A stretch of 64,000 nucleotides of DNA from Lonicera japonica (lineage: Eukaryota > Streptophyta > Magnoliopsida > Dipsacales > Caprifoliaceae): the NCBI GenBank assembly GCA_021464415.1, contig JAKCWG010000101.1, positions 1 to 64,000 of the forward strand. Reading direction: 5' to 3'. The translations under genes and the position numbers were made by a program. Below, piece by piece: positions 1 through 64,000 of this stretch. The notes below the pieces were generated by a model, which was not told the origin of the DNA, searched no databases, and saw only the letters and a program-made list of their open reading frames with translations. Numbering within the stretch: the first letter of the stretch is position 1; each line of letters starts with the position of its first letter.

Positions 1-1239
1 ACTGCTAGCAAGTTGTAATTTTTTTGTTCAATTTCGGTATTACCGAAAATTATCTAATAACGTGACGAATTTAGATCTTACCCTTATAAAGGGAATGTAT
101 TACCATTGTATTAGCTCATTGGAACTTAAAATTAACAAATTCTTTAAAAGAAATGCTGTGAAAACCTTTTTATAGCGATCATCTATAAGACCTCCATTTA
201 GTTATAAAAAAAGTCGATCCTAACTTGGGCCAATTATATATAGTAATAAACTCCACACTGTCATAAATTATAGATTTTTTTTAGATTGTCTTAAGTAAAA
301 TTGCCACCATATAGTAATAATTTTCTGGAATACAACAACAACAACAACAATAACAAGAAATGTAGTGTTCTTGAAATCATGTATTTAACATACTAACTTA
401 TATATATATATATATATTCTTTTCAGTTACATAAGTGAATCTAATCCCTTACCTACCCCTATTAATCCTGGCCCTATGCCGGTGAACATTATCACTATAT
501 CATAAAGCTATTCATTATTATTGAACTAATATTTAGATGAACTATTATTTTATTTATACACTTCTTTTGGAGGCCTGGGTTGATTGAACTTGTGCCTTCA
601 TTTTTAACTTTAGGATTTTTGAGAATGTTCCATTTGGATTAAAAGTCAAGCCTTATATTTCAAAACTCGCTTTTTTTGCGCACATACGATATATATGCTT
701 TTCAAAAATAATTAATTAATGAGAAAAAAAGTTAAAAGAATGAAAAGTAGCATTGTGGTCATGAACCTTAATACCTTATTCTTATTACCCTAGTGCAAAT
801 AATTTTTTATGGAAAGAAATCCTGCAAGGACAAAATTGAAATTCTAAAAGCTTGGCAGTGTTTCAAATGCCTTCCAACCTTAGATAATAGTGGGAGGGCA
901 CCCCTCGGACCTGGTAGAAATTCCAAGTTCAAGTATCATGGGGGGTTGGGTTTATGGGGATTTTCATTGTTGTAGTTTTGATAATTTTAGTGACACAAAC
1001 TCAAAAGTTTACAAAAGTTGGGAGGATTACAATTTAGAGAGAGAGAGAAAGAAAGCAAAGGATTCCAACTTAAGATGCCTATACAAGAAAACTATCATCC
1101 CTATTTATAAGGCTAAAAGACCGGACTTGAAATGTTTTGGAGTTCGTGATGATGTCAAGGCATGCATTTGCTTGAATTATTGAAGTATATTCCTTATTAA
1201 CTTCTATTGTTATTGCTTTTATTGGTACTCATCTAGAAG
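1..1239. other. AT-rich stretch without a supported gene
   Basis: No recognisable gene is seen. The stretch holds a short ACA/CAA microsatellite near 331-352 and a TA run near 399-417. A 97-codon open frame at 890-1183 (plus) has a charged segment and lies directly upstream of the pararetrovirus remnant. It could be a scrap of the same viral genome upstream of the coat protein, but I see no diagnostic motif and do not call it. Confidence 0.5.
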
Positions 1240-1241
1240 TC

Positions 1242-1890
1242 TTGGATAGAAGTAAGGATTTACTTATAAATTTAAAATGTCTAACTTTAACCTATTTTCG
1301 TTGGTATAAAGATACTTTCCTTTTTAAAGGCATGATTCGAAAAGATGCTAACGTAGATTTTTGGAAAGAAAAGTTTATTGTTGGTCTTCAAGTTTTATTT
1401 GCCCAAAATGTTAAAGATCGAATTGCCCGTACTTTTATTCCTTACTCCTAGCATACTTATGGGTCTTTAGTCAGTGAATGTGTTGCAGAAGGCATAGCCT
1501 TATGCAATGAAATTAAACTAAAAGCACAATTAAAAGCCCAGAAATTAACTAGAAGAAAGGAAACTGGCGAATTATGTGACCAATTTAGTTTTGATTTAAA
1601 AATCCCCAGTAGACCCACTAGAACTTCAAAACCGAGGAAAAAGTATTCTAAAAAGAAACCTAAAAGGAAAACTACTTCCACTTCTACTTCTAAACCTTTT
1701 CCTAAAACTTCTAAAACTACTAAACGCCCTCCCAAGCGTTCTCCTAACCCTAGCAATATTGTTTGTAAAAAATGCGGTAAAACTGGCACTATGCCAACAA
1801 ATGTTGGACTAAACGTAAAATAAATGAAATTGCCGATGAAGGTCTAAGAAAACAACATATAAATGTCCTTTTAAATTCTTCAGATGATTA
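1242..1890 (+). pseudogene. Pararetrovirus coat-protein region, broken
   Basis: The first 70 codons contain the conserved coat-protein block around WKEKFI (near 1360-1380), followed by a stop at 1449-1451. The frame continues through a region rich in K, R, S and T (about 1620-1750) to a zinc knuckle beginning CKKCGKTG (about 1764-1787). A frameshift lies inside the knuckle, so its last cysteine falls in another frame. In Caulimoviridae this protein builds the capsid, and the zinc knuckle binds the pregenomic RNA. The assignment rests on the W-K-E-K-F block, the basic domain and the knuckle together. No functional product is possible from this copy. Confidence 0.7.
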
Positions 1891-2420
1891 AAATGAGAGT
1901 TCTAATAAAGAGAGTGATTATTTTGAAGTTGATGATTTAGAATCATCCTCAAATGGAAGTTTTCGTTCTAAATCTGATCACGAGTGTAATTGTAATTCTC
2001 AAACAGACTATTATAAAGCTATTCTTGAAGTTAATGGTTTAAGTATAAATGTTCTTTCCAAAGATGAACAAAACATTATTAACGGTATAGATGGTATTGA
2101 AAATGTTTATATAAAAAGAAAAATGATAGAATATTATATCTCTACTTTGAAATCTCAACAAGAAAATAATCCTCTTCCTAAAGAAGAACCTTACGTTTTA
2201 CAAAAGGTTCTTGAAGATTTAAAGGAAACTAATATTCTTGAAAGATAATATTCTCTTCCTGAACTTAAATTTGAAATAAATACTTTGAGAAAAGAAATTC
2301 AAGAAATAAAAAATCGTCTTTCAAATCTTGAAATTTCAAAATCCCTTCCTACTCCAAGAGTTCTTGTTTCCACCTCTGGAGTACCTAAAGACAAGAATAA
2401 GCAAAAAAATTACAACTAAT
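1891..2420 (+). pseudogene. Pararetrovirus linker region with coiled coil, broken
   Basis: Open but interrupted coding sequence lies between coat protein and protease. It begins with an acidic, serine-rich segment (about 1900-2010) and later contains a heptad-like stretch (about 2255-2345: LRKEIQEIKNRLSNLEI) that should form a coiled coil. One stop lies near 2246-2250. Such spacers with coiled coils occur between capsid and protease in several plant pararetroviruses. I do not recognise a specific domain. Confidence 0.5.
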
Positions 2421-2439
2421 TGATTAAGTCATAAACCAA

Positions 2440-2975
2440 AAATGGTAATATATATTACTCTTGTTATAAATGAAAATTTTATACTTAAAGAAATAGCTCT
2501 TGTGGATAGTGGAGCTGACATAAATTGCATTAGAGAATGTTTGGTTCCTACTCAATATTTTGATAAAACAACCTAAACCCTTACTACATGTAATAGTTCT
2601 AAATTGAAAGTAAAGTTTAAACTCTCAAATACTTATATTTACAATCAAGGACTCTGTGTTCCCTCTACTTTTATACTTGTGAAAAAAATCTTTGACAAAG
2701 AATGATTTTGAGAACTCCCTTTTTAAGCCTTATTGAACCTTTATGGTAACGTCAAAAGGAATTTTAACTAGGTTTGAAGACGCTAGAATTTTATTTGAAT
2801 TTTTAAGTGCTCCTTAGACTAAAGATATTAATGAAATAAAAGAGTATCTATTTTTTTAAATAAAAGCATATAAACGATCTTCAAAAAGATGCTCAAATTT
2901 TAAATATTTCTTTTAAACTTAATTATTTTAAAATTAAGAACAATATAGATCAAATTTCTAATCGAGTTCTTAATT
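2440..2975 (+). pseudogene. Pararetrovirus aspartic protease, broken
   Basis: The active-site block VDSGADINC is visible at about 2502-2526 in the context expected for a retropepsin-like protease of Caulimoviridae, which releases the polyprotein products. Stops and frameshifts follow near 2573, 2703 and beyond. Weaker similarity in shifting frames runs to about 2960. The start of the reverse transcriptase is not recognisable before the junction at 2976. Confidence 0.65.
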
Positions 2976-3017
2976 CTTCAATGATTCATGATTTACACGA
3001 ATCATGAATCATTGAAG
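2976..3017. repeat. Perfect inverted repeat at an element junction
   Basis: Arms 2976-2993 and 3000-3017 are exact reverse complements (18 bp) around a 6-base spacer. The right arm belongs to the coding sequence of the gypsy fragment; the left arm is at the end of the pararetrovirus remnant. The structure suggests a fold-back or template-switch junction. Confidence 0.85.
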
Positions 3018-3154
3018 TATTTGAAAGGGCAGCAAAAGTTGAATAAACACCATGCCAAGTGGGTAGAATTCATTGAAACATTTCCTTATGTGATCAAATA
3101 CAAGAAAGGTAAGTAGAATGTGGTGGCTGATGCATTGTCCCAAAGGTAAGCTTT
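3000..3154 (+). pseudogene. Ty3/gypsy RNase H C-terminus (element K, left part)
   Basis: The translation contains the gypsy RNase H end: SLKYLKGQ, then [20 protein letters not shown], then NVVADALSQR (about 3009-3147), with a stop inside the K-x-N-V block. It is the upstream part of a Ty3/gypsy pol. The downstream part (integrase) resumes in a matching context at 25750, after a 22.6-kb nested insertion flanked by GCTTT. The RNase H removes the RNA strand during reverse transcription. This copy is dead. Confidence 0.8.
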
Positions 3155-3586
3155 TGTAACACCCCATATTTTCAATTGCAAATTAATCCTCCCATTAAGC
3201 CCGGTTAAGGCTTTATCGCCGTTAGATCGTGAAAATTGGGTCCCGAGACTCTCGTATTTGACCCGATAACTATAATATGTCATATTAGGTATATTAAGTT
3301 TGTGGGATCAATATTTTCATTATTCGGGTGGCCCGAATCGAAAATGGGAAGTAAATTGCGTGTTTTGAATTTTTCGAAAAAGTTAATTTTTGGCCAACTT
3401 CGAGAGGCCATAACTTTTTCATCCAAGGTCCAAATGAGTCCCTATTTGCTGCCACGTCTTCATCTCATTCCCCTTTATAACTCTTGTTTGAAGGCCAAGT
3501 TCATTTGAAGTCATTTTGGGGATCAAAAAGGGGCGAGAAAACTGAGATTTTGTCGAAAAGTGCCGAGCTTCAGAATTTGGGGGCTC

Positions 3587-3616
3587 TGATCGATCAAAGG
3601 CAGATCTGATCGATCA
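3587..3616 (+). promoter_or_regulatory. Duplicated palindrome TGATCGATCA in LTR H
   Basis: Two perfect 10-bp palindromes TGATCGATCA lie at 3587-3596 and 3607-3616, 20 bp apart, in the part of LTR H that corresponds to the U3/promoter side. A weak TATA-like TTTTAAA follows near 3633. The placement parallels palindromes in LTRs D, E, F and Tat-1. Confidence 0.6.
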
Positions 3617-3976
3617 TAGGGTGCCCAACGGGTTTTAAACCCTTCTTCCCTCTCATTTGTTCATCTCCTTCCATTCCTTTTTCACCCATTTCTCACCCAA
3701 GCTTCATTCTTTGTTTTAGAGAGAGATTAGAGAGCTAAAGGGAGAGATTTTATGAGCGACTCTCCCAAGTCTATGGCCTCATCCAAGCTTGTCATCACCT
3801 CCATCCTTCCATCCATGGCTATTCCACCATTGCTAGGGCTAGGAAGCTCAAATTGGGGATTTTTGGATTCGTTGCTTCTCCGGCTTAATGCAGGGGTAAA
3901 TCTTCGAGAGATTAACCCTCTAAAGGTGGGAACACTAATATTTAAACTCATTTTCAACTTAATATGTGTTGCATAT

Positions 3977-5501
3977 TGTGACAATCCGCAAATGCGACCC
4001 CAGGGTCTCGATCCCGTTCTTGGGTGTCTGAAACGTCGGAGAGGATTCCGTCGTTCCATTTGCTTCTATTGGTTGATAATTCATATCAAGTGTCCCTATG
4101 TTCTATTTCTAGATACAAGAGGGTTCATTCAGAGTCACCAGTATGTTTTACGAGAAAATGGACAAAATAGTTGTGTAAGAGAAAAGGCTACAAATAATCC
4201 TTTCTTTACACGATTGTCTATGAAACCAGGATTCTATAGGGTTCGGAAACTATGTTACGGATTGGGAAGGTGTTAAGCACCCATTCCGCCCTTTCGGTTT
4301 CTAGTGGTCTTATATGTTTATTTTATGTTGAAAAACTTGGATGCTTTTACTGACAATCTACTAAGTGAAAACCTTAATTTCTGGGGAAAGCGGGGAAAGG
4401 GATAAAAACCTTTGTGTTCCGAGATCCAATGTTTTACTTTGAAAGACGTAAATATAAGTGACAAAAGGTTGTTTTACTTTAGAGAGAGTTTCCCGTTTTT
4501 ATTTCTCAGATAATGACGGTTTTCTCGGGTTTTAACTTCTTTTGGAAAAAGTTCGGATCTTGTATCGGGACTAGTTTAATGTGGACTTAGAACTCTTGAG
4601 GGGAGTTCTACCAAACACATCACAATCTATGAAAGAGATAGGATATACCGGGTTTTTAATTCCTAAGTAAGTTTTACCGGTCTGGGTTTTGAAAACAGGA
4701 TTTTATCCGGACGATAATGTACTTACTCTTCTGGTTTTGCAAATGATTTTATCAGGGTCTTTTGTTTTGAAAACAGTAGACTATTTGTAACTTGGCAATA
4801 AGTTTATTTAAATAAAACGTGGACAAAACAACAGAAGTAAAACAAGTACACAAATATCTAATGTTAAATACTAGAAGAGACTTTCTTTACCTTCCCGACG
4901 AGAATAATAATAAGAAAGAAAATATAATACGGCAGAGAGATCTCCGGCAATAATAATCTTTTCATTCTTCAGATATTTTCGAGAATTCGATTTCAGAGAC
5001 GTGACATGTCAAGTGTCGAGAATAGATTCGATAATTCTTTAGAAATAAGACGATAATCGAGAATGCTTGACAAAAGACTAGAAAATCAGATATAAGCCAA
5101 TAATTCTTCAATCCCAAGTTGCTGTCCTTGAACCCTTGGGGGTGTTGGCCTATTTATAGTGCGGGGGAAGGATTGTCGCGCGACACTTCCCCAGAAAGGG
5201 CATGTGTCGCGCGACAATGTATACCATGTCGCGCGACAAACGGCTGAAGTGATGTTTCTGACATACTGATGTGTCAGAGAGTGGATGGTCTGGTGTCAGA
5301 AGGGTTTGTCGGCGACATAAGGGGGATTGTCACGCGACATACTCCTTTGTCGTACGACAATTCCTCTTAAAAATAGATTTGTTTGGCCAACAAACCCCTT
5401 TGGGGCAGTCTCAGGTGTTCGGGTGGGTCCTGGACTCCAAAAACAGTATTTCTCGAAGGTCGTTAGGGTTCTTGCGGGGGTCACGGATCGGGGTGTCTAC
5501 A
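3977..5501 (-). repeat. Tat-1 3' LTR
   Basis: On the plus strand it runs TGTGACAATCC...GGTGTCTACA, and it is collinear with the LTR at 21798-23323. It contains the Tat-typical block around 4246-4305 (GGGTTCGG...CCGCCCTTTCGG). CpG sites in the distal palindrome group are partly mutated relative to the other LTR. Confidence 0.93.
5150..5359 (-). promoter_or_regulatory. 3' LTR promoter: TATA box plus six palindromic sites
   Basis: A minus-strand TATA box (CTATAAATAG, 5150-5159) is preceded on minus by perfect TGTCGCGCGACA at 5174-5185, 5205-5216 and 5227-5238, then by degenerate sites at 5307-5317 (one base short), 5328-5339 and 5348-5359. Proximal spacings are 31 and 22 bp, about three and two helical turns. 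This copy sits in the 3' LTR; its counterpart in the 5' LTR would drive gag-pol. Confidence 0.75.
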
Positions 5502-5516
5502 GACCCTCTCGACTCA
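5502..5516 (-). other. Tat-1 polypurine tract
   Basis: On the minus strand the 3' LTR is immediately preceded by a purine-rich GAGTCGAGAGGG followed by TC. This is the expected place for plus-strand DNA priming. The Tat-2 copy at 27258-27269 has a nearly identical tract (CGAGAGGG), supporting the call. Confidence 0.6.
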
Positions 5517-5629
5517 AGCTCCTTGCTTGGAAGGAATTGAGGCGACTGGAAGAGACCGTGGTCCATGGTTGCCGCAAGAACTCTAAGGAAGTGTGTATAT
5601 GCAAAAAGTGTTCGTGAATCCCTCTGGAG

Positions 5630-6160
5630 AGGGCTTGTGTTTGGTTTTGCCTCCGGAGAGGGCTTGTGTTACCTCCTTGCCTCTTTCGAGGACTTTCATT
5701 TGCTCCACTTGCCTCAGATGGGAGGACTACCATTTGTTCCACTCGCCTCAGATGGGAGGACTACCACTGCTACACTTTGCCTCTCTGGGAGGGCTTTGTT
5801 CTTCTCGCCTCATGTGGGAGGACTACCATTGCTACACTGTGCCTCTCTGGGAGGGCTTTTGATCTTCTCGCCTCAGGTGGGAGGACTACCATTGCTACAC
5901 TGTGCCTCTCTGGGAGGGCTTTGTTCTTCTCGCCTCATGTGGGAGGACTACCATTGCTACACTTTGCCTCTCTGGGAGGGCTTTGTTTTTCTCGCCTCAT
6001 GTGGGAGGACTACCATTGCTACACTGTGCCTCTCTGGGAGGGCTTTCGATCTGTAGAAAGAAAGAAAGTTGCCTCTGGGAGGGCTTTTTGTGAGTACTTT
6101 TGCCTCTAGCGAGGGCTTGTGCTCGTGATTTGCCTCGAGGAGGGCTTGTGTTGTACTCTG
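5630..6160. repeat. 62-bp tandem repeat in the Tat-1 3' untranslated region
   Basis: Repeat starts (GCCTCTCTGGGAGG) fall at about 5779, 5841, 5904, 5966 and 6028, giving a 62-63-bp period over five good copies, with shorter degenerate GAGGGCTTG/GAGGACTACC units on both sides. Open frames in several phases simply reflect the repeat. Relative to gag-pol this is the 3' UTR next to the polypurine tract. Confidence 0.85.
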
Positions 6161-6169
6161 GTGAATTTG

Positions 6170-6980
6170 GTTGTCTCTCTCTTTTAGACTGCTAGAGTGA
6201 GAGAGAGATATTTCTTGAGAGTAAATAGAGCTTCTCAGAGTTTAAACTTTATCTGGATGTCCGTTTCCCGTATCTTTCTGAAGTTTTTACTCTCATGTTT
6301 TCCTCGAGTGGAGATATTTCTCTCAGAAAGCAGTTTTCGGATTTCTTTCGCTCTTCGCAGAGTGATGATTCGAGATTTTTCAAACCATCTCTTCGATATC
6401 GTGCTGAAAAGAAAATTTGTTTGAAAGTTCAATCTCTGACCTCTGTTCTCTTTTTTAGTTCTTACTTTTGGTGGGCCCACATCGTTTTCTGTTTTTCGAT
6501 GCCCTTATTTCTCCCTCTTTTTGGGAAAGACCTTTCCTGGCCTTCTCTGTTTTTGACCAGGAGTCTTTTTATCCCTTGGTCGTGATCAGGAGCCTTACTC
6601 AGCCAAAACGAAGCCCTGAGCTAGTTTTGGCCTAGCTGTCACTTTTGGTGTGGCTCTCCCTGTCACTCTACTTTTCTGTTTCTCTCGCTCGCTCTGGGCG
6701 CTCATGCGGGTTCTTTCTTTTTTCTATTCTTTCAATTTTTTCTATTCCCGTGTTACTTTGATAGTTTTCTTTTTTGATTCAAAGATGGCTTTTTTGGAGA
6801 TCAGAGATCACTTTAATCACTGTATTTTGTTCTCGCATTTTTCGGAGAGATGGTTTGGAAGTCCATTCCTTGAATTTTCATCATAGGTGTGCGGTACTCA
6901 GAAAGGTTTTCGAAAACTGTTTCTCAGAAGCCTTCCCGTAGGAGAAAAAATGAGACAAAGGTCAAAAAATCAGGGAAGAG
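6170..6980. other. Spacer upstream of antisense gene X, no gene seen
   Basis: Mostly T- and TC-rich sequence with no supported coding region. It separates the 62-bp repeats from the gene X promoter. Short open frames here lack any recognisable motif. Confidence 0.5.
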
Positions 6981-6988
6981 GACCAAAA

Positions 6989-7072
6989 TGTCGCGCTACA
7001 TCTCGGTGGAGAGGTGTTTGTCGCGCGACAATGAGCATGTTTGTCGCGCGACAAACTGGTCCACTATATAAG
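6989..7072 (+). promoter_or_regulatory. Promoter of antisense gene X with three palindromic sites
   Basis: Sites are TGTCGCGCTACA (6989-7000, one mismatch) and perfect TGTCGCGCGACA at 7019-7030 and 7042-7053, followed 12 bp later by TATATAAG (7065-7072). Spacings of 30 and 23 bp mirror the 31 and 22 bp of the LTR promoter. The start codon of gene X is at 7192, about 120 bp downstream, consistent with a transcribed leader. Confidence 0.75.
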
Positions 7073-7191
7073 CCCCTTGATAAGCTCATTCTACCTCATT
7101 CTCTCCTTTCTCTATCTCTTTTTTCTCAAGCGCGGAAGTCCTGCCGCTTTTCTAATTTTTCCGACTTTCTCACTACTCTCTATATACACAG

Positions 7192-10100
7192 ATGGACCCT
7201 GCTCAGCCTGATAGACTGGAGGGTGACCAGGAGGAGGTCACCTTTACCGATGCCCAGGGCGTTCTCAGGTGCAGCCCTCACCATGATGACTGGGCGGACC
7301 TTGACTGGTATGGCGAGGATGGGGTGGACCGCGGTCGGGTGGTGGTCTACCGAGACGTTACCCGGGCTGCTCCAGTCCCGGATGTTCCGTGGCTCTTGAT
7401 GGAGCATGTTTCTCATGAGATTCGTCGACGGTCTCTGGTATGTTTTTCTGAAATTCTTTCTTTTATTCGATTATTTATGTTGTTTCCTGCATGTATTTAA
7501 ACAATTCACGTATTTAGTATGCATGTTTGCCTAGAAATAACGTCCGATTTAGTGACCACATACTTTTACTTGTGATACCCTTTTAGGTTTGGAAAATTAC
7601 ATAATTTACCCTTATAACTCTCACAATTACACCAAAGTACCCTCAGGTTTGGAAAATTAAATAATTTACACCTATAGCCCTATAACTCTCACAATTACAC
7701 CAAAGTACCCTCAGGTTTGGAAAATTAAATAATTTACCCCTATAGCCCTATAACTCTCATAATTACACCAAAGTACCCTTAGGTTTGGAAAATTACATAA
7801 TTTACCCATATAGCCCTATAACTCTCATAATTACACCAAAGTACCCTCAGGTTTTAAAAATTACATAATTTACCCCTACAGCCCTATAACTCTCAGAATT
7901 ACATCAAAGTACCCTCAGGTGTTGAAAATTACATAATTTACCCCTATAGCCCTATAACTCTCATAATTACACCAAAGTACCCTCAGGTTTTGAAAATTAC
8001 ATAATTTACCCTTATAGCCCGATAATTCTCATAATTACACCAAAGTACCCTCAGGTTTTGAAAATTACATAATTTACCCTTATAGCCCTATAACTCTCAT
8101 AATTACACCAAAATACCCTCAAGTTTTGAAAATTACATAATTTACCCTTATAACCCTATAACTCCCAGAATTACACCAAAATACCCTCAAGTTTGGAAGA
8201 TTATATAATTTACCCCTATAGCCCTATAACTCTCATAATTACACCAAAGTACCATCAAGTTTAGAAAATTACATAATTTACCCCTATAGCCATATAACTC
8301 TCATAATTACACCAAAGTACCCTTAGGTTTTGAAAATTACATAATTTACCCCTATAGCCCTATAACTCTCATAATTACACCAAAGTACCCTCAGATTTTG
8401 AAAATTACATAACTTACCCCTATAGCCCTATAATTCTCATAATTACACCAAAGTACCCTCAGGTTTGGAAAATTACATAATTTAACCCTATATCCCTATA
8501 ACTCTCATAATTACACCAAAGTACCCCCAGGTTTGGAAAATTATATAATTTACCCTTATAGCCCTATAACTCTCATAATTAGACCAAAGTACCCTCAGGT
8601 TTTGAAAATTACATAATTTACCCCTATAGCCCTATAACTCTCATAATTACACCAAAGTACCCTTAGGTTTTGAAAATTACATAATTTACCCCTATAGCCC
8701 TATAACTCTCATAATTACACCAAAGTACCCTCAAATTTTGAAAATTACATAACTTACCCCTATAGCTCTATAATTCTCATAATTACACCAACGTACCCTT
8801 AGGTTTTGAAAATTACATAATTTACCCTTATAGCCCTATAACTCTCATAATTACACCAAAATACCCTCAGGTTTGGAAAATTCTATAATTTACCCCTATA
8901 GCCCTATAACTCTCATAATTACAACAAAGTACCCTCAGGTTGGAAAATTACATTATTTATCCTTATAACCCTATAACTCTCATAATTACACAAAAATATC
9001 CTCAGGTTTGGAAAATTCTATAATTTACCCCTATAGCCCATAACTCTCATAATTACACCAAAGTAACCTTAGGTTTGGAAAATTACATAATTTACCCCTA
9101 TAGCCCATAACTCTCATAATTACACCAAAGTAACCTCAGGTTTTGAAAATTACATAATTTACCCCTATAGCCCTATAACTCTTATAATTGCACCAAAGTA
9201 CCCTCAAGTTTTGAAAATTACATAATTTACCCTTATAGCCCTATAACTCTCATAATTACACCAAAGTACCCTCATGTTTTGAAAATTGCATAATTTACCC
9301 TTATAGCCCTATAACTCTCATAATTACACCAAAATACCCTCAGGTTTGGAAAATTATATAATTTACCCCTATAGCCCTATAACTCTCATAATTACCCCAA
9401 AGTACCCTCATGTTTTGAAAATTACATAATTTACCCTTATAGCCCTATGACTCTCATAATTACACCAAAATACCCTCAAGTTTGGAAAATTACATAATTT
9501 ACCCCTATAGCCCTATAACTCTCATAATTACACCAAAGTACCCCCAGGTTTTGAAAATTACATAATTTACCCTTATAGCCCTATAACTCTCATAATTACA
9601 CCAAAGTACCCTCAGGTTTCTCATATTTATATTTTCGTTTTGTTTGCAGTTGGTCGGCCGAGGTTGGGGTTCTCCTAACACTATTTCCTTCGAGTGGCGA
9701 CAGGCACCGACCCCTGTCCAAGATTTGCTCCTAGCGACTCCATTTTGTCCTCTTTTTGATGCCCTCCCGGAGCGGGTATCTAGGGCGGCTGTGTTGGTGT
9801 CAGCTCTGGCCTGCCACTGGTGGGACACCACTCATACCTTCTAGTGGAGCTGGGGGGAGATGACGATGATCCCCTCGACTTATTTTCTTTGACCGAGATT
9901 CCTTCAGGGGGTCCCTATACAGATTGATGTCCCCTTGCGTCTGACGGCAGAAGGCATTGTTGGTGCACTTGGATGGTTCCCGGAGCGACGGAGTTCTGGT
10001 GATACGATCCCTCGGACGATTTTGGTTACTCGCCTGGCTACAAAGAGAGCCCGGCTAGTTGCTTCCGGGGTGCCGATGACCCTACAGGAGGCACGCTAGT

Positions 10101-12235
10101 ATGCCTATGTCCTTCTCTTGCTAACGCTTCACGATTTGTTCGAGGCCCGTAAGGGGGATACAACCCATCTTTGGTGGCTGCCTTATCTTCGTGATTTCAG
10201 CATTATGTTCGTTTACGACTGGGGTGGCTTTATATGATGCTATGGACCAGGTTTCTCGCTACTTAGCCCTGAACCTCAAGGGCTTTTCTTTGCTGTGGGA
10301 GGTATATATTTCTCGTCCCTTATCTGTGTTTTCGGTCTTTGCATTTTATCTGCTGATTGTTTTTAATGTTCTTTATATCTTCTTTTCAGAGTTGGTTCGT
10401 GGCTTATACCGTCTGGGTCGTGCCCAGGTGGATTTCCTCGTTGAGAACGAGGATCAGTTTCCCCTTCTTCGCCGATTTATTGCGGAAAACTACAGGGCTC
10501 CTTATGTATACCGGACTCGGGAGACCGGAGCTGCTGCCGTCCATGACCTGCTGGAGGAGCAGGTAAATATCTTAGTATTCTTTCTTTTCAAATAAATAAA
10601 TAGTAAAATAAAATATAAATAACTGAAATAAAATTTTGTTCTCTTTTTAGATTGAGTGGGCCCCTTGGGGTGATCTGGGTCTCCATTTTGGATACGGCCG
10701 TGCTCTGACCGCCTCGAGGACCAGGCGACTTATCAGAGATGAGTATGGCCTTCACTTCTATTTGGGTGAGAGGGTTGTTCGCCAACATACACCGGCCCAG
10801 TGGCCATGAGTTCCTTTGTTTCTGTCGATTCTTATGAGGCGGACGGGTGAGATTGACCCGATCACGGTGCAGGCGTTGGTCGATGGGTTCGGTTTTTAGA
10901 CGTTCACCAAGGAGGGAGATTATGTTGTCTTCGCTGCCCGTTACTTGATGAGGGAGCCGAAGGAGACTCGAGAACGGGTCTTCTACGAGAGATACCGGGC
11001 ATTGGGAGGCGATTCCAACTATATACGAGGTCAGACCCATTTGTCCAGGATGGTCCCCGGTCATCTACCGCCTGTCCCTGATCAGAGGGACAATATTCTT
11101 GACTCTGATGATGATGACCCTGAGGGTGAGAGGGGTGTACCTGCTGATACTGAGGGAGGTGATGGTGGGCCTGAGGGCGGTGATGACAAACCCGAGGGCG
11201 GTGAGGGAGGTGGGACAGCGGCGGTTCCTGAGTAGTCGCCTCAGACGACACCCATGGAGGAGTAGCGCGCTGAGGGTTTTAAGTTTCTGTCGGTATCTCC
11301 AGGGGTCATTTTTGATGCTGCTGAGGCTGCTGAGAGAGGGGGAGCAGCTTTGTCTGAGCAGTCCTGGGAGATTGAGGACTTCGGGGCCGATTATGAGCAG
11401 TTTGGGCGAACCCCTCCTGCTGCAGCGACCCCTCCTTCTAGCGGGGTCCCGCCTTTGAGAGCGACGGCCGTTGTGGATCCTCCGGGCGTCCGTACTTATG
11501 CTACTCTGACTCCGCTTCCGTCGACTGTTATGGGCCTTCCGGCTCGTTCTCCATGTCTCGGGGGTTCTTCTTCCTGGCCTCCCCTATTCTTGATTCGTGA
11601 GGAGGGTGGGTCCACTTCTGCGATGGTACCAGCAGGTCCATCTGTTCCTCTAATTGACATCCCACCCCTTCCTCGGGATATTACCTACGTTGGTGCCGGT
11701 CTTTGTCGCTATATCGTGCCCGAGTATCCTTTACCCGAGGATACTTTTGATTATCTGGGCGACCGCGTGGGTGACGAGGTATGTCCCTTCTTTTATGTAT
11801 TCTGTCGTTCTTTTATATCTGTTTATCTTAAAAGTGTGCTAATTCCCTCTCTTATGTCTTTTGCAGCGGGTGAGTGTTTGTGCAGCAGATCTGAGAGCTC
11901 TCCACGCCCAGTACCTCTATAACTGGAACCTCTTCCAGTTCGTTGGTTGAGACCCCACGGCATACATGCGCGATTACCAGAGGGCGATCGACGTATCTCT
12001 TCGGGTGGACAACCCTCTGTCCTCTTCTCGCGCTCGATCAGAGTCTCGGAGGAGCAATAGCCGGACTTCTAGGCGTTCACGATCCTCGGTGATTTGCCCT
12101 ACAGCTCCGGTTCAGTCGATTGGGCCTTCTCAGGCAGCAGTTCCTTCTCATCCGAATGTCCCAGTGATCGATCCTACTCCGGAGGAGGGTTCGGGTGACA
12201 GTGGGAGCGTGTCGAAGCGTGCCCGGATAGATTAG
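7192..12235 (+). pseudogene. Antisense gene X: five-exon plant-mobile-domain-like gene, broken
   Basis: Proposed exons are 7192-7437, 9650-10301, 10390-10562, 10651-11778 and 11867-12235; every intron has GT-AG ends, and exon 1 joins exon 2 in phase 0. Exon 1 begins MDPAQPDRLEG and is acidic. Exon 2 resembles the plant mobile domain (PMD): a block ending ACHWWDTTHTF, then WGEMTMIP in the same frame after a TAG at 9842-9844. Exon 4 has an acidic Gly/Asp/Glu-rich tract (about 11090-11230). Exon 5 ends in an Arg/Ser-rich, basic tail (VSKRARID). Further stops near 9889, 10097 and 11948 disable it. PMD proteins occur in plant transposons and in the heterochromatin-silencing MAIN/MAIL family; extra antisense ORFs are known in Tat elements. 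A nuclear regulatory role is inference. Confidence 0.68.
7560..9622. repeat. 68-bp minisatellite, about 30 copies, inside intron 1 of gene X
   Basis: A unit containing CACCAAAGTACCCTCAGG, AAAATTACATAATTTACC and TATAGCCCTATAACTCTCA repeats with a 67-68-bp period (for example starts at 9251 and 9319). It fills almost the whole intron between donor 7438 and acceptor 9649. Copies differ by scattered substitutions and small indels. There are no unique spacers, so it is not a CRISPR array. Confidence 0.95.
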
Positions 12236-12560
12236 CTTTTCTTTTTTGTATTTAGTTAGTTCAAACAGATACGTATTTATTTTTATACATTTAGATAGAG
12301 ATTTTAGTTTTGATAAATTGTTCTTTTATTGAATTTATGAAAAATCTTTATTTGTGCTAGTGATGTATATTTATTCCTTATCTGTGAAAGATATATTTAT
12401 ATGAATCAGTGATTTAGGTGCCATACCTTGTAGCGTGGTTGTACTTAGGGTTCCTGCAAAAGAACATAGTGAGAACAAGAATGCATTAAGAAGTAATTTT
12501 TTTGGCAAAAATGACTCCTATATGTGAGAAAGGCAAAAATAGGGATACAGGAAAGAGGAT
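12236..12560. other. Intergenic spacer between antisense genes X and Y
   Basis: An AT-rich 325-bp gap holds the likely 3' end of gene X and the upstream region of gene Y. No coding sequence is supported. Confidence 0.5.
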
Positions 12561-12638
12561 TGTCGCGCGACAATCCCTCCTGGATATGGGTTTGTCGCGC
12601 GACAAACAGGTACATGACCCTCTTTTTTGCTATAAATA
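12561..12638 (+). promoter_or_regulatory. Promoter of antisense gene Y with two palindromic sites
   Basis: Perfect TGTCGCGCGACA sites lie at 12561-12572 and 12593-12604 (32 bp apart), both extended to the 14-mer TTGTCGCGCGACAA. TATAAATA follows at 12631-12638. The first ATG downstream is at 12677, 39 bp after the TATA box, so the transcribed leader would be very short. Confidence 0.78.
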
Positions 12639-12676
12639 CACCCCTCTGCCTTCCTTCATCCCCACACCTTCTCAAA

Positions 12677-13933
12677 ATGTCTTTTTATCGTACAAATTAT
12701 GACTTTTCTTATGTTGAAGACCGAGATGCTTTGATAACATCTGAGAATGGCTTGAACTTTGGTGCATTTAGTCCTTTGGCAGGTTGGTGCCATCGTCCTG
12801 TAGATTTTTCCTTTTTGTTAGGCGCTTTGTATTTTTGGAGCCCTGCGGATCATCTTTTCCGTTTTGGGCTAGATGAGCTCTGCCCTACTTATGAGGAGTT
12901 TTCCTGGCTGTTGCGTTCTGATATTTGTCTCCAGATGGCTGTTCCCATAGAAGAGATCGGTCCTCGAGATATGCTGATTGCTCTGTTAGCCATTCCCCAA
13001 GTGGCTTGTGATGGTTTCATTATCGACGGGCTTCTTGATCTCCACAAAATGGTGAGGTTTTTCCATCGTTATAAGGATAGAGCTTCTTATAGCATGGGAC
13101 GTACTGTGGCGGCCTTGATCTGTCTTGTTTCTGATATGCTATTGGTGACAGGCTCTTCCCGTGTCGATCCGACTATCCTGAGTTTGATTTATCATGCTAG
13201 GAATGGGGAGTCCATAGTGCCTATCGTTCTTGCAGAGACTCTGAATGGCCTAGATGATCTCCAAAGGGGAGCCTCACCCTTCTTCAAGGGAAGCCCTCGT
13301 TTGCTATATATGTGGCTATTGGAGCGTTTCCGATCGGTGGGTTTCAACGGGGTTCGTCTTGACAACCCGACGCACTTTTTTTGTCATCCCCTCTTTAGTG
13401 CCTTGACCATGTCTTCCTCTGATTGGACGGTGTGATTTTTGGAGAATTATCGGGCTATTCGGTGGAATATTTCTTGGTGGAAGCTGAGGGCGATGGTGCT
13501 TAGTACCGGAGGGCAGAATTACGTTCGGCTCCGTGGGCTATGGTTTACTTATTTTTATCTCCCAGAATGTCTTCTTCGGCAGTTCAATGTTTCTCAGGAT
13601 ATTCCCCTCGGCCTGAACAACTTCTCTTCCGAGTCTGAGTTCGTGACCCAGCATGTTTCTTTATCAGTGGAGAGAATGTGGCGTGCTCGACTGAGTCGTC
13701 AGTTCAACTATGCCCGTTTTGGTATTTCCAGGCCCCTCTGGGCTGACATCATCCGTTCTCGTTGGGGGTCTCTGGAATGGGAGCTAATTGATGATCCCTT
13801 CCACATGGAGTGGTTTCGATTTATGAATTCTGAGCCCACAGAGGAGAGTATCATCTTTGCGTACCAAATCCTGGATGAGGCTCGAATTGACTTGGCCACT
13901 GAGGACCCTGCTTGGCCGACCCCTAGGGATTAG
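12677..13933 (+). pseudogene. Antisense gene Y: DUF7745/plant-mobile-like protein, one internal stop
   Basis: The start at 12677 (MSFYRTNYDF) is chosen because it is the first ATG after the TATA box. The frame runs 418 codons with one TGA at 13433-13435; sequence similarity to the family style continues on both sides. Visible blocks are LCPTYEEFSWLL (about 12882-12917), ALLAIPQ, a hydrophobic helix ALICLVSDMLLV (about 13114-13149), IVPIVLAETLNGLDDL, then LLYMWLLERF, and downstream W-rich segments (WWKLRAM, MEWFRF). This pattern recalls plant proteins annotated DUF7745 or 'aminotransferase-like, plant mobile domain', common near Tat/Ogre elements. Biochemical function is unknown. The gene ends about 220 bp from the convergent end of integrase. 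The premature TGA probably makes it inactive here. Confidence 0.66.
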
Positions 13934-14154
13934 GTTTTTTTGTATGCTGTATCTCCTTTGTAACTTTCGGTGTTCTGAACCACCTTAATAATATACGAGG
14001 GACTTGTTTTTTTGGGAAATAAATTTCTTTACAATGTTTAAACCGGGCCTGAAGTCACTTCTCAAGTTGCCTACGTTCCCCTTTTGATTTTTCATAAAAT
14101 ACAATTTTGAGTTGGGGCTCAGGTTTACGTAGTTCTTATCTATACATGTTACAT

Positions 14155-15290
14155 CTATTGGTAATACTTCTTCAATCGATCCATGTTGACTGGTGAATGC
14201 AGTAATTGTCCATCTAAGTCAGTGAGTATGGCGGCACCCCCTGTATCGATCTCTTTAACGATGTATGGCCCCGTCCACTTCTGCCCAAACTTTCCCCTTG
14301 GGTCCTTGGCTGGCTCTCGAATTTCTTTCAACACGATGTCGTTCTCATTAAGATCCTGAGTTTTTACTTTCTGGTTAAATGCCCGAGCAATTCTCTTCTG
14401 ATACCCTTGGTGGTGGTACGCGGCTCTCAGTCTCTTCTCATCTAGCAAGGCCGGCTCGTTATAACGTGCCTGGACCCACTCCAGCTCATTAACTTGATTC
14501 TCTAACATTACTCTGAGGGAGGGAACCTCTAATTCAATAAGAAGGACTGCTTCCATCCCGTATGTAAGGGAAAATGGGGTTGCCCCGATGGAGAGCCTCT
14601 TGGTGGTGCGGTATTCCCATAATGCATATGGTAATTTTTTCGGCCAGTCACGACAGGTGTCGGTCATCTTGCTTAGGATGTTCTTCAGATTCTTGTTGGC
14701 GGCCTCAACTGCCCCATTGGTTTGCGGTCTATATGGCGAAGATCTGTGTCAGGTAATACCATATTCCTCTATGACTGTATTATCATCTCCTTCAAAGTGA
14801 GTGCCGTTGTCCGAGATGATCTCGTGTGGGATCCCATACCGGCAGATGATATTCCGTCTGATGAATCGGGCAACTTTTCTGGCGTCAAGGGTTTGGAAAG
14901 ACTCGGCATCTACCCATTTGGTAAAGTAATCGATGGCCACTAGTATAAATTCATGGCCGTTGCTGGCTTTAGGCGAAATTTTTCCAATGATGTCGATTCC
15001 CCAGGTTGCGAAAGGACAAGGGGCCGTCATGTTGTACAATTCTTTTGAAGGAAGCTTCTGAGATTTAACGTAGATTTGACACTTGTGACAACGGCGTACG
15101 TGGTTAACACAGTCGTTCTGCAAGGTAGACCACTAATAACCTTGTCTTATGATTTTGTGGGCAAGTGTATAACCGCTCATATGGGGTCCACAATCGCCCC
15201 CATGTATCTGATCCATCACTTTGGCAGATTCTTCTTCAGTGAGACATTAGAGATGGGTCCCGTCGTAATTCCTCTTATATAACCTTCCGG
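14155..15290 (-). pseudogene. Tat-1 integrase, broken
   Basis: The minus strand carries the zinc-binding end (HVRRCHKCQIY, about 15090), then the catalytic core with WGIDIIGKI (first Asp) and IISDNGTHFEGDD (second Asp), in a segment ending with a stop at 14749. A second segment, 14155-14667, holds the core C-terminus (LPYALWEYRTT) and a C-terminal domain with GQKWTGPYIVKEI. Integrase inserts the DNA copy into the genome. At least one stop and a frame change separate the halves. It is the last minus-strand domain, and its end faces gene Y. Confidence 0.85.
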
Positions 15291-15381
15291 TACAAAGTAT
15301 GAACCTTAATGCTAATCTCCTGAGTGTGACTCGCGTTCTTTTGTTTGTTTGCTCGGGATACTGATGATTTTTCAACAGGTT

Positions 15382-16020
15382 CTAGATGTCATAAAACCAA
15401 GTGGTTGAGTCCCCATTTTTTTCATTTTCTACCTCAAGGGCCATACAGTGTGCTGGTCTTGATCTTCTTTGTACGGTAAGAGTTATTTCTTCCATCCCCT
15501 CCGGGATATCGATCATAGATGCCAGGGTTGCTAGTGCGTTAGCAAAACTGTTTTGTGACCTAGGGACATAGTAAAACTCCGAACGCTCAAATCTTTCGAC
15601 GACATCTTCTAGTCGGGCAAGGTAAGGGACTAACTTTTCATCTCTGATCTTCCATTCCTTCCGAACTTGGTGGACCACTAATGCTGAATCTCCGTACACT
15701 TGTATTCTCCTTATACCCTTTTGGCGTACGATCTCTAATCCGATTATACAGGCTTCATACTCAGCCATGTTGTTGGTGCAGAAGAAGTCCAGACGATATG
15801 ATACTGGGGAATGAGTTTGGTCTGGAGAGACTAACAGGATGCCTATTCCGTTCCCATTTCGGTTGGCGACCCCATCAAAGTATAATTTCCAGTCTTCATC
15901 GATCTCAACATTCATGATAGTTTCATCTGGGAATTCGACTTCTTCTAACATGTCCTCCAATATCGGATTGTGGGCTAGGTAGTCAGCTATGATCTTGCCT
16001 TTGACTGCCTTCTGGGTCAT
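15382..16020 (-). pseudogene. Tat-1 second (archaeal-type) RNase H
   Basis: A 212-codon frame has WKLYFDGVANRNGNGIGILL near its N-terminal third, then NNMAEYEACIIGLE, and VYGDSALVVHQVRKEW, the acidic residues of an RNase H fold. It lies between the normal RT-RNase H and the integrase. Such a second RNase H in this position is characteristic of Tat/Ogre-lineage retrotransposons and supports the lineage assignment. The frame itself is open, but its neighbours are not. Confidence 0.88.
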
Positions 16021-16053
16021 GTAGGTGATGTCAAATTCAGAGAGTAAAAATAA

Positions 16054-17190
16054 TCACTTTGCCATACGGTTCAAGAGAGCTGGTTTCTCGAAGAGGTATT
16101 TTAGTGGATCAATTCGTGATGCCAAAATGACCGAAAAAGCTAACATGTAATGCCGTAGTTTCTGTGTTACCCAGACGAGAGCGGTGCATGATTTTTCCAA
16201 TGACATGTAGTTTATCTCAAATGAGGACAGCTTCTTGTTAATGTAATAGATGGCCTGCTCTTTTCGTGTATCGGTCAGATGTTGGGCTAGCATGGCCCCT
16301 GCAGCCGAATCGATGACGGTTAGGTACAAAATTAGTGGCAGCCCGGTCTGTGGTGGGGCTAATACCGGGGGTTTGGAGAGGTAGTCTTTGATTATATCAA
16401 AAGCTTCTTGGCACTGATCGTCCCATTCTCCTGGTGAAGATTTCCTTAAGAGTTTGAAGATAGGTTCGCAAGTCTGAGTTAGCTGAGAGATGAACCTACT
16501 GATGTACTGTAAATTACCCAAAAATTCCCGGACTTCTTTCTCAGTGCGAGGCTCGGGCATTTCTCGAATAGCTCGAACCTTGTCAAGGTCGACCTCGATT
16601 CTTTTTTTCCTGATGACACAGCCTAGGAGTTTTCCCTTGGTTACCCTGAATACACATTTTTGCGGATTGAGTCTCATCTGGTACTGGCGGAGTCAGTCAA
16701 AAAAGGCTCGTAAGGCTGGTACATGGCCTTCCGTCTCCTTTGACTTGATTATCATATCGTCCACATATACTTCTACTTCTTTATGGATCATGTCGTGAAA
16801 AATAGCCGTAGCTTCCCTCTAATATGTTGCCCCGGCATTCTTCAGCCCGAATGGCATAACGGTGTAGCAATATGTTTCCCATGGCGTGATAAATGCCATT
16901 TTCTCTTGGTGATCTGGGTGCATCTTGATTTGATTATACCCGACAAAATCGTCCATGAACGACCTCAAGGCATGGTTGGCGGTATTATCTACTATCAAAT
17001 CAATGTTGGGTAATGGGAAATCATCTTTTGAGCAAGCTTTATTGAAATCTCGGTAATCTACACACATGCGAACCTTCCCATTTGCCATTGGAACGGGCAC
17101 AATGTTGGCTAACCATGAAGGGTATTCGATCACCCGCAAGAACCCCACACTCAGTTGTTTCATCACTTCTTTTTTTACTTTCAAAGACCA
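16054..17190 (-). pseudogene. Tat-1 reverse transcriptase and first RNase H, broken
   Basis: Minus-strand order: VKMCVDYRDFN-like fingers (here KVRMCVDYRDFNKAC, about 17050-17090), YTVMPFGLKNAGATY (about 16826-16870), catalytic YVDDMIIKS (about 16747-16773), thumb LGNLQYISRFI, then the RNase H segment YYINKKLSSFEINYMSLEK. A stop lies at 16819 and the YVDD piece is in an interrupted frame, so the copy is inactive. The enzyme makes cDNA from the element RNA. Confidence 0.88.
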
Positions 17191-17340
17191 TTATGGCGTG
17201 AACTTCCTTAATTTCTACTTGACGGGTCTAAACTCTGGCTTGGTGTGTATCTCGTGCATGACTATCTGGCTATTCAAACCTGACATATCAGTATAGGACC
17301 AGGCAAAGACATCCACGTACTCATTCAGAGTTTGTGTGAA

Positions 17341-18303
17341 TTACTCTCTTTCTGTCTCACTTAGACTTGCCCCAATACGGACCTCTTTCCTTTCCTCTTC
17401 TGTCCCGAGGTTAATCACAAGAGTATTTCCCTCCTCGTTTTGTATGCGCTGTTCCTCCCGTTCAGGGTGTTCATTTAATCTTTCTATTTCCATATAAGCA
17501 ATTACATAATCAAAATTAACAGGATACCGCAAAATAGAGTCTTCTTTATTAATAACAGTGCTTACAGGTATAAGTTTGAAAAGTAAATCTAGGAGAGACT
17601 CCTCCTTAGTCCTACCCTCGCTCTTATCTCTAACCCTTACAATTTCACTCTTTCCCCATTTTTCCTGGTAATCTAGATCAGCGTGTATTAAGTGTACGGG
17701 GTCGTCCCTTGGCTCATGATCCCCTAGAGCCATGACATCGAAGAGATCTCCGATCATTTCTTCCTTTTCATCATCCTTGTCTTCATTTTCTTTTCTCGGC
17801 CCGATCGTCAATTTGGTAGAGAAGCTGTGCAAAATATTTTCCTTGAGATAAAGGTGCTCTTCATAGAAGATTTCCCATCTTGGAAGGTTATCTCCATCGC
17901 TGTTTCTCCAAGGCTCCTGGAAGCCGCAAAAAGGGAAGTCCTCTCCTTCTTTGACAAAAAATTCGTTAAGGGAGCTAAAACTCGGATACTAATGTCTTCG
18001 ACCCCTTTTCTCTTGCTTGTCTTCTTCGGTGTGTTGGTACCCCAACCCTTCTCTTTCATGCCTCATTACTGGTTCTAAGGCCTGCAGTAATCCTAGCTGC
18101 CCCATTCTCAGACTGGCTCCAGGTAAGTATTTCATCATTCTCAGCATATTTGTGATCTTGGTGCTGAGACCGGGGATATTATTAGGGGGAAGATACTCGA
18201 TTCTCTGGGTGGTGAGGGCTTGCACTTGAGGCTCGTAAAAAAAGCCTCCCAGTTGTATACTTTGACTCCCGATGCCCAAGACATGTAATTCTAAATCCGC
18301 CAA
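17341..18303 (-). pseudogene. Tat-1 linker between protease and RT
   Basis: Two minus-strand frames (17341-17832 and 17989-18303) are rich in charged residues, mainly E, D, K and R, and show no catalytic motif. Tat/Ogre elements have a long region here that in some Ogres contains an intron; I did not find a clear intron. Confidence 0.5.
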
Positions 18304-18332
18304 GGTCCTTGAAGGATCTCCTTGGATGGTGA

Positions 18333-18767
18333 TTATCTTCCCTTCAATGGTATTTTGATCTTCTGGTGTAGGGAGGAGGGGAGTGCTCCTATGTCATGTA
18401 GACATGCTCTTCCCAACAGGAGGTTGAAACTAGAGGGGATGTTTATGATTTGAATGTTGGCTGGGAAATTTCTAGGACCAACAATGAGATCGAGCTTTAG
18501 AAAGCCCAGAACGGCCCTTCTAGTGTTGTCATAGGCCCTGACAATTACAGCTGATGGAGAAAGCTCTGAATCTAAGATACCCAGACATCTAGCGGTCTTT
18601 AAAGGGCATACATTTATGGTTGACCCGTTGTCAATGAGGACTTGTGGCAAAAAAATTTCTCGGGTCCGAACAGTAATATGGAGGGCCAGACTGTGTTTCT
18701 TCCCTAGTGGAGACAAGTCTTTATCTGAAAATGACAGACTTCTTTGGACTGTAAGCGACCCAATCAT
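18333..18767 (-). pseudogene. Tat-1 aspartic protease
   Basis: The frame contains VLIDNGSTINVCPL (active-site Asp, about 18605-18650) and SFNLLLGRACLHDIGALPSSLHQK, both typical of Tat proteases. DNGS in place of DTGS is common in this lineage. The protease cuts Gag-Pol. The frame starts at a plausible Met, but in the full element it would be read as part of the polyprotein; upstream frame 18777-19094 is the Pro/Ser-rich gag-protease linker. Confidence 0.82.
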
Positions 18768-19387
18768 GTTTGGCAGTTATTCTGGCGTGGAGTCTGGTGA
18801 TATAACGACCTCATCTAGGAGTTTGATGAAGGCGGTCCTGTGAGGTTTGGAGGCAACCAGGAGACCCCAAATGGTGATGTGTGCCTGGGTTTTCTTCAAC
18901 TGTTCCAATACTCGATCCTCTCCTATTTCCTTAAGAGGTGGTGATTTCTCGGTATCCATTGGTGGTGGCTGATATACCCTCCCTGAATGGGTAATTTGCT
19001 GTATCCAAAGGGAGGCTGGGTCTGATCCCTCTGAGGTTTCTGGTGATTCTGGTTCTGCCGACCAACTAAAAGTCTTGGAGGAGGTCTCTGTCATATAGAT
19101 TGTCTCCTTCAGAAGGCCTCGGGATTTCCATGGTTGTTTCTTCTTGTCCTGGGTCCATCATATCCTAGATTTTCCGGGATTGGTTTTGATTGCAAGTGGT
19201 TGTGAAATTCCCTGATTGGCATTTCCTAAACCCTGTCTGGGTAGGAAATTCATCTTAGCCATCCATTGGTAAATTATTGGATTGAGACCTGGTGCAACTT
19301 GAGCCCTTTCTGGCGGTACAACGGGTGACTTGTAGGCTGGGTCATCTCGAATGAGTCATACGGGATCAAACCCTTCTTCATCGGTGG

Positions 19388-20488
19388 TCAAGGTGTTAAT
19401 TCCCACAGGTGGAGCATGGTTGGGAAAGGGTTATTAGTAACATTGGGCCCTCCGGGTGCGGGAATGGTACCAGCCTCGATTAGGTCTTGTATACGATGGT
19501 GGAGATCCAAACAGCGTTCCGTGTCATGGCCCGCGGCTTGATGGTATGCACAATTCTCATTCATTCTCCAAGTGCTGGGAATAAGGTTTGGTGAGGGGCG
19601 TGGGTTGAGCAGAGTGATTAGTCTGGCCTTTCGGAGTAGTTCTAGACTTTTGACCAAGGTAGTGGGAAGGGTGTAGAAGTTCCTCCTTTTCTTGACCTCG
19701 GTGCTTGAAGAGTCTCCTTGTGCGGGCCAACTCATCGGAGGTGCTTGTTGTGGCTGTTGAAATGGGTTTTGTTAATATGGGTATGAGCTTATTTGGTTCA
19801 CAGCTAGAGTGGCCGTTTTTCTCCTAGTGTATGAGGCTTTCTTGGTATCGGTCTCTGCCTTCTTGGCCAACTCTTCTTCTACTTGTGATCCCATGCTTAA
19901 CAGGGCTCTGAAGTGTGGGAATACATGCTTTCCCATGCAACTCAATACGGCTGGAGTGAAATTCTTCTGTATGATCTCCAGCTGTTCTTCTTCATCGGGC
20001 TGTTTGGACATTTGGGAGGCCATTTCTCTCCACCGGGTGACAAAGTCGCTAAAGCTTTCCTTCTCGCCTTGCTTGGCCATTTCTAGGTGTTTGCGGGTAA
20101 TTTCCAAATCCTCGTTGGACCCGTATTTGGTCATGAACTATTTGACAATATCTCCCCAAGTCTTTGTATGGTGTCTCTCCAAATCAAAAAACCATCTCAG
20201 GGCGGTCCCCGTGAGAGTCATGTGAAAAGCTTGAGCCAACTCCGGCTCTCCACAACCGGACACTTGCATGGATCTGATGTAGGATTGAAGATGGGTTTTA
20301 GGGGGTGTGGTCCCTGTGAATTTGGTGATGGAAGGGAGCTTGAACCCCTGGGGTAATCTTGCTTCTGGGTAGAGGGAGAAGGCATTCATATCTGTAATTT
20401 CGTCTGGTCCTTTTATTAGAGAAATCCCCCTTTGTAGAACCTTCATCTGCTCTTTCAGTTTCTTCATTTCTTCACTTTCTCTTGACAC
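19388..20488 (-). pseudogene. Tat-1 gag, broken
   Basis: The upstream part (20138-20488) has a short coiled coil (MSRESEEMKKLKEQMK) and the retrotransposon-gag start through WFFDLE. A stop at 20135-20137 is followed in the same style by SFSDFVTRWREMASQM (about 20030-20075). The C-terminal part (19388-19735) has CAYHQAAGHDTERCLDLHHRIQDLI, the Tat-type histidine/cysteine motif. Gag forms the virus-like particle. An N-terminal piece without a clear domain lies at 20909-21136. Confidence 0.83.
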
Positions 20489-21778
20489 CTCGTCAGGCTG
20501 TTCCCGAGCTATAACCGATTCTGCATATACTGCCCAGAGTCAGTTGATGTATAGGTACTCATTAGCAGGGGCTACCTGAGCCGGGGGTGGAATAGGCCTT
20601 GGGGAAACTTGTGGCCATGGTTGGTACTGAAGCCCAAAACCTTGTTGGGGTTGGGGCCAAACGATGGGTGGCTTTTGTTGTTGATAGGTGGGGCTTGAAT
20701 TTAGGGCCCATTGATTCTGATTGTTGGGATCGGTCTGAACGGGACCGGCTATGATGGGGCCCGTTTGGGGTGGATTGGTTCCTTGGACTGGGGGAAGTAC
20801 TTATGATGACTACCCTTGATTCTGATCTCGATTCGGTGGTAGTCGTTCAAAGCCCGGTGGTGCGGTTCATTCGGCTGACAACTCTTCTACTCGAACTCGA
20901 GTACTCTGTTACTCGGTTGTGAGACTTGCTAGATTCTTGCTGACGGTCATAAGTAGACGATGCATTTCGACTAAGGTTGGCGGGACAGCTGATGCCTCGG
21001 CTAGGCTCTGATCCATTTCTTGATTCTCACGTCCGTTAGTCATTACGAATATGCTTGGTCTCACTAATCTTCCGGTATGATCTCGACCAGCCCAACCTTC
21101 CAGACTGTCGTTGTTCACGGCTGTAGATGAAACCACGTGGCGAAGATGAAGGAAGACTATGATGCGACTCGATTTTTGCCAAAAGAACCACTAAAGATCG
21201 CCGAGAAAAGACTCGGGTTTTAAAAAGGTGTTGTAAAGTAAGACGTAAGGTGGTACATCCCCTACGGCTGTTTGACAAGTGTTTTAGCTGACTCAATCTT
21301 ATATGCAGCGTATGTGTGTGAACGGTTAAGGCTTCAGGCTCCCTCCTATTTGGCAAGACCTCGCGATATACCCCAGGGGCGGGTAGGTGCAAGAGCCTTT
21401 TGATATACTTCCCGGGTACGTGAGTGTTCTTGTCACTCGATATACCTCGGGGGCGTACTTGGCCAAGGAGAGTGGAAGTAAATGCTTTTGGTTTATGTTG
21501 GCCCAAGCAAGCCAACTCCCTACTCACTTATAATACTTTCGAGGGTTTGGGGGCAAATTCACACTCGTAGAACCAATGCATGATTTGTGAAAGTGCATGC
21601 AAATTTCGAAATATTGGTTTCACAAATATCATTATCTTTATTACGTTTTTTTTGAAAACTTTCTATTTTTGGAAAAATGTTTATTCTCAATCAATTAACA
21701 TAAGTAGGGAAAGCAGTAAAAGCAAGTATTCAATAAATAAACAAAAAGTCCACATATAAGAGTCTAGTTTTCTACTAT
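20489..21778 (-). other. Tat-1 leader and gag N-terminal region
   Basis: This covers the untranslated leader after the PBS and a Pro/Gly/Gln-rich gag N-terminal segment around 20520-20880. A frame at 20909-21136 may hold the gag start, but its ATG cannot be fixed. A 163-codon open frame at 21036-21527 has no recognisable domain. Confidence 0.45.
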
Positions 21779-21796
21779 TCCCCAGCAGAGTCGCCA
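21779..21796 (-). other. Tat-1 primer binding site
   Basis: The minus strand reads TGGCGACTCTGCTGGGGA one base downstream of the 5' LTR. From memory it matches the 3' end of plant tRNA-Arg(ACG) at about 16 of 18 positions; tRNA-Arg is the known primer of Ogre-type elements. It fixes the orientation of Tat-1. Confidence 0.82.
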
Positions 21797-21797
21797 A

Positions 21798-23323
21798 TGT
21801 GAGAATCCGCAAATGCGACCCCAGGGTCTCGATCCCGTTCTTGGGCGACTGAAACATCGGAGAGGATTCCGTCGTTCCATTTGCTTCTATTGGTTGATAA
21901 TTCATATCAAGTGTCCCTATGTTCTATTTTTAGATGCAAGAAGGTTCGTTCAGAGTCGCCAGTAATTTTTACGAGAAAACGGACAAAACAGTTGTGTAAG
22001 AGAAAAGGCTACAGATAAGCCTTTCTTTACACGTTTGTATACGAAACTAGGATTCTATAGGGTTCGAAAACTATGTTACGGATTGGGAAGGTGTTAAGCA
22101 CCCATTCCGCCCTTTCGGTCTCTAGTGGTCTTATATGTTTATTTTATATTGAAAAACTTGGATGCTTTTACTGACAGTCTATTAAGTGAAAACCCTAATT
22201 TCTGGGGAAAGCGGGGAAAGGGATAAAAATCTTTGTGTTCCGAGATCCAATGTTTTACTTTGAAAGACGTAAATATAAGTGACAAAAGGTTGTTTTACTT
22301 TAGAGAGAGTTTCCCGTTTTTATTTCTCAAATAATGACAGTTTTCTCGGGTTTTAACTTCTTTTGGAAAAAGTTCGGATCTTGTATCGGGACTAGTTTAA
22401 TGTGGACTTAGAACTTTTGAGGGGAGTTCTACCAAACACATCACAATCTATGAAAGAGATAGGATATACCGGGTTTTTAATTCCTACGTAAGTTTTACCG
22501 GTCCGGGTTTTGAAAACAGGATTTTATCCGGACGATAATGTACTTACTCTTTTGGTTTTGCAAATAATTTTATCAGGGTCTTTTGTTTTGAAAACAGTAG
22601 ACTATTTGTAACTTGGCAATTAGTTTATTCAAATAAAACGTGGACAAAACAACAGAAGTAAAACAAGTACACAAATATCTAATGTTAAATACTAGAAGAG
22701 ACTTTCTTTACCTTCCCGACGAGAATAATAATAAGAAAGAAAATATAATACGGCAGATAGATCTTCGGCGATAATAATCTTTTCCTTTTTCAGATATTTT
22801 TGAGAATTCAATCCCAGAGATGGGACACGTCGAGTGTCGAGAATAGATTCGATAATTCTTCAGGAATAAGACGATAATCGAGAATGCTTGACGAAAGACT
22901 AGAAAATCAGATATAAGCCAATAATTCTTCAATCCCAAGTTGCTATCCTTGAACCCTTGGGGGTGTTGACCTATTTATAGTGTGGGGGAAGGATTGTCGC
23001 GCGACACTTCCCCAGAAAGGGCATGTGTCGCGCGACAATGTGTACCATGTCGCGCGACAAACGGCTGAAGTGATGTTTCTGATAGACTGACGTGTCAGAG
23101 AGTGGATGGTCTGGTGTCAGAAGGGTTTGTCGCGTGACACAAGGGGGATTGTCGCGCGACATACTCCTTTGTCGTGCGACAATTTCTCTTAAAAATAGGT
23201 TTGTTTGGCCAACAAACCCCTTCGGGGCAGTCTCAGGTGTTCGGGTGGGTCCTGGACTCCAAAAACAATACTTCTCGAAGGTCGTTAGGGTTCTTGCGGG
23301 GGTCACAGATCGGGGTGTCTACA
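21798..23323 (-). repeat. Tat-1 5' LTR
   Basis: On plus it runs TGTGAGAATCC...GGTGTCTACA, 1526 bp, collinear with 3977-5501, and it is flanked on the outside by CATAT (23324-23328). The palindrome cluster is better preserved here than in the 3' LTR. Confidence 0.93.
22971..23181 (-). promoter_or_regulatory. Tat-1 gag-pol promoter: TATA box plus six palindromic sites
   Basis: TATA CTATAAATAG on minus (22971-22980). Perfect TGTCGCGCGACA lies at 22995-23006, 23026-23037, 23048-23059 and 23150-23161; one-mismatch sites at 23128-23139 (TGTCGCGTGACA) and 23170-23181 (TGTCGTGCGACA). Spacings are 31, 22, 80, 22 and 20 bp. The two imperfect sites differ by single C/T or G/A-type changes at CpG positions. 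Confidence 0.8.
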
Positions 23324-25749
23324 CATATCTTAAATTAAATCAAAATGGGGGGGTTTTCATAAAAATTCAGAATTTTACTTATACATGGGGGTTGGGCTGA
23401 TTTTTCTTAATCCTTTTGGTTTATTTATGGTTTATATATCATCTATTATATACTTTTAAGTGAATTCCCCATTTTATATTGAGAAAAATGAAGGTTGGTA
23501 TGAAACCCTTATGGACGAGTATGATAGCGGATAAGGAATTGAGGCGCGCTTATATAATGATAAATAAGTGGGTTTAAAGCTTATTGTGGTTATAATGCTT
23601 TATATGTATGACATTTACATTGTGTTTAAGCTATCAATTAGTTACTGATAAGAATTGTTAGTAGCCTGCCAGTCCGTAACTTTACTGGGCAATTTCTATA
23701 ACTGTTTTAAAAAGGTATGTAGACTAGAATAATTTGGGGGAGTTTGTATTGACCACAACTGTTATAAATTATGAATATTACTTGGCTTGGACTCGATCAC
23801 ATGATTTATTCTATAACTTACTAACTGGTGAAACTAGTTAAGAAATTTTTGATGGAGCCATGAATTGGCGTACTTAGCAATCTTTGTCTAAGTAAGGAAA
23901 TAATAATACTATATGTAGAACGTAAACTATATGATTTGAGATGTACGTTATATATGTACTAGTCGAATGCATAGTTTGTTTATGCTATTAAACTTATTGG
24001 ATACATAATAAATGTAAGAGTATAATTGGCGGATATTCTTCATATTTCCATAAGTTATGCTTAGGGCACTTGGCGTGCATTGTATATAACAGTCTTCATG
24101 ATATTTTTAAGACAGTACTTTATGTATAAGTATATGTATATATATGTGTGTGTACTATTAATAAGTATATTCTTTGGGGAGAATACTTTATATTGATCTC
24201 TTGGTTTTGCAAGGCGCTAATGGCCCATGGGGTTAACTTAGCCTCGGCGGCTACTTACCTTGATCCGTGTAGAGGGATCCCACTTTCAGAGTGGCATACT
24301 CTATGGTCCGTAAGGGGAGCCCGCTAAGTCGGCATACCCTGCACCATCTAGTTGGTGCATGGGGGGACCCAGCCTTGGGGGCTGCATACTCCAGCCTTGG
24401 GGGTTTAGATCGCGATCGCTGTGAACAGTAGAATAAATCCTACATGTCTAATGTGAGATGAGGTGGTAATATAGCTGCCGTTCATACCGGTGTATTTAGC
24501 TTCCCGATGGATGAGAGAGGGGATGTAGTCCTCGGGTGTATAGCTTCCCCGGCTGCGGATTAGTTTGTGTTGCTCCGTCCTTCGACGGACGTACTTGCAT
24601 GGGTTTTCAATTGTTAAGTATTTGGATCGTAGTCCCTAGAAAAAGGTCCTGCATGGGTTTAACTCCAAATGAAGTACAAGTTAGGATCAAGTCCCTGGGT
24701 AGTCCATTTGTTAGGAGGATACATGATTCGTTTAGAACTTTAAGGCTTTCGGGAACCTGAGTTCTAGGCCTAATGTACTATGGGGGTAAGCTAAGGCTAA
24801 ATACTAGAGTTATGAGAGTATATGTGTATGTATATGTACTTTAGCATATTTTATGTTATTCGTGAAAGGTATTGTTTTATCATACTGAACATACACTTAG
24901 AAAGTTACGAAGTGTGAGATGCCTTATAGTAAGCCAAATATGGATAAAATAATGTACTATAAGTAAAGTGATAGCTATAACTACTTGGCTTGGAGAATAA
25001 ACTTAACTTACACCGGAAAGAAATGATTCCTAAATCATGCGTACCCTAAGAAGCTAATATTTGTAGAAGGCTATAATATGAGATTTAGGGACATGAATGA
25101 TTAGTAATGAGGAATAGTTTTCGAGACCTTAGATAGAATGCTTAGTGGGGTTTGGTAAGCAATACAGGATAATTTTCATGGCTTGGTTTCCATATAATTG
25201 TATTAAACGACTTACCTATTTTTATATAAAAGGTACGTGTGCTTTCTATTGAAAACCTTATTTTCATTATAAACCCTCATAGTTCCCACTAAGCCCGGAT
25301 TTGGCTCATTCCTTCATTTTTCAACAGTTTTACAGATCCATACTCGAGGGTGGCACACGTGGTATGTTTATAGAAGCTCTGATGACCTGGAACCACTTTC
25401 TAGTCCTTTAACTTAAGGACTCTGCCGTAGAAATTTTTATATTACATTTTCAAACAATTGTATTGTTATGACCTCTTTATTATAAGAGGTGGACATTTAG
25501 AACTGATTGTATTATCTCAGATGTGGAGTATTAGTTTTATTAAATCGATTGTTTGTGAGATGATTTGGTTTGAAAATATTCTTTTAATTTACAGGGCGGT
25601 TATCGTATTTTACAAACTCCACATGCTGAAATTTTTTTGAAATTGATTTTACTTAATTTCTTTTATAATTCATACCCGCGTCACATACGACACTATGATT
25701 AACCGGGTCCCGGAGGTGAAAACCTCTTAACGGGATCCGGGGCGTCGCA

Positions 25750-26668
25750 GCTTTCCTTTCCACTTTAGATGCAAAATTGCTTTTCTTTAAATACATTAAA
25801 GATTTGTGTGCACATGATGCTAATTTTGGTGATGTGTTTAATGCAAGTGAGAGAGTGTCTTTTGGTAAATCCTATAGGCATAATGGGTTTTTATTTTGGG
25901 AAAATAAATTATGTGTGCCTATGTGTTCTTTGCGTGAATTGCTTATTACAGAAGCTCATGGTGGGGGGGGGGGGTTGATGGGTCATTTTGGTGTAGCTAA
26001 GACCTTAGGAATTTTGCATGAACATTTCTTTTGGCCTTATATGAAACGTGATATGAAAATAATCTGTGAAAAGCGTATCACTTATAAACAAGCTAAATTT
26101 AAGTTAAAACCCCTTGGTTTGTACACCCCGTTGCCTATACCTAGTGAACCTTGGACTAATATTTTTATGGATTTTGTTTTGGGTTTACCTAAGATTAAAA
26201 GGGGGAGAGATTCTGTTTTTGTGGTGGTAGACAGGTTTTCAAAGATGGCACACTTCATTGCATGTCATAAAACTGATGATGCATCACATATAGTTGATTT
26301 GTTCTTCAAAGAAATTGTTAGGTTGCATGGCATGCCTAAGACTATTGTTTCTCATAGAGATGCAAAATTTTTAAGTTACTTTTGGAAGACTTTGTGGGGA
26401 AAGTTAGGAACTAAGTCATTGTTTTCTACCACTTGTCATCCACAAACTGATGGTCAAACTGAAGTTGTTAACATAACTTTCCCTACTTTGTTATGTCCTA
26501 TCATTAAAAAGAACTTGAAAACATGGGAGGATTGTTTGCCATATGTTGAATTTGCTTATAATCGATATTTTCATTCCGCCACTAAGTACTCACACTTTGA
26601 GATTATTTATGGTTTTAATCCTTTATCTCCTTTGCATTTAACTCTTTTACCTCTGAGTGAACGAGTGA
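25750..26668 (+). pseudogene. Ty3/gypsy integrase (element K, right part)
   Basis: Continuing from 3154 after the nested insertion, the frame reads the zinc-binding region ([33 protein letters not shown]) and the catalytic core [13 protein letters not shown]...[32 protein letters not shown] and [12 protein letters not shown]. The second zinc cysteine and some other positions are altered, and a poly-G run (25964-25974) has expanded. Coding similarity stops abruptly at about 26665, where Tat-2 sequence begins. The original host gypsy belongs to a chromovirus-like or Reina-type lineage; lineage is uncertain. Confidence 0.85.
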
Positions 26669-27269
26669 CCTTTACCTCGTGTTCCCCATGAAGGGGATTT
26701 TTTCCTGAATTCCTCAAGAAAGGAATTCTTCGCATTCCCCACAATGGGAATTTCTCCGAAATCACATTCCCCACAATGGGAATTACCTTTTCCACATATT
26801 CCCCACGGTGGGAATCTTTTTCACATCCCCCAAAATAGGAGTTTTCATTTTTTACATAAATCCTCACGAAGGGAATTCTTCACATTACCAAAAGACGAGA
26901 ATCATTTCTGTTTCTCCTAAAAATATGGGAAATCTTCTTTGAAACACATTTCTCACAGTAATCATTGGGATTTTATAGAATATCAAAGCTCCCCGCATGA
27001 AAGGCCGAGAATCGTATATAGAGAAATACGCCGAGGGTAGAAAAATGCCGCTGAGGGTAGACGAAAGAAAAGATCGATGTATCGTATAGCCTAGCCAAGA
27101 GAAGGGACAGTCGTAGGTTGCATCGCCTAAGACACAACGAAATTCCTATGCCAGAAGGGTATGTTTTGATTCAAGTATCAATAAGTTGAGATTCACGCGA
27201 GAGTCGTGAATCGTTGTCTTCTTATCGTCCCAGAATCCTTGCAGGCAAAGATCCCGGGACGAGAGGGTT
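26669..27269 (+). mobile_element. Tat-2 3' internal tail with hairpin-like repeats
   Basis: From about 26686 to 26960 there are about eight degenerate units of 30-37 bp, each built on ATTCCCCAC-NN-TGGGAAT, an inverted-repeat core. They are followed by a polypurine tract (CGAGAGGG, 27260-27267) just before the LTR at 27270. Repeats before the PPT are also found in Tat-1. The 5' portion of this Tat-2 copy is missing; it abuts gypsy K. Confidence 0.65.
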
Positions 27270-28503
27270 TGTGAACATCCCAATCCATGACTCTCATGTG
27301 AATCTGGTTTTCGTACAAAATGAGTATTTTGCATCAAGTCTTAAGTCATCATGTATACAGAAGACTATTAGGAAAGATCCTGACTTGGAAACCATTGGGA
27401 GTCTGCCATAACCAATGTTGCCATTTCGCTTACTAGAAAAATTGAATTTTTTAGGTGTTTTGGGGCATTTTTGAAGTGCTACATGCACGCACCAACCGCA
27501 TGGCTCCCTGCCAGCCCTACAGTTGGGCCCTAGCCATAGCCCCCAACCACAGCCTCCAACCGCACGCTCTAGTCGCAGCCACCAACCGCACACCCCAGCC
27601 ATAGCCTTAGCCAACCTTGCCGCTACCCCCTGCGGCTGGCCCCTTTTTAAGCATTTTTGGCGAAAAAATCTCTAAAATAGGACCATTGGTGTCTCATTTG
27701 GGATCATCAACACTCTATAGAGTTTTTAGAGAAGAGAAACTCTGCTAAGATCACTAGAGAGTCTTTTTAGAAAGAGAAAGTCAGAGAGAAAAAGTTTTAG
27801 AGTCCTTTTAGATAAAGAAAGTCAAAGAGATAAAGTTTTTAGAGAAAGAAACGAGCAAGCAAGCACTCTTCGTTCTTCTTCAAGAACTTCAGGTACGTCT
27901 TTCTACAACTCTCCTGAATTTTAATACTGCATTTCAATACGAGTTTTAATACATAAAATTAGATAAATTGCAAAGAAGTTCACTGCTTTCAAAGCCAATC
28001 CTTTCTAAGTTTTGCAAGAAAACTAAAATACTTTTTAACACGTTTTCAAAACAAAATAAAATATAAAATCAGTTTCCAAAAAAATGGAACTACAAGACTC
28101 TGATTTCATTCCTCGAATGAATACGTAGGCGCTTACAAAGTTCGAGTATGATTTCAAAATATTATTTTATCTGAAAGGATCCTTTTGAAAGCTATTCAAA
28201 CTACTTGCATGATATCTAACATAGGAATTGAATACATGATCTATTAAGAGACCGAAAGGGCGAATTGGATGCCTAAGACCTTCCTAATTCGTAACATAGG
28301 TCTCGAACCCTAGCAAAACAAGTTATCAATAAATCTCTGGTTTCAAACGTATAAAAGATAGTTCGTTTGCGAATTACCTTTTGTATGATCTTTTGTTTGT
28401 TTTCTTATAAAACAAACTGGCGACTCTGAAAACACGTTTTCCTTCAAAACAAAAGAAAATAAAAAACCTCGAGAAGAAAGGAGGAAAAGCCCAGATTCTC
28501 AAA
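27270..28503 (+). repeat. Tat-2 3' LTR (G)
   Basis: It starts TGTGAACATCCC and ends about GATTCTCAAA, where TACA-type termini have decayed. It is the reverse-complement relative of the solo LTR at 60781-61998. It includes the block GACCGAAAGGGCGAATTGG (about 28252-28270) shared with Tat LTRs, and a decayed CAACCGCA/AGCCGCA motif cluster at about 27480-27640. The downstream flank TACGCGCTAGC matches 50682, showing where it entered LTR F. Confidence 0.78.
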
Positions 28504-28609
28504 TACGCGCTAGCGGATAATAACTAAGGTTTGTCGTATACTAGCATATGATGGAATCCTTTCATTTAAACATGAAATTATACTAAAAACATGTATAAGT
28601 AAAGGAAAT

Positions 28610-28751
28610 CAGCAACAAATCTCAACCCAAAGCCCCATGTATGTGCATATCAACAAGCTCATATGAAAATACCCAATTTTCAGCAACAAATCTCAACCCA
28701 AAGCCCCATGTATGTGCGTATCAACAAGCTTATATGAAAATACCCAATTTT
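28610..28751. repeat. 71-bp direct duplication in LTR F
   Basis: Two copies starting CAGCAACAAATC at 28610 and 28681 differ at about three positions. LTR E has a single copy, so the duplication arose in F after the two copies separated. Confidence 0.88.
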
Positions 28752-28905
28752 TCTTTGAAAAGAGAGATGTAACAACTAATAGTTGAAATTAAGCTTAGAT
28801 ACTAGTATTCCCACCTTATTTAAGCTATATCCTCGAAGAATAAGTGTTGGATTGGGCCGACTCATAGCAAATCCCGCATTTCCCCCAAAGAGCTCCAAGC
28901 CCTAG

Positions 28906-31900
28906 TGTGATGCCCCAAATCCCATTCCGAGATTTTCACCTCCGGGACCCAGTTAATCACGGATGCCGTGCGGGACGGCAGGTTTAAAATATTAAAATCA
29001 CAACCTTTTAAAAATATTTTTCTTGGATAAAACTTGATCCGTTTGAAAAACCCGTTTTATAAAATTTCGGCATGAGGAGTTCATTTGAACAACAATCCAC
29101 CTTGTAAAATTTGAAACCATTTTCATACAAATAAAATTTTCAATCATAGTTCCTCCAATGAGGTCCCAATTCAAGTTAAAATATTGTACACCATTTTCAA
29201 TAATAATACATATAATCAACTTGAATTTTGAATTATACAAACGATCTTTAAAACTAGTAAACGATAAGCCGTTTACGAATGACTATAAATGTCTAAGGTA
29301 ATCAGAGGTCATGGGCTTCACAATCGTGCCATCCCCCGAGATGTACCTGCAAAACTGAGTTGGAAAATGGGAGTGAGCCAAACACGGGCTCAGTGAAAAC
29401 TATGTAGGTTGTATATATAAAAATATACGTTGCGGAAAGAATGCATGTGAGGTGTAGTAATGAAAGTAATTTCATTTGTAATAAAATCATAGTATGACAT
29501 GCCTGCCAATGCTTTCCCATCCCCGAAATATCATAAGATATACACCCAATAAAAAAAATACAATTGAAAACTAGCTATAAATTTAAAATAGCTATAAGCC
29601 CATCCATACGGTGAAAGAAACATCGTTCAAATACAAATAGCCTTTAGTAAGAAAATATATATATATAAGAATCCGTTGGCTAGTTTATACAGCGTGGCAT
29701 CTTAATTGTATCATTTAAAACCTCTCACTCTCTTTCGACGATCATCTAAACAACTCGCAACTATCCAAGCGTCCGCCAGGTCTGCATTTCGTGGCCTTCC
29801 ACCCACGCAGCAGCAGGGCCTCTTGTTCGTTTTTGTGTACGGTTTTGGGTCTTTCACCCAGGGGCACTCAGTCCCAACTTACGGTCCCAACCTTTAGAGA
29901 TCAACCTAGGACCTACCATGAACTAGCGCAATAACACATATATCTATATATGCAACTATGTATCAGCTCAACCATTGAACCTCTTTGTTAAATAACTAAT
30001 GTAACAGTTCATATCGAACCTATCAACTAGCTAACAAGAATAAAAGTGATGAAAAGCTATCTTTAGTTCAAACATATCCTTAATACACCCATACTTGTGT
30101 AAAAATCATAATTATCGCTTACAACATCATAAAATATCAAAAATCATCATACTTGACTCAAAGATACGTTCAACATGTATATACATCAAAATACACACAT
30201 ATATATATATATCAAACTTACTTTTCTAAATGTCACATAAGTTATGTCCCCCAAGTACAACACATAACTCACGTAGCCACCAAGGCTATACGCTACGGTA
30301 ATAACCAAATGATATGATATGGTTCCCAAATCCATATATATATACGAAACCTCAAATAATGCATAAGAAATTTCATTCATATCTAAATAACATAACCTTA
30401 TCAAATTTACATAAACCATGAATATATATATGTTCCAACATATATGGTTATGTCTCATATGTATATATATATCTAGTGAGTATATACATATATATACATA
30501 CCGCAGATCAAACGGTTATATCTGTGTTGTACTTAAACTCACTTCGCTCAGTCCGTTAACTATTAACTTAATAAAGAATACCATTCGTATGGGGAGTTTC
30601 ATACATTTACATTAGATACGCTCCAAGCCAAGTATAACACACATATATATATATATATATTATAAGCTCTAAGTTCGATACAAACTTCCCATATGATTAA
30701 TGTACTTAGTTTACTCAAAATAAACTTAGAAATCTTCCTAGCGTAGTTACGGACTGGCGAGTAGTTAGCAAATCTCATAAATAAAAGGATAATAGTCAAA
30801 GTACAATAATAACATCGCAAACACAAGTAATTATACCCACATCATACTTTGAATTCTATATATATATGACCTCATATATATACCAAAGTTACTACTCGCT
30901 ATTGTACTCGCATAAGTGGTCCGTATGCAAACCATGCTTAAAACTCATGTATAATTGGGGCTTTAGGTATAAAAGTTATAATTAAGTTATATGTGACGCA
31001 AATCAACCAAATAATCGAAACAAAACAGCCCAACCCCCATGAATGTGTGATTTTTGAAATTAAGTGCAAAACCCCAAATTTTGGTTTGATTCAAAGTAAG
31101 TTATGCGTAATATCTTGAAAAGAAGCTGGTATACTAGTGTTCCCACCTATTGAGGGTTAATCCCTCGAAGAATCATGGAAGAAATGAGATGAGCCAAGCA
31201 AACATCGAGCTTCCCTCAAATTCGCCCAAAATCCAGCCACGGAGGAGCTTGAGGTTGAAGATGATGATGAATAATAGGTGGAGAAAGTGTGGGATGAAGG
31301 AGCTTGGTTCCTTACCTTGAATCTCCCACAAGGCTCACAAGTTTGTCACTCTTCTCTTTTACTAGGAGCTCTCAAGATGTGGAGGTGAATTAAGGAAGAA
31401 AATGGAGAAGCTCGTATATATATATATATATTGCTACTTCATTTTATGGAGAACTGTTCACGCGCGTGGGTTTGTGGCACTGAACTTTGAACATCCATAA
31501 CTTCTCGCTTGAAAGTCCGATTGTGGTGATCTTTATGTCCACGGAAAGGTAATTCGGAGCTCTACAACTTCTTAGAAGGAAGTGTTTTCAAATTCTGAAC
31601 AGATAATTCCCAAAAATTCGACGAAATCAGCGTGTTAATGTTACCGAATGAACAACTAATAACGATTGACCTATTTCGCGCTCAGTTTCAACCTAGTAGA
31701 AGTCCTAATTTGCCTTTGGCCAAAACAAGAAAGTTGTATATTGCTTAAAAATCTAGGGTACTTAGTGGGCGAAAACTCAATCTGACGAGGAACAAAGGAG
31801 TTACGCTTCCTCCAAGTTAACCAAAAATTATGAAGTTGGGTAAATTGAAAACTTTCAATCTACATCCCGATTTCGACTCGAACCACCCGAAATAACTTAC

Positions 31901-32058
31901 GGCTATTCTAACATGCTTAAATATATTAATGTAGCTTATCAGAAGTCTTCGAGCCATTCCAATCCTTTCGGAGCAAAATATGGCTATCCGAAGTCCACGT
32001 TTTCTTTACATGTGACTTGTATCGCGATTTTCGATAAATAGAGACACGGGGTGTTACA
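28906..32058 (-). mobile_element. Solo LTR D, 3153 bp
   Basis: It runs TGTGATGCCCC...GGTGTTACA with target duplication CCTAG (28901-28905 and 32059-32063). The homologous position in LTR E (about 51007) reads CAAGCCCTAGCCATGG without insertion. It has no PBS or pol. Its start matches the reverse complement of the end of LTR H (TCACCTCCGGGACCC block), so it is the same family, reading on minus. Confidence 0.88.
31415..31468 (-). promoter_or_regulatory. LTR D promoter: TATA run and palindrome CACGCGCGTG
   Basis: A TA repeat (31415-31431) can serve as a minus-strand TATA box. The perfect 10-bp palindrome CACGCGCGTG (31459-31468) lies about 28 bp upstream of it on the minus strand. Confidence 0.5.
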
Positions 32059-32249
32059 CCTAGCCATGGAGGATGAATAAGATGATGGAAAAGATGATGA
32101 AGGTGATGATGATTCGATGATAATCTAGTTAAATCTAGGTTAAGGGTAAACATACTTTCATAAAAGTCCCAAAAATTGCCTCTCAATCACCCCCTTGAAG
32201 ATCTTTATGTTGGTGTATGTGTTTGGGACGAAATGTGCTCTGTTTTGGA

Positions 32250-32311
32250 TTTATAATCTCGTTCAGGACTCCATCAGTCGATTGATCAATCCCCATCAGT
32301 CGACTGATGGG
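32250..32311 (-). promoter_or_regulatory. LTR F promoter: TATA box and 20-bp palindrome
   Basis: A minus-strand TATAAA (around 32250-32256) lies downstream of the perfect palindrome CCCATCAGTCGACTGATGGG (32292-32311). A decayed second copy (32271-32292) contains its own perfect ATTGATCAAT (32281-32290). Confidence 0.6.
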
Positions 32312-32406
32312 TGAATCTGGTGCACTGTTAGCATTTTGGCTATAACTTATTGCTCGAAACTCCGATTGAGGTGATCTTTATGTCTACGGAAAGGTAATTC
32401 AAATAT

Positions 32407-32579
32407 TGATAATTTAGAGAGAATGATTATATTATTCCATGATAACAAATAATGAAAACAACGCACCTTATATAGGAAATAAACACAACTCCTAATTACC
32501 CTAGAGTCCCTATCAAGATGGAATTCTATCCTCAACTAAAATAACATAAATAAATAAAATAAATAATACTGAATTATCA
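32407..32579 (-). repeat. Copia 3' LTR
   Basis: Starts TGATAATTTAGAG and ends CTGAATTATCA on plus. No difference from the other LTR was seen over 173 bp. Confidence 0.92.
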
Positions 32580-32580
32580 A

Positions 32581-32596
32581 TACTCCCCCTCAAGTT
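32581..32596 (-). other. Copia polypurine tract
   Basis: The minus strand reads ACTTGAGGGGGAGT immediately before the 3' LTR, the usual copia PPT form. Confidence 0.8.
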
Positions 32597-34488
32597 GGTG
32601 CGAAGATATCCGTCAGGCCCAACTTGCTCACTTGAAATTCGAACGGTTGCCTTAACAGGCCCTTGGTCAAAATATCTGCAACTTGTTGATTAGACGGAAC
32701 AAAGGGAGTACATATAATTCCACCTTCTAGTTTCTCCTTGATGAAGTGCCTATCAATCTCAACATGTTTTGTCCGATCATGTAAGACCGGATTGTGGGCA
32801 ATACTGATAGCAGCCTTATTATCGCAGTATAGCTTCATTGGGAGACTTATTGGTCTTTTGAGTTCCTCTAAGACCCTTTGTAGCCACAGAACCTCACACA
32901 CTCCTTGAGCCATTGATCTAAACTCAGCTTCTGCACTGCTTCGAGCGACAACACTTTGCTTCTTGCTTCTCCATGTAACCAAGTTGCCCCAAAGAAACGT
33001 ACAGTAGCCAGACGTAGACCGTCTATCAGTAACCGAGCCAGCCCAATCAGCATCGGTATACACCTCTATCCCTCTTTTATCGTTCTTCCTGAAGAACAGA
33101 CCTTTCCCTGGGGAGCCTTTGAGGTAACGAAGAATACGGTTCACAGCCTCTAGATGCTCTTCACATGGTGAGTGCATGAACTGACTAACCATACTCACAG
33201 CGAAAGCAATGTCAGGGCGCGTATGAGACAAGCAGATTAGTTTCCCAACTAACCTCTGGTATCTTCCTGTTTCGACTGGAACACCATCTTTAACATCTCC
33301 TAGCTTGGTACCCAATTCTATGGGAGTATCCGATGGCTTACACCCACTCATCCCAGTTTCTGACAGCAGATCCAAAATATATTTTCGTTGTGATACTACA
33401 ATCCCACTTTTTGAACGGGCCACCTCCATTCCAAGGAAGTATCGTAGGTCACCAAGATCCTTAATCTCAAATTCTCTAGCAAGATTTCGCTTCAGTCGAT
33501 TCATTTCTTCAACATCATCCCCTGTCAAAATCATATCATCCACATAAACAATGAGAACAGAAAGTTCGTTTCTTGTGGACGTCTTAGTGAAGAGAGTATG
33601 ATCAGACTGCCCTTGATTATACCCTTGGCCCTTGAGGAACTTCGTTAATCTTTCGAACCACGCTCTAGGGGATTGTTTAAGGCCATACAAAGACTTCTTT
33701 AGCTTGCATATTTTTGTCCCAAATTCCTCAGTAAAACCAAGTGGAGGTTCCATATAGACTTCCTCTTCTAGGTTTCCATTCAAGAAGGCGTTCTTCACAT
33801 CTAACTGAGTCAGAGGCCAGTCCAAGTTAGCTGCAACTGATAAGAGAACCCGAACTGTATTTAATTTTGCCACTGGAGAAAAAGTTTCGGAGTAGTCGAC
33901 TCCATACGTTTGAGTGAAGCCTTTAGCCACCAGACGAGCCTTGTACCGTTCCACTGACCCATCTGAGTTATACTTCACAGTGAATACCCATTTACAACCA
34001 ACCACTGTCTTTCCTTCTGGAAGCTTTACTTTCTCCCAAGTAGCATTCTTCTCCAGCGCTCTCATCTCCTCATACACCGCTTCTCTCCACTCCGGAACAT
34101 TTAGAGCATCCTGAACATTGTTAGGAATAACCACATTCGACACACGAGAGATAAATGCAGAATAGGAGGGTGAGATATTTTTATATGACACAAAGTTCGA
34201 AATGGGATATTTGGGAGATTTCGTACATGCTCTGACTCCTTTTCTAAGAGCAATAGGGAGATCAAGTTGATCAGATTGAGTTGACTCGATATTGGCTTGA
34301 GAATTACCTTCAGGTATCTCGGAAGAGTCATTGTGAGTATCATGATCCATCTCCAGGTTGGATTCTTGGGGTTGCAGAGGGATGGTTTCTTTCCTTCCTT
34401 GTTCTGGATTTTTCCTAGAATAAACAAGACCTTTATACCGTTTTGCACACATCTCTGGTCCATCGGTAGTCAGATTTTGGAATGACAC
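32590..34488 (-). pseudogene. Copia reverse transcriptase and RNase H
   Basis: A 632-codon uninterrupted frame. It shows the copia RT start VPEWREAVYEEMRALEKN, then KWVFTVKYNSDGSVERYKARLVAKGF, the catalytic YVDDMILTGDD, and the RNase H block ADWAGSVTDRRSTSGYC with a C-terminal KHVEIDRHFIKEKL. This part alone is intact, but a stop at 34495-34497 separates it from the integrase, so it cannot be made as part of the normal polyprotein. The Met at 34488 is internal, not a true start. Confidence 0.92.
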
Positions 34489-34497
34489 TAACCCTGG

Positions 34498-35620
34498 TTA
34501 TTCACCATTACCAACACAAGTATCTTCAATATTTAATTCATTTGTTTTCCCAGATTGTGTGTTAAAATTAGGTACTTGTTCATACAAAACATCAACGACT
34601 GAATTATCAAAACCGTAACCACCATCTTCACTCATGCTCTCCCCCTGAAGATGGGAGTTGTAATAGGATCGCCCCTCGAAAAAGGTAACATCCATAGAAA
34701 TGTATAATTTCTTGGAAATCGAATCAAAACATTTATACCCTTTCTGATTTGTAGGATAGCCTACAAAAATACATTTGTGTGCCTTTGGATCAAGTTTAGA
34801 ATTTTTTTGGTCATGATTATGAACAAAGGCAACACTTCCAAATATTTTTAAGGGAATATCCCCTAATAACCGAGTGTTGGGAAATAGATCAGAAAGCAAT
34901 TTTATAGGGGCTTTAAATTTCAATGTTCGTGTTGGAAGCCGCCAAGATTAATAAGGTAAGTAGCAGTCAAAATAGCATCTCCCCAAAGGTATTTTGGAAC
35001 TTTAGTTGAAAAATTAAGGCACGAGCAACTTCAAGTAGATGTCTATTTTTCCTTTCGGCAACTCCATTCTGTTGAGGAGTATAATTACAAGAACTTTGAT
35101 GAATTATCCCATTTTTTACGAAAAAATCCCCTAACATCTTATTAAAAAATTCCTTCCCATTATCACTCCGAAAAATTTGAATTTTGGTTTGAAACTGTGT
35201 GTGTATCATGGTGTAAAAGTTTTGTGAAACACACTCCCAACTTCTGATTTTTCTTTTAAAAGAAAGACCCAACATACTCGCTCTAGTGTGGTCATCAATG
35301 AAAGTTTTTACAAACCAACGTTTGCCAGACCAAGTGGGCACTCTAGAGGGACCCCAAACATCACTGTGAATCAAGGTGAAAGGTTGTGATTTCTTATATG
35401 GTTGAGACGGAAAGACCGTCTGTTGATGTTTTGCTAATTCACAAGATTCACACCGAAATTTAAGCAAATTTTTATTCATTAATAACTTGGGAAACAAATG
35501 CTTTAAATACTGAAAGTTTGGATGTCCTAACCTATAATGCCATAACAAAATCTGACTATCACTAGAAACATAAATAGAATTAAAACAAGTCTGCCGGTCT
35601 TGCCTTCCAGAGGTAGACCC
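34498..35620 (-). pseudogene. Copia integrase, broken
   Basis: The pre-integrase block LWHYRLGHPNFQYL and cysteine pair CESCELAKH are followed by the core with HSDVWGPSRVPTWSGKRWFVKTFIDD and FRSDNGKEFFN, then YTPQQNGVAERKNR. Frameshifts occur near 35635 (junction with gag-protease) and at two places between 34930 and 35020, including an apparent one-base loss in an A run and a short insertion. The 34498-34923 frame carries the integrase C-terminal part ending in a stop. Confidence 0.88.
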
Positions 35621-37110
35621 ATTATTTTGAAGAAGTAGAGACCCCCATCCTGTTTAGCAACCCCAATCGTCTTCCCTGAATTTGAATCCTGAAATTCACA
35701 ATGAGAAGACCAAAAGTTAACTTGACAATTGAGATCAAGAGCTAATTTGCTGACAGATATAAGATTATACGATAAATTAGGGACATGTAAGACATCTTTG
35801 AGAGTGAGAGACGGGGAGACGATTATGGTTCCTTTGCCGGCAACCGCAGCGAATGAACCATCGGCAATTTTAACCTTTTGATTCCCTGCACAGGGAGTAT
35901 ATGACGAAAAAAATTCCGAGATACCGGTCATGTGGTCAGTGGCCCCTGAATCTAATATCCAGTTGCTATGGGATTTGATACAGGCAATTGTAGCTGTGAA
36001 CTTATTACCTGACTGAGCTATGGAACATGAGGAGCCAGAGTTTCCTAAGGAGTGAGTTTGAACCATTTTACACAGATGCTCTAATTGTTCCTTTGTGAAT
36101 GGAAGTTGTTCTGAGGAAGATGGTTGCGCTGAATCTGCATTGCTTGCTTGGAATGCTCGTGTTCCGCCCCTCGTTTTGTTATCACGCTTCTTCCAATTTG
36201 CTGGTTTACCATGAAGCTTCCAACAACTATCCCTAGTATGACCTGACCACTTGCAATGATCACACCACAATTTCTGCTTTCCTCCCCGCTTATCATTGTC
36301 TACAGCTTTATCAAGGGCTACCAGTGCAGAGCCCTCACCATCTGTACGGGGCTCCCGTTCGTCTTTCAACATTACAGATCGTCGAGCCTCTTCTCTTCGT
36401 ACCTCTGAAAACACCTCTCTGATAGTGGGCAGAGGTATTCTGCCTAAAATACGACCCCGAACTTCATCGAGGTCCTTGTTTAGTCCAGCCAAGAAGACAA
36501 ACACCCGACCTCGTTCAATCTTCTTCTTGTAACGAGCACTATCATTCGGGTTTTCCCACTCTTCGGTTTCAAACAAGTCCAACTCTTGCCATATGGCCAT
36601 CATGTCATGGTAGTAGGCTGTAACCCCACGATCCCCTTGTTGCATCTTCCACAACTGGTTATTGAGTTCGAACATTTGAGAATAGTTGTCTAGGTCCGAG
36701 TACGTTTCCTTAACCGCGTGCCAGATATCGCGAGCGGTTGGCAAGAACATATAGGGTTTTCCAAGTCCAGCCTCCATGGAATTGATCAACCACGAAGTAA
36801 CCATCGAATTCTCCTCGCGCCATGACTTAAAGCCCGGGTCATTAGATGGTGGTGGTACAACCTCACCATTCACATAACCTAATTTTCTTTTACCGTCAAT
36901 AAACAGCCTCATTGATTGTGCCCATTCAAGGTAGTTTCTTCCATTCAATTTGTGACTGATATTTGCGACAGGATTTTCACTCACCGAATAAATAGAAGCA
37001 AATTGTGACATAGAATCCGTGAATGTAGAAGACGGGCTTGTGGTGGAACCACTAGACGAATCTGTGAGACTAGGAGTAGTAGCACCCACCATAGCAAGTT
37101 TATAGTTCAT
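35527..37110 (-). pseudogene. Copia gag and protease
   Basis: The start at 37110 (MNYKLAMVG) is the first Met of a 527-codon frame. It contains the gag block LNGRNYLEWAQSMRLFI, an RNA-binding knuckle CDHCKWSGHTRDSCWKLHG (about 36213-36269), and the protease ILDSGATDHMTG (about 35920-35955). The last 35 residues are out of frame, caused by a one-base shift near 35635. Gag forms the particle; the protease matures it. The leader (37111-37604) is GC-rich and non-coding. Confidence 0.9.
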
Positions 37111-37604
37111 ATTTTAAGATAATCAAACTGACCAAACCAAAAAACAGGGACTGAATAGTACCAGATGGGCAGAACTAACCAAACGGGGCAACAGCCAAAG
37201 AGGAACAGTAACAGCACGGAACAGTAACGGCACGGAACAGTAACAGTACCCAAACCAAGGCCAGAATAACGAGCGGAACAGTGAGACGACCGGGTCTGGA
37301 AAATTTGGTGATGATCGGAGAAGCCACGCGCTGTCACGCGCGGGGAAGGTTGTCGGCGCGTGAGATCCACGCGCGGGGAGAGGCGGCGCGTGTAGGCGCG
37401 TGTGACGTCGTTTTCCGGCATTTCTTTCTGGGTTCGATTCGTCGGAATATTCCGACCAAGACTGCGTGGTTGGTTTCGGGAATGGCCACGTGTTACGCAC
37501 GCTAATAAACAGAAGACAGCAGCGTCTAGGGTTTTTTTTGTTGAGGCGGGGGTAATGACGGCATCTAGGGTTTTTTCTAGGCTGCGGAGGGACTGCCTAA
37601 CCTA

Positions 37605-37616
37605 GCTCTAATACCA
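37605..37616 (-). other. Copia primer binding site
   Basis: Minus strand TGGTATTAGAGC directly abuts the 5' LTR. It matches the initiator tRNA-Met complement TGGTATCAGAGC at 11 of 12 positions. Confidence 0.88.
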
Positions 37617-37789
37617 TGATAATTTAGAGAGAATGATTATATTATTCCATGATAACAAATAATGAAAACAACGCACCTTATATAGGAAATAAACACAACT
37701 CCTAATTACCCTAGAGTCCCTATCAAGATGGAATTCTATCCTCAACTAAAATAACATAAATAAATAAAATAAATAATACTGAATTATCA
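37617..37789 (-). repeat. Copia 5' LTR
   Basis: Identical to 32407-32579 as read. It lies at the right end of the element because transcription is on minus. Confidence 0.92.
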
Positions 37790-38295
37790 ATAAATATCTA
37801 CAACTTCCTAAGAGGAAGTTTCCTTAAATTATGGATGGATAATTCTCAAAAATTCACCAAAGACAGCGCTCTGCCAAAGTGTTCCGAACAACCAGATTTC
37901 AACAATTTGCTTACTTTGCAAGCTAATTCGACCAATGAGGAGTGTGATTTGGCACTTGGTCGAAACACAAAAGTTGTAGAGGGGATTGAGAAGAAGAAGG
38001 GGCCAACAACGGGGGGTTTGGACCTCGGATGAAAAAATTATGGCATCTCAAAGTTGGCCAAAAATTAAGTTTTTCGAAAAGTTTAAAATACACAATTCAC
38101 TTCCCGTTTTCAATTTGGGCCACCCGAATAATGAAACAATTGACCTCACAAACTTAATATACCTAATATGACATTGTAGAGGTGTCGGTTCAATTTCAAG
38201 AGGCTCAAAACCTAATGTTCACAATCTAACGGCAATAAAGCCTTAACCGGGCTGAAGAGGAGAATTGACTCAGAAACGAAATACGAGACGTTACA

Positions 38296-39349
38296 CTATA
38301 ACAATAACAAAGACATGGAAGATCGCATGCCTTTGCCTTCTTGGGCTGAATAAATGGAAAAAGAAGTAGAGGACAAATTAAAGAATAAAGGCAAAAACCA
38401 AGTGGGATAAAGGTGGCCAAGAAATGTGGATAAAGGTGGCCAAGTAAGGATAAAAAGGGTGCTTTGATACCAATAATATTATTATGAAAAGAAAAGAACT
38501 AGACTAAAGAACTGGACTAATAGACAAGAACTGAAGTTAAATACAAAGAGAGATTATAAAAGAGAGAGAGAGAGAGAGTAATCACACAACTGAAATTTTA
38601 TTAATAAAAGAAAGGATTACAGGACTCAATGACTCTGCTTCCAAATTGAAACTTAAGTCTCCTTTGATAGCCAAGGAGATAACAAACAGATAACACATTT
38701 ATCTTATAACCGACAAAAGCTCGTGAACCTTTTAAAAGGAATATAGGGAAAAGTAGAATAATTTACAAACTTTTACAAACACACTTTATTGACTACTTTG
38801 CTAATGCTTGTCTGCCATATTACACATCACACAGAGAGAATCCAAGGGAGGTCATTTGTCCACTTCTGCTGATACTAAGTCTACACACTAAGTTCAGTTG
38901 GTATCAAGCCATCTATTTGAGTCATGACTGTAGTCACTAATGTCAATAAACAATTCCATTTTTGAGGTAATGGTTCCTGGAAATCCATCATGCATTTCTG
39001 TGAAATGGAAGAGGTGATCAATGAGTTTGTTAGATAATGGATGTTCAGGATGCCATACATTAAGTCACCAAAGAATATCTAGTGGGATCGCCTCCACAGT
39101 GGTGTAATTCATTAATAAAATTCTTCTGAGGAAAATGGTCCATATCGTATTTCCTGGGTGACGAGGTGTATCTAACCAATTCTGATGATACCATGCTTGG
39201 ACTTATGCAACACTTCTATGGATAATGTAGTTGGTGTTGGAAAATTATTGGGAAAATAATAGGATTACTGGCCTATGGAAGGTGACAAGGATATAAGGCG
39301 CATAATAAGTGGTGAAGTAATACTTCCATTCGTCTATGGTGTGGAACCA
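38296..39349 (-). mobile_element. Endogenous pararetrovirus, 3' end and intergenic region (copy 1)
   Basis: It is collinear with 51816-51871, 60335-60775 and 61999-62569, minus the two insertions there. On minus it contains the end of the polyprotein region, a non-coding interval and a tRNA-Met primer site (38461-38472). An AG microsatellite lies near 38560-38579. The copy stops abruptly at about 39349, where element A leader sequence begins. Confidence 0.72.
38461..38472 (-). other. Pararetrovirus tRNA-Met primer site (copy 1)
   Basis: The minus strand reads TGGTATCAAAGC, one mismatch to the Caulimoviridae primer sequence TGGTATCAGAGC. The same site occurs at 60450-60461. Confidence 0.75.
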
Positions 39350-39448
39350 ACTCTAGACTCGATACGGTCATGCGCTGAAGGAAAAGAGCGATCATTTCTA
39401 CCCATACCCTGTCGAAAAGGAAATTGAACCTACTCATCTGATACCAAC
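39350..39448 (-). mobile_element. Orphan leader fragment of chromovirus A family
   Basis: About 99 bp matching 46490-46584 (the PBS and leader of element A), including the PBS at 39435-39446. It lies outside the element's 3' LTR, so the order on minus is LTR-internal-LTR-leader fragment, a tandem arrangement. Confidence 0.82.
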
Positions 39449-41452
39449 TGTAACAACCCGCCTAATTAAGCAAATATTAACGAATGCTGTATTAAATTAA
39501 CAGCAGATAAACAAGTGATTTGAACCACTAATATGTACAAAAGCAGGGGCATCTAACAAAATTTCGGCATGAAGTAGTCGCACGTACTAAGAAATCCACC
39601 TTATGTAATAAACCAAAACATCACAAGGGTATAAAATACATCACCATATGATTACAACCCAACATAATTAGTCCAGCATGCAATTACAAATCTTGATTTA
39701 CCTACAAACCGAAATCAAAATATAGTCCAAGTTTGAAATATAAACTATTACAACCGTAGATATAACAAAGTCTCTCAACTACATTAGAAATAACAAGTTC
39801 CACAATAACATATAATACAACAAAACTAAAATCCATAAAGGCATCAGAGTGGCTCTAAGACGAACTAGGACCTAGTTCACGACCTCTAACCGTACCACGA
39901 GGTATACCTAAAAGATAGATGAGGGAATGAGCCAAAACTGGCCCAGTGGAAACTATAGGGAAATGGAGATGCAATGCATATACATGTTATGGTATAAAAA
40001 CTTATAAATTTTCAACGTTGACAAAAATTTCCATGTTATGCCAATTAATAAGAAAAACCATTCTTTTATCACAATTTATGTCAATTTATTGTCAACACAA
40101 ATCTCACTCGATAACAATATGAACGTCCATCCACCTCCTCCTCCTCCTCCTCCTCGACCTAATACTGGTACTAAACGGATTATACTACTCATAAATGTAC
40201 CCCATCTTTCCATGGGTCAGTGCACTGGTAACCAGATTTCATGGCACCCCATCTTCCCATGGGCCTGTGCAAAAGTGTCAACTAAAGCATTTCTATACCG
40301 ATGCTTATCCGGTTCCAACAACCTCGATATCTCACCGCATTGGTTATTTGTAAAAAGGTTGTTTTATATGATCATAACCACAATCAATTAAGTATCATGA
40401 TTTTTATTATGCGTTTTACATGAGACACAATGCCATTTAGTTATATACATGATTTATACAATCTCGTAAGCCAAGTATTAAGAAAAAATCACTAGACACT
40501 TTTAGAATCATCATCAAGCATTGAGTGCATGTCTAATAACAAGTTAAAATGAATTAAAAGTGTTTATTATATTGGAAATTTACTTAATTTAGCTCCAAAT
40601 GTCAAGTATTATATATGTGGTTGATGATTATAGCAAATTCGGTACCAAATTCTCAAATGTGTTCACAAATAGCAACATGCAGGACAACCAGCTCATGTTT
40701 TCATCAAATACAACCAATATGCTATCAATAAAAATGCTCAGATGTTATAATCTAAAGGAATATAACATGCATGCAAGAACAAAAAAGAATTTAGTACCGA
40801 TAATCTAGTATTTCTACTTAATCAACCATAAATGCTAGAAAAACAAAAGTGAGAGGAGAGTTCCCACCTCAATAAGCTTTGGACAGAAATGGAGATCTAA
40901 AAAACAACCACCTATAGCAACCCAATGGATGATTACACCTCATAAATGGATTCGGCTAGCGAAAAGCTTGAGAAATCCGCGATTTCATTACAAAACTTGA
41001 AGAATTGAGCTATCATGCATCAATTTCTCTCACATAACTCCTCTCCATCTCTCTTTAAAGCTCTAAGGTTCACAAATGGAGAAATGAGGCTGAGGAAGAA
41101 GAAATAAAGAGAGTCAACGCGGGTCAAATCGATAAAAATGAGGCTACAAAAAATTACACTGTTGATCGGTCTACAGAAATGCCATACTGGTCCTGCGCCA
41201 AGAAATCCCACAAATTTGAGACTGTGGACCTGTCTGTCAAAATGCCATACCTGTTCGGCACCAAAGTTTCCAAGATTTTTGTGCCTACGAACCGGTCTGC
41301 CAAATGGCCATACTGGTCCCGCGCCAACCTGGACTGAGGGATCAAACTCAACCAAAATTGACCCAAACTAGTCTAAATCGAATTCGATCACGAGGAAACT
41401 AATTACAGAGTTTAAGCTCATTAATTCTAGATTAAACACACATGGTGTTACA
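39449..41452 (-). repeat. Chromovirus A 3' LTR
   Basis: 2004 bp, TGTAACAACCC...GGTGTTACA on plus. It contains a CTC trinucleotide run (40132-40155) and three imperfect repeats at about 41160-41335 built on GGTCT-N-CCAAA-TGCCATAC-GGTC. Confidence 0.9.
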
Positions 41453-41466
41453 ATCTACCCTCCTTA
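41453..41466 (-). other. Chromovirus A polypurine tract
   Basis: Minus strand AAGGAGGGTAGAT directly precedes the LTR, a typical PPT for this lineage. Confidence 0.75.
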
Positions 41467-41553
41467 AAAAAATTTCGACCTCGAAATTGAAACAATAATA
41501 AGGTAAGAAAGATTACCTTAGGTGATAAGGAAAGGGTACTTGCTACGGATCTC

Positions 41554-43018
41554 CTATTCTAACTCCCACGTGGCTTCTTCCTCACCATGGTGATGCCAAA
41601 TCACCTTAAGCAACGGGATGACTCGATTCCTCAACTTTTGCTCTTTGCGGTCCTCAATTCTCACCGGATAGGTCTCATACATACCCTTCTCATCGATCTC
41701 AATCTCCTCAACCAGTAACACATGAGATGGGTCAGGAACATACTGATGAAGTATGGACACGTTGAACACATTGAACACATTGTGGATACCCGATTTCTGG
41801 AGGAAGTTCTAAATGGTAAGCTATAGCCCCTAATTTCTCGATGATTCTGTAGGGTCTGATATATCTAGGAGCCAATTTACCCTTGTTCTCGAAACGAATA
41901 ATACTATAACAAGGCTTCACTTTTAAGAGCACATAATCATCAACCTCAAATTCCAAGGGTTTCCTTTTTACATCGGCATATGATTTCTGAAGACTTTGGG
42001 CTGTCTGAAGTCTTTGTTTAATCAACTTTATCTTCTCCGTAATCTCTTGAACCAACTGTGGTCCCAAGAGTGATGATTCTCCCTCTTCTACCCAACATAC
42101 AGGGGATCTGCACCGTGTGCCATACAATGCTTCAAACGGCGCCATTCCAATACTACACTGGAAACTGTTGTTGTAAGAAAATTCGGCCAACAGAAGGTGT
42201 TCATCCCAAATTTCCCGAAAATCCAACACACAGGCCCTCAACATATCCTACAATATCTGCATGGTTCGCTCATATTGCCCGTCAGTTTGCGGATGGTACG
42301 TAGTGCTAAAGTCCAACTGATTTCCCAAAGTCCTTTGCAATGTTGTCCAAAACTTTGATGTAAACCAGGGATCTCTATCCAATACAACCGACAGTGGAAC
42401 ACTGTGCAATCTCACAATCTCCTTGATATAAATCTTTGCCAACCTCCCTACGGGAAACTTCTATTGAATAGGAAAGAAATTAGCCAATTTAGTTAATCTG
42501 TCAACTACTATCCAAACTGCATCATTCTTAGACTGAGTCCTTGGTAAACCCATAAGGAAATCCATATTGATATTTTCCCATTTCCATTCTAGGATTGATA
42601 AAGGTTGCAACTGAACCGAAGGTTTTTGATGTTCGATCTTGATCTTCTGACAAGATAGACATCTTGCCACGAAGTTTTCCACATCCTTCTTCATTTCTGA
42701 CCACCAATACATTCTCTTCAGGTCACAGTGCATCATAGTTCCTCCTGGATGAATTGAAAATTCTGAATTATAGGCCTTGGCTAACACAACTTGCTGTAAT
42801 TCTTTATTGTCCTGGGGTAGTACCAACTTCCCTTTATATCTAATGCCACCGTCGTGTCCAATGGTGATGTCGTCAATGTACTCTCCAGATAACATCCGGT
42901 TACAGCACCACACTAGATCTTCATCTTGGCCCTGGCTTTCAATCACTCGACTCACCATTACTGGCCTGGCAACAATCGTTGATAGGAACACCATGTTATC
43001 TCTCCGATTCACTACCAA
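41554..43018 (-). pseudogene. Chromovirus A integrase with chromodomain-like tail, broken
   Basis: Frame 42461-43018 has an HHCC-like region (MMHCDLKRMYWW...CLSCQKIKIEHQ) and the first core block WENINMDFLMGLP. Frame 42248-42442 has the second Asp (VVLDRDPWFTSKFW) and HPQTDGQYERT. Frame 41732-42244 has the GPYR-like C-terminal domain (RYIRPYRIIEKLG). Frame 41554-41778 ends in RDRKEQKLRNRVIPLLKVIWHH-like sequence with EEATWE, the Tekay-type chromodomain region, which directs insertion into heterochromatin. Frame changes separate these pieces. Confidence 0.86.
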
Positions 43019-44215
43019 GTCATACTTTTGTAATTCTTAGTGGAGTCTCCATTCACGACACCTCAAAGCGGAAATTGAGCCTTGAGATTTTTTATTCAAT
43101 GCATCTGCCACCAAATTTTCTTTCCTCGGGTGGTACTATAAAGTTGAATCGTAGTCCTCCAAGTATTCCATCCATCAGTGTTGCCTCAAATTCAAATCTT
43201 TCTGAGTGAAGATGTATTTCAAGCTTTATGATCAGAGAAGACTTCGAACGTCTCACCGTATAAATAGTGTCGCCATATCTTCAAGGCGAATACTACCGCT
43301 GCCAATTCTAGGTCGTGCGTTGGGTAGTTCTTTTCGTGAATCTTAAGCTGTCTTAATGCATAAGCAATGACGTGGTTCAATTGCATAAGTACACAACCTA
43401 ATCACAAACGAGAAACATCACAATAAATGATATAACCTAGCCCTCTCTACGGCAAGGCAAGTACTGGAGCAAATGTAAGACAACACCTAATTAAGCTCAT
43501 TGAAAGCATATTCACAATTTTCATCCCAAATGAATGGCACTTCTTTCTAAGTAAGACGGGTAAGAGAAGAGGCAATCTTAGAAAAATCTTGGACGAAACG
43601 GAGATAATAACTCGCTAATCCAAGGAAACTTTGGATTTCGGTAACACTTGTAGGTCGCTTCCAACTAGACACAGCTTCAACTTTAGCCGAATCCACTGAG
43701 ACTTCGAATCTATTAACGATATGACCTAGAAACTTCACTTCCTATTGCCAAAAATCACATTTAGAGAATTTGGCATATAGTTGGTGCCCATGAAGTAATT
43801 GCAATGCCATTTTAAGATGAGTAACGTGTTCAGCCTCAGAACGAGAATAGATAAGGATGTCGTCCACAAAAACCACAATAAACTAATCAAGATATGGTCG
43901 GAAGATCCTTTGCATCAAGTCCATAAAGGTTGCAGGAGCATTGGTCAACCCAAATGGCATAACCAAGAATTCAAAATGCCTATAACGAGTACGAAAGGCG
44001 ATCTTGGAAATATCTTCCTCTTGGGCCCTCAACTGATGATTAACAGATCGAAAATCAATTTTCGAGAAAAATGATGCACCCTACAACTGGTCGAACAAAT
44101 CGTCAATGTGTGGAAGTGGGTACTTGTTCTTGATGGTAAGACGATTCAATTGACGATAGTCGACACACATACAAAAAGAACCATCAGCCTTTTTGGCAAA
44201 TAAGACAGAGGCTCC
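43019..44215 (-). pseudogene. Chromovirus A reverse transcriptase and RNase H, heavily decayed
   Basis: Only fragments are readable. FLGHIVN...LGLASYYLRFVQDFSKIA (43547-43738) is the RT thumb. Flanking sequence in other frames holds an [13 protein letters not shown] catalytic block (about 43840-43870) and an RNase H region (about 43080-43400). Stops are frequent. Confidence 0.75.
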
Positions 44216-44851
44216 CTAAGGAGAGGTACTTGGATGAATGAATTCCTTGGCTAGGAGATCATCTAGCTGGGTACATAATTCTTTTAATTCTACAGGAGCC
44301 ATACGATAAGGAGTTATAAAAACAGGTTCAGCCCCTAGAACAAGATCTACAAAGAAATCAACGTCACGGTGGGGCGGTAAACCTGGCAATTCATCAGGAA
44401 AGACATCGAGAAACTCGTTAACGGGTATAACCGTAGGTGATAACTTAGGAGACTCTTCAGTAACTATGCTACATAACCAACCCAAGTAATTTATTTGTTC
44501 TCGCTTACACACGTAAGTCATCGAGTATAACCCATATCTTTCTCCATAAAACACGAGGGTTTGGCCCAAATGATATGAGGTCACCTTCTTAGAGTAACAA
44601 TCTATGATGGCACGATATTTTGACAACCAATCCATACCCAGAATCAAATCATAGGAACCCATATCCATAATAACAAAATCATCTTCCATATGGCAATCGT
44701 TGTGCAGAGAAATAATGGCAGTACAATATTGAGTAAGAATGGCAACACCCCCTAAGGGCGTGTTAATTCGAATAGACAAGGCAAGTCTATTAGGCTTCAA
44801 ACCCAAACTAAATGCACATGTTGGGGCTATGAAAAAATGAGATACATCCAA
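44216..44851 (-). pseudogene. Chromovirus A protease C-terminus and RT N-terminus
   Basis: A 211-codon frame includes the protease flap region DLILGMDWLSKYRAIIDC (about 44590-44660) and the RT entry segment FPDELPGLPPHRDVDFFVDLVLGAEPV with PYRMAPVELKEL. The protease active-site Asp lies upstream, beyond a frame break near 44860. Confidence 0.85.
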
Positions 44852-44899
44852 ATCGAAAAAAAACTCTAACCCCAGTATTAAACAAAATAAGAATACCTT

Positions 44900-46157
44900 C
44901 CATCACTATGTGGTCCTCTTGTGTAGCGGACGTTGCCAAGTTATAAACTCGGCCACCTTGGTTTCCGTGACCCTGTGGCTGCATAGGTTCCGAAAAGGAT
45001 TACTGGTGGAATTGACATGACTGAGAGTAATCCTGTTGGAAAGGAAATTGGTTGGGCTGGTACCGACTACCGACTGCTCGCTGTTTGCTGCTCAACCTCT
45101 AGGTTAACTAACTGTGTTGATCTACCTGAGAACCTGCCCCACTGGCTACAGCCCCGATTGCCATTACGTCCATGGCTCGGACCTTGGCTAGAGCTACTAC
45201 CCTCGCCTCTATTATGACCTCCTCGGTACACTTATGGATTGTTTGGACAAGCTCTTGCCCGATGTCCCTGCTGCCCATAAACATAGCAAGACCCAAAGAA
45301 GCTACCAGTACTACTACCCCCATCACTAGAATAAAGACCTCCCGAATATTCTGAACTCGACTTGGCCTTCTTATTTCTTCCCCAATTACCAAAACCACTC
45401 ATTTTCTTCCCCTTATCCGATGAGTAAGAGAGCCTATCTGAACGACTGTCATAACTTCCCCTACTAGGCTGCATCAGAACTGAATCTCTCCGGTAAGCGG
45501 CTTCTACTACCTCTTTATAGGTCTGGTAATTTTATGCACTCAAGACATCTCGAAAATTTGCCCGAATACCAAAGAAAAATGAGTCCATATTTTCCTTATT
45601 AGACGGTCGATCCATGTGCAAACACAAATTTTCAAATTTCTGGTGGTACTCCGCCACCATCATTCCTTCTTGCCTCAACATCCGAAGTTCTTCCTTTTTC
45701 CTCCTTCGATATGCGTCGGATATAAACTGATTCTCAAATACCTTACTAAACACTCCCCAGGAATTCATGTTAACTGTCCCACTCTGCCTTCTCCACCAAG
45801 CCTATGCAAACCCGATTAGCTTGGAAGCTGCTAGCCTAGGGCGTAGTGCATCAGGAGCCTCGATCAGATCGAGCTTTTTCATTACATCGAACAGCCAATA
45901 TTCTGCGTCCTCGGGTCCCTTGGTCCCATCAAACTTGGTTGGGTCTAATCGGCTGAATGACCTTAATAACTTAGTTGGATCCCCCTTTGATTTTGAATGG
46001 CTATTACCTCCTCATTCCTATCATGTCCTCCACTATCGGGATTTCTAATGGTCTGGGAACAATTCGCACGAGCGTCTGCAGTAGAATCAGAAGAAGCTTT
46101 CATAACGTCTTTTAATTCCCCCATGAATTCCTTCATCATTCTCCTTATAAAGGACAT
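44900..46157 (-). pseudogene. Chromovirus A gag, broken
   Basis: Pieces at 45963-46157, 45532-45768 and 45232-45474 form a gag. The central block is VFENQFISDAYRRRKKEELRMLRQEGMMVAEYHQKFENL; the zinc knuckle is CYVYGQQGHRARACP (about 45245-45290), with its second cysteine changed to Tyr. Between the pieces there are frame changes and stops. Confidence 0.82.
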
Positions 46158-46570
46158 AAGACCACGGCTACTATCACGACCCCTAGAACCTTCTCCCTCA
46201 TCAACAGGAGGATCAGAAGCTGGAATATTGCGAGTGGAAAGTCAGGCGGCATTCTATAGGAAAACAAAGGAAGAGTTCAATCCACAATAGTAATCATGAT
46301 GAAAGAGAACAGAAGCCAAGGAATACGCCAAAACAAATTTCGGTCGATAATACAGTGGGTCATCAAGTTCAACTCTAATAAGCTACAGTAAACAGATGCT
46401 TTATAAAATAATCGACTGTTGCACATACAGTTAAGTATAGTTTAATTCACCTGTCACTTGTGCCTAATAGCAGTGTTACTTTAATTCTCCAGACTCGATA
46501 CGGTCATGCACTGAAGGAAAAGAGCGATCCTACCTACCCATACCCCGTCGAAAAGGAAATTGATCCTACT
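46158..46570 (-). other. Chromovirus A leader
   Basis: Untranslated region between gag and PBS; no ORF supported. Its last 80 bp (46490-46570) is duplicated at 39350-39434. Confidence 0.65.
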
Positions 46571-46582
46571 CATCTGATACCA
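46571..46582 (-). other. Chromovirus A primer binding site
   Basis: Minus strand TGGTATCAGATG two bases from the LTR; it matches initiator tRNA-Met (TGGTATCAGAGC) at 10 of 12 positions. Confidence 0.82.
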
Positions 46583-46584
46583 AC

Positions 46585-48489
46585 TGTAACAACCCACCTA
46601 ATTAAGCAGGTGTTAACGGTTGCTGTATTAAATTAAGAAATCCACCCCTTTTAATAAACCAAAACATCATAAGGGTATAGAATACATCACCATCTTATTA
46701 CAACCCAACATAATTAGTCCATAATGTAATTACAAATCTTGATTTACCAACAAACTGAAATCCAAATATAGTCCAAGTTCAAAATACAAACTATTACAAC
46801 CATAGATATAACAAAGTCTCTCAACTACATTAGAAATAACAAGTTCCACAATTATAGATAATACAATGAAACTAAAATCCATAAGGGCATCAAAGTGGCT
46901 CTAAGAAGAACTCGGACCTGGTTCACGACCTCTACCCGTACCACGAGGTATACCTGAAAGATAGATGAGGGAATGAGCCAAAACCGGCCCAGTGGGAATT
47001 ATTGGGAAAGGGAGATGCAATGCATATACATGTTATGGTATAAAAACTTATAGATTTTCAACGTTGACAAAGATTTCCGTGTTATGCCAATTAATAAGAA
47101 AAAGCATTCTTTTATCACAATTTATGTCAATTTATTGTCAACGCAAATCTTACTCGATAACAATATGAACGTCCATCCACCTCCTCATCCTCGACCTAAT
47201 ATCGGTACTAGACGGATTACACTACTCATAAACGCACCCTATCTTTCCATGGGTCAGTGCACTGGTAACCAGATTTCACGGCACCCCATCTTTCCATGGG
47301 CCTATGCAAAAGTGTCAACTAAAGCATTTCTATATCGGTGCTTATCTGGTTCCAACAACCTCGATATCTCACTGCATTGGTTATTTGTAAAAAAGTTATT
47401 TTATCTGATCATAACCACAATCAATTAAATATCAGGATTTTTATTATGTGTTTAACATGAAACACAATGCCATTTAGTTATATACATGATTTATACAATC
47501 TCGTAAGCCAAGTATTGAGAAGAAATCACTAAACATATTTAGAATCATCATCAAGCATTGAGTGCATGTCTAATAACAAGTTAAAATGAATTAAAAGTGT
47601 TTATGATACTGTAAATTTACTTAATTTAGTTCTAAATGTCAAGTATTAGACATGTGGTTGATGATTCTAGCAAATTTGGTACCAAATTCTCAAATGTGTT
47701 CACAAATAGCAACATGCAGGATAACCAGCTCATGTTTTCATCAAATACAACCAATATGCTATTAATAAAAATGGTCAGATGTTATAATCTAAATGTATAC
47801 AACATACATGCAAGGACATATAAGAATTTGGTATCGAAAATCTACTATTTCAACTCAATCAACTATAAATGCTCAAAAAACAAAGGTGAGAGGAGAGTTC
47901 CCACCTCGATAAGCTCTGCACAGAAATGGAGAGCTCAAAAACAACCACCTACAATAACCCAATGGACGATTACACCTCAGAAATGGATTCGGCTCGCAAA
48001 AAGCTTGAGAAATTCGCGATTTCGGTACAAAACTTGAAGAATTAAGCTACGATGCATCAATTTCTCTCACACAACTCCTCTCTATCTCTCTCTAAAGCTT
48101 TGAGGTTCAAAAATGGTGAAATAAGGCCGAGGAAGAAGAAATAAAGAGGGTCAACACGGGTCAAATCGATAAAAATGATGCTACAACAAATTACACTGTG
48201 GACCGGTTTGCAGAAATGCCATATCGGTCCGGTGCCAATAAATTCCACAAATTTGAGACTACAGACCGGTCTGCCAAAATGCCATACCAGTCCGGCATTG
48301 AAGTTTCCAAGATTTTTGTGCCTGCGGATCGATCTGCCCAATGGCCAAATCGGTCCGGCGCCAACCTGGACTGGGGGATTAAACTCAACCAAAATTGACA
48401 CAAACTTGTCCAAATCGAATTCGATCGCGATGAAACTAATTACAAAGTTTAAGCTTGATAATTCTAGATTAAAAATACAGGGTGTTACA
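46585..48489 (-). repeat. Chromovirus A 5' LTR
   Basis: 1905 bp; about 100 bp shorter than the other LTR through a deletion near 46635. It carries the same three repeat units at about 48200-48365 in a better-preserved form (ACCGGTCTGCC and CGGTCCGGCGCC). Confidence 0.9.
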
Positions 48490-49244
48490 AACGAGGTCCT
48501 AATCAATCAAATGGCTTTACATCATTTTAAGAATAAAAGAATATACAAGTTAGTTATACAAATGACACATATATATTAAATGCATGTAACTAAGTAGTCT
48601 ATAGATGACTACAAGTAGTCTAACGTATTTCAGAGGTTTCTAGATCCCGCACACGCGCCATCCCACGAAAGTACCTGCAAAACTGGTTTGAAAAATGGGA
48701 GTGAGTGAAACCCGGGCTCAGTGGGAATTATATGATTTGAGTAAGAAAGTACACATCATCATTCACATGCAATGTGGAATAATGAAAAATAAGTTAATAT
48801 GCAATGAGCTTATATGTATGTTCCATTTATATGTCCCTTTATAGATATATAGATTTCTAGATATTAATGCAATGGAAACCATGTCATATGAAATGCATAC
48901 CAAGTGATATCCCATCACAAAGAATATAATAAATATATATCATCAAAGTACCGAAACGTTATAATAACAAAGTATCCTTGAAAGATACGATAAAATATGT
49001 ATTACCAAGACACAAATATAATAGGAATAACACCCATAAGTTTATTTACAAAATTCATATAATCATAAAGCAAGCGTAGGCACTAATCTTATAATCATCA
49101 ATTTCATCTCACATCAGGCATCTAGGATTTACATTACTGTGCATAGCGATCGCGATCTAAGCCCCCAAGGTTGGGTCCCCCCGTGGACCACCTAGATGGT
49201 GTAGGGTATGCCGTATCACGGGGTCTCCCTACGTACCATAGAGT

Positions 49245-49902
49245 TGAAAGAGATATGTCCTAGGACTATTCATAGATTATGATTTGTACTTGGATATCTT
49301 ATGCTTATTGTTATTAATAAAGTTTATTTATTTTACTTTATAATCTCTTGTAAATAATATTTATTAATACTAGTTCATCAAGTACGTGACTAGATTGTGG
49401 GATGCTAGTAATGTAATAATAATATTGTTTAGATGCCCCTAATCATGTATCAATAACCTAGGATCACATTGATATAATGATTAGAGTATGGGTCAGCTGA
49501 TGACTATGTTCCACAAGTCATGGATATGGAGATATCAAGCTGAACATACTGATACTTGTTAGGGAACAAAGTATTGGACTGACCCGCTTTGGGGACACTG
49601 CGAGGAGTGTTATATAATGTCATCAGTGATGTTCCCCATTTGTGATATCGTATTATCCTCAGACCTGAGATCGCCATGGTTACCAACATAGGGATTAGCA
49701 TGTCAGGCATTATCAAACGTTGCTCTTGACCGAGTAATTATAAAGATGATGACCGAGCATACTATGAACTATGTAGAGGTATGTGGTTGATCAAGATGGG
49801 ATTTGTCACTCTCATATATTGAACTGCATAGATCATAGGATTCAATGATTAGTGCGTAAATTAGTGTATGCGATGCATGATTACTGCCCTAATTTGATAA
49901 CA
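49245..49902. mobile_element. Solo LTR J, 658 bp
   Basis: TGAAAGAGATATGTCC...TTTGATAACA, flanked by AGAGT duplications (49240-49244 and 49903-49907). Removing it restores the continuous LTR E sequence seen in LTR H (ACCATAGAGTATGCC). The sequence style (GATATGTCCTAGGAC, GGGATTTGTCACTC) recalls widespread copia (Sirevirus-like) LTRs; orientation is probably plus, but lineage is uncertain. Confidence 0.82.
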
Positions 49903-51216
49903 AGAGTATGCCGCTCTAAAAGCGAGGTCCCTCTACACGGACAAGGGTATGTAGCCGCCAGCGCTAGGTCAACTCCACAGACCACTAGAGCCTGTCCGAA
50001 CTCAAAATAGCGTGACTTACAAAAATAGTAAATATCGAGCAAATTATGTATATCAACCAAACATGTATTCAACAAACATATATATATCAAACCATATGTT
50101 CCTACTGCTTTCGCTTGCCAAGGGCATATTTAGTCTATCTATATACACAAAAACCAATTTACGTCCAAATTATATATCCAACCAATAAGTGTATATAATA
50201 AGTAAGTAGGTAGATTGATAAATAGGTAGATTGATAGATCGATTGGTTCAATAACAATGGTAGTAGTCACAACTTAAAATATATGTACATACATGCTCCA
50301 TTTAATAAGCTAATTCCATCATGTAATTATACCCATATGATAAACAACTCTAGTGAGTGGACTAATAATTTATTTGCAACAAAGCCCATGATTTGATAGG
50401 ATATCATTCTTAAGGCTATTAGTCCATTCAATAACGTATATATATCCCATGGATAAAATCATCATGAGGAAAATTTGTATATATAGCTCTATCTCAATAT
50501 ACTACTATTACATGTCCCAAAGCCCCTTATATTTATACACAAATATTAAATTTGGGGTTCCTTGCATGTTTGACACATTAATTCCTTAACGATACAATAA
50601 TATAAGTAGGGACGATTATATATATAGTTTCCAAGTTCATATCAAAGCATAATATAAGTCATATCTAGCCATAACTGGCTATACGCGCTAGCAAATAATA
50701 ACTAAGGTTTGTCGTATACTAGCATATGATGGAACCCTTTCATCTAAACATAAAATTATACTAAAAACATGTATAAATAAATGAAATCAACAACAAATCT
50801 CAACCCAAAGCCCCATCTAAGTGCGTATCAACAAGCTCATATGAAAATACCCAATTTTTCTTTGAAAAGAGAGATGGAACAACTAATAGTTGAAATTAAG
50901 CTTAGAAACTAGTATTCCCACCTTATTTAAGCTAGATCCTCGAAGAATAAGCATTGGATTGGGCCGACTCAATGCAAATCCCGCATTCCCCGAAGAGCTC
51001 CAAGCCCTAGCCATGGAGGATGAAGAAGATGATGGAGAAGATGATGAAGGTGATGATGATTCAATGATAATCTAGTTAAATCTAAGTTAGGGGTAAACAT
51101 ACCCTCACAAAAGTCCCAAAAATTGCCCCTCAATCACCCCCTTGAAGCTCTCTATGTTGATTTATGTGTTTGGCACGAAATGTGCTCTGTTTTGGCTTTA
51201 TAATCACGTTTAGGAC

Positions 51217-51236
51217 CCCATCAGTCGACTGATGGG
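51217..51236 (-). promoter_or_regulatory. LTR E 20-bp palindrome upstream of TATA
   Basis: Perfect CCCATCAGTCGACTGATGGG. On minus, a TATAAAG element (about 51197-51203) follows within 20 bp. It corresponds to 32292-32311 in LTR F. Confidence 0.65.
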
Positions 51237-51871
51237 TGAATCTGGTGTACTATTAGCATTTTGGTTATAACTTCTTGCTCAGAACTCCGATTAAGGTGAT
51301 CTTTATGTCCACAAAAAGGTAATTCAAAGATTTACAACTTATTAAGAGGAAGGTTCCTTAAATTATGGATGGATAATTCTAAGAAATTCACCGAAGACAG
51401 TGCTCTGCCAAAGTGTTTCGAACAACTAGATTTCAACAATTTGCTTACTTTGCTAGCTGATTCAACCACCGAGGAGTGTGATTTGGATTTTTGTTGAAAC
51501 ATAAAAGTTGTAGAGGGGATTGGTATGAAGACGTGGCCAAAAATGGGGAGCCATTTGGACCTCGGATGAAAAAGTTATGGCCTCTCAAAGTTGGCCAAAA
51601 ATTAACTTTTTCGAAAAGTTTAAAATACGTGATTCACTTCCCGTTTTCAATTTGGGCCACCCGAATAATTAAACGATTGAACCCAATATGACATGCTGGA
51701 GTTATCGGTTCAATTTTCAGAGGCTCGAAACCTAATGTTCACAATCTAACGAAAATAAAGCCTTAACCGGGCCGAAGAGCAGAATTGGCTCGGAAACAAA
51801 ATACGAGACATTACACTGAAACAATAACGAAGACATGGAAGATTGTACGCCTTTGCCTTCTTGGGCTGAAC

Positions 51872-54532
51872 TGTAACAACCCGCCTAATTAAGCAGGTGT
51901 TAACGGATGCTGTATCTAATTAACAGCAGATAGACAAATAAACATAATTGATAAATTAAACAAGGTAGAGAAATATAATAAAAATTCGGCATGAAGTATT
52001 CGTAAATACTAAGAAATCCATCCCGTATAATAAACAACATGAAAATATAGAATACTTCTCAAATCCTTTACAATCCAAGTTCGATAAATACAACTTGTAC
52101 ATCCATAGATAGTACAACTACTCAAACTTAATTAGAAGTTACAACTACTACAAATTAGGATAATACAACAACTAATTCCATAGGGGCATCAAAGAAGACT
52201 CTAAGATGAACTTGAGCCTGCTCAACGACCTCTACCCGAGACACGATGTGTACCTGAAAGGAAAATGAGGGATTGAGCCACAAATGGCCCAATGGGAACT
52301 ATAGGGAAAAGGGAAAATGCAATGCATGATCATATCACAATATGAGAGAGTTCACAATTCAATTATTAACTAAACTCCTGATTTATACCAATTTATGGGA
52401 AAACTATACATAAAGCATCAATATAATTTTATTAATTATCAATATGTATCTCACACGATAGCTGTGTAAACATCCATCCACCTCCTCCTCCTCCTCGACC
52501 TAATACCGGTACTAGAAGGAATATACTACTCACAAACGCATCCCATCTTACCATGGGTCAGTGCACTGGTAACCAGATTTATGGCACCCCATCTTACCAT
52601 GGGTCAGTGCACTGGTAACCAGATTTATGGCACCCCATCTTTACCATGGGTCTGTGCAATAACATAACTCAAGCATTTTTATACCGGTGCTTATCCGGTT
52701 CCAACAATCTTAATATTTTTCATAAAAATTTATATACTTAACCAATAGTATTTATTAAAGGCTGTCTCACACAATTAATGGGAGCAATTAATCTGCTTTA
52801 GAAAAATATAAACTCATGTATTCATTTTAATTCTAAAAAAATCAAGTTTCTATAAGTGCATACCATGCTTTACACGTCAATTTGCGGTAATAATATTAAT
52901 TTCGACGGTTTTGTAATCCAAAATTGAGCAAACACTAGATTTATTATAACTGTCATCAAGAAATAAATACATGTCCAATAACAAGTCAAAATATGATTTA
53001 AGAGTGATTTATATTCTGAAAATTTAGGAATGTAAGTAGAAATCTCAAGTATTAGACATGTATCTGACGTTTCTAGCCATTTTGGTACCAAATTCTCAAT
53101 TAAACACTTAAATGTAGACATGCAATACAATCAGCCTCAACTCTCATCAAATACAACCAATATACCGTTAATAACAAAGCTCAAAATGTTTAATCCATGG
53201 CTATACAACATGCATGCAAGAGAAACTATGAATTTGGTACCGAAAATCTAGTATTTCAACTCAATCAACTATAATTGTTCAAAAATCAAAGAAGAGAGGA
53301 AGTTCTCACCTTAATCACTTCTGGACAGAAATGTAAAGTCCCAAAGAGACCACCTACAGCCACCGATTGAGAAAACCGAGCAAAGAAATGGACTCGCCAA
53401 GCCAAAAACTTGAGAAATCCACAATTTCGGAGTGAAAACCATTTATTTGAGCTTGAAATCATCCATTTACACCCATTTATCTCTCTAGAAATGTATATAT
53501 CTTTCCCCTGGTATCAATGCTCTAAAATGGTGTTTTATGGACTAAAGAAGATGGTCAAAGTTGGTCAAAAATGAAAGCAAACGAGTTGACTCGGTAAAAC
53601 CCGATTTACCAAATGTATTATGGCGCACTGTTCATAATTTGGCTATAACTCTTTGCTCGGAACTCCGATTGGGATGATCTTTATATCAACGGAAAGCTAA
53701 TTCAAAGTTATATAACTTCACAAGAGGAAGTTTCTCCAAATTCGTGATATATTAATACCATAATTTGGTCGAAGACAGTGCTCTACCAAAATTCAGCATA
53801 ATCTGATTTTTCCTATTGGGCTTACTTCATACTCCGTTTTGACCATCGAGGAACGTGAACTAGATTTTGGTCAAAACACAAAAGTTGTAAATTAATATAA
53901 GATGAAACTACAGGAGTTTACAGAGTGGAATTTGGATAATAAATGAAGAAGTTATGAGTCTCCAAAGTCGACTAAAATCCAACCGATGAGTAGAAATTCC
54001 GTGTTCGAAAAATGCCACCGAAGTGCTCGTTTCAATTCCGATAGTGATGAAACTTTCCATAATATTCCTAATAGATATTCATGACATGTTAGGAAAAACA
54101 TAACTGAATTCGGAAGTCTAAAAGTTCGTGAACCACAAACGAGATTTGTAGGAATCGTTAAGGATAGAATTCAATTATACTAAATACTCAAAAATGCTTA
54201 AATGAAATCCGAATTTAATGAAACTTTATTATAAGGTTTAATAACTATAATGTGACGTGTTAGAAAAGACTAAAATCAATTTGGACCTTCCTAGGTCGAT
54301 GAACCGAATATAAGAAAAGTAGAAAAATCGAATATCAAGATTACTCCAAAATTTTCAAGAACGCACCAAATTGCTCAAACTAGTTCCAAATAAAATCAAA
54401 TTTTCTGTATTTTTATCCATAACACCAAAGTGACGTGTGGGAATATTTGGACTTGTTTAAGTCCACGAATGAATCACACAAATAGCTAACTAAATTAACG
54501 AAAATACACCTATCGAAACATGGAGTGTTACA
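51872..54532 (-). repeat. Element B 3' LTR
   Basis: 2661 bp, TGTAACAACCCG...GAGTGTTACA on plus. It is longer than its partner. A short internal duplication (the CATCTTACCATGGGTCAGTGCACTG unit, about 52543-52640) is tandem here. Confidence 0.88.
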
Positions 54533-57500
54533 ACCTTCCCCCCTTAAGAAATTTCGTCCTCGAAATTTGAGCCTGCACAAATTGACAGCAATAAAGCCAA
54601 AGGACATAAGTCGAACCCATAATCCAAGCTTTTGAAGGAAACAACTTTGAGGTTGAATTCGATAATTACAAAATGGAATAATGTGGACTCTAAAAACCAC
54701 TCTGTAGCTATCAAGCTCTAAACAAGGAAGCCACACACGCATATACTGACACTAATGAAGACCAATTATTCCTTCTCGTTACAAGGATAAAGATACACGC
54801 ACGAATAAAATGTTTACTATACAAGACAAGGGTTTGGTGTAATCCCATCTAACAAAACTTGAAAGACTTAGTACGTAACCTCCATTAACTTTAGTTAAGA
54901 TTATTTCCCAGATCATCAATGACTAAGATGTAATTTCTCCCAAGGATATATATTTATAAATAGCTTAGAGCTTAACAACCATGGTACATATGGAGAATCA
55001 CACTAAAAATAAGCAAGACTTTTAGATAAGGCAAAACCGAAACAAGGATGAAATATTCGGAGTAATTGAGAATCAATAAGCCTTTTGTAACCTGATAACA
55101 TTGCCGCTAATGAACCCCAACTATCAGTTGTAATTTCCAATTCAAACGCAGGCTAATTCATAATAATTTTACTAGACTCTCCTCCACTAACCATGTATGT
55201 GTAGAGCCAGATAGTTTTAGCGCAAGATACCCGTTTTCTGAATAATCCAATTTCCACTTGCCATTCCATTATGATGTACTTTTCCAACGTAATAAACCTT
55301 GTACCAGATTAAATATAAACATTTCTTCTTAGCTCGAGATATTCTAGAATTCCATCAGTCACTTAAAGGTCCCAATACTAGGGTCTTCAATTGTTGCCTG
55401 AGTTGAACCATTCCTCATATAATCCCCCCTAAAGGCTTTACTCCGATTTTATAACTCTTGTTTCCTCCAATAGGTTATTCTTCACTAGTTTATTCTGTGA
55501 ATCTGTTTCTGCACCATCCGTTTGCTGCGCACTCTGATTAAGTCACATTCTCATCCTCATTAACTATTCTTGTTCGGCTAACCCTGTTAACCCGATTTTT
55601 GGATCATTTTAAAATCTTTCTCCGCGTATCTGTCATCAAATAATCCATGCTTACCTAGGGCTTCTGAAGCTAAAATTTACATTTGACCTCACTAGTACAT
55701 ATGCCATACTATCATTTTTCGCAGATTTCAGAATGGTCGACATGTTAATTTACTGAAATAAGACATTAATATATGGAACCATCTTCCCAGCATTGTCTTT
55801 AGACTTAGACAACCTTTGAATTTGAATGAATCTCTAGCAATCTCGAATAATCCTCAAAGCACTATCTCCATTTATTAACCCTCTTCTGTTACTGTCCAGT
55901 TGCTCCGCTAAGTTCCAATTCTGGCACCGTTACATGACTTTAAGGAGTTTAGTGAAATAAATACTAGTATTCTAGATAATCTAGATTTCATCGTTATTTG
56001 AACCTATCAAAGTTCTTGTGTGCTTTAATTGACCATCGAAATTCCAACACATTTTCCCGTAAAAATGCCATCATTGCACAGAACTTTGTAAGTTAACCCT
56101 AGATATTTAGTAATGTACATTATTAGCTCTAAAAAACATCTCATTTAGCCCCCATCGACTTCAAAGTCATCCACAAGGAATGACCAACCAACCAATCAAA
56201 TCGAGAAATGACCTATACTATAAGCCCAAGGAAATTGACCGCTCAACTGATCGCTGGAGGCCCCAAGTAACGGACCACAAAAGGTAATGATACAAGAAGA
56301 AGTTATGGCACTAGTCACCCCTCTCAATAATACTATAATGTCTAATAAAATATTTTCGATAACCAAACAAAGAAATGAGAGTGGACGCGAGTTAAGCGAA
56401 GACCCAATCTCGAGTTCAAGTAAGTATACCAGTATGACCTTCCCGAATGAATGGTTTATAAAGGCAGAGGCCATCCAGAACTTCTGCTGGAAAGAGGTAC
56501 AATTATTTGTTCCACTGCTAGAACTTGACATATACTCATTTAACTAGCCACACCAAACACGACTAGAGTGTTCAAACCAAAGAAGTGACCTTACACAACG
56601 GACAACGACTACGTGATTACACCCAATTTTCTACACACTTTATGATGAATAAATACTCCTATATCAAGCAAATGTCCATAAAAAACATTACACCACTTAA
56701 TAAAGTGGACATATAATGATATGGTGATATATATTGTTCCTAAAACTCAGAAAAGATGGTCACAAAGTGTTTCTTAAAATTTTTAGGCTACCCAAATGCT
56801 TGACCAGTAAAAGAAATTTTTTAAAAGGCAAAAATTAGCCGATAGCCAACCCATAAATCAATAGGAAGTTAGGCCTTCCAAAGGCTTGAGACATTATAAA
56901 AAAGGTAACCCCAAGGATCAAAATCAAATTTTTTAGGAAAGTCTCCGTAACAAACATTATGAAATTTATGCGCTTAAAGAATCATGCAAACTCAACGAAG
57001 AAAACAAAAGAATTTCAACTCAAAATAACGGATTTTAAACCAAATCTCAATCCACACTTAAAACATTATACCCAAATCTCTAAAATTTCCTTTTAAAATA
57101 CATTACTGCTTTAAAAGATACTTGGGAAATACCCTTGTTTGGACCACAAGTTTTTGAAATAAACTTCCTGATAGACAATAAGATATGCTTTTAAATATAT
57201 AAGGTTGAGAAAAGCCTTGAAAGAATAACACGTTGTAGTCATGCATCCAAACATCAGCTTCCGGTATTAATGTTAAAGGCAATCACTAAAGTGTTACATA
57301 TTGTCATCCTGCTGTAGTTTCGAAAACACTTTGTGAATATCCTAAGGTTTCAAAACATTTGGTATAGTTTAAAAGTTCTATATAACACATGTTTGTTGAA
57401 GACTATGGAACCATCTTAATATTACATGCATAACTTAACATGTCCTTAAACAATTCAACTTGTATTTCCCATCAAGATCCTATAGTTTTCTGGGCAAATA

Positions 57501-58561
57501 TTCCTTTAGTTTTGCATGTAATACTGGCCAACAAGTAACATCGGAAGAACTTTTAAAACATTAGAATAAAATTACTATTTATTTTCCAAGCTTTCACTCA
57601 CACACGTATGAGGATAGATGAGAGTTAAAACCAAAGCCAAGTGTATATACGACAAACCAATATGGAGAAAAAAGAAGACTGGTCCAGCTCTGAAGTATGG
57701 CAGAAAAAAAATCTGGTGGACCGATTCGACACCAAGCCTAGACCAAATTTGATGTTTTTCAGAAAACATACTAAAAATTCTTGTTTAGAGTCCATATGCT
57801 AAGAAACACTCCAAAATGAATCTAATGACTTATCATGACTTTTCGGGAAAAAAAAGGGAATGTAATTCGGAGGTCTCGAAGTAATAAAGCTAAAATCGGT
57901 CATTCTAAATACGTGCTTTTACCAAAATTCACGAGATTAACATACAACCCTAAAGTGAATTGCGAAAGAAAATGAAATTCGCATCAATGGTATTTAAGTC
58001 ATCGAGTACAAAGTAGGAAATTTGATGCAAGAATTCAAGGCAAAGATGCCAGAAAGATCACCGTAGGTTTCAACTAATTGTATTTCTCCACCAAATAGTG
58101 AGGTCCCAAGGATCCCAATACCACGACTATCCAAGATCTCAAAAACAAAACCAATGAATCAAACAATATGAGATTCAGAATTAAACTCAAACAATATTCC
58201 GAGTGATCACACAAAAGCCTTAAAATAAGAAAAGTCAATCCACAATCTTCATACTTACTGAAATTTAAAATTTAGTTCTAAATATAAGAAGTATCTCAAA
58301 AATATGGTTGAGGCAAAACTTAAATACCAGAGGATAGTGTGGGTCATTGAGTTCAACCCGAGTTAGCTACAGTAGACAATTGCTTTATAAGATAGTCATC
58401 TGTTGGCCAGCGGTTGACTATTATATAACTTAATTGTCATATGTGCTTACGAAAAATAAAAACTCAACTTCCCCCACCTTAACGCAGAACAGAAATGCAC
58501 GATCTTAATCTACCCAATATCTCACGGCGAAGGGAATTTGAACCTATCCTCTGATACCAAC
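54533..58561 (-). other. Element B internal region, no coding domains seen
   Basis: PPT (AAGGGGGGAAGGT on minus, from 54533) at one end and PBS TGGTATCAGAGGA (58547-58559) at the other. Between them I find only short open frames with no retroelement motif. AT-rich, with scattered short similarity-free sequence. Confidence 0.7.
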
Positions 58562-60334
58562 TGTAACAACCCGCCTAATTAAGCAGGTGTTAACGGATGC
58601 TGTATCTAATTAACAGCAGATAGACAAATAAACATAATTGATAAATTAAACAAGGTACAGAAATCTAATAAAAATACGGCATGAAGTATTCGTAAATACT
58701 AAGAAATCCATCCCGTATAATAAACAACATGAAAATATAGAATACTTTTCAAATCCTTTACAATCCAAGCTCGATAAGTACAACTTGTACATCCATAGAT
58801 AGTACAACTACTCAAACTTAATTAGACGTTACAACTACTACAAATTAGAATAATACAACGACTAATTCCATAGGGGCATCAGAGAAGACTCTAAGATGAA
58901 CTTGAGCCTGCTCAACGACCTCTACCCGAGACACGATGTGTACCTGAAAGGAAAATAAGGAAATGAGCCACAAATGGCCGAGTGGGAACTATAGGGAAAA
59001 GGGAAAATGCAATGCATGATCATACCACAATATGAGAGAGTTCACAATTCAATTATTAACGAAATTCCTGATTTATACCAATTTATGGGAAAACTATACA
59101 TAAAGCATAAATATAATTTTATTAATTATCAATACATATCTCACACGATAGCTATGTAAACATCCATCCACCTTCTTCTCCTCCTCGACCTAATACCGAT
59201 ATTAGACGAAACATACTACTCACAAACGCACTCCATCTTACCATGGGTCAGTGCACTGGTAAGCAAATTTATGGCACCCCATCTTTACCATGGGTCTATG
59301 CAATAACATAACTCAAGCATTTTTATACCCGTGCCTATCCGGTTCCAAAAATCTCAATATTTTTTATAACAATTTATATACTTAACCCATAGTGTTTATC
59401 AAAGGCTGTCTCATACAATTAATAGGAACAATTAATCTGCTTTAGAACAATATAAACTCATGTATTCATTTTAATTCTAAAAAAAATCAAAGGCTGTCTC
59501 ACACAAATTTCCACAACTTCACAAAAGGAAGTTTCTCCAAATTCGTGATAGATTAATACCAAAATTTGGTCGAAGACAGTGCTCTGCCGAAATTCAGCAT
59601 AATCTGACTTTTCCTAATGGGCTTACTTCGCACTCTGTTTTGACCATCGAGGAGCGTGAACTAGCTTTCGGTCAAAACACAGAAGTTGTAGATTAATATA
59701 AGATGAAACTACAGAAGTTAACGGAGTGGAATTTGGATAATTAATGAAGAATTTATGAGTCTCCAAAGTCGACTAAAATCCAACCGACAAGTAGAAATTC
59801 CATGTTCGAAAAATGCCATCGAAGTGCTCGTTTCAATTCTGATAATGACGAAACTTTCCAGAATATTCCTAATAGATATTCATGACATGTTGGGAAAAAC
59901 GGAACTGAATTCAGAGGTCTAAAAGTTCATGAAGCACAAACAAGATTTGTAGGAATCGTTAAGGATATAATTCAATTCTACTAAATACTCAAAAATGATT
60001 AAATGAAGTCAGAATTTAATGAAACTTTATTAGAAGGTTTAATAATTATAATGTGACGTGTTAGAAAAGACTAAACTCAATTTGGACCTTCCTAGGTCGA
60101 TGAACCGAATATAAGAAAAGTAGAAAAATTGAATATTCAAGATTACGCCAAATTTTTCAAGAACGTAGCGAATTGCTCAAACTAGTTCCAAATAAAATCA
60201 AATTTTCCATATTTTTATCCATAACACCAAAGTGACGTGTGGAAACATTCGAACTTGTCTAAGTCCACGAATGAATCATACAAATAGCTAATTAAATTAA
60301 CGAAAATACACCTATCGAAAAATGGAGTGTTACA
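58562..60334 (-). repeat. Element B 5' LTR, internally deleted
   Basis: 1773 bp. Relative to the partner LTR about 0.9 kb is missing at about 59490, where an AAGGCTGTCTCACACAA repeat appears a second time. The deletion likely removed part of the promoter region. Confidence 0.85.
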
Positions 60335-60449
60335 TGAACAAATGAAAAAAGAAGAAGATGACAAATTAAAGAATAAAGGCAAAAACCAAGTGGGATAAAG
60401 GTGGCCAAGAAAGGGGGATAAAGGTGGCTAAGTGAGGATAAAAAGGGTG

Positions 60450-60461
60450 CTTTGATACCAA
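60450..60461 (-). other. Pararetrovirus tRNA-Met primer site (copy 2)
   Basis: TGGTATCAAAGC on minus, the same one-mismatch site as 38461-38472. It marks the start of reverse transcription in Caulimoviridae. Confidence 0.75.
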
Positions 60462-60780
60462 TAATATTATTATGAAAAGAAAAGAACTAGACTAAAGAAC
60501 TGGACTAATAGACAAGAATTGAAGTTGAATATTGAGAGTGATTATAAGAGAGAGAGAGAGAGTAATCACACAACTGAAAAGTTTATTAATAAGAGAAAGG
60601 ATTACAGGACTCAATGACTTTGCTTCCAAACTGAAACTTAAGTCTCCTTTGATAGCCAATGAGATAACAAACAGACAACACACTTATCTTACAACAACAA
60701 AGGTTCATGAACCTTTTAAAAGGCATATAGGGAAAAGTAGAATAATTTACAAACTTTTACAAACACACTTTATTGACTAC

Positions 60781-61998
60781 TGTGAGAATCCGGACCCGCG
60801 ACCCGAGATAAGAAAGCGTCCTCGTTCTCAGTTTCCTTTGAAAACGTGTTTTGTAGAGTCGCCAGTTTGTTTTACAAGAAAATAAACAAAAGATCGTACG
60901 AAGGACAATTCAAAAACGAATTATCTTTCATACGTTTGAAACCAGAGATTTTATTTTGAAAATTTACTTTGCTAGGGTTCGGGAACTACGTTACGAATTG
61001 GGAAGGTGTTAGGCACCCAATTCGCCCTTTCGGTCTCTTAATGGATCATGTATCTAATTCCTATTTTAGATATCTTGCAAGTAGTTTGAATAGTTTTCAG
61101 AATAGTCCTTTCTGGATAAATTTTTAAAACAATATTTTGAAATCAGACTCGAGCTTTACGAGCGCCTACATATTCATTCGTAGAATGAAATTAGAGTCTC
61201 GTAGTTCCTTTTGTTTGAAAACTATTTTTGTATTTGGTTTTGTTTTGAAAGCGTGTCAAAACGGATCTTAGTTTTCTTGTAAAGTTTAGAAAGGATTTAT
61301 TTTGAAAGCAATGAACGTCTTTGCAAGTTATCTAATTTCATGTATTAAAACTAGTATTTAAATGCAGTATTGAAATTAAGGAGAGTTGTAGACAGACGTA
61401 CCTGATGCGCTTGAAGAAAAAAAAACTTGCTTGTTTGTTCCTTTCTCTCTCTAGACTTTCTCTCTCTAAGACTTTCTCTCACTAACTTTCTCTCACTAGA
61501 AATTCTCTAAAAGAAGACTCTCTAATGATTTTGACAGAACTTCGCCTTACTAAAAACACTAGTTAGTGTTGATGCCCTCAAATGAGAGCCCAAGGGTCCT
61601 ATTTATAGCAAAAATTCTGCCAAAAATGCTTTAAAAGAGGCCAACCGCAGGGGGTAGCCGCAGGGTGTGCGGCTGGTAGCTTGCGGTTGGGGGTAGCCGC
61701 AGGGCGTGCGGCTAGGACGTGCGGTTGGTGGTTGCGGCTGGGGCGTGCGGCTAGAGCATGCGGCTAGGTGCCAACCGCACGGCTGGCAGGTAGCCGTACG
61801 GTTGGTGCGTGCGGTTAGGGGCTGCGGTCGATCCCCGTCCTAGTAAGCGAAGAGGCAACAAAGGTTATCTTAGACTCTTAACGCATCCTGAATCGGAGTC
61901 TTTCCTATCAGTCTTCTACATGCATGATGAAAAATGTAAGATGCTTGTTTTTAAGGAAAGCAGTATTCGCACGAGAGTCGCGGATTGGGGTGTTCACA
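60781..61998 (-). mobile_element. Tat-2 solo LTR, 1218 bp
   Basis: TGTGAGAATCCGG...GGTGTTCACA with duplication ACTAC (60776-60780 and 61999-62003). The uninterrupted site TTGACTACTTTGC is seen at about 38788. It contains the Tat block AATTGGGAAGGTGTTAGGC (about 60977-60995). It is related to LTR G at 27270, in opposite orientation. Confidence 0.92.
61599..61830 (-). promoter_or_regulatory. Tat-2 LTR promoter with reiterated TGCGGYTRG motifs
   Basis: TATA CTATAAATAG on minus (61599-61608). Immediately upstream on minus, between about 61641 and 61830, some 14 copies of TGCGGCTGG/TGCGGTTGG-like motifs occur in both orientations. The layout parallels the palindrome cluster of Tat-1 but with a different motif. 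Confidence 0.65.
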
Positions 61999-62277
61999 AC
62001 TACTTTGCTAATGCTTGTCTGCCATGCAACTATTACACATCACGCAGAGAGAATCCAAAGGAGGTCATTTGTCCACTTCTGTTGACATTGAGTCTGCACA
62101 CTAAGTTCAGTCAGTATCAAGCCGTCTATTTAAGTCATGACTGTAGTCACTCATGTCAACAAACAATTCCATTTCTGAGGTAATGGTTCCGGGAAATCCA
62201 TCATGCATTTCTGTGAAATGGAAGAGGTGATCAATGAGTCTGTTAGATAATGGTTGTTTAGGATGCCATACATTGAG

Positions 62278-62685
62278 TCACCAAAGAATATCTAGTGGGA
62301 TTGCATCCATGGTGGTGTAATTCATTAAGCAAATTCTTCTGAGGAAAATGGTCCATATGGTATTTCCTGGGTGACGAGGTGTATCTAACCAATTCTGATG
62401 ATACCATGCCTGGACTTCTATAATACTTCTATGGACAATGTAGTTGGTGTTGGAAAATTGTTGGGAAAATAATGGGATTGCTGGCCTATGGAAAGTGACA
62501 AGGATATAGGGTGCATAATAGGTGGTGAAGTAATACTTCCATTCGTCTATGGTGTGGAACCAACTCAAGAAAGTGCACAAGTTTAAATGGGCTTCCGTTA
62601 GAGTATTATTAGTCTGGCATATACAGAGATATGAGTACAACTTAGGGACGTTAAACAAAAATGCAATAGTGTAAGGTTCACACAA
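62278..62685 (-). pseudogene. Pararetrovirus polyprotein C-terminal region
   Basis: A 135-codon minus frame with aromatic and histidine-rich sequence (WFHTIDEWKYYFTTYY, IEVQAWYHQNWLD, NTIWTIFLRRICL). It lies just past the RNase H, where florendovirus-like polyproteins carry an uncharacterised C-terminal segment ending near a W-rich block. Function unknown. Its 3' part is duplicated at 39060-39349. Confidence 0.6.
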
Positions 62686-62785
62686 GTACCATAGAAAACA
62701 AATTGCTTCTTTCGAGACTAAGAATGGTCATGGATATGAAAACATGATAAAAATGGATATTCAGGGTGGAATTTGAGACATATGA

Positions 62786-63400
62786 AAACTAATCCATGCC
62801 TGAATATGGTGACTTCAAGAAATCTTTTAAAATTAGAGAGACTTTTTTGTGGTACCATTTTTTCATAATGAACCTTTGTATTTCAGAAGGGAGATTCCCA
62901 AATGGTTCAATTGGGTAGACACATGGGACAAATTGATTGGGGATAGTGACCGTGGTTAAGTGTTTCGATGGATGAGAGAAAAAATCTGCAACGACGTTAT
63001 CATTTCCTTTAACATGATTGGCATCAAAAGTCCATTGTGAAATCAATTTGAACAACGCAGTAACTTTGCCTGTGGTAACATCTTGTGCTTGAACTGCAAC
63101 ATCTTTGGAAAAGAGGACATATCCATCTCTATCCAAAACTAGTGGCCAATCAAGTGGAACTAGAACTTCTTAATATCTCATTTCACTACAAGGATTTCTT
63201 TAAAAGTTGAGTGGTAATGGGCTTCAGACGGTTTGAACTTTCCACTGCGGCATCCACACACAAACCTTTTTGAGTGCTTTTCTTCTAAAAGGTGCTGCCC
63301 AATACTCATCACTTGCATCAGTATGCAAAATCCTTTTTCCATCAGAAGGGATTTGAAGAGGTGGAAGATCATGTGTTAACTTCTTGAGATCTTGAACTAC
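62786..63400 (-). pseudogene. Pararetrovirus RNase H, broken
   Basis: HTDASDEYW (first acidic residue, about 63305-63335), EAHYHSTFKEILVVK in an overlapping frame (63178-63230), then ALFKLISQWTFDANHVKGNDNVVADFFSHPS (about 62960-63055), the RNase H C-terminal block with Asp. The parts fall in different frames, so the enzyme is broken. RNase H degrades the RNA template during viral reverse transcription. Confidence 0.78.
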
Positions 63401-64000
63401 TTTGGTATGTTGAAAGGACCAAGGAGGAGCATTCTTCTTGAGAAGTGAAAACAATGGCGCCATGTGAGTAGATAACTTTAGAATGAAGTCAGCCATGTAA
63501 TTTTCAATTCCAAGAAATTGCTGAATTTGTTTCACATTTTGGAGTTGGTCAGGGAATCGGTGAAGTTCTTTGGCAATGTGGGGCTGGAGCTGGTATTGAC
63601 CATTTGGAATTTTCATTCTAAGAAAGTCAATAAAAGACTGGGCTAAAACCATCTTTTTCTCTGATAACATCACACCATGCTGCTAAACAATCATGTGGAA
63701 CTCGGATAGAAGCTTGGCATGAGAATCTTCATCTTCTCAGTACAGAAGGATGTCATCAATGTATATAAGAGAATTATGGAGAATTGGCTAGAAGATTTGA
63801 ATCATGACTTTTTGGAAACAAGATGGTGCATTTTTCAATCCAAAAGGCTGGACCGTCCATTGGAAATGGTGGCAAGGAATACAAAAGGCCGTTTTGTATT
63901 CCATGCTGCCAAAATCCTGCCTTAAGATCAAACTTTGAAAATATCTTGGCATTTGAGAGAGATTAGAATACAAATATTTTCTTTTAGGAGGGGAAACTTA
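63401..64000 (-). pseudogene. Pararetrovirus reverse transcriptase, partial and broken
   Basis: From the window edge on minus: MEYKTAFCIP, then PFGLKNAPSCFQKVMIQIF (about 63788-63840), the catalytic YIDD (about 63751-63765) and the connection block QQFLGIENYMADFILKLSTHMAPLFSLLKKNAPPW (about 63430-63530). A stop follows shortly after YIDD. This block order and the KNAPPW motif fit Caulimoviridae RT rather than Ty3/gypsy. The N-terminal part lies beyond the window. Confidence 0.82.

Follow-up and report, generated by a model that had tools for sequence, protein, structure and literature searches.

A shared 12-bp palindrome in the gag-pol promoter and two antisense gene promoters of a Tat-type retrotransposon of Lonicera japonica

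In HTLV-1, the Tax response elements are repeated upstream of the LTR TATA box and answer to a regulator encoded by the element itself; Tax acts through host CREB, and an antisense gene is located near the 3' LTR. VANDALs are DNA transposons of the MULE type. According to the accessible part of a study in Arabidopsis, the VANDAL/VANC system relies on a short motif that recurs in the non-coding parts of the element itself, where it is concentrated, and that is seldom found in other elements; these repeats are gained and lost between related copies (PMC5735166). Nuclear antisense proteins of sister Tat elements are already published: in the available text, Grande gene23 is driven by a promoter of its own and its product is nuclear (PMC7264820), and Retand TRP28 is predicted to bind DNA, with a regulatory role proposed (PMC11963269). 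The function of antisense accessory genes in Tat-type elements is called unknown in the same text, which reports no cis-element common to their promoters and others of the element (PMC11963269, PMC7264820). Host plant-mobile-domain (PMD) proteins are described, in the sections available, as required for the expression of genes with a promoter motif (PMC7156037, PMC9899485, PMC5418596). The Tat lineage, that is, the Ogre/Retand group of Ty3/gypsy, is marked by a second, additional RNase H (aRH), which is located between RNase H and integrase, according to the part of the survey available (PMC6317226).

The window, meaning the whole stretch of 64,000 nucleotides analyzed here, comprises positions 1-64,000 (forward strand) of contig JAKCWG010000101.1 in the Lonicera japonica assembly GCA_021464415.1. 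It contains a Tat-type LTR retrotransposon on the minus strand, with aligned ends at 3977 and 23323 when LTR was compared with LTR by blastn. The original prediction had given the extent of the element as 5150-23181; an element is indeed located there, and its bounds are wider than was claimed. Because the element is on the minus strand, the right LTR is the 5' LTR, and the stretch TGGCGACTC..., which follows it on that strand, is presumably the primer-binding site. An aRH was found in the position typical of the Tat lineage (RVT_3, E 1.1e-20, at 15385-16053), between RNase H (16054-16692) and integrase (14155-15132). The pol matches above the Pfam cut-offs were RVT_1 (41.1 bits), RT_RNaseH_2 (80 bits) and RVT_3 (74.2 bits), and integrase fell just below them (rve 32.2 bits, cut-off 32.6; rve_3 20.7 bits, cut-off 26.5). 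Like gene23 and TRP28, the two accessory genes, X and Y, lie between pol and the 3' LTR, on the plus strand and thus antisense to the minus-strand gag-pol. The parts of the element are as follows.

3977..5501, minus strand: 3' LTR (blastn against the right LTR, 1526 aligned bp, 95.5% identity).
7192..7437, plus strand: first exon of gene X, starting MDPAQPDRLEGD, with a putative exon end; dN/dS 0.05-0.11 against four C1 copies; no Pfam match.
7471..9739, unstranded: 68-bp tandem repeat array within the presumed X intron, free of palindrome sites.
10125..12235, plus strand: additional coding parts of X, which include an acidic stretch and end in KRARID at the C-terminus; they are interrupted in the window copy and consist of open frames with provisional exon joins.
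12677..13933, plus strand: gene Y (418 codons, of which the window copy has a single in-frame stop); dN/dS 0.08 against locus L016.
14155..17190, minus strand: pol pieces (reverse transcriptase, RNase H, additional RNase H (RVT_3) and integrase; Pfam).
19772..20539, minus strand: gag pieces, by Pfam matches below cut-off (Gag_p24_C 21.8 bits, cut-off 25.9; Retrotrans_gag 18.4 bits, cut-off 24.1).
21798..23323, minus strand: 5' LTR with the gag-pol promoter (blastn against the left LTR).

Eleven perfect copies of the palindrome TGTCGCGCGACA were found in the 64 kb, all of them within the element (5174-23161) and none outside it, against an expectation of 0 from 100 dinucleotide-preserving shuffles of the window. 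When up to two mismatches were allowed, 16 matches were obtained, all at 5174-23181, against 0.40 expected, and an eleven-base remnant at 5307-5317 brought the defective sites to six. Among all 12-base palindromes of the window, only two AT repeats were commoner (14 and 12 occurrences), and the next was present twice. The sites and the TATA boxes beside them were mapped as follows, each gap being taken from the end of the site to the start of the box.

5158-5151, minus strand: left LTR TATA box TATAAATA, 15 bp from the nearest site.
5174..5359, unstranded: left LTR site cluster, with perfect sites at 5174, 5205 and 5227, the remnant at 5307-5317, one mismatch at 5328 and two at 5348.
6989..7053, unstranded: X promoter sites, one mismatch at 6989, perfect at 7019 and 7042; retained in relatives.
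7065..7071, plus strand: gene X TATA box TATATAA, 11 bp from the nearest site.
12561..12604, unstranded: two perfect Y promoter sites, at 12561 and 12593, with a spacing of 32 bp.
12631..12638, plus strand: gene Y TATA box TATAAATA, 26 bp from the nearest site.
22979-22972, minus strand: right LTR TATA box TATAAATA of the gag-pol promoter, 15 bp from the nearest site.
22995..23181, unstranded: right LTR site cluster, perfect at 22995, 23026, 23048 and 23150, one mismatch at 23128 and 23170.

The search, together with the remnant, reproduced the predicted set of 11 perfect and six defective sites confined to the element, and the mapped clusters agreed with its distribution of six sites in each LTR, three at X and two at Y; the spacings given for the LTR (31/22), X (30/23) and Y (32) were exact. 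A TATA box had been placed 12-27 bp downstream of each cluster; the measured gaps were 15 bp (LTR), 11 bp (X) and 26 bp (Y). A TATA-like box pointing in the antisense direction was also seen bordering the LTR cluster on its far side, distinct in just two LTRs.

The host genome (886 Mb) was found to contain 29,561 copies of the palindrome against 1 copy of a composition-matched reversed palindrome. Together with the expectation of 0 sites in the window, this refutes chance, or an artefact of the composition of a CG-rich element, as the origin of the sites, and we regard such an origin as practically impossible. Fifty of the 29,561 sites, namely the first by position on contig C1 and so not a random sample, were assigned to their surroundings, and all 50 lay in this family: 36 in LTRs, 11 in the X promoter region (counted from where the LTR stops through exon 1) and 3 in the Y promoter region. 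In this sample, the palindrome did not prove to be as common outside the element as within it, an outcome that would have refuted the original prediction. As with the VANC motif, the palindrome, judged by these 50 sites, is dense in its own family and rare elsewhere, and its LTR sites were likewise gained and lost between copies.

The arrangement around the sites was also retained. In the C1 copies, the TATA box kept a steady distance from the sites: the main LTR box lay 15 bp away (16 bp in locus L008), the X box 11 bp (common to L007, L012, L013 and L015) and the Y box 26-27 bp. Adjacent sites were separated by 20-23 or 30-32 bp in 130 of the 134 distinct pairs lying within 60 bp, a histogram that fits the proposed alignment of the sites on one DNA face, but one drawn from related copies that are not independent. 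Because the copies share ancestry, all pooled counts represent fewer independent events than they suggest; L015-L017 are one element and L005-L007 are one element by position, so that loci within each are not independent. Among the window's nearest relatives (30 X-promoter and 30 Y-promoter loci, each set including the window copy, with 40 scored of 1918 and 1883 candidates), the X sites corresponding to 6989, 7019 and 7042 were perfect in 19, 20 and 22 loci and the two Y sites in 12 and 18, and both Y sites (up to three mismatches) were found at the 32-bp spacing in all 30. The original prediction required sites in all three promoters of intact family members; they were found in all three in three elements, taken irrespective of intactness (the window, C1:0.56-0.58 Mb and C1:4.19-4.21 Mb). 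The sharing of one palindromic element by the LTR promoter of gag-pol and the two antisense promoters characterizes the family, not just a single copy.

Conservation of the sites was assessed in 15 pairwise comparisons of C1 copies (9 LTR, 4 X and 2 Y stretches; the LTRs of L007, L013 and L017, of 12, were left out). Site bases were identical at 764 of 804 positions (95%) and flanks at 2064 of 2647 (78%). In the LTR of L008 the values were 67/72 for sites and 105/170 for flanks, and in the comparison of the window with the C1:4.19 Mb copy, the Y-site bases were identical at 24/24 and the X-site bases at 35/36 positions, with a dS of 0.90 (dN/dS 0.08) for Y and 0.73 (dN/dS 0.11) for X exon 1. 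The L005 LTR showed no slower change in the sites (0.90 against 0.91 in the flanks), and in the 30 nearest Y loci conservation was 0.909 for the Y-site columns and 0.930 for the flanks, so that the sites had no advantage there. In most far comparisons, the sites have diverged less than the flanking sequence, despite CpG hypermutability. The dN/dS values against the C1:4.19 Mb copy show strong purifying selection on Y and X exon 1 (13 Y copies and 14 X exon 1 copies were used for dN/dS). A shared regulatory module for the three promoters is well supported, because the 50 sampled sites all lie in the family, TATA distances and spacings are fixed, the sites are conserved and purifying selection acts on Y and on X exon 1.

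The LTR trio (31/22) and the X trio (30/23) both span 53 bp and have a short flank in common, AAC.GG, after the last site, which hints at a common origin; the sites may have been copied between promoters long ago. That duplication carried the clusters from one promoter to the rest, and that they have since been inherited passively with no function, is nevertheless very improbable, given that the sites persist in a copy with silent change of 0.7-0.9 per site and lag behind their flanks as described above. Moreover, with the palindromes masked, the three promoters have just 7-12 base matches in common and no longer similarity.

Each site contains three CpGs, and single changes in the sites are mostly CpG transitions, as expected of methylated DNA. 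The sites might accordingly be CG methylation platforms that recruit methyl-CG readers or silencing factors, marking silenced or methylation-tolerant promoters and not acting as classical operators. This is unlikely, since the fixed spacing, the fixed TATA distance and the 12-bp identity exceed what CG content requires. The CG fraction averaged 0.89 over nine columns of the X sites and 0.81 over five columns of flank, and it was 0.82 in the Y sites, which have no flank column for comparison; no clear difference in protection from decay was found between CpGs inside and outside the sites, and methylation is thus not singled out.

Rather, the palindrome is probably (at roughly 0.8) bound by a single regulator that recognizes its sequence and controls the gag-pol, X and Y promoters. 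Such a regulator would act on the LTR promoter of gag-pol as well as on the promoters of both antisense accessory genes, would presumably bind one DNA face as a symmetric dimer or oligomer, and would be expected to activate, because the site clusters are located immediately upstream of the TATA boxes. With less assurance, we suggest that it may be made by the element itself, from Y or X. A little accessory protein would then turn on its own genes together with gag-pol in a feed-forward loop or, alternatively, the accessory protein would keep the CG-rich promoters free of silencing.

The regulator could instead be a host transcription factor that drives all three promoters and whose site the element has collected, a serious though less probable rival. 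A CGCG-box or E2F-like factor is also conceivable as a binder of the palindrome. Its inverted TGTC arms fit the auxin response factor (ARF) half-site TGTCNN, which ARFs, in the published text available, also bind as monomers on protein-binding arrays, with a preference for TGTC clusters in DAP-seq. ARF dimers favor TGTC:GACA pairs 11-12 bp apart in the part of the report available (PMC6207667), whereas the gap in the palindrome is 4 bp. Over all loci, CpG transitions at folded positions 4/5/6 numbered 6/18/31, a pattern that would fit a greater importance of the outer arms, but the X and Y promoters taken by themselves gave no significant gradient (10/18/22, p 0.11), and the C1 LTRs gave a weak one (9/9/20, p 0.04). 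As a sign of ARF-like recognition, this gradient between arms and core was dropped for its lack of significance in the X and Y promoters. None of the 50 sampled sites lay outside the family, which counts for a factor encoded by the element; a host factor should have host promoters too, though degenerate host sites would escape the search.

A regulator encoded by the element, with VANC-like logic, is the unproven reading favored here over a host factor; the nuclear or predicted DNA-binding antisense proteins published for sister elements were counted for it, as was VANC as a working precedent. That Y (perhaps a divergent PMD protein) or X binds the palindrome in the LTR and both antisense promoters, so that a factor of its own making would control the entire element, is tentative, a little short of an even chance. 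The parallel with VANC remains an analogy: the Lonicera element has LTRs and a reverse transcriptase and is not of the MULE type, the VANC21 motif YAGTATTAY is unrelated to the palindrome and arrayed in one orientation in the text available, and the palindrome is confined to three TATA promoters in the copies seen and its binding protein is putative. The arrangement is also like that of HTLV-1, with no homology claimed.

The gene products were compared with Pfam. The open Y piece of locus L066 gave the best match to the plant mobile domain (PF10536; E 2.9e-6, 27.1 bits), below the cut-off of 34.9, as were the window Y pieces (11.8 and 12.6 bits); other Y pieces had E 0.07-0.13 or no match, and for the 306-aa Y piece of L053, PMD was not listed and DUF364 appeared at E 0.008, below cut-off. 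Y is possibly a divergent PMD protein, its weak PMD likeness recalling Gypsy-encoded PMD-A and host MAIN/MAIL1. The DOWN motif of MAIN/MAIL1 (CATGCAGTTT, MORC1 promoter) is unrelated to the palindrome, and the text available does not settle whether the PMD complex binds directly. Even with E values up to 1 allowed, the X pieces of the window matched nothing in Pfam, and the sole match of one relative's X piece was DUF6785 (E 0.29). No DNA-binding domain was found by Pfam in the X or Y pieces, and none of those scanned matched Transposase_28 (PF04195), the domain of the Retand TRP28 type, X being scanned in pieces only. AlphaFold gave no usable structure for two naturally open Y pieces (pLDDT 32 and 34), and a PDB sequence search with the first 252 Y residues returned 0 matches.

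An exact-string literature search for the palindrome returned one paper, an unrelated one on chicken PRMT4, and the available parts of the literature found on these elements do not describe it. If the favored reading is true, this would be the first binding site, and with it a function, for Tat antisense proteins, as far as the literature found goes. A common conserved cis-element in three promoters makes the function of the antisense genes a simple question of binding and reporter assays. The 29,561 perfect sites in one genome would form a very large binding-site set for a single factor, which may be titrated genome-wide. If that factor is a PMD protein, retrotransposon PMDs would be linked to the promoter-motif role suggested for host MAIN/MAIL1.

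Searching the same genome for the PMD family, with the aim of finding sister elements that use another motif, gave 162 matches (117 of 4838 candidates scored), and no family with a different motif emerged to test whether motif and protein evolve together. The two TE-like loci inspected, L079 and L080, had no Tat pol within the 9 kb examined. The perfect site was absent from both and from three stretches upstream of host-like PMD frames (L081-L083); one two-mismatch match each was present in L079, L080 and L081. In L079, frames with SWIM and GRF zinc fingers adjoin the PMD, and L080 is similar in appearance.

In the window, the 12-bp palindrome TGTCGCGCGACA lies in a single long Tat-type LTR retrotransposon, whose gag-pol is driven from the right (5′) LTR and whose accessory genes X and Y occupy the opposite strand in the interval from pol to the left LTR:

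3977-23323 (as aligned), reverse strand: LTR retrotransposon, from the LTR alignment
ATG at 7192, antisense to gag-pol: gene X, presumed intron filled with 68-bp tandem repeats
7471-9739: array of the 68-bp tandem repeats, the presumed X intron
ATG at 12677, antisense to gag-pol: gene Y, 418 codons, one stop in the window copy

The two LTRs were 95.5% identical over 1526 aligned bases, which would correspond to roughly 2 million years at a substitution rate of ~1.3e-8 per site and year. Pfam placed the pol domains in the order RT, RNase H, additional RNase H (RVT_3) and integrase (just below the cut-off), matching the layout outlined in angiosperms for the Tat clades Ogre and Retand (PMC6317226). 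Other copies carried the 68-bp repeats in their X intron as well; Retand elements are described as having family-specific tandem arrays (PMC11963269). Short tandem repeats (unit ~62 bp) occupied the leader that separates the left LTR from the X promoter (5733-6052).

All 11 perfect palindromes of the window were inside this element, as originally noted, and 100 shuffles yielded none; when two mismatches were allowed, 16 were found against 0.40 expected. The enrichment was confirmed across the assembly (886,079,548 bases, 967 contigs), which contained 29,561 perfect copies and only one copy of the reversed sequence, also palindromic and of equal composition. When the first 50 palindromes by position (contig C1, 0-4.54 Mb) were placed by blastn of their surroundings, 36 fell in the LTR, 11 in the X promoter region and 3 in the Y promoter region of the same element family, with 0/50 outside it.

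The clusters preceded a TATA box in all three promoters, as had been claimed, with gaps of 15 bp (LTR), 11 bp (X) and 26 bp (Y) (proposed range: 12-27 bp). In the C1 copies, the gaps were 15 bp to the main LTR box (16 in copy L008), 11 bp from the nearest X site and 26-27 bp in Y. Among adjacent sites within 60 bp in the loci retrieved, 130/134 distinct pairs were spaced by 20-23 or 30-32 bp (the others by 34 bp twice, 42 bp and 51 bp), which fits the two and three helical turns proposed, although the X and Y spacings are inherited. With the palindromes masked, the three promoters shared only 7-12 base matches, and the two bases flanking 112 distinct perfect sites were mostly A or T. Each of 14 LTRs (two from the window, twelve from C1) carried 4 to 9 sites, gained and lost as whole units. 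The asymmetric variant TGTCGTGCGACA, near the TATA-distal end of the cluster in nine of them (e.g., window 23170), looks inherited, unlike decay. The X promoter of L048 is a case of site gain, with four sites (steps of 30, 30 and 23) instead of the usual three. An antisense TATA-like box was also observed on the side of the LTR cluster away from the main TATA box (window 5360-5380), reading TATAAATA in the C1 copies L005 and L007, 8 bp from the last site, and TAAAAATA in several other LTRs, hinting that the LTR promoter is bidirectional.

Conservation was analyzed in 30 X-promoter and 30 Y-promoter loci retrieved by DNA searches, each set including the window copy. The X sites were perfect in 19, 20 and 22 of the 30 loci and the Y sites in 12 and 18, and 41 of the 59 imperfect sites differed by one base. 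Both Y sites (≤3 mismatches) were 32 bp apart in 30/30 loci. Pairwise identity among near relatives was 0.938 in X site columns versus 0.848 in flanks, and Y site columns were no better than their flanks (0.909 versus 0.930); the loss of CpGs in inactive copies is expected to obscure this signal. The farther copies were more telling: over 15 comparisons, 764/804 bases were identical in sites versus 2064/2647 in flanks, although the Fisher's p of 5e-34 assumes independent bases and is not reliable at face value. The LTRs of L008 (67/72 versus 105/170) and L015 (70/72 versus 134/183) followed this pattern, with L005 as a counter-case (65/72 versus 185/203).

Compared with a far relative at C1:4.196 Mb, Y gave a dN of 0.069 and a dS of 0.896 (ratio 0.08), and X exon 1 (82 codons) 0.081 and 0.733 (ratio 0.11). 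Neutral DNA would be ~48-53% identical at such silent distances; the sites matched at 24/24 (Y) and 35/36 (X) bases, so both genes and their sites have been retained jointly from one sub-family to another. For Y, ratios were higher against the remaining 12 copies (0.19-0.37) and spread for X exon 1 against the remaining 13 (0.05 to 0.56), as expected from decay of dead copies. We consider the palindrome a functional cis-element common to all three promoters, with a probability of roughly 0.8.

The factor that would bind it is tentatively proposed to be encoded by the element. This was slightly preferred to a host factor, because the full site was seen only in the element family (sample of 50), because selection keeps both antisense genes along with the site, and because antisense proteins of sister elements are nuclear (Grande gene23, PMC7264820) or, by prediction, DNA-binding (Retand TRP28, with a regulatory role already proposed, PMC11963269); VANC proteins set a precedent for such regulators in plant elements (PMC5735166). 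Recognition by a host factor is somewhat less probable: the TGTC arms agree with an ARF dimer, the best-defined candidate, but their spacing disagrees (PMC6207667), and the mutation gradient that would favor it was not significant in the X and Y promoters. As to an element-encoded factor, Y may, judging from profile matches, be a divergent plant-mobile-domain (PMD) protein. An open Y piece of L066 scored 27.1 bits (E 2.9e-6; cut-off 34.9), Y pieces of the window and one of L016 matched only at E 0.07-0.13. In L053, a 306-aa piece had no PMD match and gave DUF364 at E 0.008 instead. Structure prediction for two Y pieces yielded no confident fold (pLDDT 32 and 34). For X, the window pieces scanned matched no Pfam family at E ≤ 1. 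The idea that an antisense gene may be regulatory has already been published; the concrete, testable, family-wide candidate site common to three promoters was not found in the literature searched.

Two other PMD-bearing loci of the assembly lacked the perfect palindrome: L079 (C1:33.76 Mb), which resembles a MULE with a GRF zinc-finger frame and, on the opposite strand, a SWIM zinc-finger frame, and L080 (C8:59.29 Mb), similar in look. Several further repeated elements were present at 28-63.9 kb of the window. They include a distant gypsy-like pol (~42.1-44.3 kb) and a fragment of pol (around 63.3-63.9 kb).
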